NCBI GenBank assembly: GCA_004297845.1
Contig: SCSP01000029.1
Span: 1-41,121, forward strand
DNA: 41,121 nt
Reading direction: 5' to 3'
DNA from: Bacteroidota bacterium
GTDB lineage: Bacteria > Bacteroidota > Bacteroidia > Palsa-948
The notes below the pieces were generated by a model that saw nothing but the letters and a program-made list of their open reading frames with translations, had not been told where the DNA came from and did not search any database. Shown piece by piece: positions 1 through 41,121 of the stretch; position 1 is the first letter of the stretch, and each line of letters opens with the position of its first letter. The translations under genes were made by a program, and so were the position numbers.

Positions 1-132
1 ATAATCGGTGTTGTAATAATTCAGCGTGTAACCAAACGCATCGCGTGTTACCAGTCTATGAATATTCGAAGATAAGTCTTTTCCATCTTCGCCAATATCC
101 CTGTCTTGATAGTTATCGGGATGATAACCATG
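1..132 (-). pseudogene. RHS-like protein fragment, truncated at both ends
   Basis: The minus strand is open in one frame from the window edge back to the feoB stop codon. Its translation ends with TRDAFGYTLNYYNTDY, which resembles the DAFGY..xYY..DY segment that recurs in RHS/YD-repeat proteins of Bacteroidota. No start codon lies in frame between the feoB stop (144-146) and the conserved stretch, so the 5' part of the gene seems to be missing and the fragment lies directly downstream of feoB. It may continue to the left of the window. The family assignment rests on about 16 residues recognised from memory, so it is tentative. Confidence 0.4.
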
Positions 133-143
133 GCATAAAAGAA

Positions 144-2186
144 TTATTTGAAAATATTATACACTATAAAACTTGCCAGATACGCAAGTACACCCATGTA
201 AATAAACTGTATCACCGGCCATTTCAATTTCCTTGTCTCCCGGAAAACAATTGCCAGCGTACTCATGCACTGCATGGCAAAGGCATAGAACAACATCAGG
301 GAAAAGCCTACCGCAAATGTGTATTTAGATTTTCCGGTTACAGGATCAATTTCACCGGACATTTTTTCGCGGATAGAAAGCGTGTTGAAATCGTCTCCTG
401 CACTGTAAATAGTTGCCATAGTTCCGACAAATACTTCCCGCGCTGCAAATGAAGTTACCAGAGCAATTCCCACTTTCCAGTCGAAACCGAGCGGCTTAAT
501 GGCGGGTTCGATGGTTTTTCCCAGTATGCCTGCGTAGGAAGCTTCGAGCTTTTCTGAGGCCTCACCCCCCCGCCCCTTTCCAATGGAGAGAGTAGCCAGC
601 GAATCAATGCCTGAATATTTTTTTTCAATTTCAGCAAAAGAATCTCCCGGACCGTGAGAGGCTAAAAACCAAAGAATCACGGATATGGCGATGATGATCT
701 TTCCTGCATCGAACAGAAACACTTTCACCCGGTCAATGATCATAAGTCCAACATTTCCCCACCTGGGAGATCGGTACGGAGGAAGTTCCATGATGAAGAA
801 ACTGCGTTCTTTCGATTTGATAATATACTGCATCACCAAAGCGGAACCAATGGCAGCGAGAAAACCGATGAGATACATAACCATCAGCACCACTCCCTGC
901 ATATTGAAAAACCCGAACTGCCGTTCTGCCGGAACCACCAGTGCGATGAGCAGCGTATAAACCGGCAAACGTGCAGAGCAGCTCATCAGCGGAGTAACCA
1001 TAATGGTAATCAGGCGTTCTTTCCAATTACTGATGGTGCGTGTGCTCATGATGGCCGGCACTGCACAGGCCACACCGCTCAGCAGCGGGATCACAGAACG
1101 CCCGTTCAGACCAAACTTGCACATGATCTTATCCATGATGAAGCTTACGCGTGCCATGTAGCCTGAATCTTCAAGAATGGCGATAAAGAAAAAAAGCAAA
1201 GCGATCTGCGGAATGAACACCACTACTCCGCTTAATCCGGCCAGCACTCCGTTCACCAGCAGATCGGAAGCTTCTCCCTTAGGTAAATTATCCATTCCCC
1301 ACTGAGAGAAAAAAAGAAAGAGCGATTCTATCCACTGCATGGGGAATGTGGAAAGAAAAAATATAGATTCAAAAATCAGCAGCAGAACAGCCAGAAAAAT
1401 AAGGTAACCCCATATTTTGTGTGTTACTATTTTATCCGTGCGCGATGAAAAAACCTCTTCGTCTTTTTTCATTCTTACCTTCAGGCAGCCGCTGATGATC
1501 CCGGTAATGATGCGATAGCGCTCAATGGTACGCTGTGCATGATTTTCATTCGCATTATCTGTTTTAGAAAAAATTTTATTTGGGGGAATTTCAACCGGAG
1601 AAAGAATCGCCTGTTTAAGCAGGTCAATGCCCCATTTTTGTCTCGCGCTGATAGGCACTATCCTGACTCCCATCTTTTGCGAAAGAAGCCTATCGTCTAT
1701 CTCCATTCCGCGCTTCTCAATAACATCCATCATGTTGAGAGCGATCACAACAGGAATTTTGAGATCAATGATCTGTGCCGCCAGGTATAAACTGCGTTTG
1801 AGGTTGGAGGCATCCGCGACAAAAAGTGTTAGTCCCGGATGGTCCGGATGATTACGGTCATGCAAAAGTTCAACCGCAATTTTTTCGTCCGGAGATTTCG
1901 GATCCAGGCTGTAGGCTCCGGGCAGGTCTAAAAAATCTACCGAAACATTTTTTCCGGATGTATTCAGAATTTTAGCAGAACCTGTTTTCTTATCTACCGT
2001 AGCGCCCGGGAAATTGGCTGTGCTTTGATTCAGTCCGGTGAGGATATTGAAAAGTGTGGACTTTCCGCAATTGGGATTTCCAATGAGAGCGACTTTAAGA
2101 GAGGATTTTTGCACCGACCCTAAAGGGTGTTTTTCCCCGTCCATAAAGGATGAAAGATTTTGGTTTTTATTATCTTGGTCTCCCAT
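144..2186 (-). CDS. feoB: Ferrous iron transport protein B (FeoB)
   Basis: FeoB is the GTP-dependent Fe(II) transporter of the inner membrane. The protein has 680 residues. The N-terminal G domain shows G1 GNPNCGKST (about residues 36-44), G3 DLPG, G4 NMMD and a SAR G5 motif. It is followed by a hydrophobic membrane domain with GYMARVSFIMD and the cysteine-containing segments SGVACAVPAIMS and MSCSARLPVY typical of FeoB Gate domains. The length is slightly below the usual 700-770. The first 30 residues before the G domain are an unusual extension. Residues about 532-542 (SIGKGRGGEAS) are encoded by a GC-rich palindromic repeat and are foreign to the family. The gene lies 98 bp downstream of feoA on the same strand, so both are probably co-transcribed. 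Confidence 0.96.
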   Translation of the reverse strand: MGDQDNKNQNLSSFMDGEKHPLGSVQKSSLKVALIGNPNCGKSTLFNILTGLNQSTANFPGATVDKKTGSAKILNTSGKNVSVDFLDLPGAYSLDPKSPDEKIAVELLHDRNHPDHPGLTLFVADASNLKRSLYLAAQIIDLKIPVVIALNMMDVIEKRGMEIDDRLLSQKMGVRIVPISARQKWGIDLLKQAILSPVEIPPNKIFSKTDNANENHAQRTIERYRIITGIISGCLKVRMKKDEEVFSSRTDKIVTHKIWGYLIFLAVLLLIFESIFFLSTFPMQWIESLFLFFSQWGMDNLPKGEASDLLVNGVLAGLSGVVVFIPQIALLFFFIAILEDSGYMARVSFIMDKIMCKFGLNGRSVIPLLSGVACAVPAIMSTRTISNWKERLITIMVTPLMSCSARLPVYTLLIALVVPAERQFGFFNMQGVVLMVMYLIGFLAAIGSALVMQYIIKSKERSFFIMELPPYRSPRWGNVGLMIIDRVKVFLFDAGKIIIAISVILWFLASHGPGDSFAEIEKKYSGIDSLATLSIGKGRGGEASEKLEASYAGILGKTIEPAIKPLGFDWKVGIALVTSFAAREVFVGTMATIYSAGDDFNTLSIREKMSGEIDPVTGKSKYTFAVGFSLMLFYAFAMQCMSTLAIVFRETRKLKWPVIQFIYMGVLAYLASFIVYNIFK
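560..592. repeat. GC-rich palindromic element, copy inside feoB
   Basis: The plus strand reads CCTCACCCCCCCGCCCC followed by TTTCCAATGGAGAGAG. This matches the CCTCACCCC flank and the CTCC/GGAG hairpin of the copies at 13923 and 22441, though the stem has degenerated. On the feoB strand it is translated as LSIGKGRGGEA. The GGGGGTGAGGC part is read in the same frame (GGEA) as in the cysteine desulfurase copy at 5351. Confidence 0.7.
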
Positions 2187-2284
2187 TTATTTTTTTGACT
2201 TTGTCCCGTCACTTGGCAGACAAATGATACATTTTTCTACGCTCCCATAAGGATTTGGGGTAAATTTTCTATTTGTCTCCCTTT

Positions 2285-2539
2285 TTATGGCAGTGGCACA
2301 GGTCTAATAATAACAGAGGATGCCTCGGATTTGCGAAGCCCCAACACATAACCACCTACAGAAATTGCAATAGGATCGCCAAAAGGTGCAATATTTTTCA
2401 CTTGAATGACCTCACCGGGCAGGCACCCCATTTCGAGCAATTTCATGGAGATTTCCTTATCGGTAAAAGAGTCAATTAACGCGCTTTCTCCCAGTCCAAG
2501 ATCAGCAAGTGTATTAGGAAATAATTTCTCCTGTTTCAT
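2285..2539 (-). CDS. feoA: Ferrous iron transport protein A (FeoA)
   Basis: FeoA is a small cytoplasmic SH3-like protein that supports FeoB in Fe(II) uptake. The 84-residue product matches the usual FeoA length. It has the family features: a LxxLG.GE segment near the N-terminus (LADLGLGESALI), LLEMGCLPGEVIQV in the middle, the stretch APFGDPIAISVGGYVLGLRKSEA, and a short C-terminal tail. It is transcribed toward feoB with a 98-bp gap, forming a feoA-feoB unit. A near-consensus Bacteroidota -7 motif, TAGCTTCG, lies at 2547-2554 just before the start codon. That position would give a very short leader, so the promoter role is uncertain. Confidence 0.93.
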   Translation of the reverse strand: MKQEKLFPNTLADLGLGESALIDSFTDKEISMKLLEMGCLPGEVIQVKNIAPFGDPIAISVGGYVLGLRKSEASSVIIRPVPLP

Positions 2540-2633
2540 AACCCTGCGAAGCTAACGAACCAATAGCTTAAACTACTACCTAAAAGAGGGTATTCTTAAA
2601 AATATATAATGGAAAATAGAAACGGCACAAAAA

Positions 2634-2753
2634 TCATTTCTGTTTATTCCAGGAGGGACAGTCACCGCAGCGGTTTTTGGGACGGAAAACAAAACAGCCT
2701 GATACAAGCGTACAAATAATAAATACAACAATAAATCGTTTTAATATCTTCAT
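2634..2753 (-). CDS. 39-residue lipoprotein with C-terminal CxxCPxW motif
   Basis: The open frame is too short for routine gene callers. It encodes MKILKRFIVVFIICTLVSGC followed by 19 residues containing RCGDCPSW. The N-terminus has a positively charged start, a hydrophobic stretch and a lipobox (LVSGC, Cys20), so the mature peptide would be a lipid-anchored tail of about 20 residues. A strong Shine-Dalgarno-like GGAGG lies 5 bases before the ATG. It lies between feoA and the divergent mlaE, on the feo strand, about 95 bp upstream of feoA, and could be the first gene of that unit. The function is unknown. Very small lipoproteins with a CP.W-type tail recur in Bacteroidota, but I know of no assigned role. 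Confidence 0.72.
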   Translation of the reverse strand: MKILKRFIVVFIICTLVSGCFVFRPKNRCGDCPSWNKQK

Positions 2754-2833
2754 AATTCCTCCAAAGATAAAACAAATTTAGCCAAAAAAGCGAGTAAATC
2801 CTAAGTTATATTCTCTACCTTCGCAGCTATAAA

Positions 2834-3589
2834 ATGATTCGTTATTTTTCCGGTATATTTATGCACATCGGCAGGTATTACACGCTGATGACACAGGTTT
2901 TCAGCAAACCTGAGAAAAAACCTATCTTCAGAAAAAGAATATTTGAAGAGATTGACAAACTAGGCGTCAGTTCTCTCCCCATTGTGATTATCATTTCATT
3001 TTTTATGGGTGCTGTTATTACCATTCAGGCCGCATTTGGTTTTGAAAGCCCCTGGCTACCACTTTATGCGGTTGGAGTTGCCACTCGCGATTCCGTAATT
3101 CTCGAATTTGCCCCTACGTTAGTTAGTTTGATCCTAGCAGGGAAAGTCGGGTCCAGCATAGCCTCTGAAATTGGCACGATGCGCGTATCGGAACAAATTG
3201 ACGCGCTTGAGATCATGGGTGTTAATTCAGCCACACACTTAATTTTGCCCAAGATCATTGCCACCGTTTTTATTAATCCTTTTCTCATCATTCTCAGTAT
3301 GTTCACAGGGATATTAGGCGGATTATTGCTTGGAATTTTAACCGGGGTTGTAACACCGTACGAGTATTTATATGGCATCCAGTACGACTTCAAATTGTAT
3401 AATGTAACCTACGCGCTCATTAAAACTGTTGCATTTGCGTTCATTATTTCCACTGTGGCATCTTATCACGGTTATTTCACAAAAGGGGGCGCATTGGAAG
3501 TTGGACGTTCAAGCACTACTGCGGTTGTGTACAGCAGCCTTCTCATACTTCTTTTTAATTTCATTCTAACGCAATTGCTGCTTGCATGA
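2834..3589 (+). CDS. mlaE: MlaE-type ABC transporter permease
   Basis: This is the permease of an Mla-type phospholipid ABC transporter acting at the inner membrane. The 251-residue protein has five or six predicted membrane segments and the MlaE/YrbE family hallmarks: FFMGAVITIQAAFGFE, then the conserved core LILAGKVGSSIASEIGTMRVSEQIDALEIMG (given here only as landmarks around residues 95-125), and LPKIIA. Length is typical. The stop overlaps the start of the ATPase gene by 4 bp (ATGA), which indicates translational coupling. No substrate-binding mlaD follows, unlike the complete mla operon of proteobacteria. A near-consensus -7 motif, TACCTTCG, lies at 2816-2823. Confidence 0.93.
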   Translation: MIRYFSGIFMHIGRYYTLMTQVFSKPEKKPIFRKRIFEEIDKLGVSSLPIVIIISFFMGAVITIQAAFGFESPWLPLYAVGVATRDSVILEFAPTLVSLILAGKVGSSIASEIGTMRVSEQIDALEIMGVNSATHLILPKIIATVFINPFLIILSMFTGILGGLLLGILTGVVTPYEYLYGIQYDFKLYNVTYALIKTVAFAFIISTVASYHGYFTKGGALEVGRSSTTAVVYSSLLILLFNFILTQLLLA

Positions 3590-4332
3590 TAGAAGTAAAA
3601 AACATATCAAAGTCTTTTGGAGAAAAGCAGGTAATGAAAAATATTTCGCTTGTTGCCGAACAGGGTAAAACCACTCTGGTGATCGGTGGAAGCGGGCACG
3701 GAAAAACGGTGCTTATGAAAAGCATTGTAGGCCTTGAAGAAGTGGATATCGGTGCGGTGTTTTATGACGGCAGGAATTTTTCTGAGATGAAACACAAACA
3801 GCGGAAAGCCGTACGCCAGGAAATGGGTATGCTCTTCCAGGGAGCTGCGCTGTTTGATTCCCTGAATGTAGAGGAGAATGTTGCATTTCCTCTTTCCATG
3901 TTCTCGGAGATGAGCGAAGAAGAAAAGCTGGAACGTGTAAATTTTTGCCTCAAAAGGGTTAACCTGGAAAATATGAATACTCTCTACCCTTCCGAGATCA
4001 GCGGAGGAATGAAAAAACGCGTGGGCATTGCACGTGCCATTGCGATGAATCCGAAATATCTGTTCTGCGATGAGCCAAACTCAGGACTTGATCCGCTTAC
4101 CGCAGTGGTGATTGACGACCTCATCAAAGAAATAACCAGAGAATTCAACATTACTACGATTGTAAATACGCACGACATGAATTCCGTGATGAACATTGGC
4201 GATAAGGTTATTTTTATTTACAAAGGCCAGAAGTGGTGGGAAGGTAGCAGCAAAGGCATCCTGCACACCGACAATAAAGAAGTCTCTGAATTTGTGGGCA
4301 CCGCAAAAATACTGAAGGAATTAAAAAAGTAA
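3586..4332 (+). CDS. mlaF: MlaF-type ABC transporter ATP-binding protein
   Basis: This is the ATPase partner of the preceding MlaE-type permease. The 248-residue protein has a Walker A GGSGHGKT (residues 34-41), a Q-loop in GMLFQGAALFDSL, the signature ISGGMKKR, a Walker B ending in LFCDEP with the following NSGLDP, and an H-loop in NTHDMNS. The FQGAALFDSL segment after the Q-loop is typical of the MlaF/Ttg2A subgroup. It overlaps mlaE by 4 bp. The next gene downstream, gcvH, seems to have its own promoter, so the transporter unit probably ends here. Confidence 0.94.
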   Translation: MIEVKNISKSFGEKQVMKNISLVAEQGKTTLVIGGSGHGKTVLMKSIVGLEEVDIGAVFYDGRNFSEMKHKQRKAVRQEMGMLFQGAALFDSLNVEENVAFPLSMFSEMSEEEKLERVNFCLKRVNLENMNTLYPSEISGGMKKRVGIARAIAMNPKYLFCDEPNSGLDPLTAVVIDDLIKEITREFNITTIVNTHDMNSVMNIGDKVIFIYKGQKWWEGSSKGILHTDNKEVSEFVGTAKILKELKK

Positions 4333-4348
4333 GAACTCAAACTAATTT

Positions 4349-4356
4349 TATATTTG
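4349..4356 (+). promoter_or_regulatory. Bacteroidota -7 promoter motif upstream of gcvH
   Basis: TATATTTG matches the TAnnTTTG -7 consensus and lies 20 bp before the gcvH start codon. No clear TTTG -33 element is seen at the expected spacing, so the call rests on one motif. Confidence 0.5.
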
Positions 4357-4376
4357 CAGACTAATAACCTCACTCT

Positions 4377-4757
4377 ATGAATTTCCCGGCAAACCTCAAG
4401 TATTCCAAGGACCACGAGTGGCTCCGCATTGAAGGCAACGATGCCTTTATCGGCATCACTGCATTTGCCCAAGGCGAACTGGGCGATATCGTTTTTGTAG
4501 ATATTGGAACGCGGGGCGATACGCTGGATAAGGATGCAGTATTCGGAACCATTGAGGCGGTTAAAACTGTTTCTGACCTTTTCATGCCTGCGGGAGGTAA
4601 AGTGACGGAACTGAATTCCAAAATTGATACCAACCCCGAACTCGTGAACAAAGACCCTTATGGAGACGGCTGGCTTGTCAAGATCACGCTTTCAAATCCT
4701 GCAGAAGTTGGCGCTTTGATGTCGGCAGAGGATTACAAGAAGATGATCGGGAAGTAA
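4377..4757 (+). CDS. gcvH: Glycine cleavage system H protein
   Basis: GcvH is the lipoyl-carrying shuttle of the glycine cleavage complex in the cytoplasm, passing the aminomethyl group between the P and T proteins. The 126-residue product has normal length. It shows the N-terminal [13 protein letters not shown] segment, [17 protein letters not shown], and the lipoylation site [12 protein letters not shown] with Lys63 as the lipoyl-lysine. The C-terminal [11 protein letters not shown] motif is also present. The gcvP and gcvT genes are not in the window. The gene converges with the cysteine desulfurase gene, with only 6 bp between the stop codons. Confidence 0.97.
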
Positions 4758-4763
4758 ATATCT

Positions 4764-6014
4764 CTACTTTCTCATTTCCTTTATTTTCTCTTTCACTTTT
4801 TCAGATACAATTTCAATTTCCTCTTTCGTTGTATATTTTCCCAAAGAAAAACGAACGGAGGAATAGGCTATTTCATCCGACATTCCCATCGCTTTAAGAA
4901 CATGCGATGGTTCCGGAATGGCAGAGGTGCATGCCGATCCCGTTGAAACAGCAATATCAGGAAGTTTGGCAATGAGTGAGTCTGCTTTGATACCGTGAAA
5001 ACAAAGGTTGGTGACGTTAGGCAACCTCCCCCCCTTCCCCTCTCCCGAAAGAGAGGGAAGACCGTTTACAGAAACATTTCCCAGAGTTAAAAGAGATTTT
5101 TCAAGTTCATTACGGAGCTGTGAAATACGTATTGAATCTGTCTCCATTTCCTGAAGGGCTATCTCGCAGGCCTTGCCAAATCCTACAATCGCTGGCACAT
5201 TCAGTGTTCCTGAGCGGAGACCGCGTTCGTGCCCGCCTCCGTGGATGAGGGGGGATAAAGTCACACGCGGATCTTTTCTGCGGACATAGAGAGCTCCTGC
5301 TCCTTTTGGACCGTAAATTTTGTGGGAAGAAAAACATAATAAATCAATTCCTCCCCCCGCCTCACCCCCTGCCCCTCTCCTCGTGGAGAAGGGAGAAACA
5401 GCCACATTAATTTTTCCAACTGCTTGCGTGGCATCGCTCATGAAATAACATCCCTTCTCGTGTGCTATTTTCGAGATCTCTTCTATCGGCTGAATCACTC
5501 CTGTTTCATTATTAGCGTACATTATGCAAACCAAAAGAGTTGAGGAAGTGATCAAGTCACGGAGCTGATCAAGATCAATCAATCCTTCGCGATTAACCGG
5601 CAGGTAAGTAACTTTGGCTCCTTTTGTTTTTAAATATTTGCAAGTATCGAGAACGGCTTTGTGTTCGGTGATAAGGGTAATGATGTGGGTCTTCGCCCCA
5701 CCCCCTCGCCCCTCTCCTTGCCTCATCCCCCGCCCTTCTCCAAAGAAGAAAGGTGGAACAGCCGCTTCGTAAACTCCCTTGGCGGCAAGATTGATTGCCT
5801 CTGTTGCTCCGGAGGTAAAAATTATTTCATGAGGGGTTGCACCGATGAGTTTTGCCACACGTTCGCGAGCTTGCTCCACAGCAGCTTCTGCCACCCAGCC
5901 TGTAGCATGCGTTTTGCTTGCCGCATTCCCAAATTTTTCGGAAAAATAGGGAAGCATCGCTTCCAAAACCCTGGAATCAACGGGAGTCGTAGCATTATAA
6001 TCTAGGTATATCAT
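4764..6014 (-). CDS. Cysteine desulfurase (IscS/NifS family) with three repeat-encoded insertions
   Basis: This PLP enzyme releases sulfur from cysteine for Fe-S clusters and other sulfur compounds. The N-terminus MIYLDYNATTP and the TSGATEAINLA motif are classical. The PLP lysine lies in SSHKIYGPKGAGA (about residue 230), and the catalytic cysteine in STGSACTSAIPEPSHVL (about residue 362). The protein has 416 residues. It carries three low-complexity Gly/Arg/Pro-rich inserts at about residues 87-108, 207-222 and 319-330, each encoded by a GC-rich palindromic repeat. All lie at loops between conserved blocks (after GVYEAA, after KINVAVSP, and before RLPNVTNLCF), and all catalytic motifs are intact, so activity is likely kept. 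It converges with gcvH. Confidence 0.95.
   Translation of the reverse strand: MIYLDYNATTPVDSRVLEAMLPYFSEKFGNAASKTHATGWVAEAAVEQARERVAKLIGATPHEIIFTSGATEAINLAAKGVYEAAVPPFFFGEGRGMRQGEGRGGGAKTHIITLITEHKAVLDTCKYLKTKGAKVTYLPVNREGLIDLDQLRDLITSSTLLVCIMYANNETGVIQPIEEISKIAHEKGCYFMSDATQAVGKINVAVSPFSTRRGAGGEAGGGIDLLCFSSHKIYGPKGAGALYVRRKDPRVTLSPLIHGGGHERGLRSGTLNVPAIVGFGKACEIALQEMETDSIRISQLRNELEKSLLTLGNVSVNGLPSLSGEGKGGRLPNVTNLCFHGIKADSLIAKLPDIAVSTGSACTSAIPEPSHVLKAMGMSDEIAYSSVRFSLGKYTTKEEIEIVSEKVKEKIKEMRK
5025..5060. repeat. GC-rich palindromic element, third in-frame insert of the cysteine desulfurase
   Basis: The plus strand reads CCTCCCCCCCTTCCCC then TCTCCCGAAAGAGAGGGAAG, with CCTCTC pairing to GAGAGG. 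On the coding strand it gives LPSLSGEGKGGR, placed between VNGL and the conserved LPNVTN block. Confidence 0.8.
5351..5396. repeat. GC-rich palindromic element, second in-frame insert of the cysteine desulfurase
   Basis: The plus strand contains CCTCACCCCCTGCCCC, then TCTCCTCGTGGAGAAGGGAGA, the same flank-plus-hairpin layout as the copies at 13923 and 22441. On the coding strand it gives SPFSTRRGAGGEAGGG, before the conserved IDLLCFSSHK block. Confidence 0.8.
5695..5755. repeat. GC-rich palindromic element, first in-frame insert of the cysteine desulfurase, probably two copies
   Basis: Two adjacent half-copies can be seen on the plus strand: GCCCCACCCCCTCGCCCC then TCTCCTTGCC, and CTCATCCCCCGCCCTTCTCC then AAAGAAGAAAGG. 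Only the second keeps its hairpin. On the coding strand it gives PPFFFGEGRGMRQGEGRGGG, suggesting two rounds of insertion at one loop. Confidence 0.7.
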
Positions 6015-6033
6015 TTCAAATCCAATTACCTGA

Positions 6034-6133
6034 TTCCTGGTTACGAATTACAAATCTATAACGAATATTACGAATAAATTCCATCGTCCGATTGGTAATA
6101 TTCGTAACGAATTCGTTTATTGGTAACCAGGAA
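6034..6133. repeat. Inverted repeat built of ACGAAT-type units between two genes
   Basis: The outer arms TTCCTGGTTAC (6034-6044) and GTAACCAGGAA (6123-6133) pair perfectly. Inner arms made of ACGAATATTACGAAT and TAATATTCGTAACGAATTCG also pair. The right end stops 2 bp from the stop codon of the MORN-repeat gene. The unit family recurs at 38433-38510. Confidence 0.8.
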
Positions 6134-6135
6134 AA

Positions 6136-7929
6136 TTATTGCTTGACTCCGCTTTTGTAAGTATCCTTCCGGATAACATTTCCCTTCTGATCATAAAATA
6201 TCCAGTCACCGTGTTTTAGACTTACCCACTCGGCCTTTTCATTTGGACGGGATATTGCATAATATCCTTCGCTTTGAATTTTTCCATCCTTGTACCATGT
6301 TTTCATGTCTCCTGCGATCTTTCCATATTTATGTCCTTCTTCCATGTACTTGCCGCCTGTTTCATAATAAAATGTCCATTTACCATCGCGCTCCCCATTC
6401 ACAAAATTTCCTGCGCTCTCCAGTATTCCGGTATTGAAATGATACAACCAATAGCCTTCCTGCTTGCCGTTCTTGTAAACCCCTTTCTGATATAGCTTGC
6501 CATTTTTAAAAAAATACTGCCACTCCCCCGTCTTTACACTGTCAGCATATATGCCTTCGTAATTCTTACTTCCATTGTCGTGCCAGCCGGCCCACTTGCC
6601 ATCCATCAGTCCTTTTTTGAAAGCCCCTTCGTCCTTAACCTGTCCATTCTCATGCCAGGAGGTCCATAGGCTGTCCTGCTTGTCGTTCAGAAACTTGCCG
6701 GCCTCTACCCTTTTTCCGTTCTTGTGATAAAATTCCCACCATCCGTTCTTTTTTCCTTCTTTATAATTTCCATTTTTCCACATCATTCCCTGTTCGTACC
6801 AATATTTCCATAGGCTATCCTGTTTATCATTGTTATAAAATCCTTCTGCTTCTTTACCACCGTTCTTCGCGTGCCAGTATATCCATTTTCCGCTTTGCAG
6901 GTCATCTTGCAGGGTTCCTTCCATTTCTAATTTTCCGTCTTCAAGATAAAATTTCCAATAGCCGTTCTTTTTATTGTTGGAGTAAACTCCTTCGCTTTTT
7001 ACCTTTCCGCTTTTAAAATAGTTCGTGCATTTGCCTTCCTTTTTCCCATTGGCGAAAATCAAAACATGCTCTTTCCACCCTTCATGGTTCCAAAGTGTCC
7101 ATTCTCCGCTCTCCCGTCCGTCTTTAAGGGTTCCTTCACGCAACTTAACACCCGAAACATCTGAAAACGTGTATGGTCCATTACCATCTTTTACAGACTG
7201 TGTACCATTCTTCAACCAGAAATTCAATACAAGATAATCATCATCGGACAGATATTGCCTCTCTTCCTTTCCACTTTTACTGAACTCATCATATTTTTCC
7301 TGATACCAATATTTCCATTTACCAATTCGCTGTCCATTTTTATATTCTCCTTGAAATTGCATTTTTCCATTGTCAAAATATTTCGAGAACTTGCCCTCAA
7401 GTTTATCATTTTTAAAGAACCCTTCACTTTCTGTATTGCCATTTGAAAAATAATATTGAAAAACGCCCTCCTTTAAACTTATCCAGTTATTGCGTGATTC
7501 AACCACTTTGAAATTTTCAACGCTTTTCTTCTTTTCGTTCTCAAACCAACCGAGCCAGATACTGTCCTGCAGGTTTTGCTTATAATAACCCGTCAGAGCT
7601 GAATTCCCGTTTTGATAATAATACATTGCCCTTCCCGTTTTCCTGCCGCTGATGTACTGCTCCTCGCTTTTCAGTTTTCCATCCTCGTACCAGGCATTCC
7701 AGACTCCCTTCTCCGTGCCTATATCATAATTCCCTTCTTTCGCCAGCTGCCCGTTCTTATACCACTGAGCAAATCTCCCGTGCTGAATCCCATTTTTAAA
7801 ATTCTCTTCCGTTTGTTTTAAAGTAGACTCCTTATCCCAGTAAGTAATGACAGGCTGGGCGGAGGAAGGTATGGGGGTATAGAAGTATAGAGGTGTAAGG
7901 CAAAGGCAGAAAAATAAAAATCTGTTCAT
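6136..7929 (-). CDS. Exported MORN-repeat (YwqK-like) protein, 597 residues
   Basis: The protein starts with a signal peptide (MNRFLFFCLC to SSAQP) and then consists almost entirely of about twenty MORN_2-type repeats of 22-25 residues. The repeat pattern is W..WYENGK...EG.Y.NGKK.G.W. No enzymatic domain is visible. Such proteins are common in Bacteroidota and are thought to sit outside the cytoplasm, but their roles are mostly unknown. Two stretches (around residues 215-240 and 240-285) depart from the repeat. The signal-peptide coding DNA contains a GTATAGA-type tandem repeat (7866-7901) like the intergenic repeat at 9591-9684. A consensus -7 motif lies at 7946-7953. It is transcribed toward the cysteine desulfurase gene, from which it is separated by an inverted repeat. 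Confidence 0.88.
   Translation of the reverse strand: MNRFLFFCLCLTPLYFYTPIPSSAQPVITYWDKESTLKQTEENFKNGIQHGRFAQWYKNGQLAKEGNYDIGTEKGVWNAWYEDGKLKSEEQYISGRKTGRAMYYYQNGNSALTGYYKQNLQDSIWLGWFENEKKKSVENFKVVESRNNWISLKEGVFQYYFSNGNTESEGFFKNDKLEGKFSKYFDNGKMQFQGEYKNGQRIGKWKYWYQEKYDEFSKSGKEERQYLSDDDYLVLNFWLKNGTQSVKDGNGPYTFSDVSGVKLREGTLKDGRESGEWTLWNHEGWKEHVLIFANGKKEGKCTNYFKSGKVKSEGVYSNNKKNGYWKFYLEDGKLEMEGTLQDDLQSGKWIYWHAKNGGKEAEGFYNNDKQDSLWKYWYEQGMMWKNGNYKEGKKNGWWEFYHKNGKRVEAGKFLNDKQDSLWTSWHENGQVKDEGAFKKGLMDGKWAGWHDNGSKNYEGIYADSVKTGEWQYFFKNGKLYQKGVYKNGKQEGYWLYHFNTGILESAGNFVNGERDGKWTFYYETGGKYMEEGHKYGKIAGDMKTWYKDGKIQSEGYYAISRPNEKAEWVSLKHGDWIFYDQKGNVIRKDTYKSGVKQ
7866..7901. repeat. GTATAGA tandem repeat inside a signal-peptide coding region
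   Basis: The plus strand reads AAGGTATGGGGGTATAGAAG and continues TATAGAGGTGTAAGG, four degenerate copies of a GGTATAG-type unit. The same unit makes the inverted repeat at 9591-9684. On the coding strand it encodes LTPLYFYTPIP within the signal peptide. Confidence 0.65.
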
Positions 7930-7945
7930 AGAAAATGGAATTGCT

Positions 7946-7953
7946 CAAACTTA
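7946..7953 (-). promoter_or_regulatory. Bacteroidota -7 promoter motif upstream of the MORN-repeat gene
   Basis: On the minus strand the sequence is TAAGTTTG, a full match to TAnnTTTG, 16 bp before the start codon. A -33 TTTG was not found. Confidence 0.45.
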
Positions 7954-8347
7954 AATAATTTATGGATGGGAGGCTTTTGATAAACAGTACAAACTATGCA
8001 CAGGAAACGATACCTCAACCTTCCTGCAGCAATGCTAATACATATTTTTGATTAAAGTCTGACCTGCCTCAAAGCGGAAAATTGTCCTTTTCGACCCTAT
8101 AAGAGCCTATTAGGATTCAAATAAAAAAAACTGTCTCACCCTGATTAGTTTTACATTTCGATGTTGCCCCGACTGCTTAAACTATGCAGGATCGCAGACA
8201 CCTGCAACATGGCATAACTGCAGGTTGGCTCCATTGACTCGGTTTTCTTTATTTTTTTAATTTTGAACCGTAGCTTAGTAGTTTTAATCCTTGCTTTAGT
8301 CAGAATTGTAAAACGACAGAGTAAGTACAATAAATTATAAAAATATT
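7954..8347. other. Intergenic region without a recognised gene
   Basis: About 390 bp between divergent genes. I see no open frame resembling a known protein and no tRNA. Short features are GCAGGATCGCAGACACCTGC (8188-8207), in which GCAGG and CCTGC are complementary, and AACTGTCTCACCCTGA near 8130, which recalls an insertion-sequence end but has no partner that I can find. The last 80 bp before 8348 are AT-rich and probably hold the promoter of the next gene. Confidence 0.4.
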
Positions 8348-8893
8348 ATGAGAATATTTATTACATTTTGTTTTTCAATAATTATGTTTTCATTGAATGC
8401 CCAGAAACTAAAACTTAATTTCGAACCCCAAAAACCTATTATAGCTTTTCTGAACTTTAACGAATTGAATAAAGGTGTAAAAATATATACCGACACATCT
8501 TCTGTTTTTAAAATACACCAACCATATAATGACACTTTGTATTCAAAAAGAATAAAAAAGTTGATCATAAACGAACTGATGAAAACTGATAATGATACTA
8601 TATTTTTTTATGGAAATTCTATTCCATTTAATGATGGCTTTGATATAAAACAGTTGACAAACTATCAGGGTTTTCTTGAAAATAGCTGGCTTATTGAAAA
8701 TGTAGTTTTTCAGTTAATGAACAAGAATAATTTTAAAATAATAGGGTCCAATGGAAAACAGGTAGAAACAGTACAAATAAAAAAAAAGAAGGGAAAAAGG
8801 CCTGCGAATAGTATTTACATTGTATATAGCGACAATGACACAAAAGAAAAATTATTTGATGAATTATTATACTTGGAGACGCCAATCGAGTGA
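8348..8893 (+). CDS. Hypothetical secreted protein, AT-rich orphan
   Basis: The 181-residue product begins with a likely signal peptide (MRIFITFCFSIIMFSLNAQ, cleavage after the AQ region, a common Bacteroidota pattern) and has no domain I recognise. The remainder is hydrophilic and rich in Asn, Lys and Ile, with a lysine-rich stretch near residue 144. The DNA is visibly richer in A and T than flanking genes, both in the gene and in the preceding 80 bp. This suggests later acquisition or relaxed constraint. The gene stands alone, with 166 bp of featureless sequence before the next gene. It could also be a lineage-specific periplasmic or outer-membrane-associated protein. Confidence 0.7.
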   Translation: MRIFITFCFSIIMFSLNAQKLKLNFEPQKPIIAFLNFNELNKGVKIYTDTSSVFKIHQPYNDTLYSKRIKKLIINELMKTDNDTIFFYGNSIPFNDGFDIKQLTNYQGFLENSWLIENVVFQLMNKNNFKIIGSNGKQVETVQIKKKKGKRPANSIYIVYSDNDTKEKLFDELLYLETPIE

Positions 8894-9060
8894 AATAGAA
8901 TCAACAAATTGTCGATAGCACAATTGCCATTTTTAATATCGCCATTCAAAAGAGGAGACCATCGATCACTCAAAAAACGGGGCGACACCGAAAAGCCAGA
9001 CAAGTTAAGAAGAAGGTAAATCCCGTTCACAGTTAATTTAGAGCTGGAGCAAACGATCGG

Positions 9061-9486
9061 TCAATTCTTATCCTCCGGCTCACCAGTCAGAACCAACTTG
9101 ATAGGAAGCTTCTTCATCATTTGCAAATACTCTTCAGCAGATTCTTTCATATCCGAATCTTCCTTGTGGTAAAACCATTTAACACGCACTTCGTATCCCT
9201 CTTTGCAGAAATTGTCCAATATGGATAAAATATCACCTATGAATTTTGCCGAGGTTGAATTAAAATAACTGAGCTTGAACTGAAAGGTCATCCTGCGGTT
9301 CTTACCGAAATGCTCCTTTTGCCAAAAAAGTATCTTTCCATACTCCTCCAGCCATTGGATAACGGGCTGAAAAAATTTGAACGCATGCTGCGGCCTGGAC
9401 TCCCCTTCAAAGAGAAACACATGGTTCTGGTCGTCCAGAATTATTTTAGGGCTGTCATCGGTAGCTTCTATCCGGAAGGGCTGCAT
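9061..9486 (-). CDS. SiaC-family regulatory phosphoprotein (DUF1987)
   Basis: The 141-residue protein matches the SiaC/DUF1987 family, small STAS-like proteins regulated by phosphorylation of a Ser/Thr by SiaB-type kinases and reversed by SiaA-type phosphatases. In Pseudomonas aeruginosa SiaC controls a diguanylate cyclase. Landmarks are the N-terminal FRIEATDDSPKIILD, the QPVIQWLEEY helix, and FQFKLSYFNSTSAKFI, where the Ser/Thr residues after YFN occupy the phosphorylation-site region. The C-terminal segment VRVKWFYHKEDSDM is also typical. No SiaA, SiaB or cyclase gene is nearby. The gene starts 19 bp after the 3' end of tRNA-Gln on the same strand, so the two are likely co-transcribed. Confidence 0.88.
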   Translation of the reverse strand: MQPFRIEATDDSPKIILDDQNHVFLFEGESRPQHAFKFFQPVIQWLEEYGKILFWQKEHFGKNRRMTFQFKLSYFNSTSAKFIGDILSILDNFCKEGYEVRVKWFYHKEDSDMKESAEEYLQMMKKLPIKLVLTGEPEDKN

Positions 9487-9505
9487 ACTTATTATCTTTT
9501 TTTTG

Positions 9506-9578
9506 TTGGCCCGCCAGGTCTCGAACCTGGACTCTTCTGAACCAAAATCAGACGTGTTGCCAATTACACCACGGGCCA
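9506..9578 (-). tRNA. tRNA-Gln (anticodon TTG)
   Basis: The minus strand folds into a standard cloverleaf. The acceptor stem TGGCCCG pairs with CGGGCCA, the anticodon arm is TCTGA-TTTTGGT-TCAGA with anticodon TTG, and the T arm contains GGTTCGAGACC. The discriminator base is A and the 3' CCA is not encoded. It is transcribed toward the SiaC-like gene. Confidence 0.97.
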
Positions 9579-9590
9579 GGGAAGATGGCA

Positions 9591-9684
9591 GAAGGTATAG
9601 GGTATAAAGGTATAGGGGAAATACAACTGATCAATAATATTCTATATTCCCTATACCTCTATACCCTATTCCCTATACCTTTTT
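9591..9684. repeat. Inverted repeat of GGTATAG units between tRNA-Gln and its probable promoter
   Basis: The left arm (9591-9620) contains AGGTATAGGGTATAAAGG then TATAGGGGAA. The right arm (9646-9684) contains TATTCCCTATACCTCTATAC and CCTATTCCCTATACCTTT, which is complementary to the left arm plus one extra unit. The spacer is about 25 bp. It would form a long hairpin in the RNA upstream of the tRNA. Confidence 0.85.
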
Positions 9685-9694
9685 CTTTGGGACG

Positions 9695-9702
9695 CAAAAG
9701 TA
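9695..9702 (-). promoter_or_regulatory. Bacteroidota -7 promoter motif for tRNA-Gln and the SiaC-like gene
   Basis: The minus strand reads TACTTTTG, a full TAnnTTTG match, with a TTTA 17 bp upstream in place of the TTTG -33 element. If used, transcription would cross the GGTATAG inverted repeat before reaching the tRNA. Confidence 0.5.
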
Positions 9703-9781
9703 TAAATAATCCGCTATGTTAAAGTTTGTTAAGGTAATTTAAAGGGGAATATATTTCATACATTCGCCAATAAATTATTAG

Positions 9782-9846
9782 GGATTTAGGATTTAGGATT
9801 TAGGATTTAAAAATCCTTAATCCTAATTCCCTAATCCTAATTCCTA
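9782..9846. repeat. Inverted repeat of GGATTTA units abutting the DUF2723 start codon
   Basis: The left arm is four copies of GGATTTA (9782-9809). The right arm (9812-9846) is a run of AATCCTTAATCCTAATTCC and CTAATCCTAATTCC, complementary to the left arm with one unit diverged. The repeat ends 4 bp before the GTG start of the next gene. Confidence 0.85.
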
Positions 9847-9850
9847 TCCT

Positions 9851-12800
9851 GTGGAGCAAAAATATCAGAAGTTTAACAACATCCTGGGCTGGGCTGTATT
9901 TCTCATTTCTGCCATTGTTTACCTGTTAACCATGGAGCGGACGGCCAGTTTCTGGGACTGCGGGGAGTATATTTCCTGTTCTTACAAACTTGAGGTGGGT
10001 CACCCTCCCGGGGCGCCTTTTTTCATGATGATAGGCCGGATTTTTACCCTTTTTGCCTTTGGCGATACCAGCAAAGTAGCCATGATGATTAATGCGCTGT
10101 CGGGATTATGCAGTGCAGGAACCATTCTGTTCCTGTTCTGGACCATCACCTACTTTACTAAAAAGATCGTATTAAAGGGCGGTGCCGAGATGAACGATGG
10201 AAAGATGTTCGCTATACTGGGAAGCGGATTGGTAGGCGCGCTGGCGTATACTTTCTCTGAGTCCTTTTGGTTCTCTGCGGTGGAAGGCGAAGTGTATGCC
10301 ATGTCTTCTTTCTTTACAGCAGCGGTGTTTTGGGCAGTTCTCAAGTGGGAACAGATTTCAGACGAACCACATGCTGACCGATGGATCGTTTTGATTTTCT
10401 TCTTGCTCGGACTTGCAATCGGAGTACACTTGCTCGGTATACTTGTGATTCCTTTGTTTGTATTCGTTTATTACTTCAAAAAATACAAAGTTACCCGCAA
10501 TGGATTTATCTTTGCCGGAATTATTTCCCTGGTCATCCTCGGCTTTGTTCAGAGTATTGTAATTCCGGGGGTGGTTTCTCTTTCAGCAAAGTTTGAACTG
10601 TTCTTTGTAAATTCGGTGGGCATGCCCTTCAATTCCGGGACTATTATTTATTTTATTCTGCTTATCGGAACACTGGTATGGGCATTACGATATACCATCC
10701 GGAAGAAAAAAGTGTTATGGAACACGGCTCTTCTTTGCTTTACCGCCCTTCTCATTGGGTATTCAACATTTTTCATTCTGATTATTCGTTCTCAGGCAAA
10801 CACTCCCATTGACGAAAACAATCCTGAGAATGCCATCAGCCTTCTTTCTTATCTGAAACGTGAACAATACGGTGACTGGCCTATTTTATACGGACAAGAC
10901 TACAACGCTCCTCTTTATTACGGAGACGATGATTGCCATCCGGGTGCTGAACCTATGAACAGCGTTGATGCAGATGATCCAACGCCTCATTATACAGATG
11001 GAGACCCAATTTACGTTCGCAGTGACGAAGAAGGGAGATACATAATTGCTGATGACCGGAAAGATCAGATCCCGAATTATGACAAACGCTTCTGCCGGGC
11101 CTTTCCCCGAATGTGGAGCCAGCAGGGCAGCCATGAGCGCGCCTACAAATCATGGGGAGATGTAAAAGGAACTGCTATCACGGTCAGAAACCCCAGTTCC
11201 GGTGAACATGAAACATTGATCCGCCCTACTTTCGGAGAAAATTTTGCATACTTCTGGAAATACCAGGTAGTGCACATGTATCTGCGCTATTTTATGTGGA
11301 ACTTTTCCGGACGACAGAACGACATTCAGGGGCATGGCATAGAATTCTCCAGCAGAATAGAAGGAAACTGGATCAGCGGAATTCCTTTCATTGACGAAAT
11401 GCGACTGGGACCGCAGGATAACCTGCCCGAAAGCGTTACGCAAAGCAAAGCAAATAATAAATTTTACTGTTTTCCTCTCCTTCTCGGATTGATCGGTCTC
11501 ATTTTTCAATTCAGAAGAGATCAGGAAAACTGGTTCATGGTGATGCTCATGTTTGTGCTCACTGGAATTGCGATTGTAGTGTACCTGAACCAATATCCCT
11601 ATCAGCCGCGCGAACGGGATTATGCGTACACCGCTTCCTTCTATGCCTTTGCGATATGGATAGGAATGAGCGTAGCCGCTATTTCTGAATTTCTAGGCAA
11701 AAAATTTTTAAACGAAAGACTACGTGCGGCCCTCACAACAGTAGTTTGTCTTTTAGCAGTTCCAACGATCATGGCCAAAGAAGGATGGGATGATCATGAC
11801 CGTTCAAACCGCTACACCTGCCTTGATTTTGCCGCTGCGTATCTTAATTCATGCGCGCCTAATGCGATTCTCTTTACGAATGGGGATAATGATACATTCC
11901 CTCTCTGGTATGTACAGGAAGTAGAGGGGATCCGTACGGACGTACGTGTGATAAATTTATCACTTGCCAACACCGATTGGTATATCAATCAGCTCAGAAG
12001 CAAGATGTATGATTCAGATCCCATCCCTCTGATGCTTGATCAAAGCAAATACGCGCAAGGGAACCGGGATTTTGTTCCTATCAAACCGCGTGATGAAGTG
12101 AAAGATAAATTCATGGACCTGAAAGAAATGGTTTCGTTCATGGGCAGCGATGATCCGCGTACCCGGATCCCATGGGGCCACGCACCGATAAACTATTTGC
12201 CTACAACCAAGTTCCGTTTGCCGGTGGATTCTGCCAACTTCCTGAAAACACTCCGGAAAGATCTGGATAACCCTGCAACAAAAACAATAGCAGTCAATGA
12301 TACCTCAATGGAAGGAATGATCGCTGCAGCGGGCAGGCAGAAAAAGATCCTTCCCTACATCGAATGGGATATGGGCAAGAAAGGATATATCATGAAAAAT
12401 GATCTTCTCATATTAGATATTCTCGCTGCGAACAACTGGGCACGTCCGGTGTATTTTGCAGTAACCGTTGGCCCCGATGCATTTGTTGGGCTAGAGAAGA
12501 ATTTCCAGATCGAAGGTCTTGCGTATCGTCTGGTTCCGTACGGAGCGCAAAGCGGGCAGCCCCGCGTTTCTACAGAGATCATGTACGACAACCTGATGAA
12601 CAAAGTTAAATGGGGTGGTTTGGACCAGGGAAAAGATGTGTGGATGGATGAAAACAACATGAGAATGGCACTCACCATGCGCATGCAGATGAGAACCCTG
12701 GCCATGTCGCTCATTCAGGAAGGAAAAAAAGAAGCAGCGCTTACAGTTCTCAAGAAAGAACTTGAATCCCTGCCTGAAAAAAATGTACCTTATTTCTATG

Positions 12801-13114
12801 ATCCCATTGCTTATACCTACTATCTTGCTCAGGCATTTTATATGGCCGGAGGAAAAGAGGATGCAATAAAAATATCGAAAAGATTCTTTGATATTATTCA
12901 AAGAGATACCGATTATGCACTTTCCGTTCGAAAGAAAGAATCAAACGCCATGCAGCCTTATCTGGATGACCGCATTGAAATGATGCAGCAACTAATCTCG
13001 GATGCACATCGTTTTGAGGCGAATGATCTTGCGAACGAATTGGAAAGCAGATTCAAAAAATATGAATCGCTGGCTGCTCCTCCTCCACAGCAGCAGGGAA
13101 TGCCTATGAAATAA
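9851..13114 (+). CDS. DUF2723 membrane glycosyltransferase-like protein (GT-C type)
   Basis: This 1087-residue protein belongs to DUF2723, a family of large inner-membrane proteins of Bacteroidota with a GT-C glycosyltransferase-like N-terminal half. The motif FWDCGEY (about residues 34-40) is followed by LEVGHPPGAPFF, the family signature, and the acidic Asp/Glu in FWDCGE is the probable catalytic region. About ten to twelve hydrophobic segments cover residues 10-340 and 550-670. The rest is soluble and probably periplasmic. The substrate is unknown, with protein or envelope glycosylation being likely. The start given is GTG at 9851. The in-frame ATG at residue 28 would cut into the first membrane segment, so GTG is preferred. 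An inverted repeat abuts the start. Confidence 0.9.
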   Translation: MEQKYQKFNNILGWAVFLISAIVYLLTMERTASFWDCGEYISCSYKLEVGHPPGAPFFMMIGRIFTLFAFGDTSKVAMMINALSGLCSAGTILFLFWTITYFTKKIVLKGGAEMNDGKMFAILGSGLVGALAYTFSESFWFSAVEGEVYAMSSFFTAAVFWAVLKWEQISDEPHADRWIVLIFFLLGLAIGVHLLGILVIPLFVFVYYFKKYKVTRNGFIFAGIISLVILGFVQSIVIPGVVSLSAKFELFFVNSVGMPFNSGTIIYFILLIGTLVWALRYTIRKKKVLWNTALLCFTALLIGYSTFFILIIRSQANTPIDENNPENAISLLSYLKREQYGDWPILYGQDYNAPLYYGDDDCHPGAEPMNSVDADDPTPHYTDGDPIYVRSDEEGRYIIADDRKDQIPNYDKRFCRAFPRMWSQQGSHERAYKSWGDVKGTAITVRNPSSGEHETLIRPTFGENFAYFWKYQVVHMYLRYFMWNFSGRQNDIQGHGIEFSSRIEGNWISGIPFIDEMRLGPQDNLPESVTQSKANNKFYCFPLLLGLIGLIFQFRRDQENWFMVMLMFVLTGIAIVVYLNQYPYQPRERDYAYTASFYAFAIWIGMSVAAISEFLGKKFLNERLRAALTTVVCLLAVPTIMAKEGWDDHDRSNRYTCLDFAAAYLNSCAPNAILFTNGDNDTFPLWYVQEVEGIRTDVRVINLSLANTDWYINQLRSKMYDSDPIPLMLDQSKYAQGNRDFVPIKPRDEVKDKFMDLKEMVSFMGSDDPRTRIPWGHAPINYLPTTKFRLPVDSANFLKTLRKDLDNPATKTIAVNDTSMEGMIAAAGRQKKILPYIEWDMGKKGYIMKNDLLILDILAANNWARPVYFAVTVGPDAFVGLEKNFQIEGLAYRLVPYGAQSGQPRVSTEIMYDNLMNKVKWGGLDQGKDVWMDENNMRMALTMRMQMRTLAMSLIQEGKKEAALTVLKKELESLPEKNVPYFYDPIAYTYYLAQAFYMAGGKEDAIKISKRFFDIIQRDTDYALSVRKKESNAMQPYLDDRIEMMQQLISDAHRFEANDLANELESRFKKYESLAAPPPQQQGMPMK

Positions 13115-13124
13115 ACTGCCCCGA

Positions 13125-13174
13125 CCTTACCTCGCTCCGCCAAAGCGCTTCGCGAAGGCGAGGAGGGAGAAAAG
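13125..13174. repeat. GC-rich hairpin after the DUF2723 gene
   Basis: CCTCGCTCCGCCAAAGCG (13131 onward) is followed by CTTCGCGAAGGCGAGGAGG. The arms CCTCGC and GCGAGG enclose a second palindrome, CTTCGCGAAG. It starts about 15 bp after the stop codon and could serve as a transcription terminator, although no long T run follows. It has a different sequence from the CCTCACCCC family. Confidence 0.55.
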
Positions 13175-13196
13175 AAAAAATGATGAATAATGAACA

Positions 13197-13270
13197 AGGA
13201 ATATCGAATAACGAAGTAAAGGCAAACACTTCAAACTTCAATATTCCTCGTTCGATACTCGATATTCCTT
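13197..13270. repeat. Inverted repeat of GGAATATCGA units upstream of the deacetylase
   Basis: The left arm AAGGAATATCGAATAACG (13197 onward) pairs with the right arm CGTTCGATACTCGATATTCC (ending 13268). A CTTCAAACTTCAATATTCC segment lies before the right arm. The element ends 20 bp before the start codon of the next gene. Confidence 0.75.
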
Positions 13271-13290
13271 AGGGTTTCAAATAACTTACG

Positions 13291-13959
13291 ATGTATTTCA
13301 TCCGTCCAACGCTGCTGATGAGAAAAATCTACTCATCAGCCATTTGGCGCGTTCCTACCAAAGAAAAAAAAATATTTCTCACCTTCGATGACGGACCCAT
13401 CCCTGAAATAACGCCTTGGGTTCTTGCACAGCTTAAAAAACACAATGCCAAAGCAACATTTTTCTGCATAGGCGCAAACATTGACAAACATTCTGATATT
13501 TTCAAACAAATTATTTTTGAGGGACATTCTATTGGAAACCACACCTACAATCACCTGAACGGATGGAAAATCAAAACGAAAGAATATTCAGAAAATGTAG
13601 GGCGCTGCAAAACAGCAATGGATAAAAACCATCAACCGTCAACCATCAACCATCAACCATTTTTTCGTCCTCCTTACGGTAAGATGAAACGCTCCCAATA
13701 CTCAATACTCAATACTCAATACTCAGTAATTATGTGGGATGTCCTCAGTGGCGACTTCGACCAAACTATTTCAGAAGAAAAATGCCTGAAGAATGTACTA
13801 ACTAAGACACGTGAAGGCTCCATCGTAGTTTTTCACGACAATCTAAAGGCAAAAAAGAATTTGTATTACGCACTCCCTAAAATTCTGGAATATTTTTCGG
13901 AGAAGGGCTTTGAATTTGACGGCCTCACCCCAACCCTCTCCAAAGGAGAGGGAGTGTAG
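13291..13959 (+). CDS. Polysaccharide deacetylase (NodB/CE4 family) carrying three repeat-derived insertions
   Basis: CE4 deacetylases are metal-dependent hydrolases that remove N- or O-acetyl groups from polysaccharides. The 222-residue protein has the TFDDGP motif (31-36), the metal-binding H-x3-H in NHTYNH (84-88) and the RPPYG motif (126-130), so the active site looks complete. Residues 113-123 (NHQPSTINHQP) and 135-146 (SQYSILNTQYSV) are encoded by DNA tandem repeats (ATCAACC and CAATACT units). The last residues, LTPTLSKGEGV, are encoded by a GC-rich palindromic element that also provides the stop codon. These inserts flank RPPYG. No signal peptide is obvious, though the N-terminus is mildly hydrophobic. 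It converges with an M16 peptidase gene. Confidence 0.92.
   Translation: MYFIRPTLLMRKIYSSAIWRVPTKEKKIFLTFDDGPIPEITPWVLAQLKKHNAKATFFCIGANIDKHSDIFKQIIFEGHSIGNHTYNHLNGWKIKTKEYSENVGRCKTAMDKNHQPSTINHQPFFRPPYGKMKRSQYSILNTQYSVIMWDVLSGDFDQTISEEKCLKNVLTKTREGSIVVFHDNLKAKKNLYYALPKILEYFSEKGFEFDGLTPTLSKGEGV
13627..13660. repeat. ATCAACC tandem repeat inside the deacetylase gene
   Basis: Five near-perfect copies of a 7-bp unit (AACCATC, one copy AACCGTC) run in the coding sequence and are translated as NHQPSTINHQP, immediately before the catalytic RPPYG block. Confidence 0.85.
13694..13727. repeat. CAATACT tandem repeat inside the deacetylase gene
   Basis: Four exact CAATACT units followed by a CAGTA remnant are translated as SQYSILNTQYSV, just after the RPPYG block and just before the conserved VIMWDV strand. 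Confidence 0.85.
13923..13955. repeat. GC-rich palindromic element at the deacetylase C-terminus
   Basis: CCTCACCCCAACCCTCTCC is followed by AAAGGAGAGGGAG, with a perfect CTCTCC/GGAGAG stem. It is translated as LTPTLSKGEG just before the stop. Its 31-bp core differs from the copy at 22451 by only two bases. Confidence 0.9.
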
Positions 13960-13969
13960 TGCTACAAGT

Positions 13970-14001
13970 CCTCCCCCTTGGGGAGGATTTAGGTGGGGCT
14001 T
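13970..14001. repeat. GC-rich palindromic element in reverse orientation, abutting the M16 stop codon
   Basis: CCTCCCCCTTGGGGAGG is followed by ATTTAGGTGGGGCTTT. The hairpin is CCTCCCC/GGGGAGG and the AGGTGGGG flank is the reverse complement of the CCTCACCCC-type flank, so it is an inverted neighbour of the copy at 13923. It lies directly against the stop codon of the convergent peptidase gene. Confidence 0.8.
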
Positions 14002-15291
14002 TCACTTCTTCCCCACCACCAACTCTATCATCTCCTCCTTCTGCCAATACTTGTTGGCGAGCTCCATGAGCTTATCCGCTGTGATAGTACGGATAGTATC
14101 CACATAGCGCTCATAATACTCATAACCCAGACCGTTAAAATGGATTCCTTTGAAGCGATCTGCCAAAGCAAACGGACCGTCAATACTGCGAAGAAAAGTG
14201 CCGAGCATATAATTGCGTACCAACGCAAGTTCACTTTCGGGAACTTTTTCTGTTTGAATACGGTTCAACTCAAAATAAATTTCCTTTACAGCATTTTTTG
14301 TGACTTCTACTCCCACCTCGGTGGAAATAGTAAAATACCCCGCCTGACTGAAAGACACCAGGGTCGAACCGATCCCGTACGTATAGCCTTTATCCTCCCG
14401 GATATTGGCCATTAATCGCGATCCGAAATACCCTCCAAAAACAGTATTCAGCACCAGCATACCCGTGTAATCAGGGTGAGATTTGGTAAAAAGCAATTTA
14501 CCTATTCGGATGGCTGACTGCAAAGCATCTTTTTTTTCTACAAGATGCGCTCCGCTGTTCTTCCCCGCTTCTTCGTTTCTCCGTTTCTGTGAATCGGGTA
14601 CCGGGAGAATCGGAGAACCGGTGAGGCCTCCAAAATGATTTTCAATAAGTTTTAAAGTAACATCCGTCACATTCCCGGAAGCAACAACTATTGTATCCTT
14701 GGCTGTATAAGATTGCTTATAGAAATTATAAACTTTCTCTTTTTTCAGCCCATCGTAATCACTTTCCGAAACATTGTATCCGTAGGGATGATTATTGCCA
14801 AACATCAATTCCGAAAATTTTTTCTGGGAAACAAAACTTACTTTTTTGCTGTTCACAATAAACGACTGCTTTTTGTTCCCGAGGTAAACATCCCATTCAC
14901 TCTGCCCGAATACAGAATCGTTAATGATTTCCTCCACAACCGGAAGCACGCTGGCTAAGTGCTTGTTCATGGAATAGATCCCTACGGTGGAAAAATCATG
15001 TGCGATGCTTGTTTCCAAGAAAGCTCCGTAGTAATCCACCATTTCCGCAATCTCCTTAGAAGAGCGCATAGAAGTACCCTGCTGAAGCATGGCACTTGCC
15101 GCAGAGCCTGCTAAAGGTAAAGGCTGCTGCCACATCCCAGCCGGGAAAAGCAATTCTATCTTCACAAGGTCTTGCGTGCCTGCTTTGATATGATAAACAG
15201 GAATACCATTCTTCAGCTTTGTTTCTGAAGCACGGATGATCTCCGCTTTTTTGATCTCGTTGATGCTTGGGGCGAGGGTTCTGTCAATCAT
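14002..15291 (-). CDS. M16 family metallopeptidase, non-catalytic partner
   Basis: M16B peptidases work as pairs of a zinc-binding subunit and a partner lacking the zinc site that supplies an Arg/Tyr pair for substrate binding. This 429-residue protein has no HxxEH in the expected place. It does have GYFGSRLMANIREDKGYTYG, the R/Y segment of the partner subunit. This fits with the catalytic partner encoded immediately upstream (15489-16727). Bacterial M16 pairs degrade peptides in the periplasm or cytoplasm. No clear signal peptide is visible. The start codon overlaps by 4 bp the end of a ParE-like remnant that fills the gap between the two peptidase genes. Confidence 0.92.
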   Translation of the reverse strand: MIDRTLAPSINEIKKAEIIRASETKLKNGIPVYHIKAGTQDLVKIELLFPAGMWQQPLPLAGSAASAMLQQGTSMRSSKEIAEMVDYYGAFLETSIAHDFSTVGIYSMNKHLASVLPVVEEIINDSVFGQSEWDVYLGNKKQSFIVNSKKVSFVSQKKFSELMFGNNHPYGYNVSESDYDGLKKEKVYNFYKQSYTAKDTIVVASGNVTDVTLKLIENHFGGLTGSPILPVPDSQKRRNEEAGKNSGAHLVEKKDALQSAIRIGKLLFTKSHPDYTGMLVLNTVFGGYFGSRLMANIREDKGYTYGIGSTLVSFSQAGYFTISTEVGVEVTKNAVKEIYFELNRIQTEKVPESELALVRNYMLGTFLRSIDGPFALADRFKGIHFNGLGYEYYERYVDTIRTITADKLMELANKYWQKEEMIELVVGKK

Positions 15292-15488
15292 AATTTTAAT
15301 AATCTTGATGCGTGATGTATCCTAAGAATTACTACCGATTTATTGCTCTTCAGAAAATATACAATACAATAATTGCCTTCTATCAGTTCACGGATATTAA
15401 GGCTTTCAAACTCCGGAACCATTCTCCCGCTTTTAGGATGTTTTGCGAGAATAAAAATGAAAATCTTTGCTTGGGCTTCATATGAATA
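15288..15488 (-). pseudogene. ParE/RelE-family toxin remnant between two M16 genes
   Basis: Directly after the stop codon of the upstream peptidase, and in the same frame, 66 codons are open. They translate with HPKSGRMVPEFE, NIRELIEGNYCIVYFL and VVILRIHHASRLL, which is the C-terminal two-thirds of a ParE/RelE toxin: the P.SGR, vPE, iREl..gnYrIvY and il.i.H..R blocks. There is no start codon before the internal Met, the N-terminal helices are missing and the usual YRIVY Arg is Cys. No antitoxin gene accompanies it. It is most likely a decayed toxin gene, now perhaps read only by stop-codon readthrough from the peptidase. Confidence 0.72.
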
Positions 15489-16727
15489 TTACTTCTTCGC
15501 CAAATAATAAAGCGTTGAGCAATTCTCCCTGCGGAATATCTGTTTAGCCTGTGTTTGCACCTCATTATTGTTTACCGCAAGATATTTTTCCGCTTCCTTA
15601 TTTACCTGGTTTGCATCACCCATCAATTCTGCAATGGCAAAGTTCAACGCCTTGTTCATGATGTTCATCTCGGAGAATTCAAGAGTTGCTTCCACCTTGT
15701 TCTGCACTTTCTGCAACTCCTTTTCCTGAACCTTTTCATTTTTCAGCTTATCCAGTTCTGCTTCAACGGCTTTTTCTGCAGCGTCCATAGAGAAGCCATC
15801 CAATACTTTTCCGCTTATCACAAACATTCCCTTATCCATGCTGTCATCCGCATAGGCGTTGAGTTCGGAGAACATTTTTTTATTCTTTACCAGCTCGTTG
15901 TACAGGCGGGATGAATTTCCATCGGAAAGAATATCAGAAAGCAGGTCCACCGCGTAAAACTCCTTGTCTTTGCGCGAGCACATGTGGTAGGTCTTGTAAA
16001 TGGAGTTGAAAGGCACTTCCCGCTCCACCGTAAGCGATCGGAACTCTTTTTGCTCCGGCTCCACCGGCAGATTACGTTTGTTGTCAGTCCCTTTCGGAAT
16101 CGGTCCAAACCATTTTTCGGAAAGTCTTTTCACTTCATCCAACGAAACATTTCCCGCCAGTACCATAATGGCATTGTTGGGGCTATAAAATTTCCTGAAG
16201 AATGCTTTAACATCTTCCATTTTTGCTTCGGCAATGTGGGATATCTCTTTTCCAATGGTATCCCAGAGATAGGGGTGCTTTTTATATACCACCGGGCGCA
16301 TCAGGAGCCATATATCGCCATAAGGCTGGTTCAGGTAGCGCTGCTTGAACTCCTCAATCACCACGTTTCGCTGAACCTCAAGGCTTTTTTCGGAAAATGC
16401 GAGGGAGAGCATACGGTCGCTTTCTAACCAGAACGCAGTTTCGAGGTTTGCGGTTGGAACCGTGAGATAATAATTAGTTATATCGTTCGAAGTAAACGCA
16501 TTGTTCTCCCCTCCCACTCTTTGCAAAGGCTCATCGTAGCTGGGTATATTAACACTCCCGCCAAACATGAGGTGTTCGAACAGATGTGCAAAGCCGGTAC
16601 GGCTGGCATCCTCATCGCGTGCACCTACATCATACAGAATGTTCATGCACACCAGCGGAGTGGAACGGTCTTCGTGGTAAATGACGCGCAAACCGTTACC
16701 GAGAGTGAATTTTTTAAAGTCAAGCAT
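15489..16727 (-). CDS. M16 family zinc metallopeptidase, catalytic subunit
   Basis: This is the zinc-binding member of the M16 pair. The inverted zinc motif HLFEH (HxxEH) lies near residue 56 in GFAHLFEHLMFGGS, with the third zinc ligand probably in NVVIEEFKQR about 75 residues later. The N-terminal FTLGNGLRVI segment is typical. I start the protein at the ATG at 16727 (MLDFKKFTLGNG), giving 412 residues. An upstream in-frame ATG adds 16 residues (MILCDICKI...) not seen in the family. No signal peptide is evident. A near-match to the -7 motif (GATATTTG, 16757-16764) lies upstream. The partner subunit follows after the ParE remnant, probably in the same operon. Confidence 0.94.
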   Translation of the reverse strand: MLDFKKFTLGNGLRVIYHEDRSTPLVCMNILYDVGARDEDASRTGFAHLFEHLMFGGSVNIPSYDEPLQRVGGENNAFTSNDITNYYLTVPTANLETAFWLESDRMLSLAFSEKSLEVQRNVVIEEFKQRYLNQPYGDIWLLMRPVVYKKHPYLWDTIGKEISHIAEAKMEDVKAFFRKFYSPNNAIMVLAGNVSLDEVKRLSEKWFGPIPKGTDNKRNLPVEPEQKEFRSLTVEREVPFNSIYKTYHMCSRKDKEFYAVDLLSDILSDGNSSRLYNELVKNKKMFSELNAYADDSMDKGMFVISGKVLDGFSMDAAEKAVEAELDKLKNEKVQEKELQKVQNKVEATLEFSEMNIMNKALNFAIAELMGDANQVNKEAEKYLAVNNNEVQTQAKQIFRRENCSTLYYLAKK

Positions 16728-16776
16728 AAAAAAATATTTCAATAAAAAAATTTTACAAATATCGCATAAAATCAAT

Positions 16777-16784
16777 TAACTTTG
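16777..16784 (+). promoter_or_regulatory. Bacteroidota -7 promoter motif upstream of the rhomboid gene
   Basis: TAACTTTG is a full match to TAnnTTTG. It lies ahead of the BIME-like palindrome, so the rhomboid transcript would have a structured leader of about 130 bases. Confidence 0.45.
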
Positions 16785-16801
16785 GAGCGATTTTTATGAC
16801 A

Positions 16802-16918
16802 TCAGGGCTAAAGCCCTTGCTCTTGTATAATTTAATAACCACGACCTTCTCCATGGGAGTTCCTTCGGGAGAGATCGGTGTTAAAAAATGCACTAACAAT
16901 CGGGCTTTAGCCCTGAAA
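16802..16918. repeat. BIME-like nested palindrome (AGGGCTAAAGCCC type)
   Basis: The outer arms TCAGGGCTAAAGCCC (16802-16816) and GGGCTTTAGCCCTGA (16903-16917) are perfect inverted repeats. Each arm itself contains the short palindrome GGGCTAAAGCCC or GGGCTTTAGCCC. The interior has a second hairpin, ACCACGACCTTCTCC (about 16841) against GGAGAGATCGGTGTT. This layout is like REP/BIME units mobilised by RAYT (Y1 REP-associated) transposases. No transposase gene is in the window. Confidence 0.82.
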
Positions 16919-16921
16919 TGT

Positions 16922-17791
16922 ATGTCGGTTACAGACGACCTGAAAAATATTTTTACACGGAGCGGTAATGGTTTGACGCGCATCATACTTATCAATGTGA
17001 TCGTATTTCTCATTGTAAATGTTTTGGGAGAGCTTATCCGTTTTTCGGAAAACGGAACCTCACTGATTTACTGGCTCTCGCTGCCGGGAAATGTGGTTCT
17101 CGCACTCACACATATTTGGACACTTGTTACCTATATGTTCCTGCACGAGGAATTGATGCACCTTCTTTTTAATATGCTCTGGCTTTACTGGCTGGGGAAA
17201 ATTTTTGTGGAATATATTGGCAGCAAACGACTTATCGGGGTTTATATTCTGGGGGGCATCAGCGGTGGGATCCTGTTTTTACTTGCAGCCACTCTCTTTC
17301 CTCTTCAGTTTTACACTACTTTTCTGCTTGGCGCTTCTGCCGGAGTGATGGCGGTGGTAATTGCTATAGCACTTCTTGTTCCCGATTATACAATCCACCT
17401 GCTCCTCCTCGGTGCTGTACGTCTCAAATATCTGGCATTGGCTTCTTTTATTCTTACCAGCATACTGGATCTTTCGCAAAATACAGGAGGCAAAATATCC
17501 CATATAGGTGGGGCGTTATTCGGAATGGTATTTATGATGCAGCACAAAAAGGGGAATGACCTTACAAAACCGATTGTAGCCTGCCTTGACTGGATCTCTT
17601 CTTTATTCTCCGGAAGGTCAAAAATAAAGGTAAGTTATCGAAGAAAAGCAAGCGATGAAGATTACAACGCAAGCCAAAAAGCAAAACAGGAAAAGCTGGA
17701 TGCTATTTTAGATAAGATATCTAAAGCAGGGTATCCGAGTTTAACAAAGGAAGAAAAGGACTTTTTATTCAAAGCAAGCGGGAAGAGTTGA
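16922..17791 (+). CDS. Rhomboid family intramembrane serine protease with C-terminal DUF6576-like region
   Basis: Rhomboids cleave transmembrane substrates within the inner membrane. From the ATG at 16922 the protein has 289 residues and about six membrane segments. It shows HEELMHLLFNMLWLYWLG (the H..xN loop), the catalytic serine in GASAGVMA (Ser139) and the catalytic histidine in HIGGALFG (His194). The soluble C-terminal tail of about 60 residues ends with a short helical domain (LTKEEKDFLFKAS) common in Bacteroidota rhomboids. The in-frame ATG at 16796 would add 42 residues translated from the palindrome and is rejected as the start. The EEP-family gene follows, separated by a tandem-repeat region. 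Confidence 0.92.
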   Translation: MSVTDDLKNIFTRSGNGLTRIILINVIVFLIVNVLGELIRFSENGTSLIYWLSLPGNVVLALTHIWTLVTYMFLHEELMHLLFNMLWLYWLGKIFVEYIGSKRLIGVYILGGISGGILFLLAATLFPLQFYTTFLLGASAGVMAVVIAIALLVPDYTIHLLLLGAVRLKYLALASFILTSILDLSQNTGGKISHIGGALFGMVFMMQHKKGNDLTKPIVACLDWISSLFSGRSKIKVSYRRKASDEDYNASQKAKQEKLDAILDKISKAGYPSLTKEEKDFLFKASGKS

Positions 17792-17801
17792 GAAAAGACA
17801 A

Positions 17802-17868
17802 GACTGAGGCTGAGGTTAAGACTGAGTGATAGCCTTTTCCCTCATCCTAAGCCTTAGCCTTAACCTTG
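17802..17868. repeat. Inverted repeat of CTGAGG/CCTTAG units between the rhomboid and EEP genes
   Basis: The left arm is GACTGAGGCTGAGGTTAAG then ACTGAG (17802-17826). The right arm is CTCATCCTAAGCCTTAGCC then TTAACCTT (17841-17867), roughly complementary with scattered transitions. It lies upstream of the ATG at 17880, and the upstream GTG start at 17826 would be translated from it. Confidence 0.7.
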
Positions 17869-17879
17869 CTGTTCAAAAA

Positions 17880-19001
17880 ATGAATCGCATAAAAAAAATA
17901 ACATCCATCCTGATCCGGGTACTCTACTTCGTACTACTGGGTTCGTTGCTCCTCTCCTACCTTTCTCCCTACGCCAATCCTAAAGATTACTGGCTGTTCG
18001 CTTTCTTCGGTCTGGCATATCCCTATCTGCTCTTGGTAAACGTGATTTTCCTCACCTGGTGGATCATGCGGTGGAATAAGCTCTACTGGCTGTCTCTCGC
18101 TTGCATTCTTATCGGGTGGATGAACATGAAGAATTTGTTTCACCTCTCCCTCAATCCCCATCAACCGGGACGGACAGGTGAGGTAAAAGTGCTATCCTAC
18201 AACGTACGACTTTTTGACCTTTACAACTGGACACACAACAAAGACACACGCGACAAAATTTTTTCATTCCTCAAAAACGAATCTGCCGACATTGTCTGCC
18301 TTCAGGAATTTTTTCAGGGAGACAGCGGGTACTTTGAAACGCTTAATCCCCTCCTTGACATTACGCAGCCGGAAAGCTATCATGTGGAATATACCTTGAC
18401 AAGGAGAAAAAAAGATCACTGGGGAATAGCCACCTTCAGCAAATATCCCATGTTGAAAAAAGGAACCGTACTGTTCAAATCCATGGGAAATAACATCTGC
18501 ATTTTTTCCGACCTGAAAATAGGAAATGATACGGTGCGGGTGTATAATATGCACCTGCAATCCATCAGTTTCGGCTATGCGGATTATAAATTCATTGATG
18601 CCCTGAAAGAAAAAAATGATACACTGGACGCAGAAGACATTGAAATCGCCTCAAAAAATATTTTAAGACGCATTAAAAGAGCGTTTATCAAACGCAGTGA
18701 ACAGGCCGAACGTATCCTGCAGCACATCGTATCCTGCAAATACCCTGTGATCGTTTGCGGAGATTTTAACGATACTCCCTTTTCATACACCTACCATGCG
18801 TTTTCTGAAATACTGGAAGACGCCTTCATGGAAAGCGGGACCGGAATCGGCAGCACCTATCTGGGTGCCTTCCCATCGTACCGGATCGATTATGTTTTTC
18901 ACTCTGATCATTTCACTTCATCGGGATTTGAAGTGCTGCCTGAAAAATTATCGGACCACTATCCGATCCGCTGTTACATTTATCCTGCAGCTTCGGATTA
19001 A
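17880..19001 (+). CDS. Membrane-anchored endonuclease/exonuclease/phosphatase (EEP) family protein
   Basis: The N-terminal 95 residues contain three hydrophobic segments, and the remainder is an EEP-fold domain (DNase I-like metal-dependent phosphodiesterase or phosphatase). Motifs are VKVLSYNVRLFD (metal-binding Asn), DIVCLQEFF (Glu), VIVCGDFNDTPFS (GDFN) and LSDHYPI (His-Asp) near the C-terminus, so the active site looks complete. The active domain probably faces the periplasm or cytoplasm next to the membrane. Substrate is unknown. The ATG at 17880 gives 373 residues. A GTG 54 bp upstream lies inside a tandem repeat and is unlikely. Rhomboid and EEP genes in this order are a frequent pair in Bacteroidota. 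Confidence 0.9.
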   Translation: MNRIKKITSILIRVLYFVLLGSLLLSYLSPYANPKDYWLFAFFGLAYPYLLLVNVIFLTWWIMRWNKLYWLSLACILIGWMNMKNLFHLSLNPHQPGRTGEVKVLSYNVRLFDLYNWTHNKDTRDKIFSFLKNESADIVCLQEFFQGDSGYFETLNPLLDITQPESYHVEYTLTRRKKDHWGIATFSKYPMLKKGTVLFKSMGNNICIFSDLKIGNDTVRVYNMHLQSISFGYADYKFIDALKEKNDTLDAEDIEIASKNILRRIKRAFIKRSEQAERILQHIVSCKYPVIVCGDFNDTPFSYTYHAFSEILEDAFMESGTGIGSTYLGAFPSYRIDYVFHSDHFTSSGFEVLPEKLSDHYPIRCYIYPAASD

Positions 19002-19038
19002 GGATTAAATGCGTCAGACCCAATCCCAAACTTTTAAC

Positions 19039-19046
19039 TATTTTCG
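19039..19046 (+). promoter_or_regulatory. Near-consensus -7 motif upstream of the YfhO-like gene
   Basis: TATTTTCG matches TAnnTTTG at all but one position and lies 18 bp before the start codon. Confidence 0.35.
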
Positions 19047-19064
19047 GAGATAATTTTTATCACC

Positions 19065-21608
19065 ATGCCTGAAAAATTCTCCCTGAAATCCCTCACCCCG
19101 CATTTAATAGCTGCGGGTATCTTTCTTGTAATTACGGTCGCTTATTTTTCACCTGTAATTTTTGGAGGAAAAAAAATTGTGCAGTCAGACATCATGCAGG
19201 CCACAGGGATGTCAAAAGAAATTGCTGATTTCCGAAAATCATATAACGAAGAACCTTATTGGTCAAATGCTGCTTTTGCGGGAATGCCGGCTTATCAGAT
19301 CTCCGCTATTTACGTTGCCTACAAACTGGAAAATTTGCAAAAAATATTTTCACTTATGCTTCCCCATCCGGTTCGCTACATCTTTATTTGTTTTATCGGA
19401 TTTTATTTTCTCCTGCAGGTGTTAAAGATCGATCCATGGCTGTCTGTGGTCGGGGCTTTGGCTTTCGGGTTATCCTCCTGGTTTTTCATCTTCATAGATA
19501 CGGGTCATAATTCCAAAATGGCAGCCATCTCCTATATGGCGCCTGTACTGGCAGGAATAATAATGCTCTATAGGGGAAAACTGCTGCCCGGGCTTGCTGC
19601 AACCGCCTTGTTCCTTTCTATGCAAATTTTCTGCAATCACCCCCAGATAACCTATTACCTGGGTTTCATCATTTTGTTGTATGTATTGTCAGAATTGTTC
19701 AGTGCGTGGAAAGAAAAAAAAATATCTTATTTTTTAAAACGATCTGCTGTACTTGGGGTGGCTGCGATCATTGCGCTGGGCGTAAACATCACCGGCTTGT
19801 GGGCTACTGCTGATTTTAGCAAATACACCATTCGAGGAGCCTCCGAACTCACTCTTAATCCTGACGGAACTCCAAAATCCGGCATTGTAACATCCGGACT
19901 GGATAAAGATTATGTTACGCAATACAGCTACGCGATTGATGAAACAATGACACTTTTGATTCCTAATTTTAAGGGGGGGTCTTCCAGCCATGCTATCGGA
20001 AAAAGTGAGGCGGGTGAAAAAATTCTTTCCAAACTGGATCAACAACAGGCAAACATTGCCGCTCGGGTTTATACGCAGTATTTTGGCGATCAGCCCATCG
20101 TTGCCGGACCGGTCTATCTCGGGGCCATTATACTATTTCTTTTTGTACTTGGATTATTTGTAGTGAAAGGGGCTTTAAAATGGGCGCTTGTATTCTCTAC
20201 CTTGCTTTCCGTCTGGCTTGCCTGGGGAAAGAATGACCCATTTGGTTTGACAAATTTCATGCTTGATTATTTCCCTGCATACAATAAATTTCGAGCGGTT
20301 ACCACGACACTGGTAATTGCCTGTCTCACAATCCCACTGCTTGGAATCCTGGCGATAGATTCTATTTTGAAGACAAGAAACTTTCTCACTGAAAAAATAA
20401 CGCTCCCATTCAAGCAAACGCTGAACGGTCAGAAAATTTTGATCCTCTCCTTCTCGCTTACAGGAGGAATTGCACTCCTTTGCTGGATCGCACCGGAAAT
20501 GTTCAATGAGTTTTCTTCCTCAAGCGATACCTACGAGGTTACCTCTATTCTTTCACGCAACGAATGGCCGGAAGATCAGATCAAATCATTTATTGACAGC
20601 ACGCTCCCTGCTGCTGCAGAAGTTAGAAAATCAATTATGCGATCTGACTCTTTGAGAAGCTTTCTTTTCATTCTGCTTGCTGCAGCATTAATATGGTTAT
20701 ACGCTAAGAATAAAATTGTGAACAGAAAGATACTTGTAGGGGCGATGATTGTTCTGATTTTGGCCGATATGATCCCGGTTGACAGGCGTTACCTGAATAA
20801 TGAAAGTTTTGAAAATAAATCGGAACAAAAAAATCCATTCGCAAGAATGGGGCGGCCGCATGCAGCAGACCTGGAAATTCTAAAAGACAAGGATCCCAAC
20901 TTCCGCGTGTGGAATACGCTTGCCCGTCCGGATCAGGATGGAATCACCTCCTATTTTCACAAGTCCCTGGGTGGTTATAGCGGAGCGAAACTAAGAAGGT
21001 ACCAGGAGCTTATCGACTTTCACATTAACAGGCGCAACATGGCGGTAATCAACATGCTCAATACAAAATATTTCATTTTCTCAGGAGAGAAAAATAATAT
21101 CATGACGTATCCTAATCCCGATGTGCTGGGCAACGCCTGGTTTGTAAATGAACACCGGATTGTTGCAAATCCCGATTCGGAAATTACAGCGCTCAGCAAG
21201 TTCGATCCGAAAACTACAGCTATTGTGGATAAGCGCTTTGAAGATTATTTTACCGGATTAAAATCTTCGACAGATTCGACAGGGACCATCAAACTCACAT
21301 CTTACAAAGCCAATGACCTGATGTATGAAACAAATACATTAACAGAACGCTTAGCCGTGTTCTCAGAAATCTATTACGCAAACGGTTGGAATGCATATTT
21401 GGATGGAAAATTAACTCCTCATATCCGCGTCAACTATGTGTTGCGTGCGATGCGCGTGCCTGCAGGTAAACATAAGATCGAGTATAAATTTGAACCAACG
21501 ATCATTGCAACAGGAGAGAAAATTTCTACTGCGAGTATGATTTTACTTTTCCTCCTTTGCGGAGGGGCAGCCTTTATAGAGTTAAAGAAAGGCAAAAAAG
21601 ATCTTTAA
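19065..21608 (+). CDS. YfhO-family membrane protein
   Basis: The 847-residue protein is a polytopic membrane protein with about twelve hydrophobic segments and a large periplasmic C-terminal domain. It resembles the YfhO family (PF09586), which has a GT-C-like fold. YfhO proteins are implicated in glycosylation of lipoteichoic acids in Bacillus, but the Bacteroidota members have no assigned substrate. Landmarks are KIVQSDIMQATGMSKEI, an acidic loop after the first membrane segment, GHNSKMAAISYMAP, the region LNTKYFIF, and the C-terminal GWNAYLDGKLTPHIRVNYVLRAM of family members. It lies between the EEP gene and a glycosyltransferase. An ACACAGAG-type repeat begins at its stop codon. Confidence 0.88.
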   Translation: MPEKFSLKSLTPHLIAAGIFLVITVAYFSPVIFGGKKIVQSDIMQATGMSKEIADFRKSYNEEPYWSNAAFAGMPAYQISAIYVAYKLENLQKIFSLMLPHPVRYIFICFIGFYFLLQVLKIDPWLSVVGALAFGLSSWFFIFIDTGHNSKMAAISYMAPVLAGIIMLYRGKLLPGLAATALFLSMQIFCNHPQITYYLGFIILLYVLSELFSAWKEKKISYFLKRSAVLGVAAIIALGVNITGLWATADFSKYTIRGASELTLNPDGTPKSGIVTSGLDKDYVTQYSYAIDETMTLLIPNFKGGSSSHAIGKSEAGEKILSKLDQQQANIAARVYTQYFGDQPIVAGPVYLGAIILFLFVLGLFVVKGALKWALVFSTLLSVWLAWGKNDPFGLTNFMLDYFPAYNKFRAVTTTLVIACLTIPLLGILAIDSILKTRNFLTEKITLPFKQTLNGQKILILSFSLTGGIALLCWIAPEMFNEFSSSSDTYEVTSILSRNEWPEDQIKSFIDSTLPAAAEVRKSIMRSDSLRSFLFILLAAALIWLYAKNKIVNRKILVGAMIVLILADMIPVDRRYLNNESFENKSEQKNPFARMGRPHAADLEILKDKDPNFRVWNTLARPDQDGITSYFHKSLGGYSGAKLRRYQELIDFHINRRNMAVINMLNTKYFIFSGEKNNIMTYPNPDVLGNAWFVNEHRIVANPDSEITALSKFDPKTTAIVDKRFEDYFTGLKSSTDSTGTIKLTSYKANDLMYETNTLTERLAVFSEIYYANGWNAYLDGKLTPHIRVNYVLRAMRVPAGKHKIEYKFEPTIIATGEKISTASMILLFLLCGGAAFIELKKGKKDL

Positions 21609-21691
21609 CACAGAGTCCATAGAGGTTGAAGAGTTACACAGAGTTAGATTACTCTCGGTGAAACTCTATTTTTCTTCGTGTACTCTGTGTT
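21607..21691. repeat. Inverted repeat of ACACAGAG units at the YfhO stop codon
   Basis: The arms AACACAGAGT (21607-21616) and ACTCTGTGTT (21682-21691) are perfect inverted repeats. Inside are further copies (ACACAGAGTTAGA, GAAACTCTA). The left arm overlaps the last two bases of the TAA stop codon. Confidence 0.8.
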
Positions 21692-21725
21692 GAAAAATAT
21701 AAATTAAAGAGCCACCGAGATATAA

Positions 21726-23069
21726 ATGAAAAAGGTTCTCATAATCACGTACTACTGGCCTCCCAGCGGAGGAGCGGGCGTTCAGCGCTGGCTCAAGTTT
21801 GTAAAATACCTGCGTGTATTTGGCTGGGAACCCGTTGTTTATACTCCGGAAAATCCGGAATCTCCGGCCATGGACGACTCCCTGCTGAAAGACATCCCGA
21901 AAGGCCTTACCGTTATCAAAACCCCGATCTGGGAGCCTTACAATCTGTACAAAGGATTCATTGGACAGAGGAAAGGTGAAAAAATAAATGCAGGATTTCT
22001 CACTGAGAAGAAAAAGCCGGGACTTGCAGAAAAAATATCCGTGTGGATACGGGGTAACTGGTTCATTCCAGATGCAAGGAAATTCTGGATAAAGCCCTCG
22101 GTTAACTTTTTATCTGAATATCTTTCAAATAATCCGGTAGATGCCATCGTATCTACCGGTCCTCCGCACAGCATGCATTTGATCGCACTTGCGCTGAGAA
22201 AGAAATTCAATATAAAATGGCTTGCCGATTTCCGTGACCCCTGGACTAATATTGATTTTTATGACAAACTCCTGCTCACAAAATCTTCAGACCACAAACA
22301 TAAAAAGCTCGAACACGAAGTTTTAAAAAACGCTGATGCGGTTCTAACTGTTGGGTGGCATATGGCGGATAGTTTCAAAAAAATAGTTAACCGGAAATAT
22401 GAGGTAATAACGAACGGATTTGACGAGGATGATTTTCAAACCTCACCCCACCTCACCCCGGCCCTCTCCAAAGGAGAGGGAGGAATCCCAGAGGAAAGGG
22501 GAGTGTTCAGCATCAGTCATATTGGGGCGATGAATGCTGACCGCAATCCCAAAATGCTCTGGGCTGCGCTAAATGAACTTCTGACAGAAAATGATGGGCT
22601 GAAAAAAGACCTGAAGATAAATTTCATAGGAAAGACTGATTATTCTGTGCTGAATGACCTTAATAAATGGCAACTCTCTCCTTATGTTACAAAAACAGAA
22701 TACCTGCCGCATACCAAAACCACCAAGGCAATGCAATCTTCTCAGGTGCTTTTGCTGGCTTTGAACAATACGCCTAACACGCTGGGCGTTATCTCCGGGA
22801 AACTGTTTGAATACATTGCCGCAAAACGCCCCATCCTGTCCATCGGAAAAGAGAACGGAGATGCGGCAAGAATCATCAAAGAGACAGGAGCAGGAACGAT
22901 CTGTGATTTTGAGGATAAAACCAAAATCAAGACGGAGATCAGCAGGTTCTACGAGTTGTTCAAACAAAAAAAGCTGAGTATTACTTTGGCAGATACTTCT
23001 GCATACTCCAGAAGAAATCAGACGGAGGCATTAGCTGGTATCCTGAACCATCTGACAGAAAAAAAATAA
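21726..23069 (+). CDS. Glycosyltransferase (GT4-like) with a repeat-derived insertion
   Basis: The 447-residue protein starts MKKVLIITYYWPPSGGAGVQ, a common opening of Bacteroidota glycosyltransferases that use a GT-B fold. The N-terminal half has WLADFRDPW, and the C-terminal half has GVISGKLFEYIAAKRPILSIG, the donor-sugar binding region. Residues about 239-259 (SPHLTPALSKGEGGIPEERG) are encoded by the GC-rich palindrome at 22441-22504 and lie at the hinge between the two domains. The palindrome replaces a loop and leaves the frame open. It follows the YfhO gene and converges with the T9SS protein gene, with a shared palindrome between them. Confidence 0.9.
   Translation: MKKVLIITYYWPPSGGAGVQRWLKFVKYLRVFGWEPVVYTPENPESPAMDDSLLKDIPKGLTVIKTPIWEPYNLYKGFIGQRKGEKINAGFLTEKKKPGLAEKISVWIRGNWFIPDARKFWIKPSVNFLSEYLSNNPVDAIVSTGPPHSMHLIALALRKKFNIKWLADFRDPWTNIDFYDKLLLTKSSDHKHKKLEHEVLKNADAVLTVGWHMADSFKKIVNRKYEVITNGFDEDDFQTSPHLTPALSKGEGGIPEERGVFSISHIGAMNADRNPKMLWAALNELLTENDGLKKDLKINFIGKTDYSVLNDLNKWQLSPYVTKTEYLPHTKTTKAMQSSQVLLLALNNTPNTLGVISGKLFEYIAAKRPILSIGKENGDAARIIKETGAGTICDFEDKTKIKTEISRFYELFKQKKLSITLADTSAYSRRNQTEALAGILNHLTEKK
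22441..22504. repeat. GC-rich palindromic element inside the glycosyltransferase gene
   Basis: A doubled flank (CCTCACCCCA then CCTCACCCCG) precedes GCCCTCTCCAAAGGAGAGGG. The core differs from the copy at 13926-13955 at two bases and is read in the same frame (LTPALSKGEG). A further fragment, GAGGAAAGGGGAG, follows. Confidence 0.9.
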
Positions 23070-23070
23070 A

Positions 23071-23095
23071 GGGCACTGTAGTGCCCATTTATTTC
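23071..23095. terminator. Bidirectional terminator-like palindrome between convergent genes
   Basis: GGGCACTGTAGTGCCC (23071-23086) starts 2 bp after the glycosyltransferase stop. It is preceded by an A-rich run and followed by ATTTATTT, so it could end transcription from both sides. It lies 15 bp from the stop of the convergent T9SS gene. Confidence 0.65.
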
Positions 23096-23100
23096 GGAAA

Positions 23101-26100
23101 TTATCTGGCAATAACAATTTTCTGGGTTGCAATTTCATTACGCGATCTCAGGGATATGAAATACACTCCATCAGGCTGAGAGGATATATTTATCTCTTTT
23201 GTATTGGAGGATTTTACATTTGAGATTGAATACACTTTCTCTCCCATCATATTATATATCTCCACAGTGCTGATATCCTTTCCAGAAGTTGTAACAGTGA
23301 ATTTGCCTGCCGAGGGGTTAGGATATATGATCAGGTGCAAAGCACTCACGGGATCGGCACTGGAAGTAACTGTTGTTCCCACCGTAAATTTATTGGAACG
23401 GGTGGATGGAATGGCCTGCATTACCTGCGGGTTCTTGATGGATGGATTGCATCCTGTAGGATGCACCACTTCAACCATATAATCTACCGTATCTCCTGCA
23501 GGATAGCAAGTAATGTCCGTCCATGATGTGTTGCCAAAACTCACAGAATCAATCACCTCCCAACCGGCATGGGCACTGTCGCGCCATACCCTGTATTGAG
23601 GTATGCTGAACCCTGCATAATCATTCCAAAACAGGTTATACCCGCAAGGAGTTGCGGGGCTCACGGAAAGATGAATGGTGCGGTGATAGCTGCTTAAAAG
23701 ACTTTCATTTCCGCAAATGTCTCTAAGTGAGAGTTTGTACTTATAAGAAGTTGTTTTCGGATTAACACCTGTCGTGTTATCCGTAAACGTGCTGTACGAA
23801 CTATAAGGCACACTTCCAACATGTGTGAAGACAGATGCAATCTCCCGGTATATCCGGAAGCTGTCTATCGCACTGCTCGCTGGTTTTTCCCAAATCACCA
23901 CGTTTTTGGTTGAAGAACTGTCTACTGTAACCATACAAATCGATATTTGAGAAAGAGATGCATTGACAGTAAACGGTGCCGAGGTGGAACTGCAACCAAC
24001 TGCATTTATAGTACTGACCCAGTAACTGCCGGAAGTGGTTACAACAATATCCTGCGTGGTTGCTCCGGTGCTCCAGAGATAAGTTCCTCCGCTTATAATA
24101 GAAGAAGTCAAGGTTTGAGAACCACCAACACAAGGGACAATGGAGCCCGCAGAAGAAATAGTTGGTTGGGCTGGAGCTGTGGTAAAATTAACCTGAACAG
24201 CCGATGAAGTTTTAGGGCAATTAGCCTCGATAGCAGTTACAGAATAATACCCGCTCTGTGTTACAGCCAGGTTGCTGCTGTTCGCTCCGCTGATCGCTAT
24301 GCTGTTTACATTCCACTGGTAAGTAAAAGGAGAAGTTGCATTGGTACTTGCTGTTAAAAGCACAGTATCTCCCTGACATTTCGTTAAAGGTCCTGCCGGT
24401 GTAATGTCCACGGTATGCGTACAACTGGTTCCTCCAAAGGCGTATATGTATTGCAACTGAAGTAAAGTATCTGTACAACCGTTTACTTTATCTGTTGCTG
24501 TAAGAGAGACATCATAATACCCATTGTACTGGTAAATATGAAATACTGTAGGATTATTATAGTTGACACTGTCGCTACCATCTCCCCAATTCCATGTGAA
24601 ATTGTAATTGCTGATAGAGGGAGTATTATTGGCAAAAGCAACTGCCAAAGGAGCTGTTCCTGCCTGCGGGTTTGCAGTAAAGGCAATATTTATAGTGGCA
24701 GGAATTATACCAACATTAGCGGTATCTATGGCAGTACAACCCTTATTATCTGTCACAGTGAGGGTGTAATTTCCGGAAAGAATATTCGAAATTATTTGTG
24801 TTGTTCCTCCATTGCTCCAGGAATAAGAATAGGGACCTGTACCACCCGAAGCACTACCCGTTATTTTTCCGTTCGATACTCCGCAATTCGCTTTTACAAC
24901 GGTAGTTTGAGCAGTCAATAGCGTGGGCTGAGAAATCGAAAATGCCTTCGTGCAACTTCCACCAATTGCATCTGATCCTGTGAGTGTGTATGTGCCGGGG
25001 AACAACCCGCTGGCAGTTTGAGTAGTTTGTACAGGTATCGTACTCCAGGAATATGAATAAGGAGGAGTGCCTCCGGAAACCGCTCCGGTGGCGGTACCAT
25101 TATTAGACCCATAACACGTAACATTTACAGGCGTAACAGTGGCAGAAAGAGCTTGTGGCTGGGAAACAACCTCATTTTTTGTGGCAGAACAACCAACTCC
25201 ATCTGTTACAGTTATAAAATAATTTCCTGCTGAGAGATTAGAAATAGTGGTGGTAGTTTGTATTGGGAATGTATTCCATGCATAGGTAAAAGGAGGAATA
25301 CCGCCTGTAACAGTTACCGTTGCAGAACCATCTAAACCTCCATACGTAGTTACATCTGTATGCGACATGGTAAAAGGAGGTGGCGTACATGTTGAGAATT
25401 CCCAAAGATCATTATTGAAAACAGATGCAGGCCCCTGGCCGCAACTCACATACCCATTTGACCCTACAGAAAAACCGGTAGCCTGTCTTCTTCCCCCCGC
25501 TCCAAAATCCGCCACTTGTGTCCATGTATTTGATCCCGGGTTCCATTCCCAAAAATCCTGATAATATATACTGGCACTGATATTTGAACCTAAACCTATA
25601 TATCCTTTCCCATTTGCCGAAAAGCCCGATGAATTTGCTCTGGCAGCGCCCCCGAAGTTCGCTTTTTGTGTCCATATATTTGTAGCCGGGTCCCACTCCC
25701 AAAAATCCTTATATAGGGAACTGTTATCATATCCGGTTCCTACGTATCCTTTCGTTCCAATGGTAAAACTTACAGGAACATCCCGCACAGTTGGAAAATT
25801 ACTTTTTGCGGTCCATGCATTTGACGCAGGATCATACTCCCAAAGGTCATTATAGTAAACCCATCCACCGCTTAAGCCAAGTCCCATATACCCCTTGCTG
25901 CCGTTTGAAAATCCAGTTCCTACGTAGCGGGCTGTTCCGGGAAAACTGGTTTTCTGTGTCCAGCTATTAGTTGCCTGATCGTACTCCCAAAAATCATTCA
26001 GGTAGTTTGAACCATTCCAGCCCGTGCCGATATACCCTTTGGCACCAATGGCAAATGCCGAAGCCCCGCAGCGGCCTGAACCCGGCAAATTGGCCATCTG

Positions 26101-26319
26101 GGTCCAGGAATTTGCAGTTTGATCCCACTGCCAGAGATCCTGAAAGAAAGTGCTGCCTCCGTTGCCCCCTGTGATTAGGTATCCGTAATTCCCAATTGAA
26201 AATGATGCCGGATAATACCTTGCGGTAGCCGGTAAACTTGTTTTTTGATTCCAGGTTCCCTGAGCATTAAGCGCAAGAGAAGTCAAAACGGAAACAGATA
26301 AGGTAAATATTTTCATCAT
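23101..26319 (-). CDS. T9SS-secreted kelch, SprB-repeat and PKD surface protein
   Basis: The 1072-residue protein has a signal peptide (MMKIFTLSVSVLTSLALNAQ). Residues about 20-310 hold six kelch-type repeats with alternating W.QK..F.G.AR and GKGYIGTG..N motifs. Residues 316-540 contain three SprB-like repeats (VTVTGGIPPFTYAWN type). A PKD domain follows at about 545-625 (WNWGDGSDS), then Ig-like segments with GSYWVSTIN and a fibronectin-like region. It ends with a type A T9SS sorting domain (about 1000-1072: IIYPNPSAGKFTV, EIYNMMGEKVYS, DGVYFISL). It should cross the outer membrane by T9SS and stay on the surface or be released. Its partner is unknown; adhesion or glycan binding is possible. 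A near-match to the -7 motif (TATACTTG) lies at 26379-26386. Confidence 0.93.
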   Translation of the reverse strand: MMKIFTLSVSVLTSLALNAQGTWNQKTSLPATARYYPASFSIGNYGYLITGGNGGSTFFQDLWQWDQTANSWTQMANLPGSGRCGASAFAIGAKGYIGTGWNGSNYLNDFWEYDQATNSWTQKTSFPGTARYVGTGFSNGSKGYMGLGLSGGWVYYNDLWEYDPASNAWTAKSNFPTVRDVPVSFTIGTKGYVGTGYDNSSLYKDFWEWDPATNIWTQKANFGGAARANSSGFSANGKGYIGLGSNISASIYYQDFWEWNPGSNTWTQVADFGAGGRRQATGFSVGSNGYVSCGQGPASVFNNDLWEFSTCTPPPFTMSHTDVTTYGGLDGSATVTVTGGIPPFTYAWNTFPIQTTTTISNLSAGNYFITVTDGVGCSATKNEVVSQPQALSATVTPVNVTCYGSNNGTATGAVSGGTPPYSYSWSTIPVQTTQTASGLFPGTYTLTGSDAIGGSCTKAFSISQPTLLTAQTTVVKANCGVSNGKITGSASGGTGPYSYSWSNGGTTQIISNILSGNYTLTVTDNKGCTAIDTANVGIIPATINIAFTANPQAGTAPLAVAFANNTPSISNYNFTWNWGDGSDSVNYNNPTVFHIYQYNGYYDVSLTATDKVNGCTDTLLQLQYIYAFGGTSCTHTVDITPAGPLTKCQGDTVLLTASTNATSPFTYQWNVNSIAISGANSSNLAVTQSGYYSVTAIEANCPKTSSAVQVNFTTAPAQPTISSAGSIVPCVGGSQTLTSSIISGGTYLWSTGATTQDIVVTTSGSYWVSTINAVGCSSTSAPFTVNASLSQISICMVTVDSSSTKNVVIWEKPASSAIDSFRIYREIASVFTHVGSVPYSSYSTFTDNTTGVNPKTTSYKYKLSLRDICGNESLLSSYHRTIHLSVSPATPCGYNLFWNDYAGFSIPQYRVWRDSAHAGWEVIDSVSFGNTSWTDITCYPAGDTVDYMVEVVHPTGCNPSIKNPQVMQAIPSTRSNKFTVGTTVTSSADPVSALHLIIYPNPSAGKFTVTTSGKDISTVEIYNMMGEKVYSISNVKSSNTKEINISSQPDGVYFISLRSRNEIATQKIVIAR

Positions 26320-26428
26320 ATTATTTTTGTTTCTTTAATTGAACTGTCATGCCCGGGAACATTGGCACACGGCCGGAGCAAGTATAAGGAAAAAAATTCA
26401 GTAAAAACGAGAGGAAAATAAGAAATAA

Positions 26429-27040
26429 TTACAGAGGGTTGTTTTTATTGAAAATATCCGCTTTATCCAGGCAATAAAGCTTTGCATCCAGGATGCAATG
26501 GATAATAAACAGGTGAAGTATCTCCACGTATCCGTAGGAATGAGAGGGTAAATAAAAATTTAAGTCGCCCATTTTTCTTAACGGATTATCTGCCCTAAAG
26601 CCGGAAAAAGTTACAACAGTGCATCCTGATTTTTTTGCCTGTTCGGCCGCATTCAGAATATTTTTTGAACTGCCGGAGCTGCTGATGCAGAATACAATGT
26701 CTCCTGTATCGGCAAATGCCTCAATGGGTCTGGAAAAAACCTCCGCATAACTGAAATCATTCGAAATGCAGGTAAGAAGTGAGGAATCGTTGAAAGCAAT
26801 AGCACGTACCTTTCCGTTCTTCCAGTAATCCACTGCCTGGTGGCTGGCGATGCCTGCGCTGCCTCCATTGCCTATCATCATAATTTTTTTATTTCCGGAC
26901 TGAACATTCCTTACAAGTTCAACCGCTTTTTCAATTCCTATTTCATATGCGATCTTATCTGTGCCTTCCGTTGCCTCCAACGAATTGAGAAGAGATCCGA
27001 AGTCAGTGGAATATTTTTTTACAAATTGCTTTATATCCAT
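26429..27040 (-). CDS. SIS-domain sugar isomerase, phosphoheptose isomerase-like
   Basis: The 203-residue protein is a single SIS domain with GNGGSAGIASH (57-67), the sugar-phosphate binding loop, then SNDFSYAEVFSRPIEAF and SSSGSSKNILNA (second phosphate loop). This pattern matches the GmhA/phosphoheptose isomerase group, which makes D-glycero-D-manno-heptose 7-phosphate. The GmhA pattern of GGSAADAQH is changed to GGSAGIASH, so the exact reaction is uncertain. The start chosen is the ATG at 27040. The upstream start at 27088 would add 16 residues translated from a tandem repeat. It lies next to a heptose kinase/adenylyltransferase gene on the same strand, supporting a role in heptose-type precursors. 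Confidence 0.85.
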   Translation of the reverse strand: MDIKQFVKKYSTDFGSLLNSLEATEGTDKIAYEIGIEKAVELVRNVQSGNKKIMMIGNGGSAGIASHQAVDYWKNGKVRAIAFNDSSLLTCISNDFSYAEVFSRPIEAFADTGDIVFCISSSGSSKNILNAAEQAKKSGCTVVTFSGFRADNPLRKMGDLNFYLPSHSYGYVEILHLFIIHCILDAKLYCLDKADIFNKNNPL

Positions 27041-27066
27041 AATAAATTTACATTTAGAAGATGAGT

Positions 27067-27184
27067 GTCGCAGAGAAACGCAAAGCAATACAAAAGTTAC
27101 GCAAAGAAAATATCACAAATTATTTATAATTCATTTTCATTCATTCTTTGCGGTTCTCTTTTTTCTTCGCGTTTCTTTGCGAAA
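27067..27184. repeat. Inverted repeat of CGCAAAG units between the SIS and HldE genes
   Basis: The left arm has GTCGCAGAGAAACGCAAAGC (from 27067) and ACGCAAAGAAAAT. The right arm has TCTTTGCGGTTCTC and CTTCGCGTTTCTTTGCGA (to 27182). The two arms are complementary in unit and order, separated by an AT-rich spacer. Confidence 0.8.
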
Positions 27185-27197
27185 TCCTCGGCTGTTT

Positions 27198-28718
27198 TCA
27201 TTTCAAAAAGTGTTGGATAAATTTGGTCAAATCCTTTTTATAAACGGGATGCTCATTGCCGATTATCTGTACAGCAAGAGCCCCCACGCAGTTCCCTACA
27301 AATGATATTATTTCGGGAGCAACATTTTGACAGGCACATAACGCTGTAACAGAAAGCACTGCATCCCCCGCACCCACCGAATCGCGGATGGATGTGGCAA
27401 AGGCAGGAGTGAAGTGAAACTTATTCTTCGAAAATATCTTCGAACCCTTTTCACCCAGTGTGATCTGAATGATGCCTGCATGTGTGATCGTTTTCAGTTT
27501 CCTGATCAGATCATCCATATTTCCATGGCTGTCGCTGAACGGCATTCTTAACTCCCGTTCATCGATGGAGACAAAGTCTGTTCTTTTATACTTTGTAATA
27601 TAATTATATCCGTAATTATTGCTGTTGGTCTGTGCATTCACGGCCAGATATTTTCCGGAAGATTCAAGAAATTTAATGATCGCGGGGGTGATGAATCCGT
27701 GTCCAAAGTCCGTAACCAGAATCATGTCGTGCTTTTTAACAGCGTTCTTCAGATACGCAAGCACTTCCTTCTCCAGTTTCTCTTCGATGTGCTTATCGTT
27801 CATGAAAGTTACCTCGAACAGCTTGATATCCAGGTATTTATCCAGGTATCTGCGTTTGGTATTGGTAGGTCCATCCTCACGGAAAAAGAATTTCTTTAAA
27901 ATACCTGATGCAAGTTTTTCGGAAATAACTTCCTTTTGAGAATTTTCTTTACCAAGCACCGTAACCAGTTCAACATTTCCCGCAAACTGGCTTACATGAT
28001 TGGCAACCGCCAGCACGCCACCGGCAAATACATTTTGCTTAAGATATACTGCGGAGATATTGGGAGATTTGGTTGATTTTCCGAGCGGCTGGCAATAATG
28101 ATACTCGTCAATGATGGTATCTCCAATTACCAGCACGCTGATATTTTTCAGTTTTTCAAGATCGAGATTGATCTCATCCGCAGAATTTTTCTTCTTGAAA
28201 GCCGTCAGGTATTCCTGCGTTTTCTCATTGTGCGGGCTGAAATGCGTGTTGATCAGCGAGGACGATGAAAAAGCGATCTCCTCGGTGAAATATATCTTTC
28301 CACCGACTGATTTCACTGCATTTTCTTCTCTGAGAATATTTTTTGTTACGTCCTTCTCCCTGTCTTTATAGTCCTGACCCTTCACATAAAAATTCGGTTT
28401 GATGCGCTCAATTACCTCCACCGCAGCAGGCCATTTGTTCAGCGCCACAAAATCCACCGCCTCCAGAGCTGCAATGGATTCCAGACGGAGACGCTCGTTA
28501 AAAACCGGCCGGCCAGGGCCTTTATTTACAAATCTGTCGGGTGTGAGAGTTACAATTACAACATCCGCAATTTTCTTTGCCGCTTCAAAATGCTTGATGT
28601 GACCGGGATGAAGCAGGTCAAAACAACCATGGCAATGTGCAATGGTTTTTCCGGATCTTTTCAGACCTGAAGCGACTTTTTCCACTTGTTCAAGACTAAG
28701 AATTTTAGATGCGCTCAT
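27198..28718 (-). CDS. hldE: Bifunctional heptose adenylyltransferase/kinase, HldE-like with reversed domain order
   Basis: HldE phosphorylates D-glycero-D-manno-heptose 7-phosphate and adenylylates the 1-phosphate to make ADP-heptose. Here the nucleotidyltransferase is N-terminal (HCHGCFDLLHPGH, residues 28-40, with HxGH motif) and a PfkB-type kinase C-terminal (about 185-506, ending with SVGAGDAVLSV). In Escherichia coli HldE the kinase is first. The ATG at 28718 is chosen (506 residues), because the TTG at 28739 lies within the -7 motif. Neighbouring genes are the SIS isomerase and TylF-type methyltransferase on the same strand. A dedicated heptose phosphatase (GmhB) was not seen. Other sugars could be substrates, so the reaction is inferred from family membership. 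Confidence 0.87.
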   Translation of the reverse strand: MSASKILSLEQVEKVASGLKRSGKTIAHCHGCFDLLHPGHIKHFEAAKKIADVVIVTLTPDRFVNKGPGRPVFNERLRLESIAALEAVDFVALNKWPAAVEVIERIKPNFYVKGQDYKDREKDVTKNILREENAVKSVGGKIYFTEEIAFSSSSLINTHFSPHNEKTQEYLTAFKKKNSADEINLDLEKLKNISVLVIGDTIIDEYHYCQPLGKSTKSPNISAVYLKQNVFAGGVLAVANHVSQFAGNVELVTVLGKENSQKEVISEKLASGILKKFFFREDGPTNTKRRYLDKYLDIKLFEVTFMNDKHIEEKLEKEVLAYLKNAVKKHDMILVTDFGHGFITPAIIKFLESSGKYLAVNAQTNSNNYGYNYITKYKRTDFVSIDERELRMPFSDSHGNMDDLIRKLKTITHAGIIQITLGEKGSKIFSKNKFHFTPAFATSIRDSVGAGDAVLSVTALCACQNVAPEIISFVGNCVGALAVQIIGNEHPVYKKDLTKFIQHFLK

Positions 28719-28736
28719 CTTAAAAATGTAAGGCTG

Positions 28737-28744
28737 CAAAGGTA
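28737..28744 (-). promoter_or_regulatory. Bacteroidota -7 promoter motif upstream of the HldE-like gene
   Basis: The minus strand reads TACCTTTG, a full TAnnTTTG match, 18 bp before the chosen ATG. This supports the ATG as the start rather than the upstream TTG. Confidence 0.55.
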
Positions 28745-28807
28745 AACATTCGGGATTACTCAGCCGCTAATCTGTGAATCTGTGACATTTAAAAAATACC
28801 CTCTGCT

Positions 28808-29491
28808 TTACTTCAGCGTTTTACACACAAAAGCCTTTGAAACACCTATCTCGTACAACTCCTCGAAGCGGGGATACAATGACCATTCCTTAAATGCCTT
28901 TTCCTCCCCGTAATTTTCCGGAATGTCCACAGTTTGAAAAGAAAGGTAATCATCCAAAATCAAAACAGTACCCTCCTGCACAAGGTTCTCGCAAAAGCGA
29001 AGTACATCCACCGTTGATTCATAGAGATCACAGTCAACATGAATAACAGCCGCTTTGGATAATGCATGTTTTTTTTTAACATCTTCAGTCAGTGATGTGT
29101 TGAAAAATCCTTCAACTATCAATATCTTTTTAAAATCCACGCCTGCCTTCTTCATTCTTCTCAGAAAGAGATCTTTCGGATAATGGAACTCTCCTTTATT
29201 AAAAACACCTCCTTCCGAAACCGGCAGACCCTTAAAAGCATCAAAAGCAAATATCCTGATATCTTCCAACCCGTATTTCTGAAACAATTTGTAAAACTTA
29301 ATGAGCGAGTTGCCCTTATATACTCCAAACTCAAGATAATCTCCTTTCACTCCTTTACTTTTAACAATCTGAACCGCCTGATCGAAGCCTGGTGTGCGGA
29401 TATCCTTGAACAAAAATAATTTGGATAGCTCATAAACCCAGACGGAAAAAGGCAACGGTATGTTCAGAAAAAATCTTTCAAAAAAACTCAT
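28808..29491 (-). CDS. TylF/MycF-family (macrocin O-methyltransferase-like) SAM-dependent methyltransferase
   Basis: TylF-family enzymes methylate sugar hydroxyls. From the ATG at 29491 the protein has 227 residues. It shows GDYLEFGVYKGNSL (SAM-binding loop), FAFDAFKGLP, HVDCDLYEST and VLILDDYLSFQ, the Asp pair at which a divalent metal is bound in this family, so methylation is likely. The upstream ATG at 29686 would give 292 residues and an unusual tail that overlaps the divergent glycosyltransferase gene by 86 bp, so I reject it. Its likely role is modification of a glycan made by the surrounding genes. It is followed by the HldE-like gene, which has its own -7 motif. Confidence 0.86.
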   Translation of the reverse strand: MSFFERFFLNIPLPFSVWVYELSKLFLFKDIRTPGFDQAVQIVKSKGVKGDYLEFGVYKGNSLIKFYKLFQKYGLEDIRIFAFDAFKGLPVSEGGVFNKGEFHYPKDLFLRRMKKAGVDFKKILIVEGFFNTSLTEDVKKKHALSKAAVIHVDCDLYESTVDVLRFCENLVQEGTVLILDDYLSFQTVDIPENYGEEKAFKEWSLYPRFEELYEIGVSKAFVCKTLK

Positions 29492-29600
29492 GCGAAAACT
29501 TAATTTTAACGGTGTAAATGTATGAATATTCAATAAGCACTTACTCCGGGAATCTTCTTCAAAGTAGAGAATTGAGTATCTTCGCCATTCGATCTGAGGC

Positions 29601-30743
29601 ATGAATATTTTATTTCTTTCTTTTTGGTATCCAAGCAAAGAACGGCCGCTTTTTGGCGCGTTTATCAAACAACATGCTGCTTCCATAAAAGAATCCGGCT
29701 GTGCAATAAAAGTGCTTGCTTTGAATAGTCATCGGAGGAATTCAAGTAAACTTTTTGATCAAGAACATTACACGGATGAAAATGGCATTGAAACGCATGT
29801 CATAACATTAAATATCTGGCTGTATAAATTAGTATATATCCTCCCCTATTTAAGCGCATGGATTTTGACCAGATATATACAGGAAAATATTTTGCCATCT
29901 TTTAAACCCGAAATTATTCACTCTAATATTATTTATTCCTGCGGTATGGCCGGGCATCGCTTGTCTCAAAAGTACGGAACAAAACACATAATAACGGAAC
30001 ATTGGTCGGGAGCGGATAAGTTCATAGAAGGTTATTTTTTTTCCAACCTTGGAAGTAAAGCCTACAATCATTCAGCCGCGATAACAGTTGTTTCTCATTT
30101 TTTAAAACGCAGTTTATCCCGGCATATAACAGATAAGAATAAAATACATGTGATTCCGAATATTGTGCGGACGAACCTTTTTACATACAAGCCAAAAAAT
30201 AAAAATGCCTGTCTTGTATTTACTGCCATGGCAGAATGGGAATATCCAAAAGCACCGGAATTATTTTTAGAAGCCTTGGGCAAGATCAAAAAGCAAAAGA
30301 ACATTGACTTCCTCGTTAACATTCTGGGGAACGGCTCCCAGTTGCAGGGATTAAAAAACAAACAGTACGATTTTAAGATAAACTTTACCGGAAAACTGGA
30401 CTGGTCTGAATCCGCGAAGGTCCTGCACCGATCTGATTTTTTGCTTCATTCCTCTTATATGGAAACATTCTCGATTGTGATTGCCGAAGCATTGTGCACG
30501 GGCACACCGGTGATCGCCTCCAATGCGGGTGCGATTAGCGAGTTAATCAATGAAAAGAACGGAGTACTCTGCGAAAATATTGTGGATGGCTGGGTAAAAG
30601 GAATTGAACAAGCCTTGAAAACCTCATACAACTTTCAGGAAATAAGCAATCACATTGGAAACAAATATTCTAGAAAGGTGGTTGGCCAACAATTTGCCGA
30701 ACTGTACCGTAAAGTCTTAAAGGGTACCTCTAATTACTCCTGA
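29601..30743 (+). CDS. Family 4 glycosyltransferase (GT-B)
   Basis: The 380-residue protein is a retaining GT4 enzyme. The N-terminus MNILFLSFWYPSKERPLFGAF and the long internal linker of about 15 residues after NIVRTNLF are usual. The donor site is HSSYMETFSIVIAEALCTGTPVIASNAG, with the E-x7-E motif (E in METFSIVIAE). The enzyme is expected at the inner face of the membrane, adding a sugar to a lipid-linked glycan. It is divergent from the TylF-type gene. A near-consensus -7 motif, TATCTTCG, lies at 29577-29584. An inverted repeat separates it from the next gene, which converges on it. Confidence 0.92.
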   Translation: MNILFLSFWYPSKERPLFGAFIKQHAASIKESGCAIKVLALNSHRRNSSKLFDQEHYTDENGIETHVITLNIWLYKLVYILPYLSAWILTRYIQENILPSFKPEIIHSNIIYSCGMAGHRLSQKYGTKHIITEHWSGADKFIEGYFFSNLGSKAYNHSAAITVVSHFLKRSLSRHITDKNKIHVIPNIVRTNLFTYKPKNKNACLVFTAMAEWEYPKAPELFLEALGKIKKQKNIDFLVNILGNGSQLQGLKNKQYDFKINFTGKLDWSESAKVLHRSDFLLHSSYMETFSIVIAEALCTGTPVIASNAGAISELINEKNGVLCENIVDGWVKGIEQALKTSYNFQEISNHIGNKYSRKVVGQQFAELYRKVLKGTSNYS

Positions 30744-30756
30744 ATGAATACAAATA

Positions 30757-30844
30757 GAACGCTGATGACGCTGAAAAAATTGATTTTCACTGATCTTATC
30801 TGTGTTAATCTTAAACATCTGCGTCATCTGCGTCATCTGCGTTC
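30757..30844. repeat. Inverted repeat of AACGCAGATGACGCAG-type units
   Basis: The left arm GAACGCTGATGACGCTGA (30757-30774) faces the right arm CATCTGCGTCATCTGCG then TCATCTGCGTTC (30816-30844). Degenerate units of the type TTTTCACTGATCTTATCTG lie between. It sits between the ends of two convergent genes. Confidence 0.8.
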
Positions 30845-30877
30845 CATTATGAGTTTTTAGAGACGTCCTAAGATAAA

Positions 30878-31666
30878 TCACTGTGTCTTCTCAAAAACCA
30901 TAAAATAAAACTGAGAAAAGTTCTTCAGCAGGGATGTTTTTGCCAGATAATAATTAACTCTGTTCAACAAGCCGAAGAACGGAAGCTTATGCATGAAGTT
31001 CCAGTAAAATAAATTGGTGCCGGTTGTTTTCAGCAATTTCATATTTCCGGATTTATCAAACAGCTTTTTCGACTTGTAAAAGGGATAACTCAGGTGATTT
31101 CGCATATCCTGATCAATGACCTTGCCTTTCAACTTATAGAAAATAAATGTCAAAAAGTAAGGCAAGGAAAATGCATTCGGAAGTGTTATAACTGCAATTG
31201 CCCCGGGTTTAAGTAATTTGGAAATATTTTCAATCACTCTATGTGGCTTCTCCGTGTGTTCAATTACTTCGGTGCACAAAATAAAGTCGTATTGTCTTTG
31301 AACATCCATTTCTTCTGCATTAATAACAGCAAAACTAATTACCTTACCTCCCTCCATTGATGAAAAATGCTGATTTGCTTTAGAAACAAGTGAGGGCTCT
31401 ATGTCTACACCATACACATTCTTAAATCCCGAATCTGAAATCAGTTTTGAATAGAACCCGGCATTGCAGCCAATGTCAAGAGCATAATCGAAATTCTTAA
31501 TCATTCCTTGCTCATCCAATGACTCCAGCAGATCACTGAACAAATTTATTCTTAATCTATGCAAATGCATAGACTGAGGGTTTTTATGTTTATAGATTTC
31601 ATTCAGTTTCCCTTGTAGAGGGTCGGAATTGCTGCAATCAAAATTTTTGACGTAGGATATTTTCAT
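30878..31666 (-). CDS. Class I SAM-dependent methyltransferase
   Basis: The 262-residue protein has the class I SAM fold: motif I in ALDIGCNAGFYSKL, an acidic residue in YGVDIEP, and the post-motif FILCTEVIEHTEKP, followed by ISKLLKPGAIAVITLPNAFSLPYF. Its substrate cannot be inferred from sequence. It belongs to a five-gene operon read from 35722 downward: FkbM-type methyltransferase, polysaccharide deacetylase-like protein, ATP-grasp protein, PHP hydrolase and this gene. It shares one base (TGATG overlap) with the preceding PHP gene, showing translational coupling. It most likely modifies a glycan or amino-acid-like substituent made by its operon partners. Confidence 0.88.
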   Translation of the reverse strand: MKISYVKNFDCSNSDPLQGKLNEIYKHKNPQSMHLHRLRINLFSDLLESLDEQGMIKNFDYALDIGCNAGFYSKLISDSGFKNVYGVDIEPSLVSKANQHFSSMEGGKVISFAVINAEEMDVQRQYDFILCTEVIEHTEKPHRVIENISKLLKPGAIAVITLPNAFSLPYFLTFIFYKLKGKVIDQDMRNHLSYPFYKSKKLFDKSGNMKLLKTTGTNLFYWNFMHKLPFFGLLNRVNYYLAKTSLLKNFSQFYFMVFEKTQ

Positions 31667-32337
31667 CAGCCGGCTATTCTTTTGATGATTTTTCCGGGAG
31701 AAGACAACACTACTTGTGCAAATAGAATTGTATCCTTTTTTTTGAGAGCCTTTATTAGCTGACTTTTAACTGTCGCAAACACCGGGCAATGTTTATATTC
31801 TGATTTAAGTGGGTTCAGCCAATCAGGAGGGTTATTATAAAATGTTCTGCAATTAGCAATTTCTCCATAAGTATGAGAATCGCTTCCGGCTATGAAGGGT
31901 TTTGATAATTTACGGGCAAGCCCGATAGCCATATCATTTTGTTGAACGGTTAATCTCCCGTTATAGCCTTCGATGAGATCTATCCCTTCAAAATTCATTT
32001 CATCCAATCGGTGTCCTACAAAGGGGTGATTTAAAATGGTGATTCCTCCCTGGTTCTTGATCTCGGCTATCACATCGGTGTACTTACATGAACGAATTTC
32101 TTCTTTCAAAAAAATTCCTGTAATATCTCCAATATCAGTTTTTATTTCAGCGCCTACAATTACGGTCAGACCGGAATCGGAATTCTTAGCCGCACACTCC
32201 ATCCCGCCCTTAATGGTGTTGTGGTCATTGATCACGATGGCATTCAACCCCCTCTCCTTGGCGAGCCGCAGTATCCTCGCAGGGTCCATCATGCAATCAT
32301 AAGAATGATGCGTATGGGTATGAAAGTCAATGATCAT
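31666..32337 (-). CDS. PHP-domain metal-dependent hydrolase
   Basis: The 223-residue protein is a PHP domain, a metal-dependent phosphoesterase fold found in DNA polymerases, histidinol phosphatases and other hydrolases. Landmarks are FHTHTHHSYDC (metal ligands H and D), VINDHNTIKGG, GAEIKTDIGDITG, LNHPF, and GSDSHTYGEI. These ligands fit a trinuclear metal site. Since it lies between the ATP-grasp and methyltransferase genes (4 bp gap and 1 bp overlap), it probably acts in the same pathway, for example removing a phosphate. Substrate is unknown. Confidence 0.9.
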   Translation of the reverse strand: MIIDFHTHTHHSYDCMMDPARILRLAKERGLNAIVINDHNTIKGGMECAAKNSDSGLTVIVGAEIKTDIGDITGIFLKEEIRSCKYTDVIAEIKNQGGITILNHPFVGHRLDEMNFEGIDLIEGYNGRLTVQQNDMAIGLARKLSKPFIAGSDSHTYGEIANCRTFYNNPPDWLNPLKSEYKHCPVFATVKSQLIKALKKKDTILFAQVVLSSPGKIIKRIAG

Positions 32338-32341
32338 ACTG

Positions 32342-33481
32342 TCAAAAAGCGAATCTTATTCTTTTGTAATAATGTACAAATATTAATAATACCTGCATTA
32401 AATTGGGTAAAGGGTCACGCAAACTGATGTCATTCTTTGCTGTAAACAAATCTACCAATATCCGAAAGAACGACAGAGGCCTGCTCAGAAAATGGTACAA
32501 CTCACCGTTCAGCAGCCAGTGAAAGCGGATTTTTTTGTACTCTTCCTGCTGTCCTATGTTTTCACCCTTCACATTTTTAACAAGACAAAGAGGAAAATTA
32601 ACCCCGGAGGCAAGGGCCAGTTCCAGCGACCCCCAGAATTTAGGGTTGATCTCCATTAGTTTATAGCTGCCGTCTTTACTGTCCTTTTTAAACTCCACCA
32701 TGGCCACTCCGTTCCATTTAAGGTGATCAAGTATCTTCTTTCCGTGCTCCATCAGTTGCTCATCGTAAATACCCTCTGCACATACGCTGGCCCCACCCGT
32801 AGCAGGATATTCCCGTATGCGCTTATGCATAAAACAATTTTTGCAAATCCCTTCCTCGTAATACGCAAAAAAACCGTATCCGTCTCCCTCCACATATTCT
32901 TGAATAATTGGCTGCGTAACCTCCTCCAGACCAAGCTCCTTTTTGATCCATAGACTTTTCTCCTCCAGCTCTTGCTTGCTGTTCACATAAGCGACCATAT
33001 TTCTTCCAAGTTCAAAGGGAGCCTTTACCACCACCGGGAAATCAACATACAGGTCTTTAATTTGAACATACGAAGAAACATAATAACTTTTTGGACAAGG
33101 CACCCCCAGCCGCTCTGCCAATTTATATGTTTCAAATTTGCTCGAGGCAAGTTCAAAACTTTCCCTGCCGGGAATTACCATTGCTGCATATTTCGAAATT
33201 TCAACGCGATTGGACGAACAGATTTTATGCGTTTGAAATCCCACCGGCATCAATAGATCATATTTGTCCCCCTTTAGGATCTCCAGCAATTGTTTATAAC
33301 ATGTATCTTCCGAAGTTCGGGGATTTGTAACGACAAATTTTCGGGAAACATATCTGGAAAAAAAACTGAGAGATGCCCTATGGTACCCAACAACGTGCAG
33401 TTCAATATCCTTCATAATACCCATATACCTGACAATCGCCAGCGTGTTGTAGTTAGCAGCGTCTAATATCAATATCTTCAT
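32342..33481 (-). CDS. ATP-grasp domain ligase
   Basis: ATP-grasp enzymes form C-N or C-C bonds through acyl-phosphate intermediates. The 379-residue protein has an N-terminal Rossmann-like part, then VVKAPFELGRNMV (nucleotide loop with basic residues), PIIQEYVEGDGYGFF (adenine and phosphate contacts), VAMVEFKKDS, and EINPKFWGSLELALASGVNF, the Mg-binding EINP.F.GS motif. It resembles carbamoyl-phosphate-synthase-like ATP-grasp proteins found in surface polysaccharide and natural-product clusters. The protein may attach an amino acid or similar acyl group to a sugar. It overlaps the deacetylase-like gene by 4 bp (33478-33481). Confidence 0.9.
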   Translation of the reverse strand: MKILILDAANYNTLAIVRYMGIMKDIELHVVGYHRASLSFFSRYVSRKFVVTNPRTSEDTCYKQLLEILKGDKYDLLMPVGFQTHKICSSNRVEISKYAAMVIPGRESFELASSKFETYKLAERLGVPCPKSYYVSSYVQIKDLYVDFPVVVKAPFELGRNMVAYVNSKQELEEKSLWIKKELGLEEVTQPIIQEYVEGDGYGFFAYYEEGICKNCFMHKRIREYPATGGASVCAEGIYDEQLMEHGKKILDHLKWNGVAMVEFKKDSKDGSYKLMEINPKFWGSLELALASGVNFPLCLVKNVKGENIGQQEEYKKIRFHWLLNGELYHFLSRPLSFFRILVDLFTAKNDISLRDPLPNLMQVLLIFVHYYKRIRFAF

Positions 33482-34770
33482 CCGGATTGATCCGCTTTCA
33501 GGTATTCATTGATGATTTGCCGATCGGTAAGGCACTGAAATTTTCGTTCATAAAGGTAGTCCAATATTTTTTTATACTCCCCAAGGTATCCGGCATACTT
33601 ATGATCGGTAAAAAAAGTATTGTGCCATAACACGGAATGCAGGCAGTTCTGTTCATTTTTTTCAAAGAAGGTGATTACGCTTTTTGCAGTTTCCTTCACA
33701 GGCAACTTCATATACCTTTGAAATGTTCCGTCCATAACATTCAGGGGCGCTTCAATGAAACTATATGACTTCCTCGTCTCAAAATTATAGGGCTGAAAAG
33801 GGAGTCCGTAGCTGTTCCTGAATCCGTGCATTTCGGCAAAGCCCAAACTTGCGTCTAATTGCAGCTTTGCGTTTTCAATGTCATCCCAGGCCTGAGGTAA
33901 ATTAAATTTCAGGTAATGATACCGGTTGCTTACAGGATTAAATCCCGATTTTTCTATTTCAATTTTGAGAGTATCGGGAGAAATGCTTTTATGCAAGCCG
34001 TTGGAACTGCCGTTATCCCCAATTTGTTTTATACTGTTTTGGATTGCTGGCGATTGAATATCATAATCCGCATTCACCGATCGTTCATTCACTTTTCCTT
34101 TACTTACAATCCAGAAAAATGTTGACCGGAAGTCGTACTCGCTTTCAATCTTCATGATCTTATCCATGTTCAACCAATCCGGCCTGCTCATTACCGCATT
34201 CGCAAGTAATTTAAATAACACCCCGAATTTTCCCTGCTTGATTGCAACCAGTCCGTCCTGCATAAGCGCACCGTGTATGCTATCAATATCGTGAGAGAGA
34301 AATACTTTTGAGGGAAGGCCCTGCTTTTTATATCTGGATAACTGCGGACATTGCTCAACAACCTTGTCAAAACAATTCTGAACCAGATTCTCGTGAATAT
34401 TTTTGTATTTGCACTGATAACTGTCCGCGTAGCGAAATCTCTCCAGTTCATCAAATTGCTGCACATGGTATTCCTGAAAGCTGTTGATCATGTAAAAGGC
34501 AGTTGCCAGATGATCGATTCGTCCATCCGCTGTCCGGATGAGGCAATCGTTTTGAAAATGCTGCTGATGCGAAAAAATATTTTTGCTTAACGCTTTGTAG
34601 AATTCAACAGCTATCGGCAGCTCCGATCCGGGACTGTCATCAATCAGCAGATCGGCATACGTTTTATCCTCTACCATCTCATAGGAAATATTCTTATTCT
34701 TTGCCAAAACATCCCATATGTAAAGCAATTCATTCCCGAAAATGAAATTGGCGGGGATACATATCTTCAT
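33478..34770 (-). CDS. Polysaccharide deacetylase-like protein with an N-terminal extra domain
   Basis: The 430-residue protein has a CE4/NodB-like C-terminal half: LSHDIDSIHG (the first catalytic aspartates and metal contacts), STFFWIVSKG, GSSNGLHKSI, and HSVLWHNTFFTDHKY near the C-terminus. The N-terminal 130 residues resemble the extra domain (DUF7033 type) that precedes the deacetylase domain in some Bacteroidota proteins. The TFDDGP motif of standard deacetylases is modified to SHDID, as in this subgroup. No signal peptide is visible, so a cytoplasmic substrate such as a lipid- or nucleotide-linked sugar is likely. It is translationally coupled to the ATP-grasp gene by a 4-bp overlap. 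Confidence 0.8.
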   Translation of the reverse strand: MKICIPANFIFGNELLYIWDVLAKNKNISYEMVEDKTYADLLIDDSPGSELPIAVEFYKALSKNIFSHQQHFQNDCLIRTADGRIDHLATAFYMINSFQEYHVQQFDELERFRYADSYQCKYKNIHENLVQNCFDKVVEQCPQLSRYKKQGLPSKVFLSHDIDSIHGALMQDGLVAIKQGKFGVLFKLLANAVMSRPDWLNMDKIMKIESEYDFRSTFFWIVSKGKVNERSVNADYDIQSPAIQNSIKQIGDNGSSNGLHKSISPDTLKIEIEKSGFNPVSNRYHYLKFNLPQAWDDIENAKLQLDASLGFAEMHGFRNSYGLPFQPYNFETRKSYSFIEAPLNVMDGTFQRYMKLPVKETAKSVITFFEKNEQNCLHSVLWHNTFFTDHKYAGYLGEYKKILDYLYERKFQCLTDRQIINEYLKADQSG

Positions 34771-34792
34771 GGAATAATATGAAAAGTAATGC

Positions 34793-35722
34793 TTATTTTA
34801 CGAATAAAGATTTTGGCAGTGTCCCGAGGTGTGAATCGAGCAGACAGAATATGTTGTCATCATTCCTGAATTTCCCACCCTTCTCCACTTCAAAAAGTTT
34901 CGAAATTGTATTTTTACTTTTTCTTAGTTGGTAAAAACGATACTTATTAATTTTTTCCAAATACCCGACCGCATCCTCCTCCCCGGGCTTGATCAATGCC
35001 TTCATGTACTCGATGCATATAATGGGCGCGTCTTTTCCCGTAAGAAGTTTTTCTGCGCCTCTCAACACCTCCAGTTCAAAACCTTCCACATCAATTTTCA
35101 TCATCCTTACTTTTGATACTCCTTCCTTTGCCAGAACGGAATCCAGTCTGTCGATCTCCACCATCTCACGAGGATCGCTGCTGTTCAGTTCAACCATGGA
35201 AGGGCATCCCCGGTCCGTATAGATCGGAATGCTTCTTGTTTCATTTCCCAATCCCATTTTAAAGGCAGAAATGTTTGAAAACCGATTATGCGAAATACTT
35301 TCCGAGAAAACGTCATAGCTTTTTCTTGTCGGTTCAAAAGCAAACACCTTGCCTAAGCTACCCATCATCTTTGCCGCGTATAAGGACATAAGGCCCACGC
35401 TGGCGCCAACATCTAAAAAAACATCGTTGGGGCTCAGGCATTGCTTTAGTACGTCCAACGTGCCGGCTTCATAAAATCCAAGATAATATATCTCATGTAT
35501 TTCGAAGTTTTTTTCTGCATTCAGAACAATATCGAAGCCATAAATCGTTGGACAAAGGACCTGTTCCTTAAGCGGAGGAAGAACTAGCCCTGAGATGAGC
35601 CGAGAGAGCTTACGACTTCCTGGAAACCGGAATTTGTTAAACAAAAAATCAGCAGCGGCATGACAAAAACCAAATTGTTTTTCCAATTGTCGAGAGTGCA
35701 GAGATGTTCTTTCCGTTATCAT
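34793..35722 (-). CDS. FkbM family methyltransferase
   Basis: FkbM methyltransferases add methyl groups to hydroxyls of sugars and other compounds. The 309-residue protein has the SAM-binding site FLDVGASVGLMSLYAAK, then VFAFEPTRKSYDVF, and the FkbM-type C-terminal motif MMKIDVEGFELEVLRGAEKLL. It is the first gene of the five-gene operon, 22 bp upstream of the deacetylase-like gene. It is divergent from the flippase gene, with a 103-bp shared promoter region containing a TGCCGT...ACGGCA hairpin at 35732-35754. Confidence 0.9.
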   Translation of the reverse strand: MITERTSLHSRQLEKQFGFCHAAADFLFNKFRFPGSRKLSRLISGLVLPPLKEQVLCPTIYGFDIVLNAEKNFEIHEIYYLGFYEAGTLDVLKQCLSPNDVFLDVGASVGLMSLYAAKMMGSLGKVFAFEPTRKSYDVFSESISHNRFSNISAFKMGLGNETRSIPIYTDRGCPSMVELNSSDPREMVEIDRLDSVLAKEGVSKVRMMKIDVEGFELEVLRGAEKLLTGKDAPIICIEYMKALIKPGEEDAVGYLEKINKYRFYQLRKSKNTISKLFEVEKGGKFRNDDNIFCLLDSHLGTLPKSLFVK

Positions 35723-35760
35723 CTTTAAAATGCCGTACTTTTTACTGACGGCAATTCACA

Positions 35761-35768
35761 TATATTTG
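35761..35768 (+). promoter_or_regulatory. Bacteroidota -7 promoter motif upstream of the flippase gene
   Basis: TATATTTG is a full TAnnTTTG match, 57 bp before the flippase start codon. No matching element for the divergent FkbM gene was found at such quality. Confidence 0.5.
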
Positions 35769-35825
35769 CATTACATTCAAATGTACTCAGTTTTTTCTTT
35801 TATTTAATTCTGAATTTATCCGGGG

Positions 35826-37295
35826 ATGGGCAGTATCCAAAAGCAAGCGATCCAGAACACGATCATCTCCTATCTGGGAGTTGCGATTGGCTTCATAAAC
35901 ACGCTCGTACTGCAACCCACGATGCTCTCGACCGAAGAGGTTGGCTTAACACGAATCCTTTATGCTGTTTCGGCCCTTATTGCCACGCTGTTTCCGCTCG
36001 GGCTGAACGCATTCAGCATAAAATATTTTCCGAAATTCCGTAATTCAGGGAATGGGCATAACGGTTACTTTGGGCTTCTGCTGAGGATCGCGGTGATCGG
36101 GTACATATTAGTTGGCATCATTGTCATGCTGTTAAAAGGAAGCATCCTTGCGAAATACCAGAACTCTCCGCTTTTCGTAGAGTACTTTACGTACATTTTT
36201 CCCATGGCGCTTTTTATGGGCCTCATTTCAATACTTAGCGTGTACGCTGCGTGTCTTTTTAAAACCGCTTTCCCGTCCTTTCTGAATGAAATATTTATTC
36301 GCATCGCTACAATGACCATCGTTTCACTTTATTTTCTGAAGCTGATCGATTTTCACATTTTCATTTTTCTGTTCATGGCTTCGCTGGGAGTGCAGGTTAT
36401 TGGTCTGCTCATTTACGTGCTTCGGGTAGATAAAGTATCACTGAAGGTGAACTGGAAGTTTGTCAGAACCTTTGAGATAACAAAAACCGCCCATTACGTA
36501 TTCCTTCTCTCACTTGCCGCCCTGGCCTCGATGGCCATTCGAAATACCATTGATAACATCCTGATAGGAAGTTACCTGGATCTGGAGCAGGTTGCCGTAT
36601 ACAGCGTGGCATTTCTCATCGCCAGCATGATCGAAGTCCCCGCGGGATCGCTCTCAAGGATCGCTGACCCGAAAATTTCCGATGCCATCGCCCGTAACGA
36701 CCTGAGGCTGATTCAGGAAGTGTACTACAAATCCACCCGGTTGCTTATGATCCTCGGGGGAATACTGTTCACCGGATTATTCATCAATATCCACGAATTG
36801 CTTTCTTTATTGCCCGCACAATACCGAGCTGGCGGAAATGTGGCGATCATCATCGGCATCAGCGCCTTTTCAAACATGGCTACCGGAATGAACAGCTCAA
36901 TTATATATTACTCCGATAAATACAAACAAGGCTCCTTGATGCTCATCGGCATGGTCATACTCTCCGTTGCGCTGAACATGGTGCTCATCCCCGTTTGGGG
37001 GATAGAAGGTGCGGCTGTTGCTACCGCTGCTTCGCTGATCCTGTCCAACGTATTTAAAACACTGATCATTTACCGGGGATATCAGCTACAGCCCTTTGGA
37101 GGATATATTTTCATTGTGCTGGGGCTGATCGGTGTGTGTATCGTAGTGAATTATTTACTTCCGTCACTCCCCAATGCCATTCTGGATATCATCTACCGAA
37201 GCATTGTGGTAACTGCTATCTACGGTGCAGGAATTTATTTCAGCGGGATAGCCGGGGAAGCGGTTGATTTCGCGAAAAAACTTCTCAATCGTTGA
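35826..37295 (+). CDS. Oligosaccharide flippase / polysaccharide biosynthesis protein (Wzx-like, MOP superfamily)
   Basis: Flippases of this superfamily move lipid-linked oligosaccharides across the inner membrane. The 489-residue protein has about fourteen hydrophobic segments and the typical N-terminus with GVAIGFINTLVLQP and RILYAVSALIATLFPLG. It carries the GIEGAAVATAASLI block near the C-terminus. Length is normal for the family. It is divergent from the glycan operon and is the only export gene seen in the cluster, so it probably transports the product. Its last 11 bp overlap the convergent response-regulator gene. Confidence 0.9.
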   Translation: MGSIQKQAIQNTIISYLGVAIGFINTLVLQPTMLSTEEVGLTRILYAVSALIATLFPLGLNAFSIKYFPKFRNSGNGHNGYFGLLLRIAVIGYILVGIIVMLLKGSILAKYQNSPLFVEYFTYIFPMALFMGLISILSVYAACLFKTAFPSFLNEIFIRIATMTIVSLYFLKLIDFHIFIFLFMASLGVQVIGLLIYVLRVDKVSLKVNWKFVRTFEITKTAHYVFLLSLAALASMAIRNTIDNILIGSYLDLEQVAVYSVAFLIASMIEVPAGSLSRIADPKISDAIARNDLRLIQEVYYKSTRLLMILGGILFTGLFINIHELLSLLPAQYRAGGNVAIIIGISAFSNMATGMNSSIIYYSDKYKQGSLMLIGMVILSVALNMVLIPVWGIEGAAVATAASLILSNVFKTLIIYRGYQLQPFGGYIFIVLGLIGVCIVVNYLLPSLPNAILDIIYRSIVVTAIYGAGIYFSGIAGEAVDFAKKLLNR

Positions 37296-37980
37296 ACTTA
37301 TACCCCACTCCCCTCACCGAGAAAAAATGCTTGGGCTCGCGGGGATTTTTTTCGAAATACTTGCGGAAGTTCACAATATAATTGTCAATAGTGCGGGTGG
37401 AAGGATATACATCGTATTCCCAAACGGTTCTAAGAATATCTTCCCGGGAAACCACTTCGTTCTTGCGTTCGATCAGTAATTTAAGAAGCTGTATCTCGCG
37501 CTTTGGGAGGGAGCGTTTTTTTTCATCCCTGCCAAACACATCAAAGGTCAGAAAATTGATTTCGCATTTTCCAAAGCGATAGGTGTTCATTTCGCTTTTC
37601 CCCTCCTGCGATGTTATGCCTCTCCGCAGCAAAGACCCGACACGCAGCAAAAGTTCCTCCAGATTAAAAGGCTTGGCCAGATAATCATCGGCACCCAGCT
37701 TTAGACCCTGCACGCGCTCATCGCTGGCTCCTTTTGCGGTAAGAAAGATCACAGGCACCTTCGTGTTTTCCAGCCGTATTTTCCGGCAAAGGGTGTAACC
37801 GTCCATTTCGGGCAGCATTACATCCAGAATGATTAGGTCGAAATGAGCAGAACGAAACTGGTCGAACGCTATTTTCCCATCACGCGCTTCTGTTACTTCA
37901 TAACCCTCCATTTCCAGATTGAGTCGAATGGCGCTGCGGAGATTCTCTTCGTCTTCTACTAATAATATTCGGTGGGCCAT
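37285..37980 (-). CDS. OmpR/PhoB-family response regulator
   Basis: A two-component transcriptional regulator of 231 residues. The receiver domain (about 4-117) has the acidic pair E9/D10, the phospho-acceptor Asp53 in LIILDVMLPEMDG, the Thr/Ser in FLTAKG and the conserved Lys in YLAKPF. The C-terminal winged-helix domain ends with TIDNYIVNFRKYF and FSVRGVGYKF. Its sensor histidine kinase is not in the window, so the signal is unknown. The gene overlaps the flippase gene by 11 bp tail to tail. Upstream is a repeat region at 37984-38060. Confidence 0.95.
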   Translation of the reverse strand: MAHRILLVEDEENLRSAIRLNLEMEGYEVTEARDGKIAFDQFRSAHFDLIILDVMLPEMDGYTLCRKIRLENTKVPVIFLTAKGASDERVQGLKLGADDYLAKPFNLEELLLRVGSLLRRGITSQEGKSEMNTYRFGKCEINFLTFDVFGRDEKKRSLPKREIQLLKLLIERKNEVVSREDILRTVWEYDVYPSTRTIDNYIVNFRKYFEKNPREPKHFFSVRGVGYKFND

Positions 37981-38011
37981 TTGAAGGTATAAAGGTACTA
38001 ATTCGGCTACT

Positions 38012-38060
38012 TATGGTTAATGGCTAATGGAAAGGCTACCTTAACCATTAAACATTAGCC
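38012..38060. repeat. Inverted repeat of ATGGTTA/TTAACCAT units between two genes
   Basis: The left arm TATGGTTAATGGCTAATGG (38012-38030) pairs with the right arm CCTTAACCATTAAACATTAG (38039-38058). A GGTATAAAGGTA stretch like the unit at 9591 precedes it at 37985-37996. It separates the response regulator from yraN. Confidence 0.75.
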
Positions 38061-38066
38061 CTCCTG

Positions 38067-38429
38067 CTATGCTACCGGATGAAATGCATCTTCCACATGA
38101 TTAATCGCGTGACTTTTCCCGGTCAGGATCACACCGATGATATCAAACCTCACTTCCAGATCAAGATCATTTTTTTCGATGTATGCATTTACTGCCTTGA
38201 TCAGATTTTTTTGCTTCTGGCGATTTACAAATTCCTCAGGTTCTCCAAAAAAGCTTCCGCTGCGGGTTTTCACTTCAACAACAACCAGTGTATTATCTTT
38301 CTGAGCCAATATATCGATTTCTTCCCTCCCAAACCTCCAGTTCTTTTCAAGCAACGCGTACCCGTTTTGAGACAGAAACTCTGCGGCTAACTCCTCTCCT
38401 GCAAGACCTTTATCGTTATGCTCAGCCAT
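38067..38429 (-). CDS. yraN: YraN family endonuclease-like protein (UPF0102)
   Basis: The 120-residue protein is a YraN/UPF0102 protein, a family with a restriction-endonuclease-like fold and unknown substrate. It has the typical N-terminal GLAGEELAAEFLSQNGY, EIDILAQKDNTLVVVEVKTR (the D and E-V-K catalytic-type residues), and KQKNLIKAVNAYI. Length is normal. It is flanked on both sides by inverted repeats of different unit sequence. Confidence 0.95.
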   Translation of the reverse strand: MAEHNDKGLAGEELAAEFLSQNGYALLEKNWRFGREEIDILAQKDNTLVVVEVKTRSGSFFGEPEEFVNRQKQKNLIKAVNAYIEKNDLDLEVRFDIIGVILTGKSHAINHVEDAFHPVA

Positions 38430-38432
38430 CCC

Positions 38433-38510
38433 TTACAAATTACGAATTTTTAACGAATATACGAATAGAGCCGCAAAAGTATTCGTAATTCGGTTGATTC
38501 GTAATTCGTA
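38433..38510. repeat. Inverted repeat of ACGAAT-type units upstream of yraN
   Basis: The left arm TTACAAATTACGAATTTT then TAACGAATATACGAAT (38433-38466) faces the right arm ATTCGTAATTCGGTTGATTC then GTAATTCGTA (38481-38510). The unit order is nearly the same as in the repeat at 6034-6133, 32 kb away. Confidence 0.82.
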
Positions 38511-38561
38511 GATTCTGGTATGATTGTTGGATTGTCCTCGTATGTGTCTCCAAAAAAAGAT

Positions 38562-38569
38562 TAATTTCG
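38562..38569 (+). promoter_or_regulatory. Near-consensus -7 motif upstream of the DUF4412 gene
   Basis: TAATTTCG matches TAnnTTTG at all but one position and lies 23 bp before the start codon at 38593. Confidence 0.35.
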
Positions 38570-38592
38570 TAACACTAAAAATTACTTATACC

Positions 38593-39231
38593 ATGAAAAA
38601 ACTAATTCTCTCTGTAACATTCGCGCTCACAGGCATGTTCATCGCAACTGCCCAGTCTTTTGAAGGCGTTATAGAATTCAAAAAGCAAACAACTACCGAT
38701 ACGGTAAACTATATCTACCACATTAAAGGGGATAAAGTTCGTCTGGATGAAATAGGCAGTAAATCAAAAAAGGTAGAAGGCAGTTTCATCATTGACCTGA
38801 AAACGAACAGCATGCTTTCCCTCAGCCACGATCGTAAAATGTACATTGAGCAGGCATCCGGAACTCCGGCTGTAGTTACCGGCAAGCCTGAGGTAAAAAA
38901 AACAGACAATGTAAAGACCATACAGGGCATGAAATGCACTGAATACATTGTAAAGAATCCGGAAGAAAAAGTGCAGGTTACCTACTGGATGGCTTCCAAT
39001 CATTATGATTTCTTCTTCAAACTTTTGAAAGTGCTGAACCGTAAAGATAAATCTGCGGTGTATGTGCAGCAGATCACCGGGGCAGACGGCATGTTCCCCT
39101 TCCTTTCAACGCAGGTAAATCTTGAGACCAACAAAGAAGAGGTAAAGATGGAAGTTACAAAGGTTGAAAAGAAAACCATTGACGCTGCCAAGTTTGACGT
39201 TCCGAAAGATTATCAGAAGTTTCAGAAATAA
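38593..39231 (+). CDS. DUF4412 domain periplasmic protein
   Basis: The 212-residue product has a signal peptide (MKKLILSVTFALTGMFIATAQ) and a DUF4412-type domain. Landmarks are FEGVIEFKK, YHIKGDKVRLDE, an IIDLKTNSMLSLSHDRKMYI block and the second half with TIQGMKCTEYIVKN and VTYWMAS. The function of the family is unknown. The ATG at 38593 is chosen, since the upstream TTG at 38524 would remove the signal peptide from the N-terminus and lies before the -7 motif. Its stop codon is only 3 bp from the stop of the convergent ldcA gene. Confidence 0.88.
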   Translation: MKKLILSVTFALTGMFIATAQSFEGVIEFKKQTTTDTVNYIYHIKGDKVRLDEIGSKSKKVEGSFIIDLKTNSMLSLSHDRKMYIEQASGTPAVVTGKPEVKKTDNVKTIQGMKCTEYIVKNPEEKVQVTYWMASNHYDFFFKLLKVLNRKDKSAVYVQQITGADGMFPFLSTQVNLETNKEEVKMEVTKVEKKTIDAAKFDVPKDYQKFQK

Positions 39232-39234
39232 TTA

Positions 39235-40131
39235 TCAGAAGGTAAGGCTACATGTAGCCTCTACCTTTAGTTTAGCCCTTCTGCCAAACAGGAGGGCTAA
39301 ATTTTTTGTGGTATGTCCGGCTGGAAAGCCGAAGCACACCGGATAATCAAATTCCGCCACAGATTCACAAATTATTTCTTCAGCCGTTTTTCCAAACGGC
39401 ACCTGATTATCCTTCATATCTGTCATTCCCCCTATGATCAACCCCTCCAGATGCGAGAGTTTTCCGGCCCGCTTCAGCGATATCATCATCCGGTCAATAT
39501 GATAGAGGTATTCGTCCAGGTCTTCAATGAACAATATCTTTCCGGAGGTGGAGATACCTGAACGGCTTCCTTTCAGCGCATAAAGCAAAGATAGGTTTCC
39601 ACCCACCAGAGATCCTTCCCCGCTACCCTTTCTGTTCAGGGGATGAGTTTTTATGGAATATGGATTTTTCTCCCCAAATAAATATTTTCTTAAAGTGTCA
39701 GCCGATTCCTCGTCCTTATTAAAATTAATGCACATGGTTGCATGCAGGGTTTCCACGCCAAAGTTCTGATGAATATGTGAATGGAGTACCGTAATGTCGC
39801 TGTAACCAATGATCCATTTCGGCTTTGCCTTAAATTTTTTAAAGTCTATCTTATCAATAATCCTGAGTGTTCCATAACCTCCGCGGGCGCTGATGATAGC
39901 TTTGACCGAATCATCATCCAGCATCTTCTGAAGGTCTTCCTTCCTTTGCGGATCACTTCCGGAGAACTGGTTCTCGCTCCCGAAAAGGTTTTTTCCGAAA
40001 ACAACTTTCAAACCCCACTTTTCAAAGGTATCCACCGCAAACTGAATTTCCTCTCTGGAAATTTTTCTTGCAGGGGCAATAATTCCGATCTTGTCGCCCT
40101 TTTTCAATGCCGGTGGAGAGATTATATCCAT
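39235..40131 (-). CDS. ldcA: LD-carboxypeptidase (peptidase family S66)
   Basis: S66 carboxypeptidases remove the terminal D-alanine from muropeptide tetrapeptides during peptidoglycan recycling. The 298-residue protein has IGIIAPARKIS at the N-terminus, ISARGGYGTLRI, the catalytic serine in WIIGYSDITVL, a Glu in LFIEDLDEYLYHIDRM, and the catalytic histidine in GFPAGHTTKNLALLFG. The HPLNRKGSGEGSLVGGNLSLL segment is normal for the family. The last residues, ATCSLTF, are encoded by the palindrome at 39241-39265 and are not family-conserved. It is divergent from metG and converges with the DUF4412 gene. Confidence 0.93.
   Translation of the reverse strand: MDIISPPALKKGDKIGIIAPARKISREEIQFAVDTFEKWGLKVVFGKNLFGSENQFSGSDPQRKEDLQKMLDDDSVKAIISARGGYGTLRIIDKIDFKKFKAKPKWIIGYSDITVLHSHIHQNFGVETLHATMCINFNKDEESADTLRKYLFGEKNPYSIKTHPLNRKGSGEGSLVGGNLSLLYALKGSRSGISTSGKILFIEDLDEYLYHIDRMMISLKRAGKLSHLEGLIIGGMTDMKDNQVPFGKTAEEIICESVAEFDYPVCFGFPAGHTTKNLALLFGRRAKLKVEATCSLTF
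39241..39265. repeat. GGCTACATGTAGCC palindrome at the ldcA 3' end
   Basis: GGTAAGGCTACATGTAGCC followed by TCTACC forms a palindrome with a perfect 14-bp centre. It encodes the last seven residues of ldcA (ATCSLTF), with the stop codon 3 bp beyond. Confidence 0.75.
39271..39307 (+). terminator. Intrinsic terminator for the DUF4412 gene inside the ldcA coding sequence
   Basis: The stem TTTAGCCCT (39271-39279) and AGGGCTAAA (39293-39301) is a perfect 9-bp match with a 13-nt loop, followed by TTTTTT (39302-39307). It faces the plus strand and lies 40 bp after the DUF4412 stop, within the convergent ldcA gene, where it encodes NLALLFGRRAKL. Natural selection for both roles is plausible. Confidence 0.6.
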
Positions 40132-40144
40132 CTTTTCATTTGAT

Positions 40145-40152
40145 TATCTTTG
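40145..40152 (+). promoter_or_regulatory. Bacteroidota -7 promoter motif upstream of metG
   Basis: TATCTTTG is a full TAnnTTTG match, 14 bp outside the divergent ldcA start. The resulting metG leader contains the tandem repeat at 40164-40200. Confidence 0.5.
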
Positions 40153-40163
40153 CCGAAGTTAAA

Positions 40164-40200
40164 AACAGATTGCAAATTGCAGATTACAGATTGCAGATTT
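40164..40200. repeat. GCAGATT tandem repeat in the metG leader
   Basis: AACAGATTGCAAATTGCAG is followed by ATTACAGATTGCAGATTTG, four to five copies of a GCAGATT/ACAGATT unit without a complementary arm. A CTTTAAACTTTGAACTTC stretch follows and runs into the start codon. Confidence 0.7.
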
Positions 40201-40220
40201 GTTACTAACAGCTTTAAACT

Positions 40221-41121
40221 TTGAACTTCAAACGCCATCTCATAACTGCTGCCCTGCCCTACGCCAACGGACCAATTCATATCGGGCATCTGGCGGGTTG
40301 CTATTTGCCGGCAGATATTTACGTACGCTACCTGCGCTCCAAAGGCGAAGATGTAAAGTTCATCTGTGGCTCGGATGAGCACGGGGTTCCTATTACGATC
40401 AAAGCAAAGAACGAAGGCATAACACCTCAACAGGTGGTGGATAAATACCACAAGATGATGGGCGATTCGTTCAAGGAATTCGGAATCTCTTTCGATATAT
40501 ATTCCCGCACTTCGGGCAAAGCGCATCACGAAACGGCTTCTTATTTTTTCAAAACACTTTACGATAAAAAGGTTTTCACGGAAGAGATCACCGAGCAGTA
40601 TTTTGACGAGAAAGCAAATCAGTTTCTGGCTGACCGGTATATTGTAGGAACCTGCCCGAAATGCGCCAACGAAAGCGCATACGGAGACCAATGCGAAAAA
40701 TGCGGTTCAACATTGAGTCCTACAGAACTGATCAACCCAAAATCCACTTTATCAGGAGAAAAACCTGTTTTGAGAAAAACAAAGAACTGGTTCCTGCCTT
40801 TGGATACAATGCAGCCTCGGATCGAAAAATATATTGAATCGCACAAAGACTGGAAAGTGAATGTGTACGGACAATGCAAATCCTGGCTCGACCAGAAACT
40901 GCAACCCCGGGCCATGACCCGTGATCTGAACTGGGGCGTGAAAGTGCCGGTGAAAGACGCGGAAGGAAAGGTATTGTATGTGTGGTTTGATGCACCTATC
41001 GGATACATATCGGCCACCAAAGAACTATTCAATCAGGCCCCATCCCGGCCTTCCCCAAAGGGGAAGGAGATGCAGGCGACTGAGGAGGGATGGGAGTTGT
41101 ACTGGAAAAATAAAGATACCC
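40221..41121 (+). CDS. metG: Methionyl-tRNA synthetase (MetG), 5' part, with a repeat-derived insertion
   Basis: MetG charges tRNA-Met. The sequence reads [18 protein letters not shown], then the HIGH signature in [17 protein letters not shown], the zinc-knuckle CPKC...CEKC (from [10 protein letters not shown] and QCEKCGSTL) and [16 protein letters not shown]. The product is cut by the window edge after 300 codons. The KMSKS motif lies beyond. The only start candidate is TTG at 40221, because TAA occurs 6 bp upstream in frame and the first in-frame ATG lies far inside the HIGH domain. The segment [20 protein letters not shown] (about 273 onward) is a GC-rich palindrome insertion in a loop before WELYWKNKD. 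Confidence 0.94.
41038..41092. repeat. GC-rich palindromic element inside metG
   Basis: CCCCATCCCGGCCTTCCCC is followed by AAAGGGGAAGGAG, a variant of the element at 22451 (CACCCCGGCCCTCTCC, AAAGGAGAGGGAG). The reading frame differs by one position from that copy, so [10 protein letters not shown] replaces LTPALSKGEG. Confidence 0.75.

Follow-up and report, generated by a model that had tools for sequence, protein, structure and literature searches.

How a gene for an apparently ordinary enzyme comes to hold several kinds of short repeat inside its coding sequence is the question raised by a polysaccharide deacetylase gene in a 41,121-nucleotide stretch of a Bacteroidota genome (hereafter the window; its genome is G000). 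A sequence-only reading had proposed that ATCAACC and CAATACT tandem repeats stand on either side of the RPPYG motif and that the gene ends in a GC-rich palindrome, and had taken these as three unrelated repeat classes seeded by a genome-wide process and not by a single mobile family. Both arrays were recovered by TRF on either side of the motif, the first as the rotated unit AACCATC (Table 1). A Pfam domain search matched the product to PF01522 (Polysacc_deac_1; E = 5.2e-30, 104 bits), and the closest solved structures are peptidoglycan GlcNAc deacetylases (E = 3e-30). All of the expected motifs were found (TFDDGP, HxxxxH, RPPYG, WDVLSGDFD and VVFHD), with D33/D34, H79, H84, RPP.G and H182 invariant in the homolog alignment, and AlphaFold models the protein with high confidence (pLDDT 90). 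Domain and catalytic motifs place the product in family CE4. Judged by its sequence, the gene appears to encode a functional, ordinary CE4 enzyme that carries two period-7 arrays and one REP-like GC palindrome. Orthologs at approximately 65-75% identity are present in four genomes of the same genus, with more distant ones in other families.

Table 1. Repeats in and around the deacetylase gene, in window coordinates.
Feature	Position	Strand	Basis or remark
CE4 polysaccharide deacetylase gene	13291..13959	+	222-aa ORF, intact
Site 1 heptad array AACCATC x4.9, residues 113-124	13627..13660	+	TRF, 92% match
Site 2 heptad array CAATACT x4.3, residues 136-145	13696..13725	+	TRF, 100% match
GC-rich palindrome with edges (repeat family D3)	13923..13959	+	last ~10 codons of deacetylase
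Second GC palindrome CCTCCCCCTTGGGGAGG	13970..13986	+	sequence; just 3' of deacetylase stop
Heptad hairpin, GAAxxxx vs TTCxxxx words (I15)	13179..13272		between DUF2723 gene and CE4 gene
Heptad hairpin GGATTTA x4 / TAATCCT	9782..9844		directly before DUF2723 start

The first array (site 1) is a loop insertion before RPPYG whose word differs in each of five species. It forms a loop in the AlphaFold model, where pLDDT drops below 50 at residues 116-119, and many homologs from outside the genus (L031-L033, for example) have no insert at this position. Alignment of the orthologs gave AACCATC in the window genome, CCGCTTA in G003 and AGGAAAC in G005, with imperfect CCAAATT/CCAAGTA words in G006 and a hairpin-like octad of the GCAGATGT type in G004. 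The encoded peptides are unrelated from species to species, and the NHQPSTINHQP of the window gene is not conserved in repeat-free homologs. CCGCTTA arrays in G003, and near-exact AGGAAAC arrays in G005, were found in the deacetylase gene only. Such private words suggest that the arrays are made locally, and words found once per genome argue for local making over import. A single mobile family of fixed sequence is ruled out by these private words, because the site 1 word changes across all five species.

The second array (site 2) is an old, in-frame, DNA-level array whose units are alike within a species and differ between species. Its word is CAATACT in the window genome, CAATTCT in G003 and G005, a mixture of the two in G006 and CAGTACT in G004; beyond the genus it is CTCAGAT in G011, from another family, and CTCAAAT in G029, from a third. 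Across these three families the arrays keep an identical codon register and a length equal to that of repeat-free homologs, the segment being longer in two members of family f6 (G093 and G057). As the length matches homologs without repeats, site 2 is not an insertion. In the model it forms part of a confident helix (134-140) and strand (145-147). We weighed whether the repeats are simply a by-product of conserved protein sequence, through chance or protein selection. Of the two segments whose conservation would have counted against the original reading, SQYSILNTQYSV is partly conserved among homologs: Q136 is nearly invariant (at least 90%), S135, Y144 and S145 are majority residues, SQxxxLxxxYS is the family consensus, and most homologs have a segment of equal length. 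We recoded the same peptide with synonymous codons at local codon usage in 5000 draws and compared lag-7 identity. The observed value was never equalled for the five same-genus species and rarely equalled for G011 and G029, with most repeat-free homologs at background. Because the 7-nt periodicity exceeds that of synonymous recodings of its own peptide, site 2 is nonetheless a DNA-level array, and protein constraint is ruled out as its cause; with the site 1 peptides also unrelated between species, we give the by-product explanation almost no credence for the gene as a whole. In a probable T9SS-type protein of the window genome (L105:2242-2260, contig C262), a separate in-frame CTCAATA array encodes SQYSILK, a peptide nearly identical to that of the deacetylase.

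A second explanation specific to this gene is that site 2, and site 1 with it, is a contingency locus at which 7-nt slippage switches the deacetylase on and off by frame. Gain or loss of one 7-nt unit must shift the reading frame, and arrays stand at the same sites in five species. However, all the orthologs that we read are in frame, the arrays are short (3-5 units), the site 2 length is constant among genus members and frame-off alleles are unseen, with one genome available per species. We consider switching of this kind very unlikely.

The two arrays belong to a much larger population. Three exact period-7 runs occur in the window, compared with 0.05 expected from third-order Markov shuffles. 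In 1.14 Mb sampled from G006 we counted 114 period-7 arrays, as opposed to 13, 24 and 4 of periods 6, 8 and 9; the corresponding numbers for 351 kb of the window genome were 33 versus 1, 0 and 1, while the third-order Markov null gave 0 period-7 arrays. Restricting the latter sample to the window and contigs not picked for a repeat gave 9 arrays in 131 kb. These densities derive from sampled stretches and not from genomes read whole, and correspond to about one array per 10-15 kb in the window genome and, extrapolated from the 33 and 114 arrays, some 250-350 per genome; the ORF calls used throughout are simple ones. The arrays fall into 20 word classes among the 33 and 71 among the 114, of which 8 are common to both genomes (1.2 expected), AACCATC/AACCATT being the commonest in each. 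Copy number of the two deacetylase units was also measured across the window genome: allowing up to 2 mismatches, three-unit CAATACT arrays were found at 4 loci and three-unit ATCAACC arrays at 10, with 0 for the reversed controls. The peptide of the ATCAACC array has matches in Verrucomicrobia, Kiritimatiellae and one Flavobacteriaceae record. Period-7 arrays are thus a genome-wide class of many words, specific to period 7 and weakly to period 8. Since the deacetylase 7-mers are two of these many words, they constitute one repeat class, and the division into three unrelated classes does not survive; only the palindrome stands apart.

The neighbourhood of the gene contains further members. The hairpin in the gap between the DUF2723 and CE4 genes is replaced in sister genomes by a CCAAATT/CTTGGAA hairpin (G004), a GC palindrome (G005) or nothing (G006), and the hairpin before DUF2723 has drifted words in G004 and G005 and is missing from G003 and G006. 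Weak heptad arrays or hairpins were also seen in the window at 9592-9679, 38013-38057, 38481-38515 and 40166-40233 (words GGTATAG/TATACCC, ATGGTTA/TTAACCA, ATTCGTA and CAGATTG/CTTTAAA). The sole Rfam match in the window is a tRNA gene at 9506-9578 on the minus strand.

The GC palindrome is a second, REP-like repeat class, separate from the heptads. Its core CCCTCTCCAAAGGAGAGGG lies at 13934-13952, and the last ~10 codons of the deacetylase (TPTLSKGEGV) derive from the palindrome and its edges; comparison of the native C-terminus in relatives shows the sister-species proteins ending at about FxxL. The gene therefore does end in the palindrome as had been read, but the stop codon is not part of it: the TAG (13957-13959) lies 4 bases past the core. 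Matches number 79 in the window genome (43 + 36, some places counted on both strands; about 70 places), 56 in G005, 8 in G006 and 2 in G001, with 0 in the reversed control. Y1_Tnp genes number 8 in the window genome, and G001, which has hardly any copies of the palindrome, has 0. The palindrome thus resembles REP elements with RAYT (Y1) transposases in being short, GC-rich and dispersed in tens of copies in a genome with Y1_Tnp genes, and differs from them in that the deacetylase-type palindrome flanked the Y1 gene at 0 of the 12 Y1 loci read. Y1 (RAYT) transposases were also considered as drivers of the heptads and rejected, as arrays flank only 1 of 11 Y1 loci and the Y1 inverted repeats are not heptad. 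In G004, the deacetylase gene (L027:1501-2196) has an in-frame GC palindrome near its N-terminus (LPSLRGGTGRGS), so that in this species the gene acquired one at another position. Elsewhere in the window, the cysteine desulfurase gene (4764-6014, minus strand) has in-frame glycine-rich segments (FFGEGRGMRQGEGRGGG, FSTRRGAGGEAGGG and LPSLSGEGKGGR) that coincide with GC palindromes of the same kind inside the CDS (5024, 5359, 5695 and 5719), and a palindrome with 94% identity to that of the deacetylase lies within a glycosyltransferase ORF at 22451-22482 (PHLTPALSKGEGG).

Genes of the PF05635 family (23S_rRNA_IVP, or S23) provided a connection between the heptads and a known element. They number 9-23 per genome in the relatives searched, with 2 in G001, and of 198 genomes of the class 157 have them. 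For 70 S23 loci, drawn from the genus and from two further families, 170 bp were read on either side; at 38 there were period-7 arrays on at least one side and at 17 on both. Period 8 gave 20 and 8 by the same count, and periods 5, 6, 9 and 10 gave 2, 6, 1 and 2. Isolated ORFs of the same genus had period-7 arrays at 18 of 134 and on both sides at 4 of 134 (Fisher p = 1.7e-9 and 5e-6 respectively, values that ignore kinship and treat loci of the same genome, which are not independent, as if they were). Raising the array threshold from 8 to 10 or 12 left the direction of the association unchanged, and 15 of 28 S23 loci in other families of the class had period-7 arrays. The arms match each other within an element: among 22 two-sided loci, complementarity was 0.69 for the own pair and 0.24 for swapped pairs, 19 of the 22 own pairs exceeding the 95th percentile of the swapped ones, so that these two-sided PF05635 loci of the lineage have an S23 ORF between complementary arms. 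Upstream arms are G-rich at 35 of 39 and downstream arms C-rich at 31 of 39. Other than for this polarity, high G/C asymmetry of array words was dropped as evidence, because any repeated 7-mer tends to be skewed. Loops of hairpin arrays measure 0-60 bp (n = 15) or approximately 390-400 bp (n = 2, one of them around an S23 gene), with none of 61-300 bp.

In Coxiella burnetii, tandem GACAGAT heptamers of strain-variable copy number are reported to lie just upstream of the S23 ORF of the intervening sequence (IVS) (PMC4990558). Among the papers searched, none generalises this adjacency. Together with the association at S23 flanks and the complementarity of own arms, the Coxiella heptads suggest that heptad arrays are what the stems of IVS-like S23 elements are built from, with far more of them present as short hairpins or solitary arrays. 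Arrays adjoining an S23 gene number only about 2-20 per genome, and for approximately 90% of arrays no complementary partner was detectable within 900 bp. The deacetylase arrays likewise have no complementary partner arm within 900 bp, and the window contig (C409) has no PF05635 match. With its 2 S23 genes and no Y1 transposase, G001 yet has 18 arrays in 293 kb; the number of S23 genes is consequently unsupported as a determinant of array density, and S23 either does not make the arrays or can do so from few copies. The S23 locus L274, from another family, has long G-rich TAGTGGG arrays on both sides in direct and not inverted orientation. The word of an S23-less hairpin in the window genome, TAGACAA ... 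TGTCTAC (L078:16026-16122), recurs in both arms of a G002 S23 element (L192).

Our preferred explanation, which we hold to be probable, is that the arrays form one genome-wide class, seeded and homogenised locally in 7-nt steps, and that the deacetylase arrays are solitary relatives of S23-element stems. Arrays would be seeded and kept uniform by a copying process stepping in 7 nt, and not imported as fixed sequences; the step could be slippage, or one hairpin arm templating the other. In coding DNA, arrays would survive only in loops, at ends, or in segments tolerant in both frame and fold, and those of the deacetylase would be S23-less relatives of IVS-like stems. Local making followed by homogenisation would explain private words at fixed positions, and copying templated by the opposite arm would account for arms that match. 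The word is likewise exchanged in another gene, where TTGATGG of the window genome corresponds in position, and almost in length, to GATTTGG of G006, and some T9SS C-terminal domain paralogs differ in the array that one and the same loop carries. Words are thus not, as a rule, imported in fixed form, though CAATTCT recurs at several loci in G003. Against local making alone, the sharing of words across genomes and phyla above chance (the 8 classes noted above) is not predicted. The preferred explanation is also weakened by the many arrays without a partner, the small number beside S23 genes, the arrays of G001 and the solitary state of the two deacetylase arrays. The genome-wide seeding originally proposed thus stands for the many-word 7-bp arrays, without a single mobile family. 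It does not extend to one process behind all three repeats: with the two 7-mers in one class and the palindrome alone in another, one process need not make them all.

The S23 data could also be read as mobility, the arrays being decayed or non-autonomous, MITE-like copies of a mobile S23/IVS-like hairpin element inserted in the gene and moved by S23 or a partner. S23 genes between complementary heptad arms, loop sizes in two groups and a fixed arm polarity fit this, as do two places in S23 arms of G002 and G005 whose words are near the site 2 word CTCAATT. On the other hand, each S23 element has its own word, unlike the ends that a transposase must recognise, empty sites inspected by eye had no target-site duplication, arrays persist in G001 despite its 2 S23 genes, and the deacetylase arrays are solitary. 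We regard insertion of such an element as doubtful. Under simple slippage during replication, with a polymerase footprint of 7 nt as suggested by Mrazek et al. (cited in PMC4679880 and PMC4692102), S23 genes would merely land in or tolerate such DNA. Slippage of this kind accommodates period 7 whatever the word, private words and arrays without many S23 genes, yet leaves unexplained why arms ~400 bp apart match each other and no other element, why arm polarity is fixed and why the density of period-7 arrays is high in this lineage; slippage on its own is a real possibility, though we lean against it. Going beyond our preferred explanation of local 7-nt copying, one may speculate that the S23 four-helix-bundle proteins are part of a machine that writes 7-nt-periodic DNA, with period set and word free, and that this machine produced the heptameric repeats found in Bacteroidota and perhaps also those in Xanthomonas, Nostoc and Coxiella; we think this improbable at present.

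To our knowledge, the over-abundance of heptamers in bacteria, known since 2007, has no accepted cause, and we know of no function for the S23/IVP proteins since their discovery in 23S rRNA intervening sequences. The statistical link between heptads and S23, with arms matching within and differing between elements, opens both of these old questions to testing. The deacetylase gene suits such tests well: in five species the same two positions of its coding sequence hold heptad-type repeats, and the site 1 words differ.

Known heptamer SSRs include GGGAATC in Xanthomonas and GGGGA(C/T)T in Nostoc (PMC4692102) and TAACTGA in Beggiatoaceae and a few Bacteroidetes (PMC4679880), and PMC4692102 found no overall association of such repeats with insertion sequences or transposable elements. 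The arrays described here share with these, and with cyanobacterial STRR sequences, a clear excess of 7-nt units over other sizes, degenerate units, occasional inverted pairs and close species differing in sequence at the same intergenic place. They differ in that the G006 and G000 samples have no one or few characteristic words, the window genome and its sister having dozens with none dominant, and in the reoccupation of the same coding sites by different words and the statistical S23/IVP link. From the 23S rRNA IVS of Coxiella burnetii the lineage departs in having many S23 copies per genome with element-specific heptad or octad arms, and in deacetylase arrays that lack both S23 and a partner arm; what the S23 loci have in common with that IVS is an S23 ORF in the loop, a stem of terminal inverted repeats and heptamers beside the ORF.
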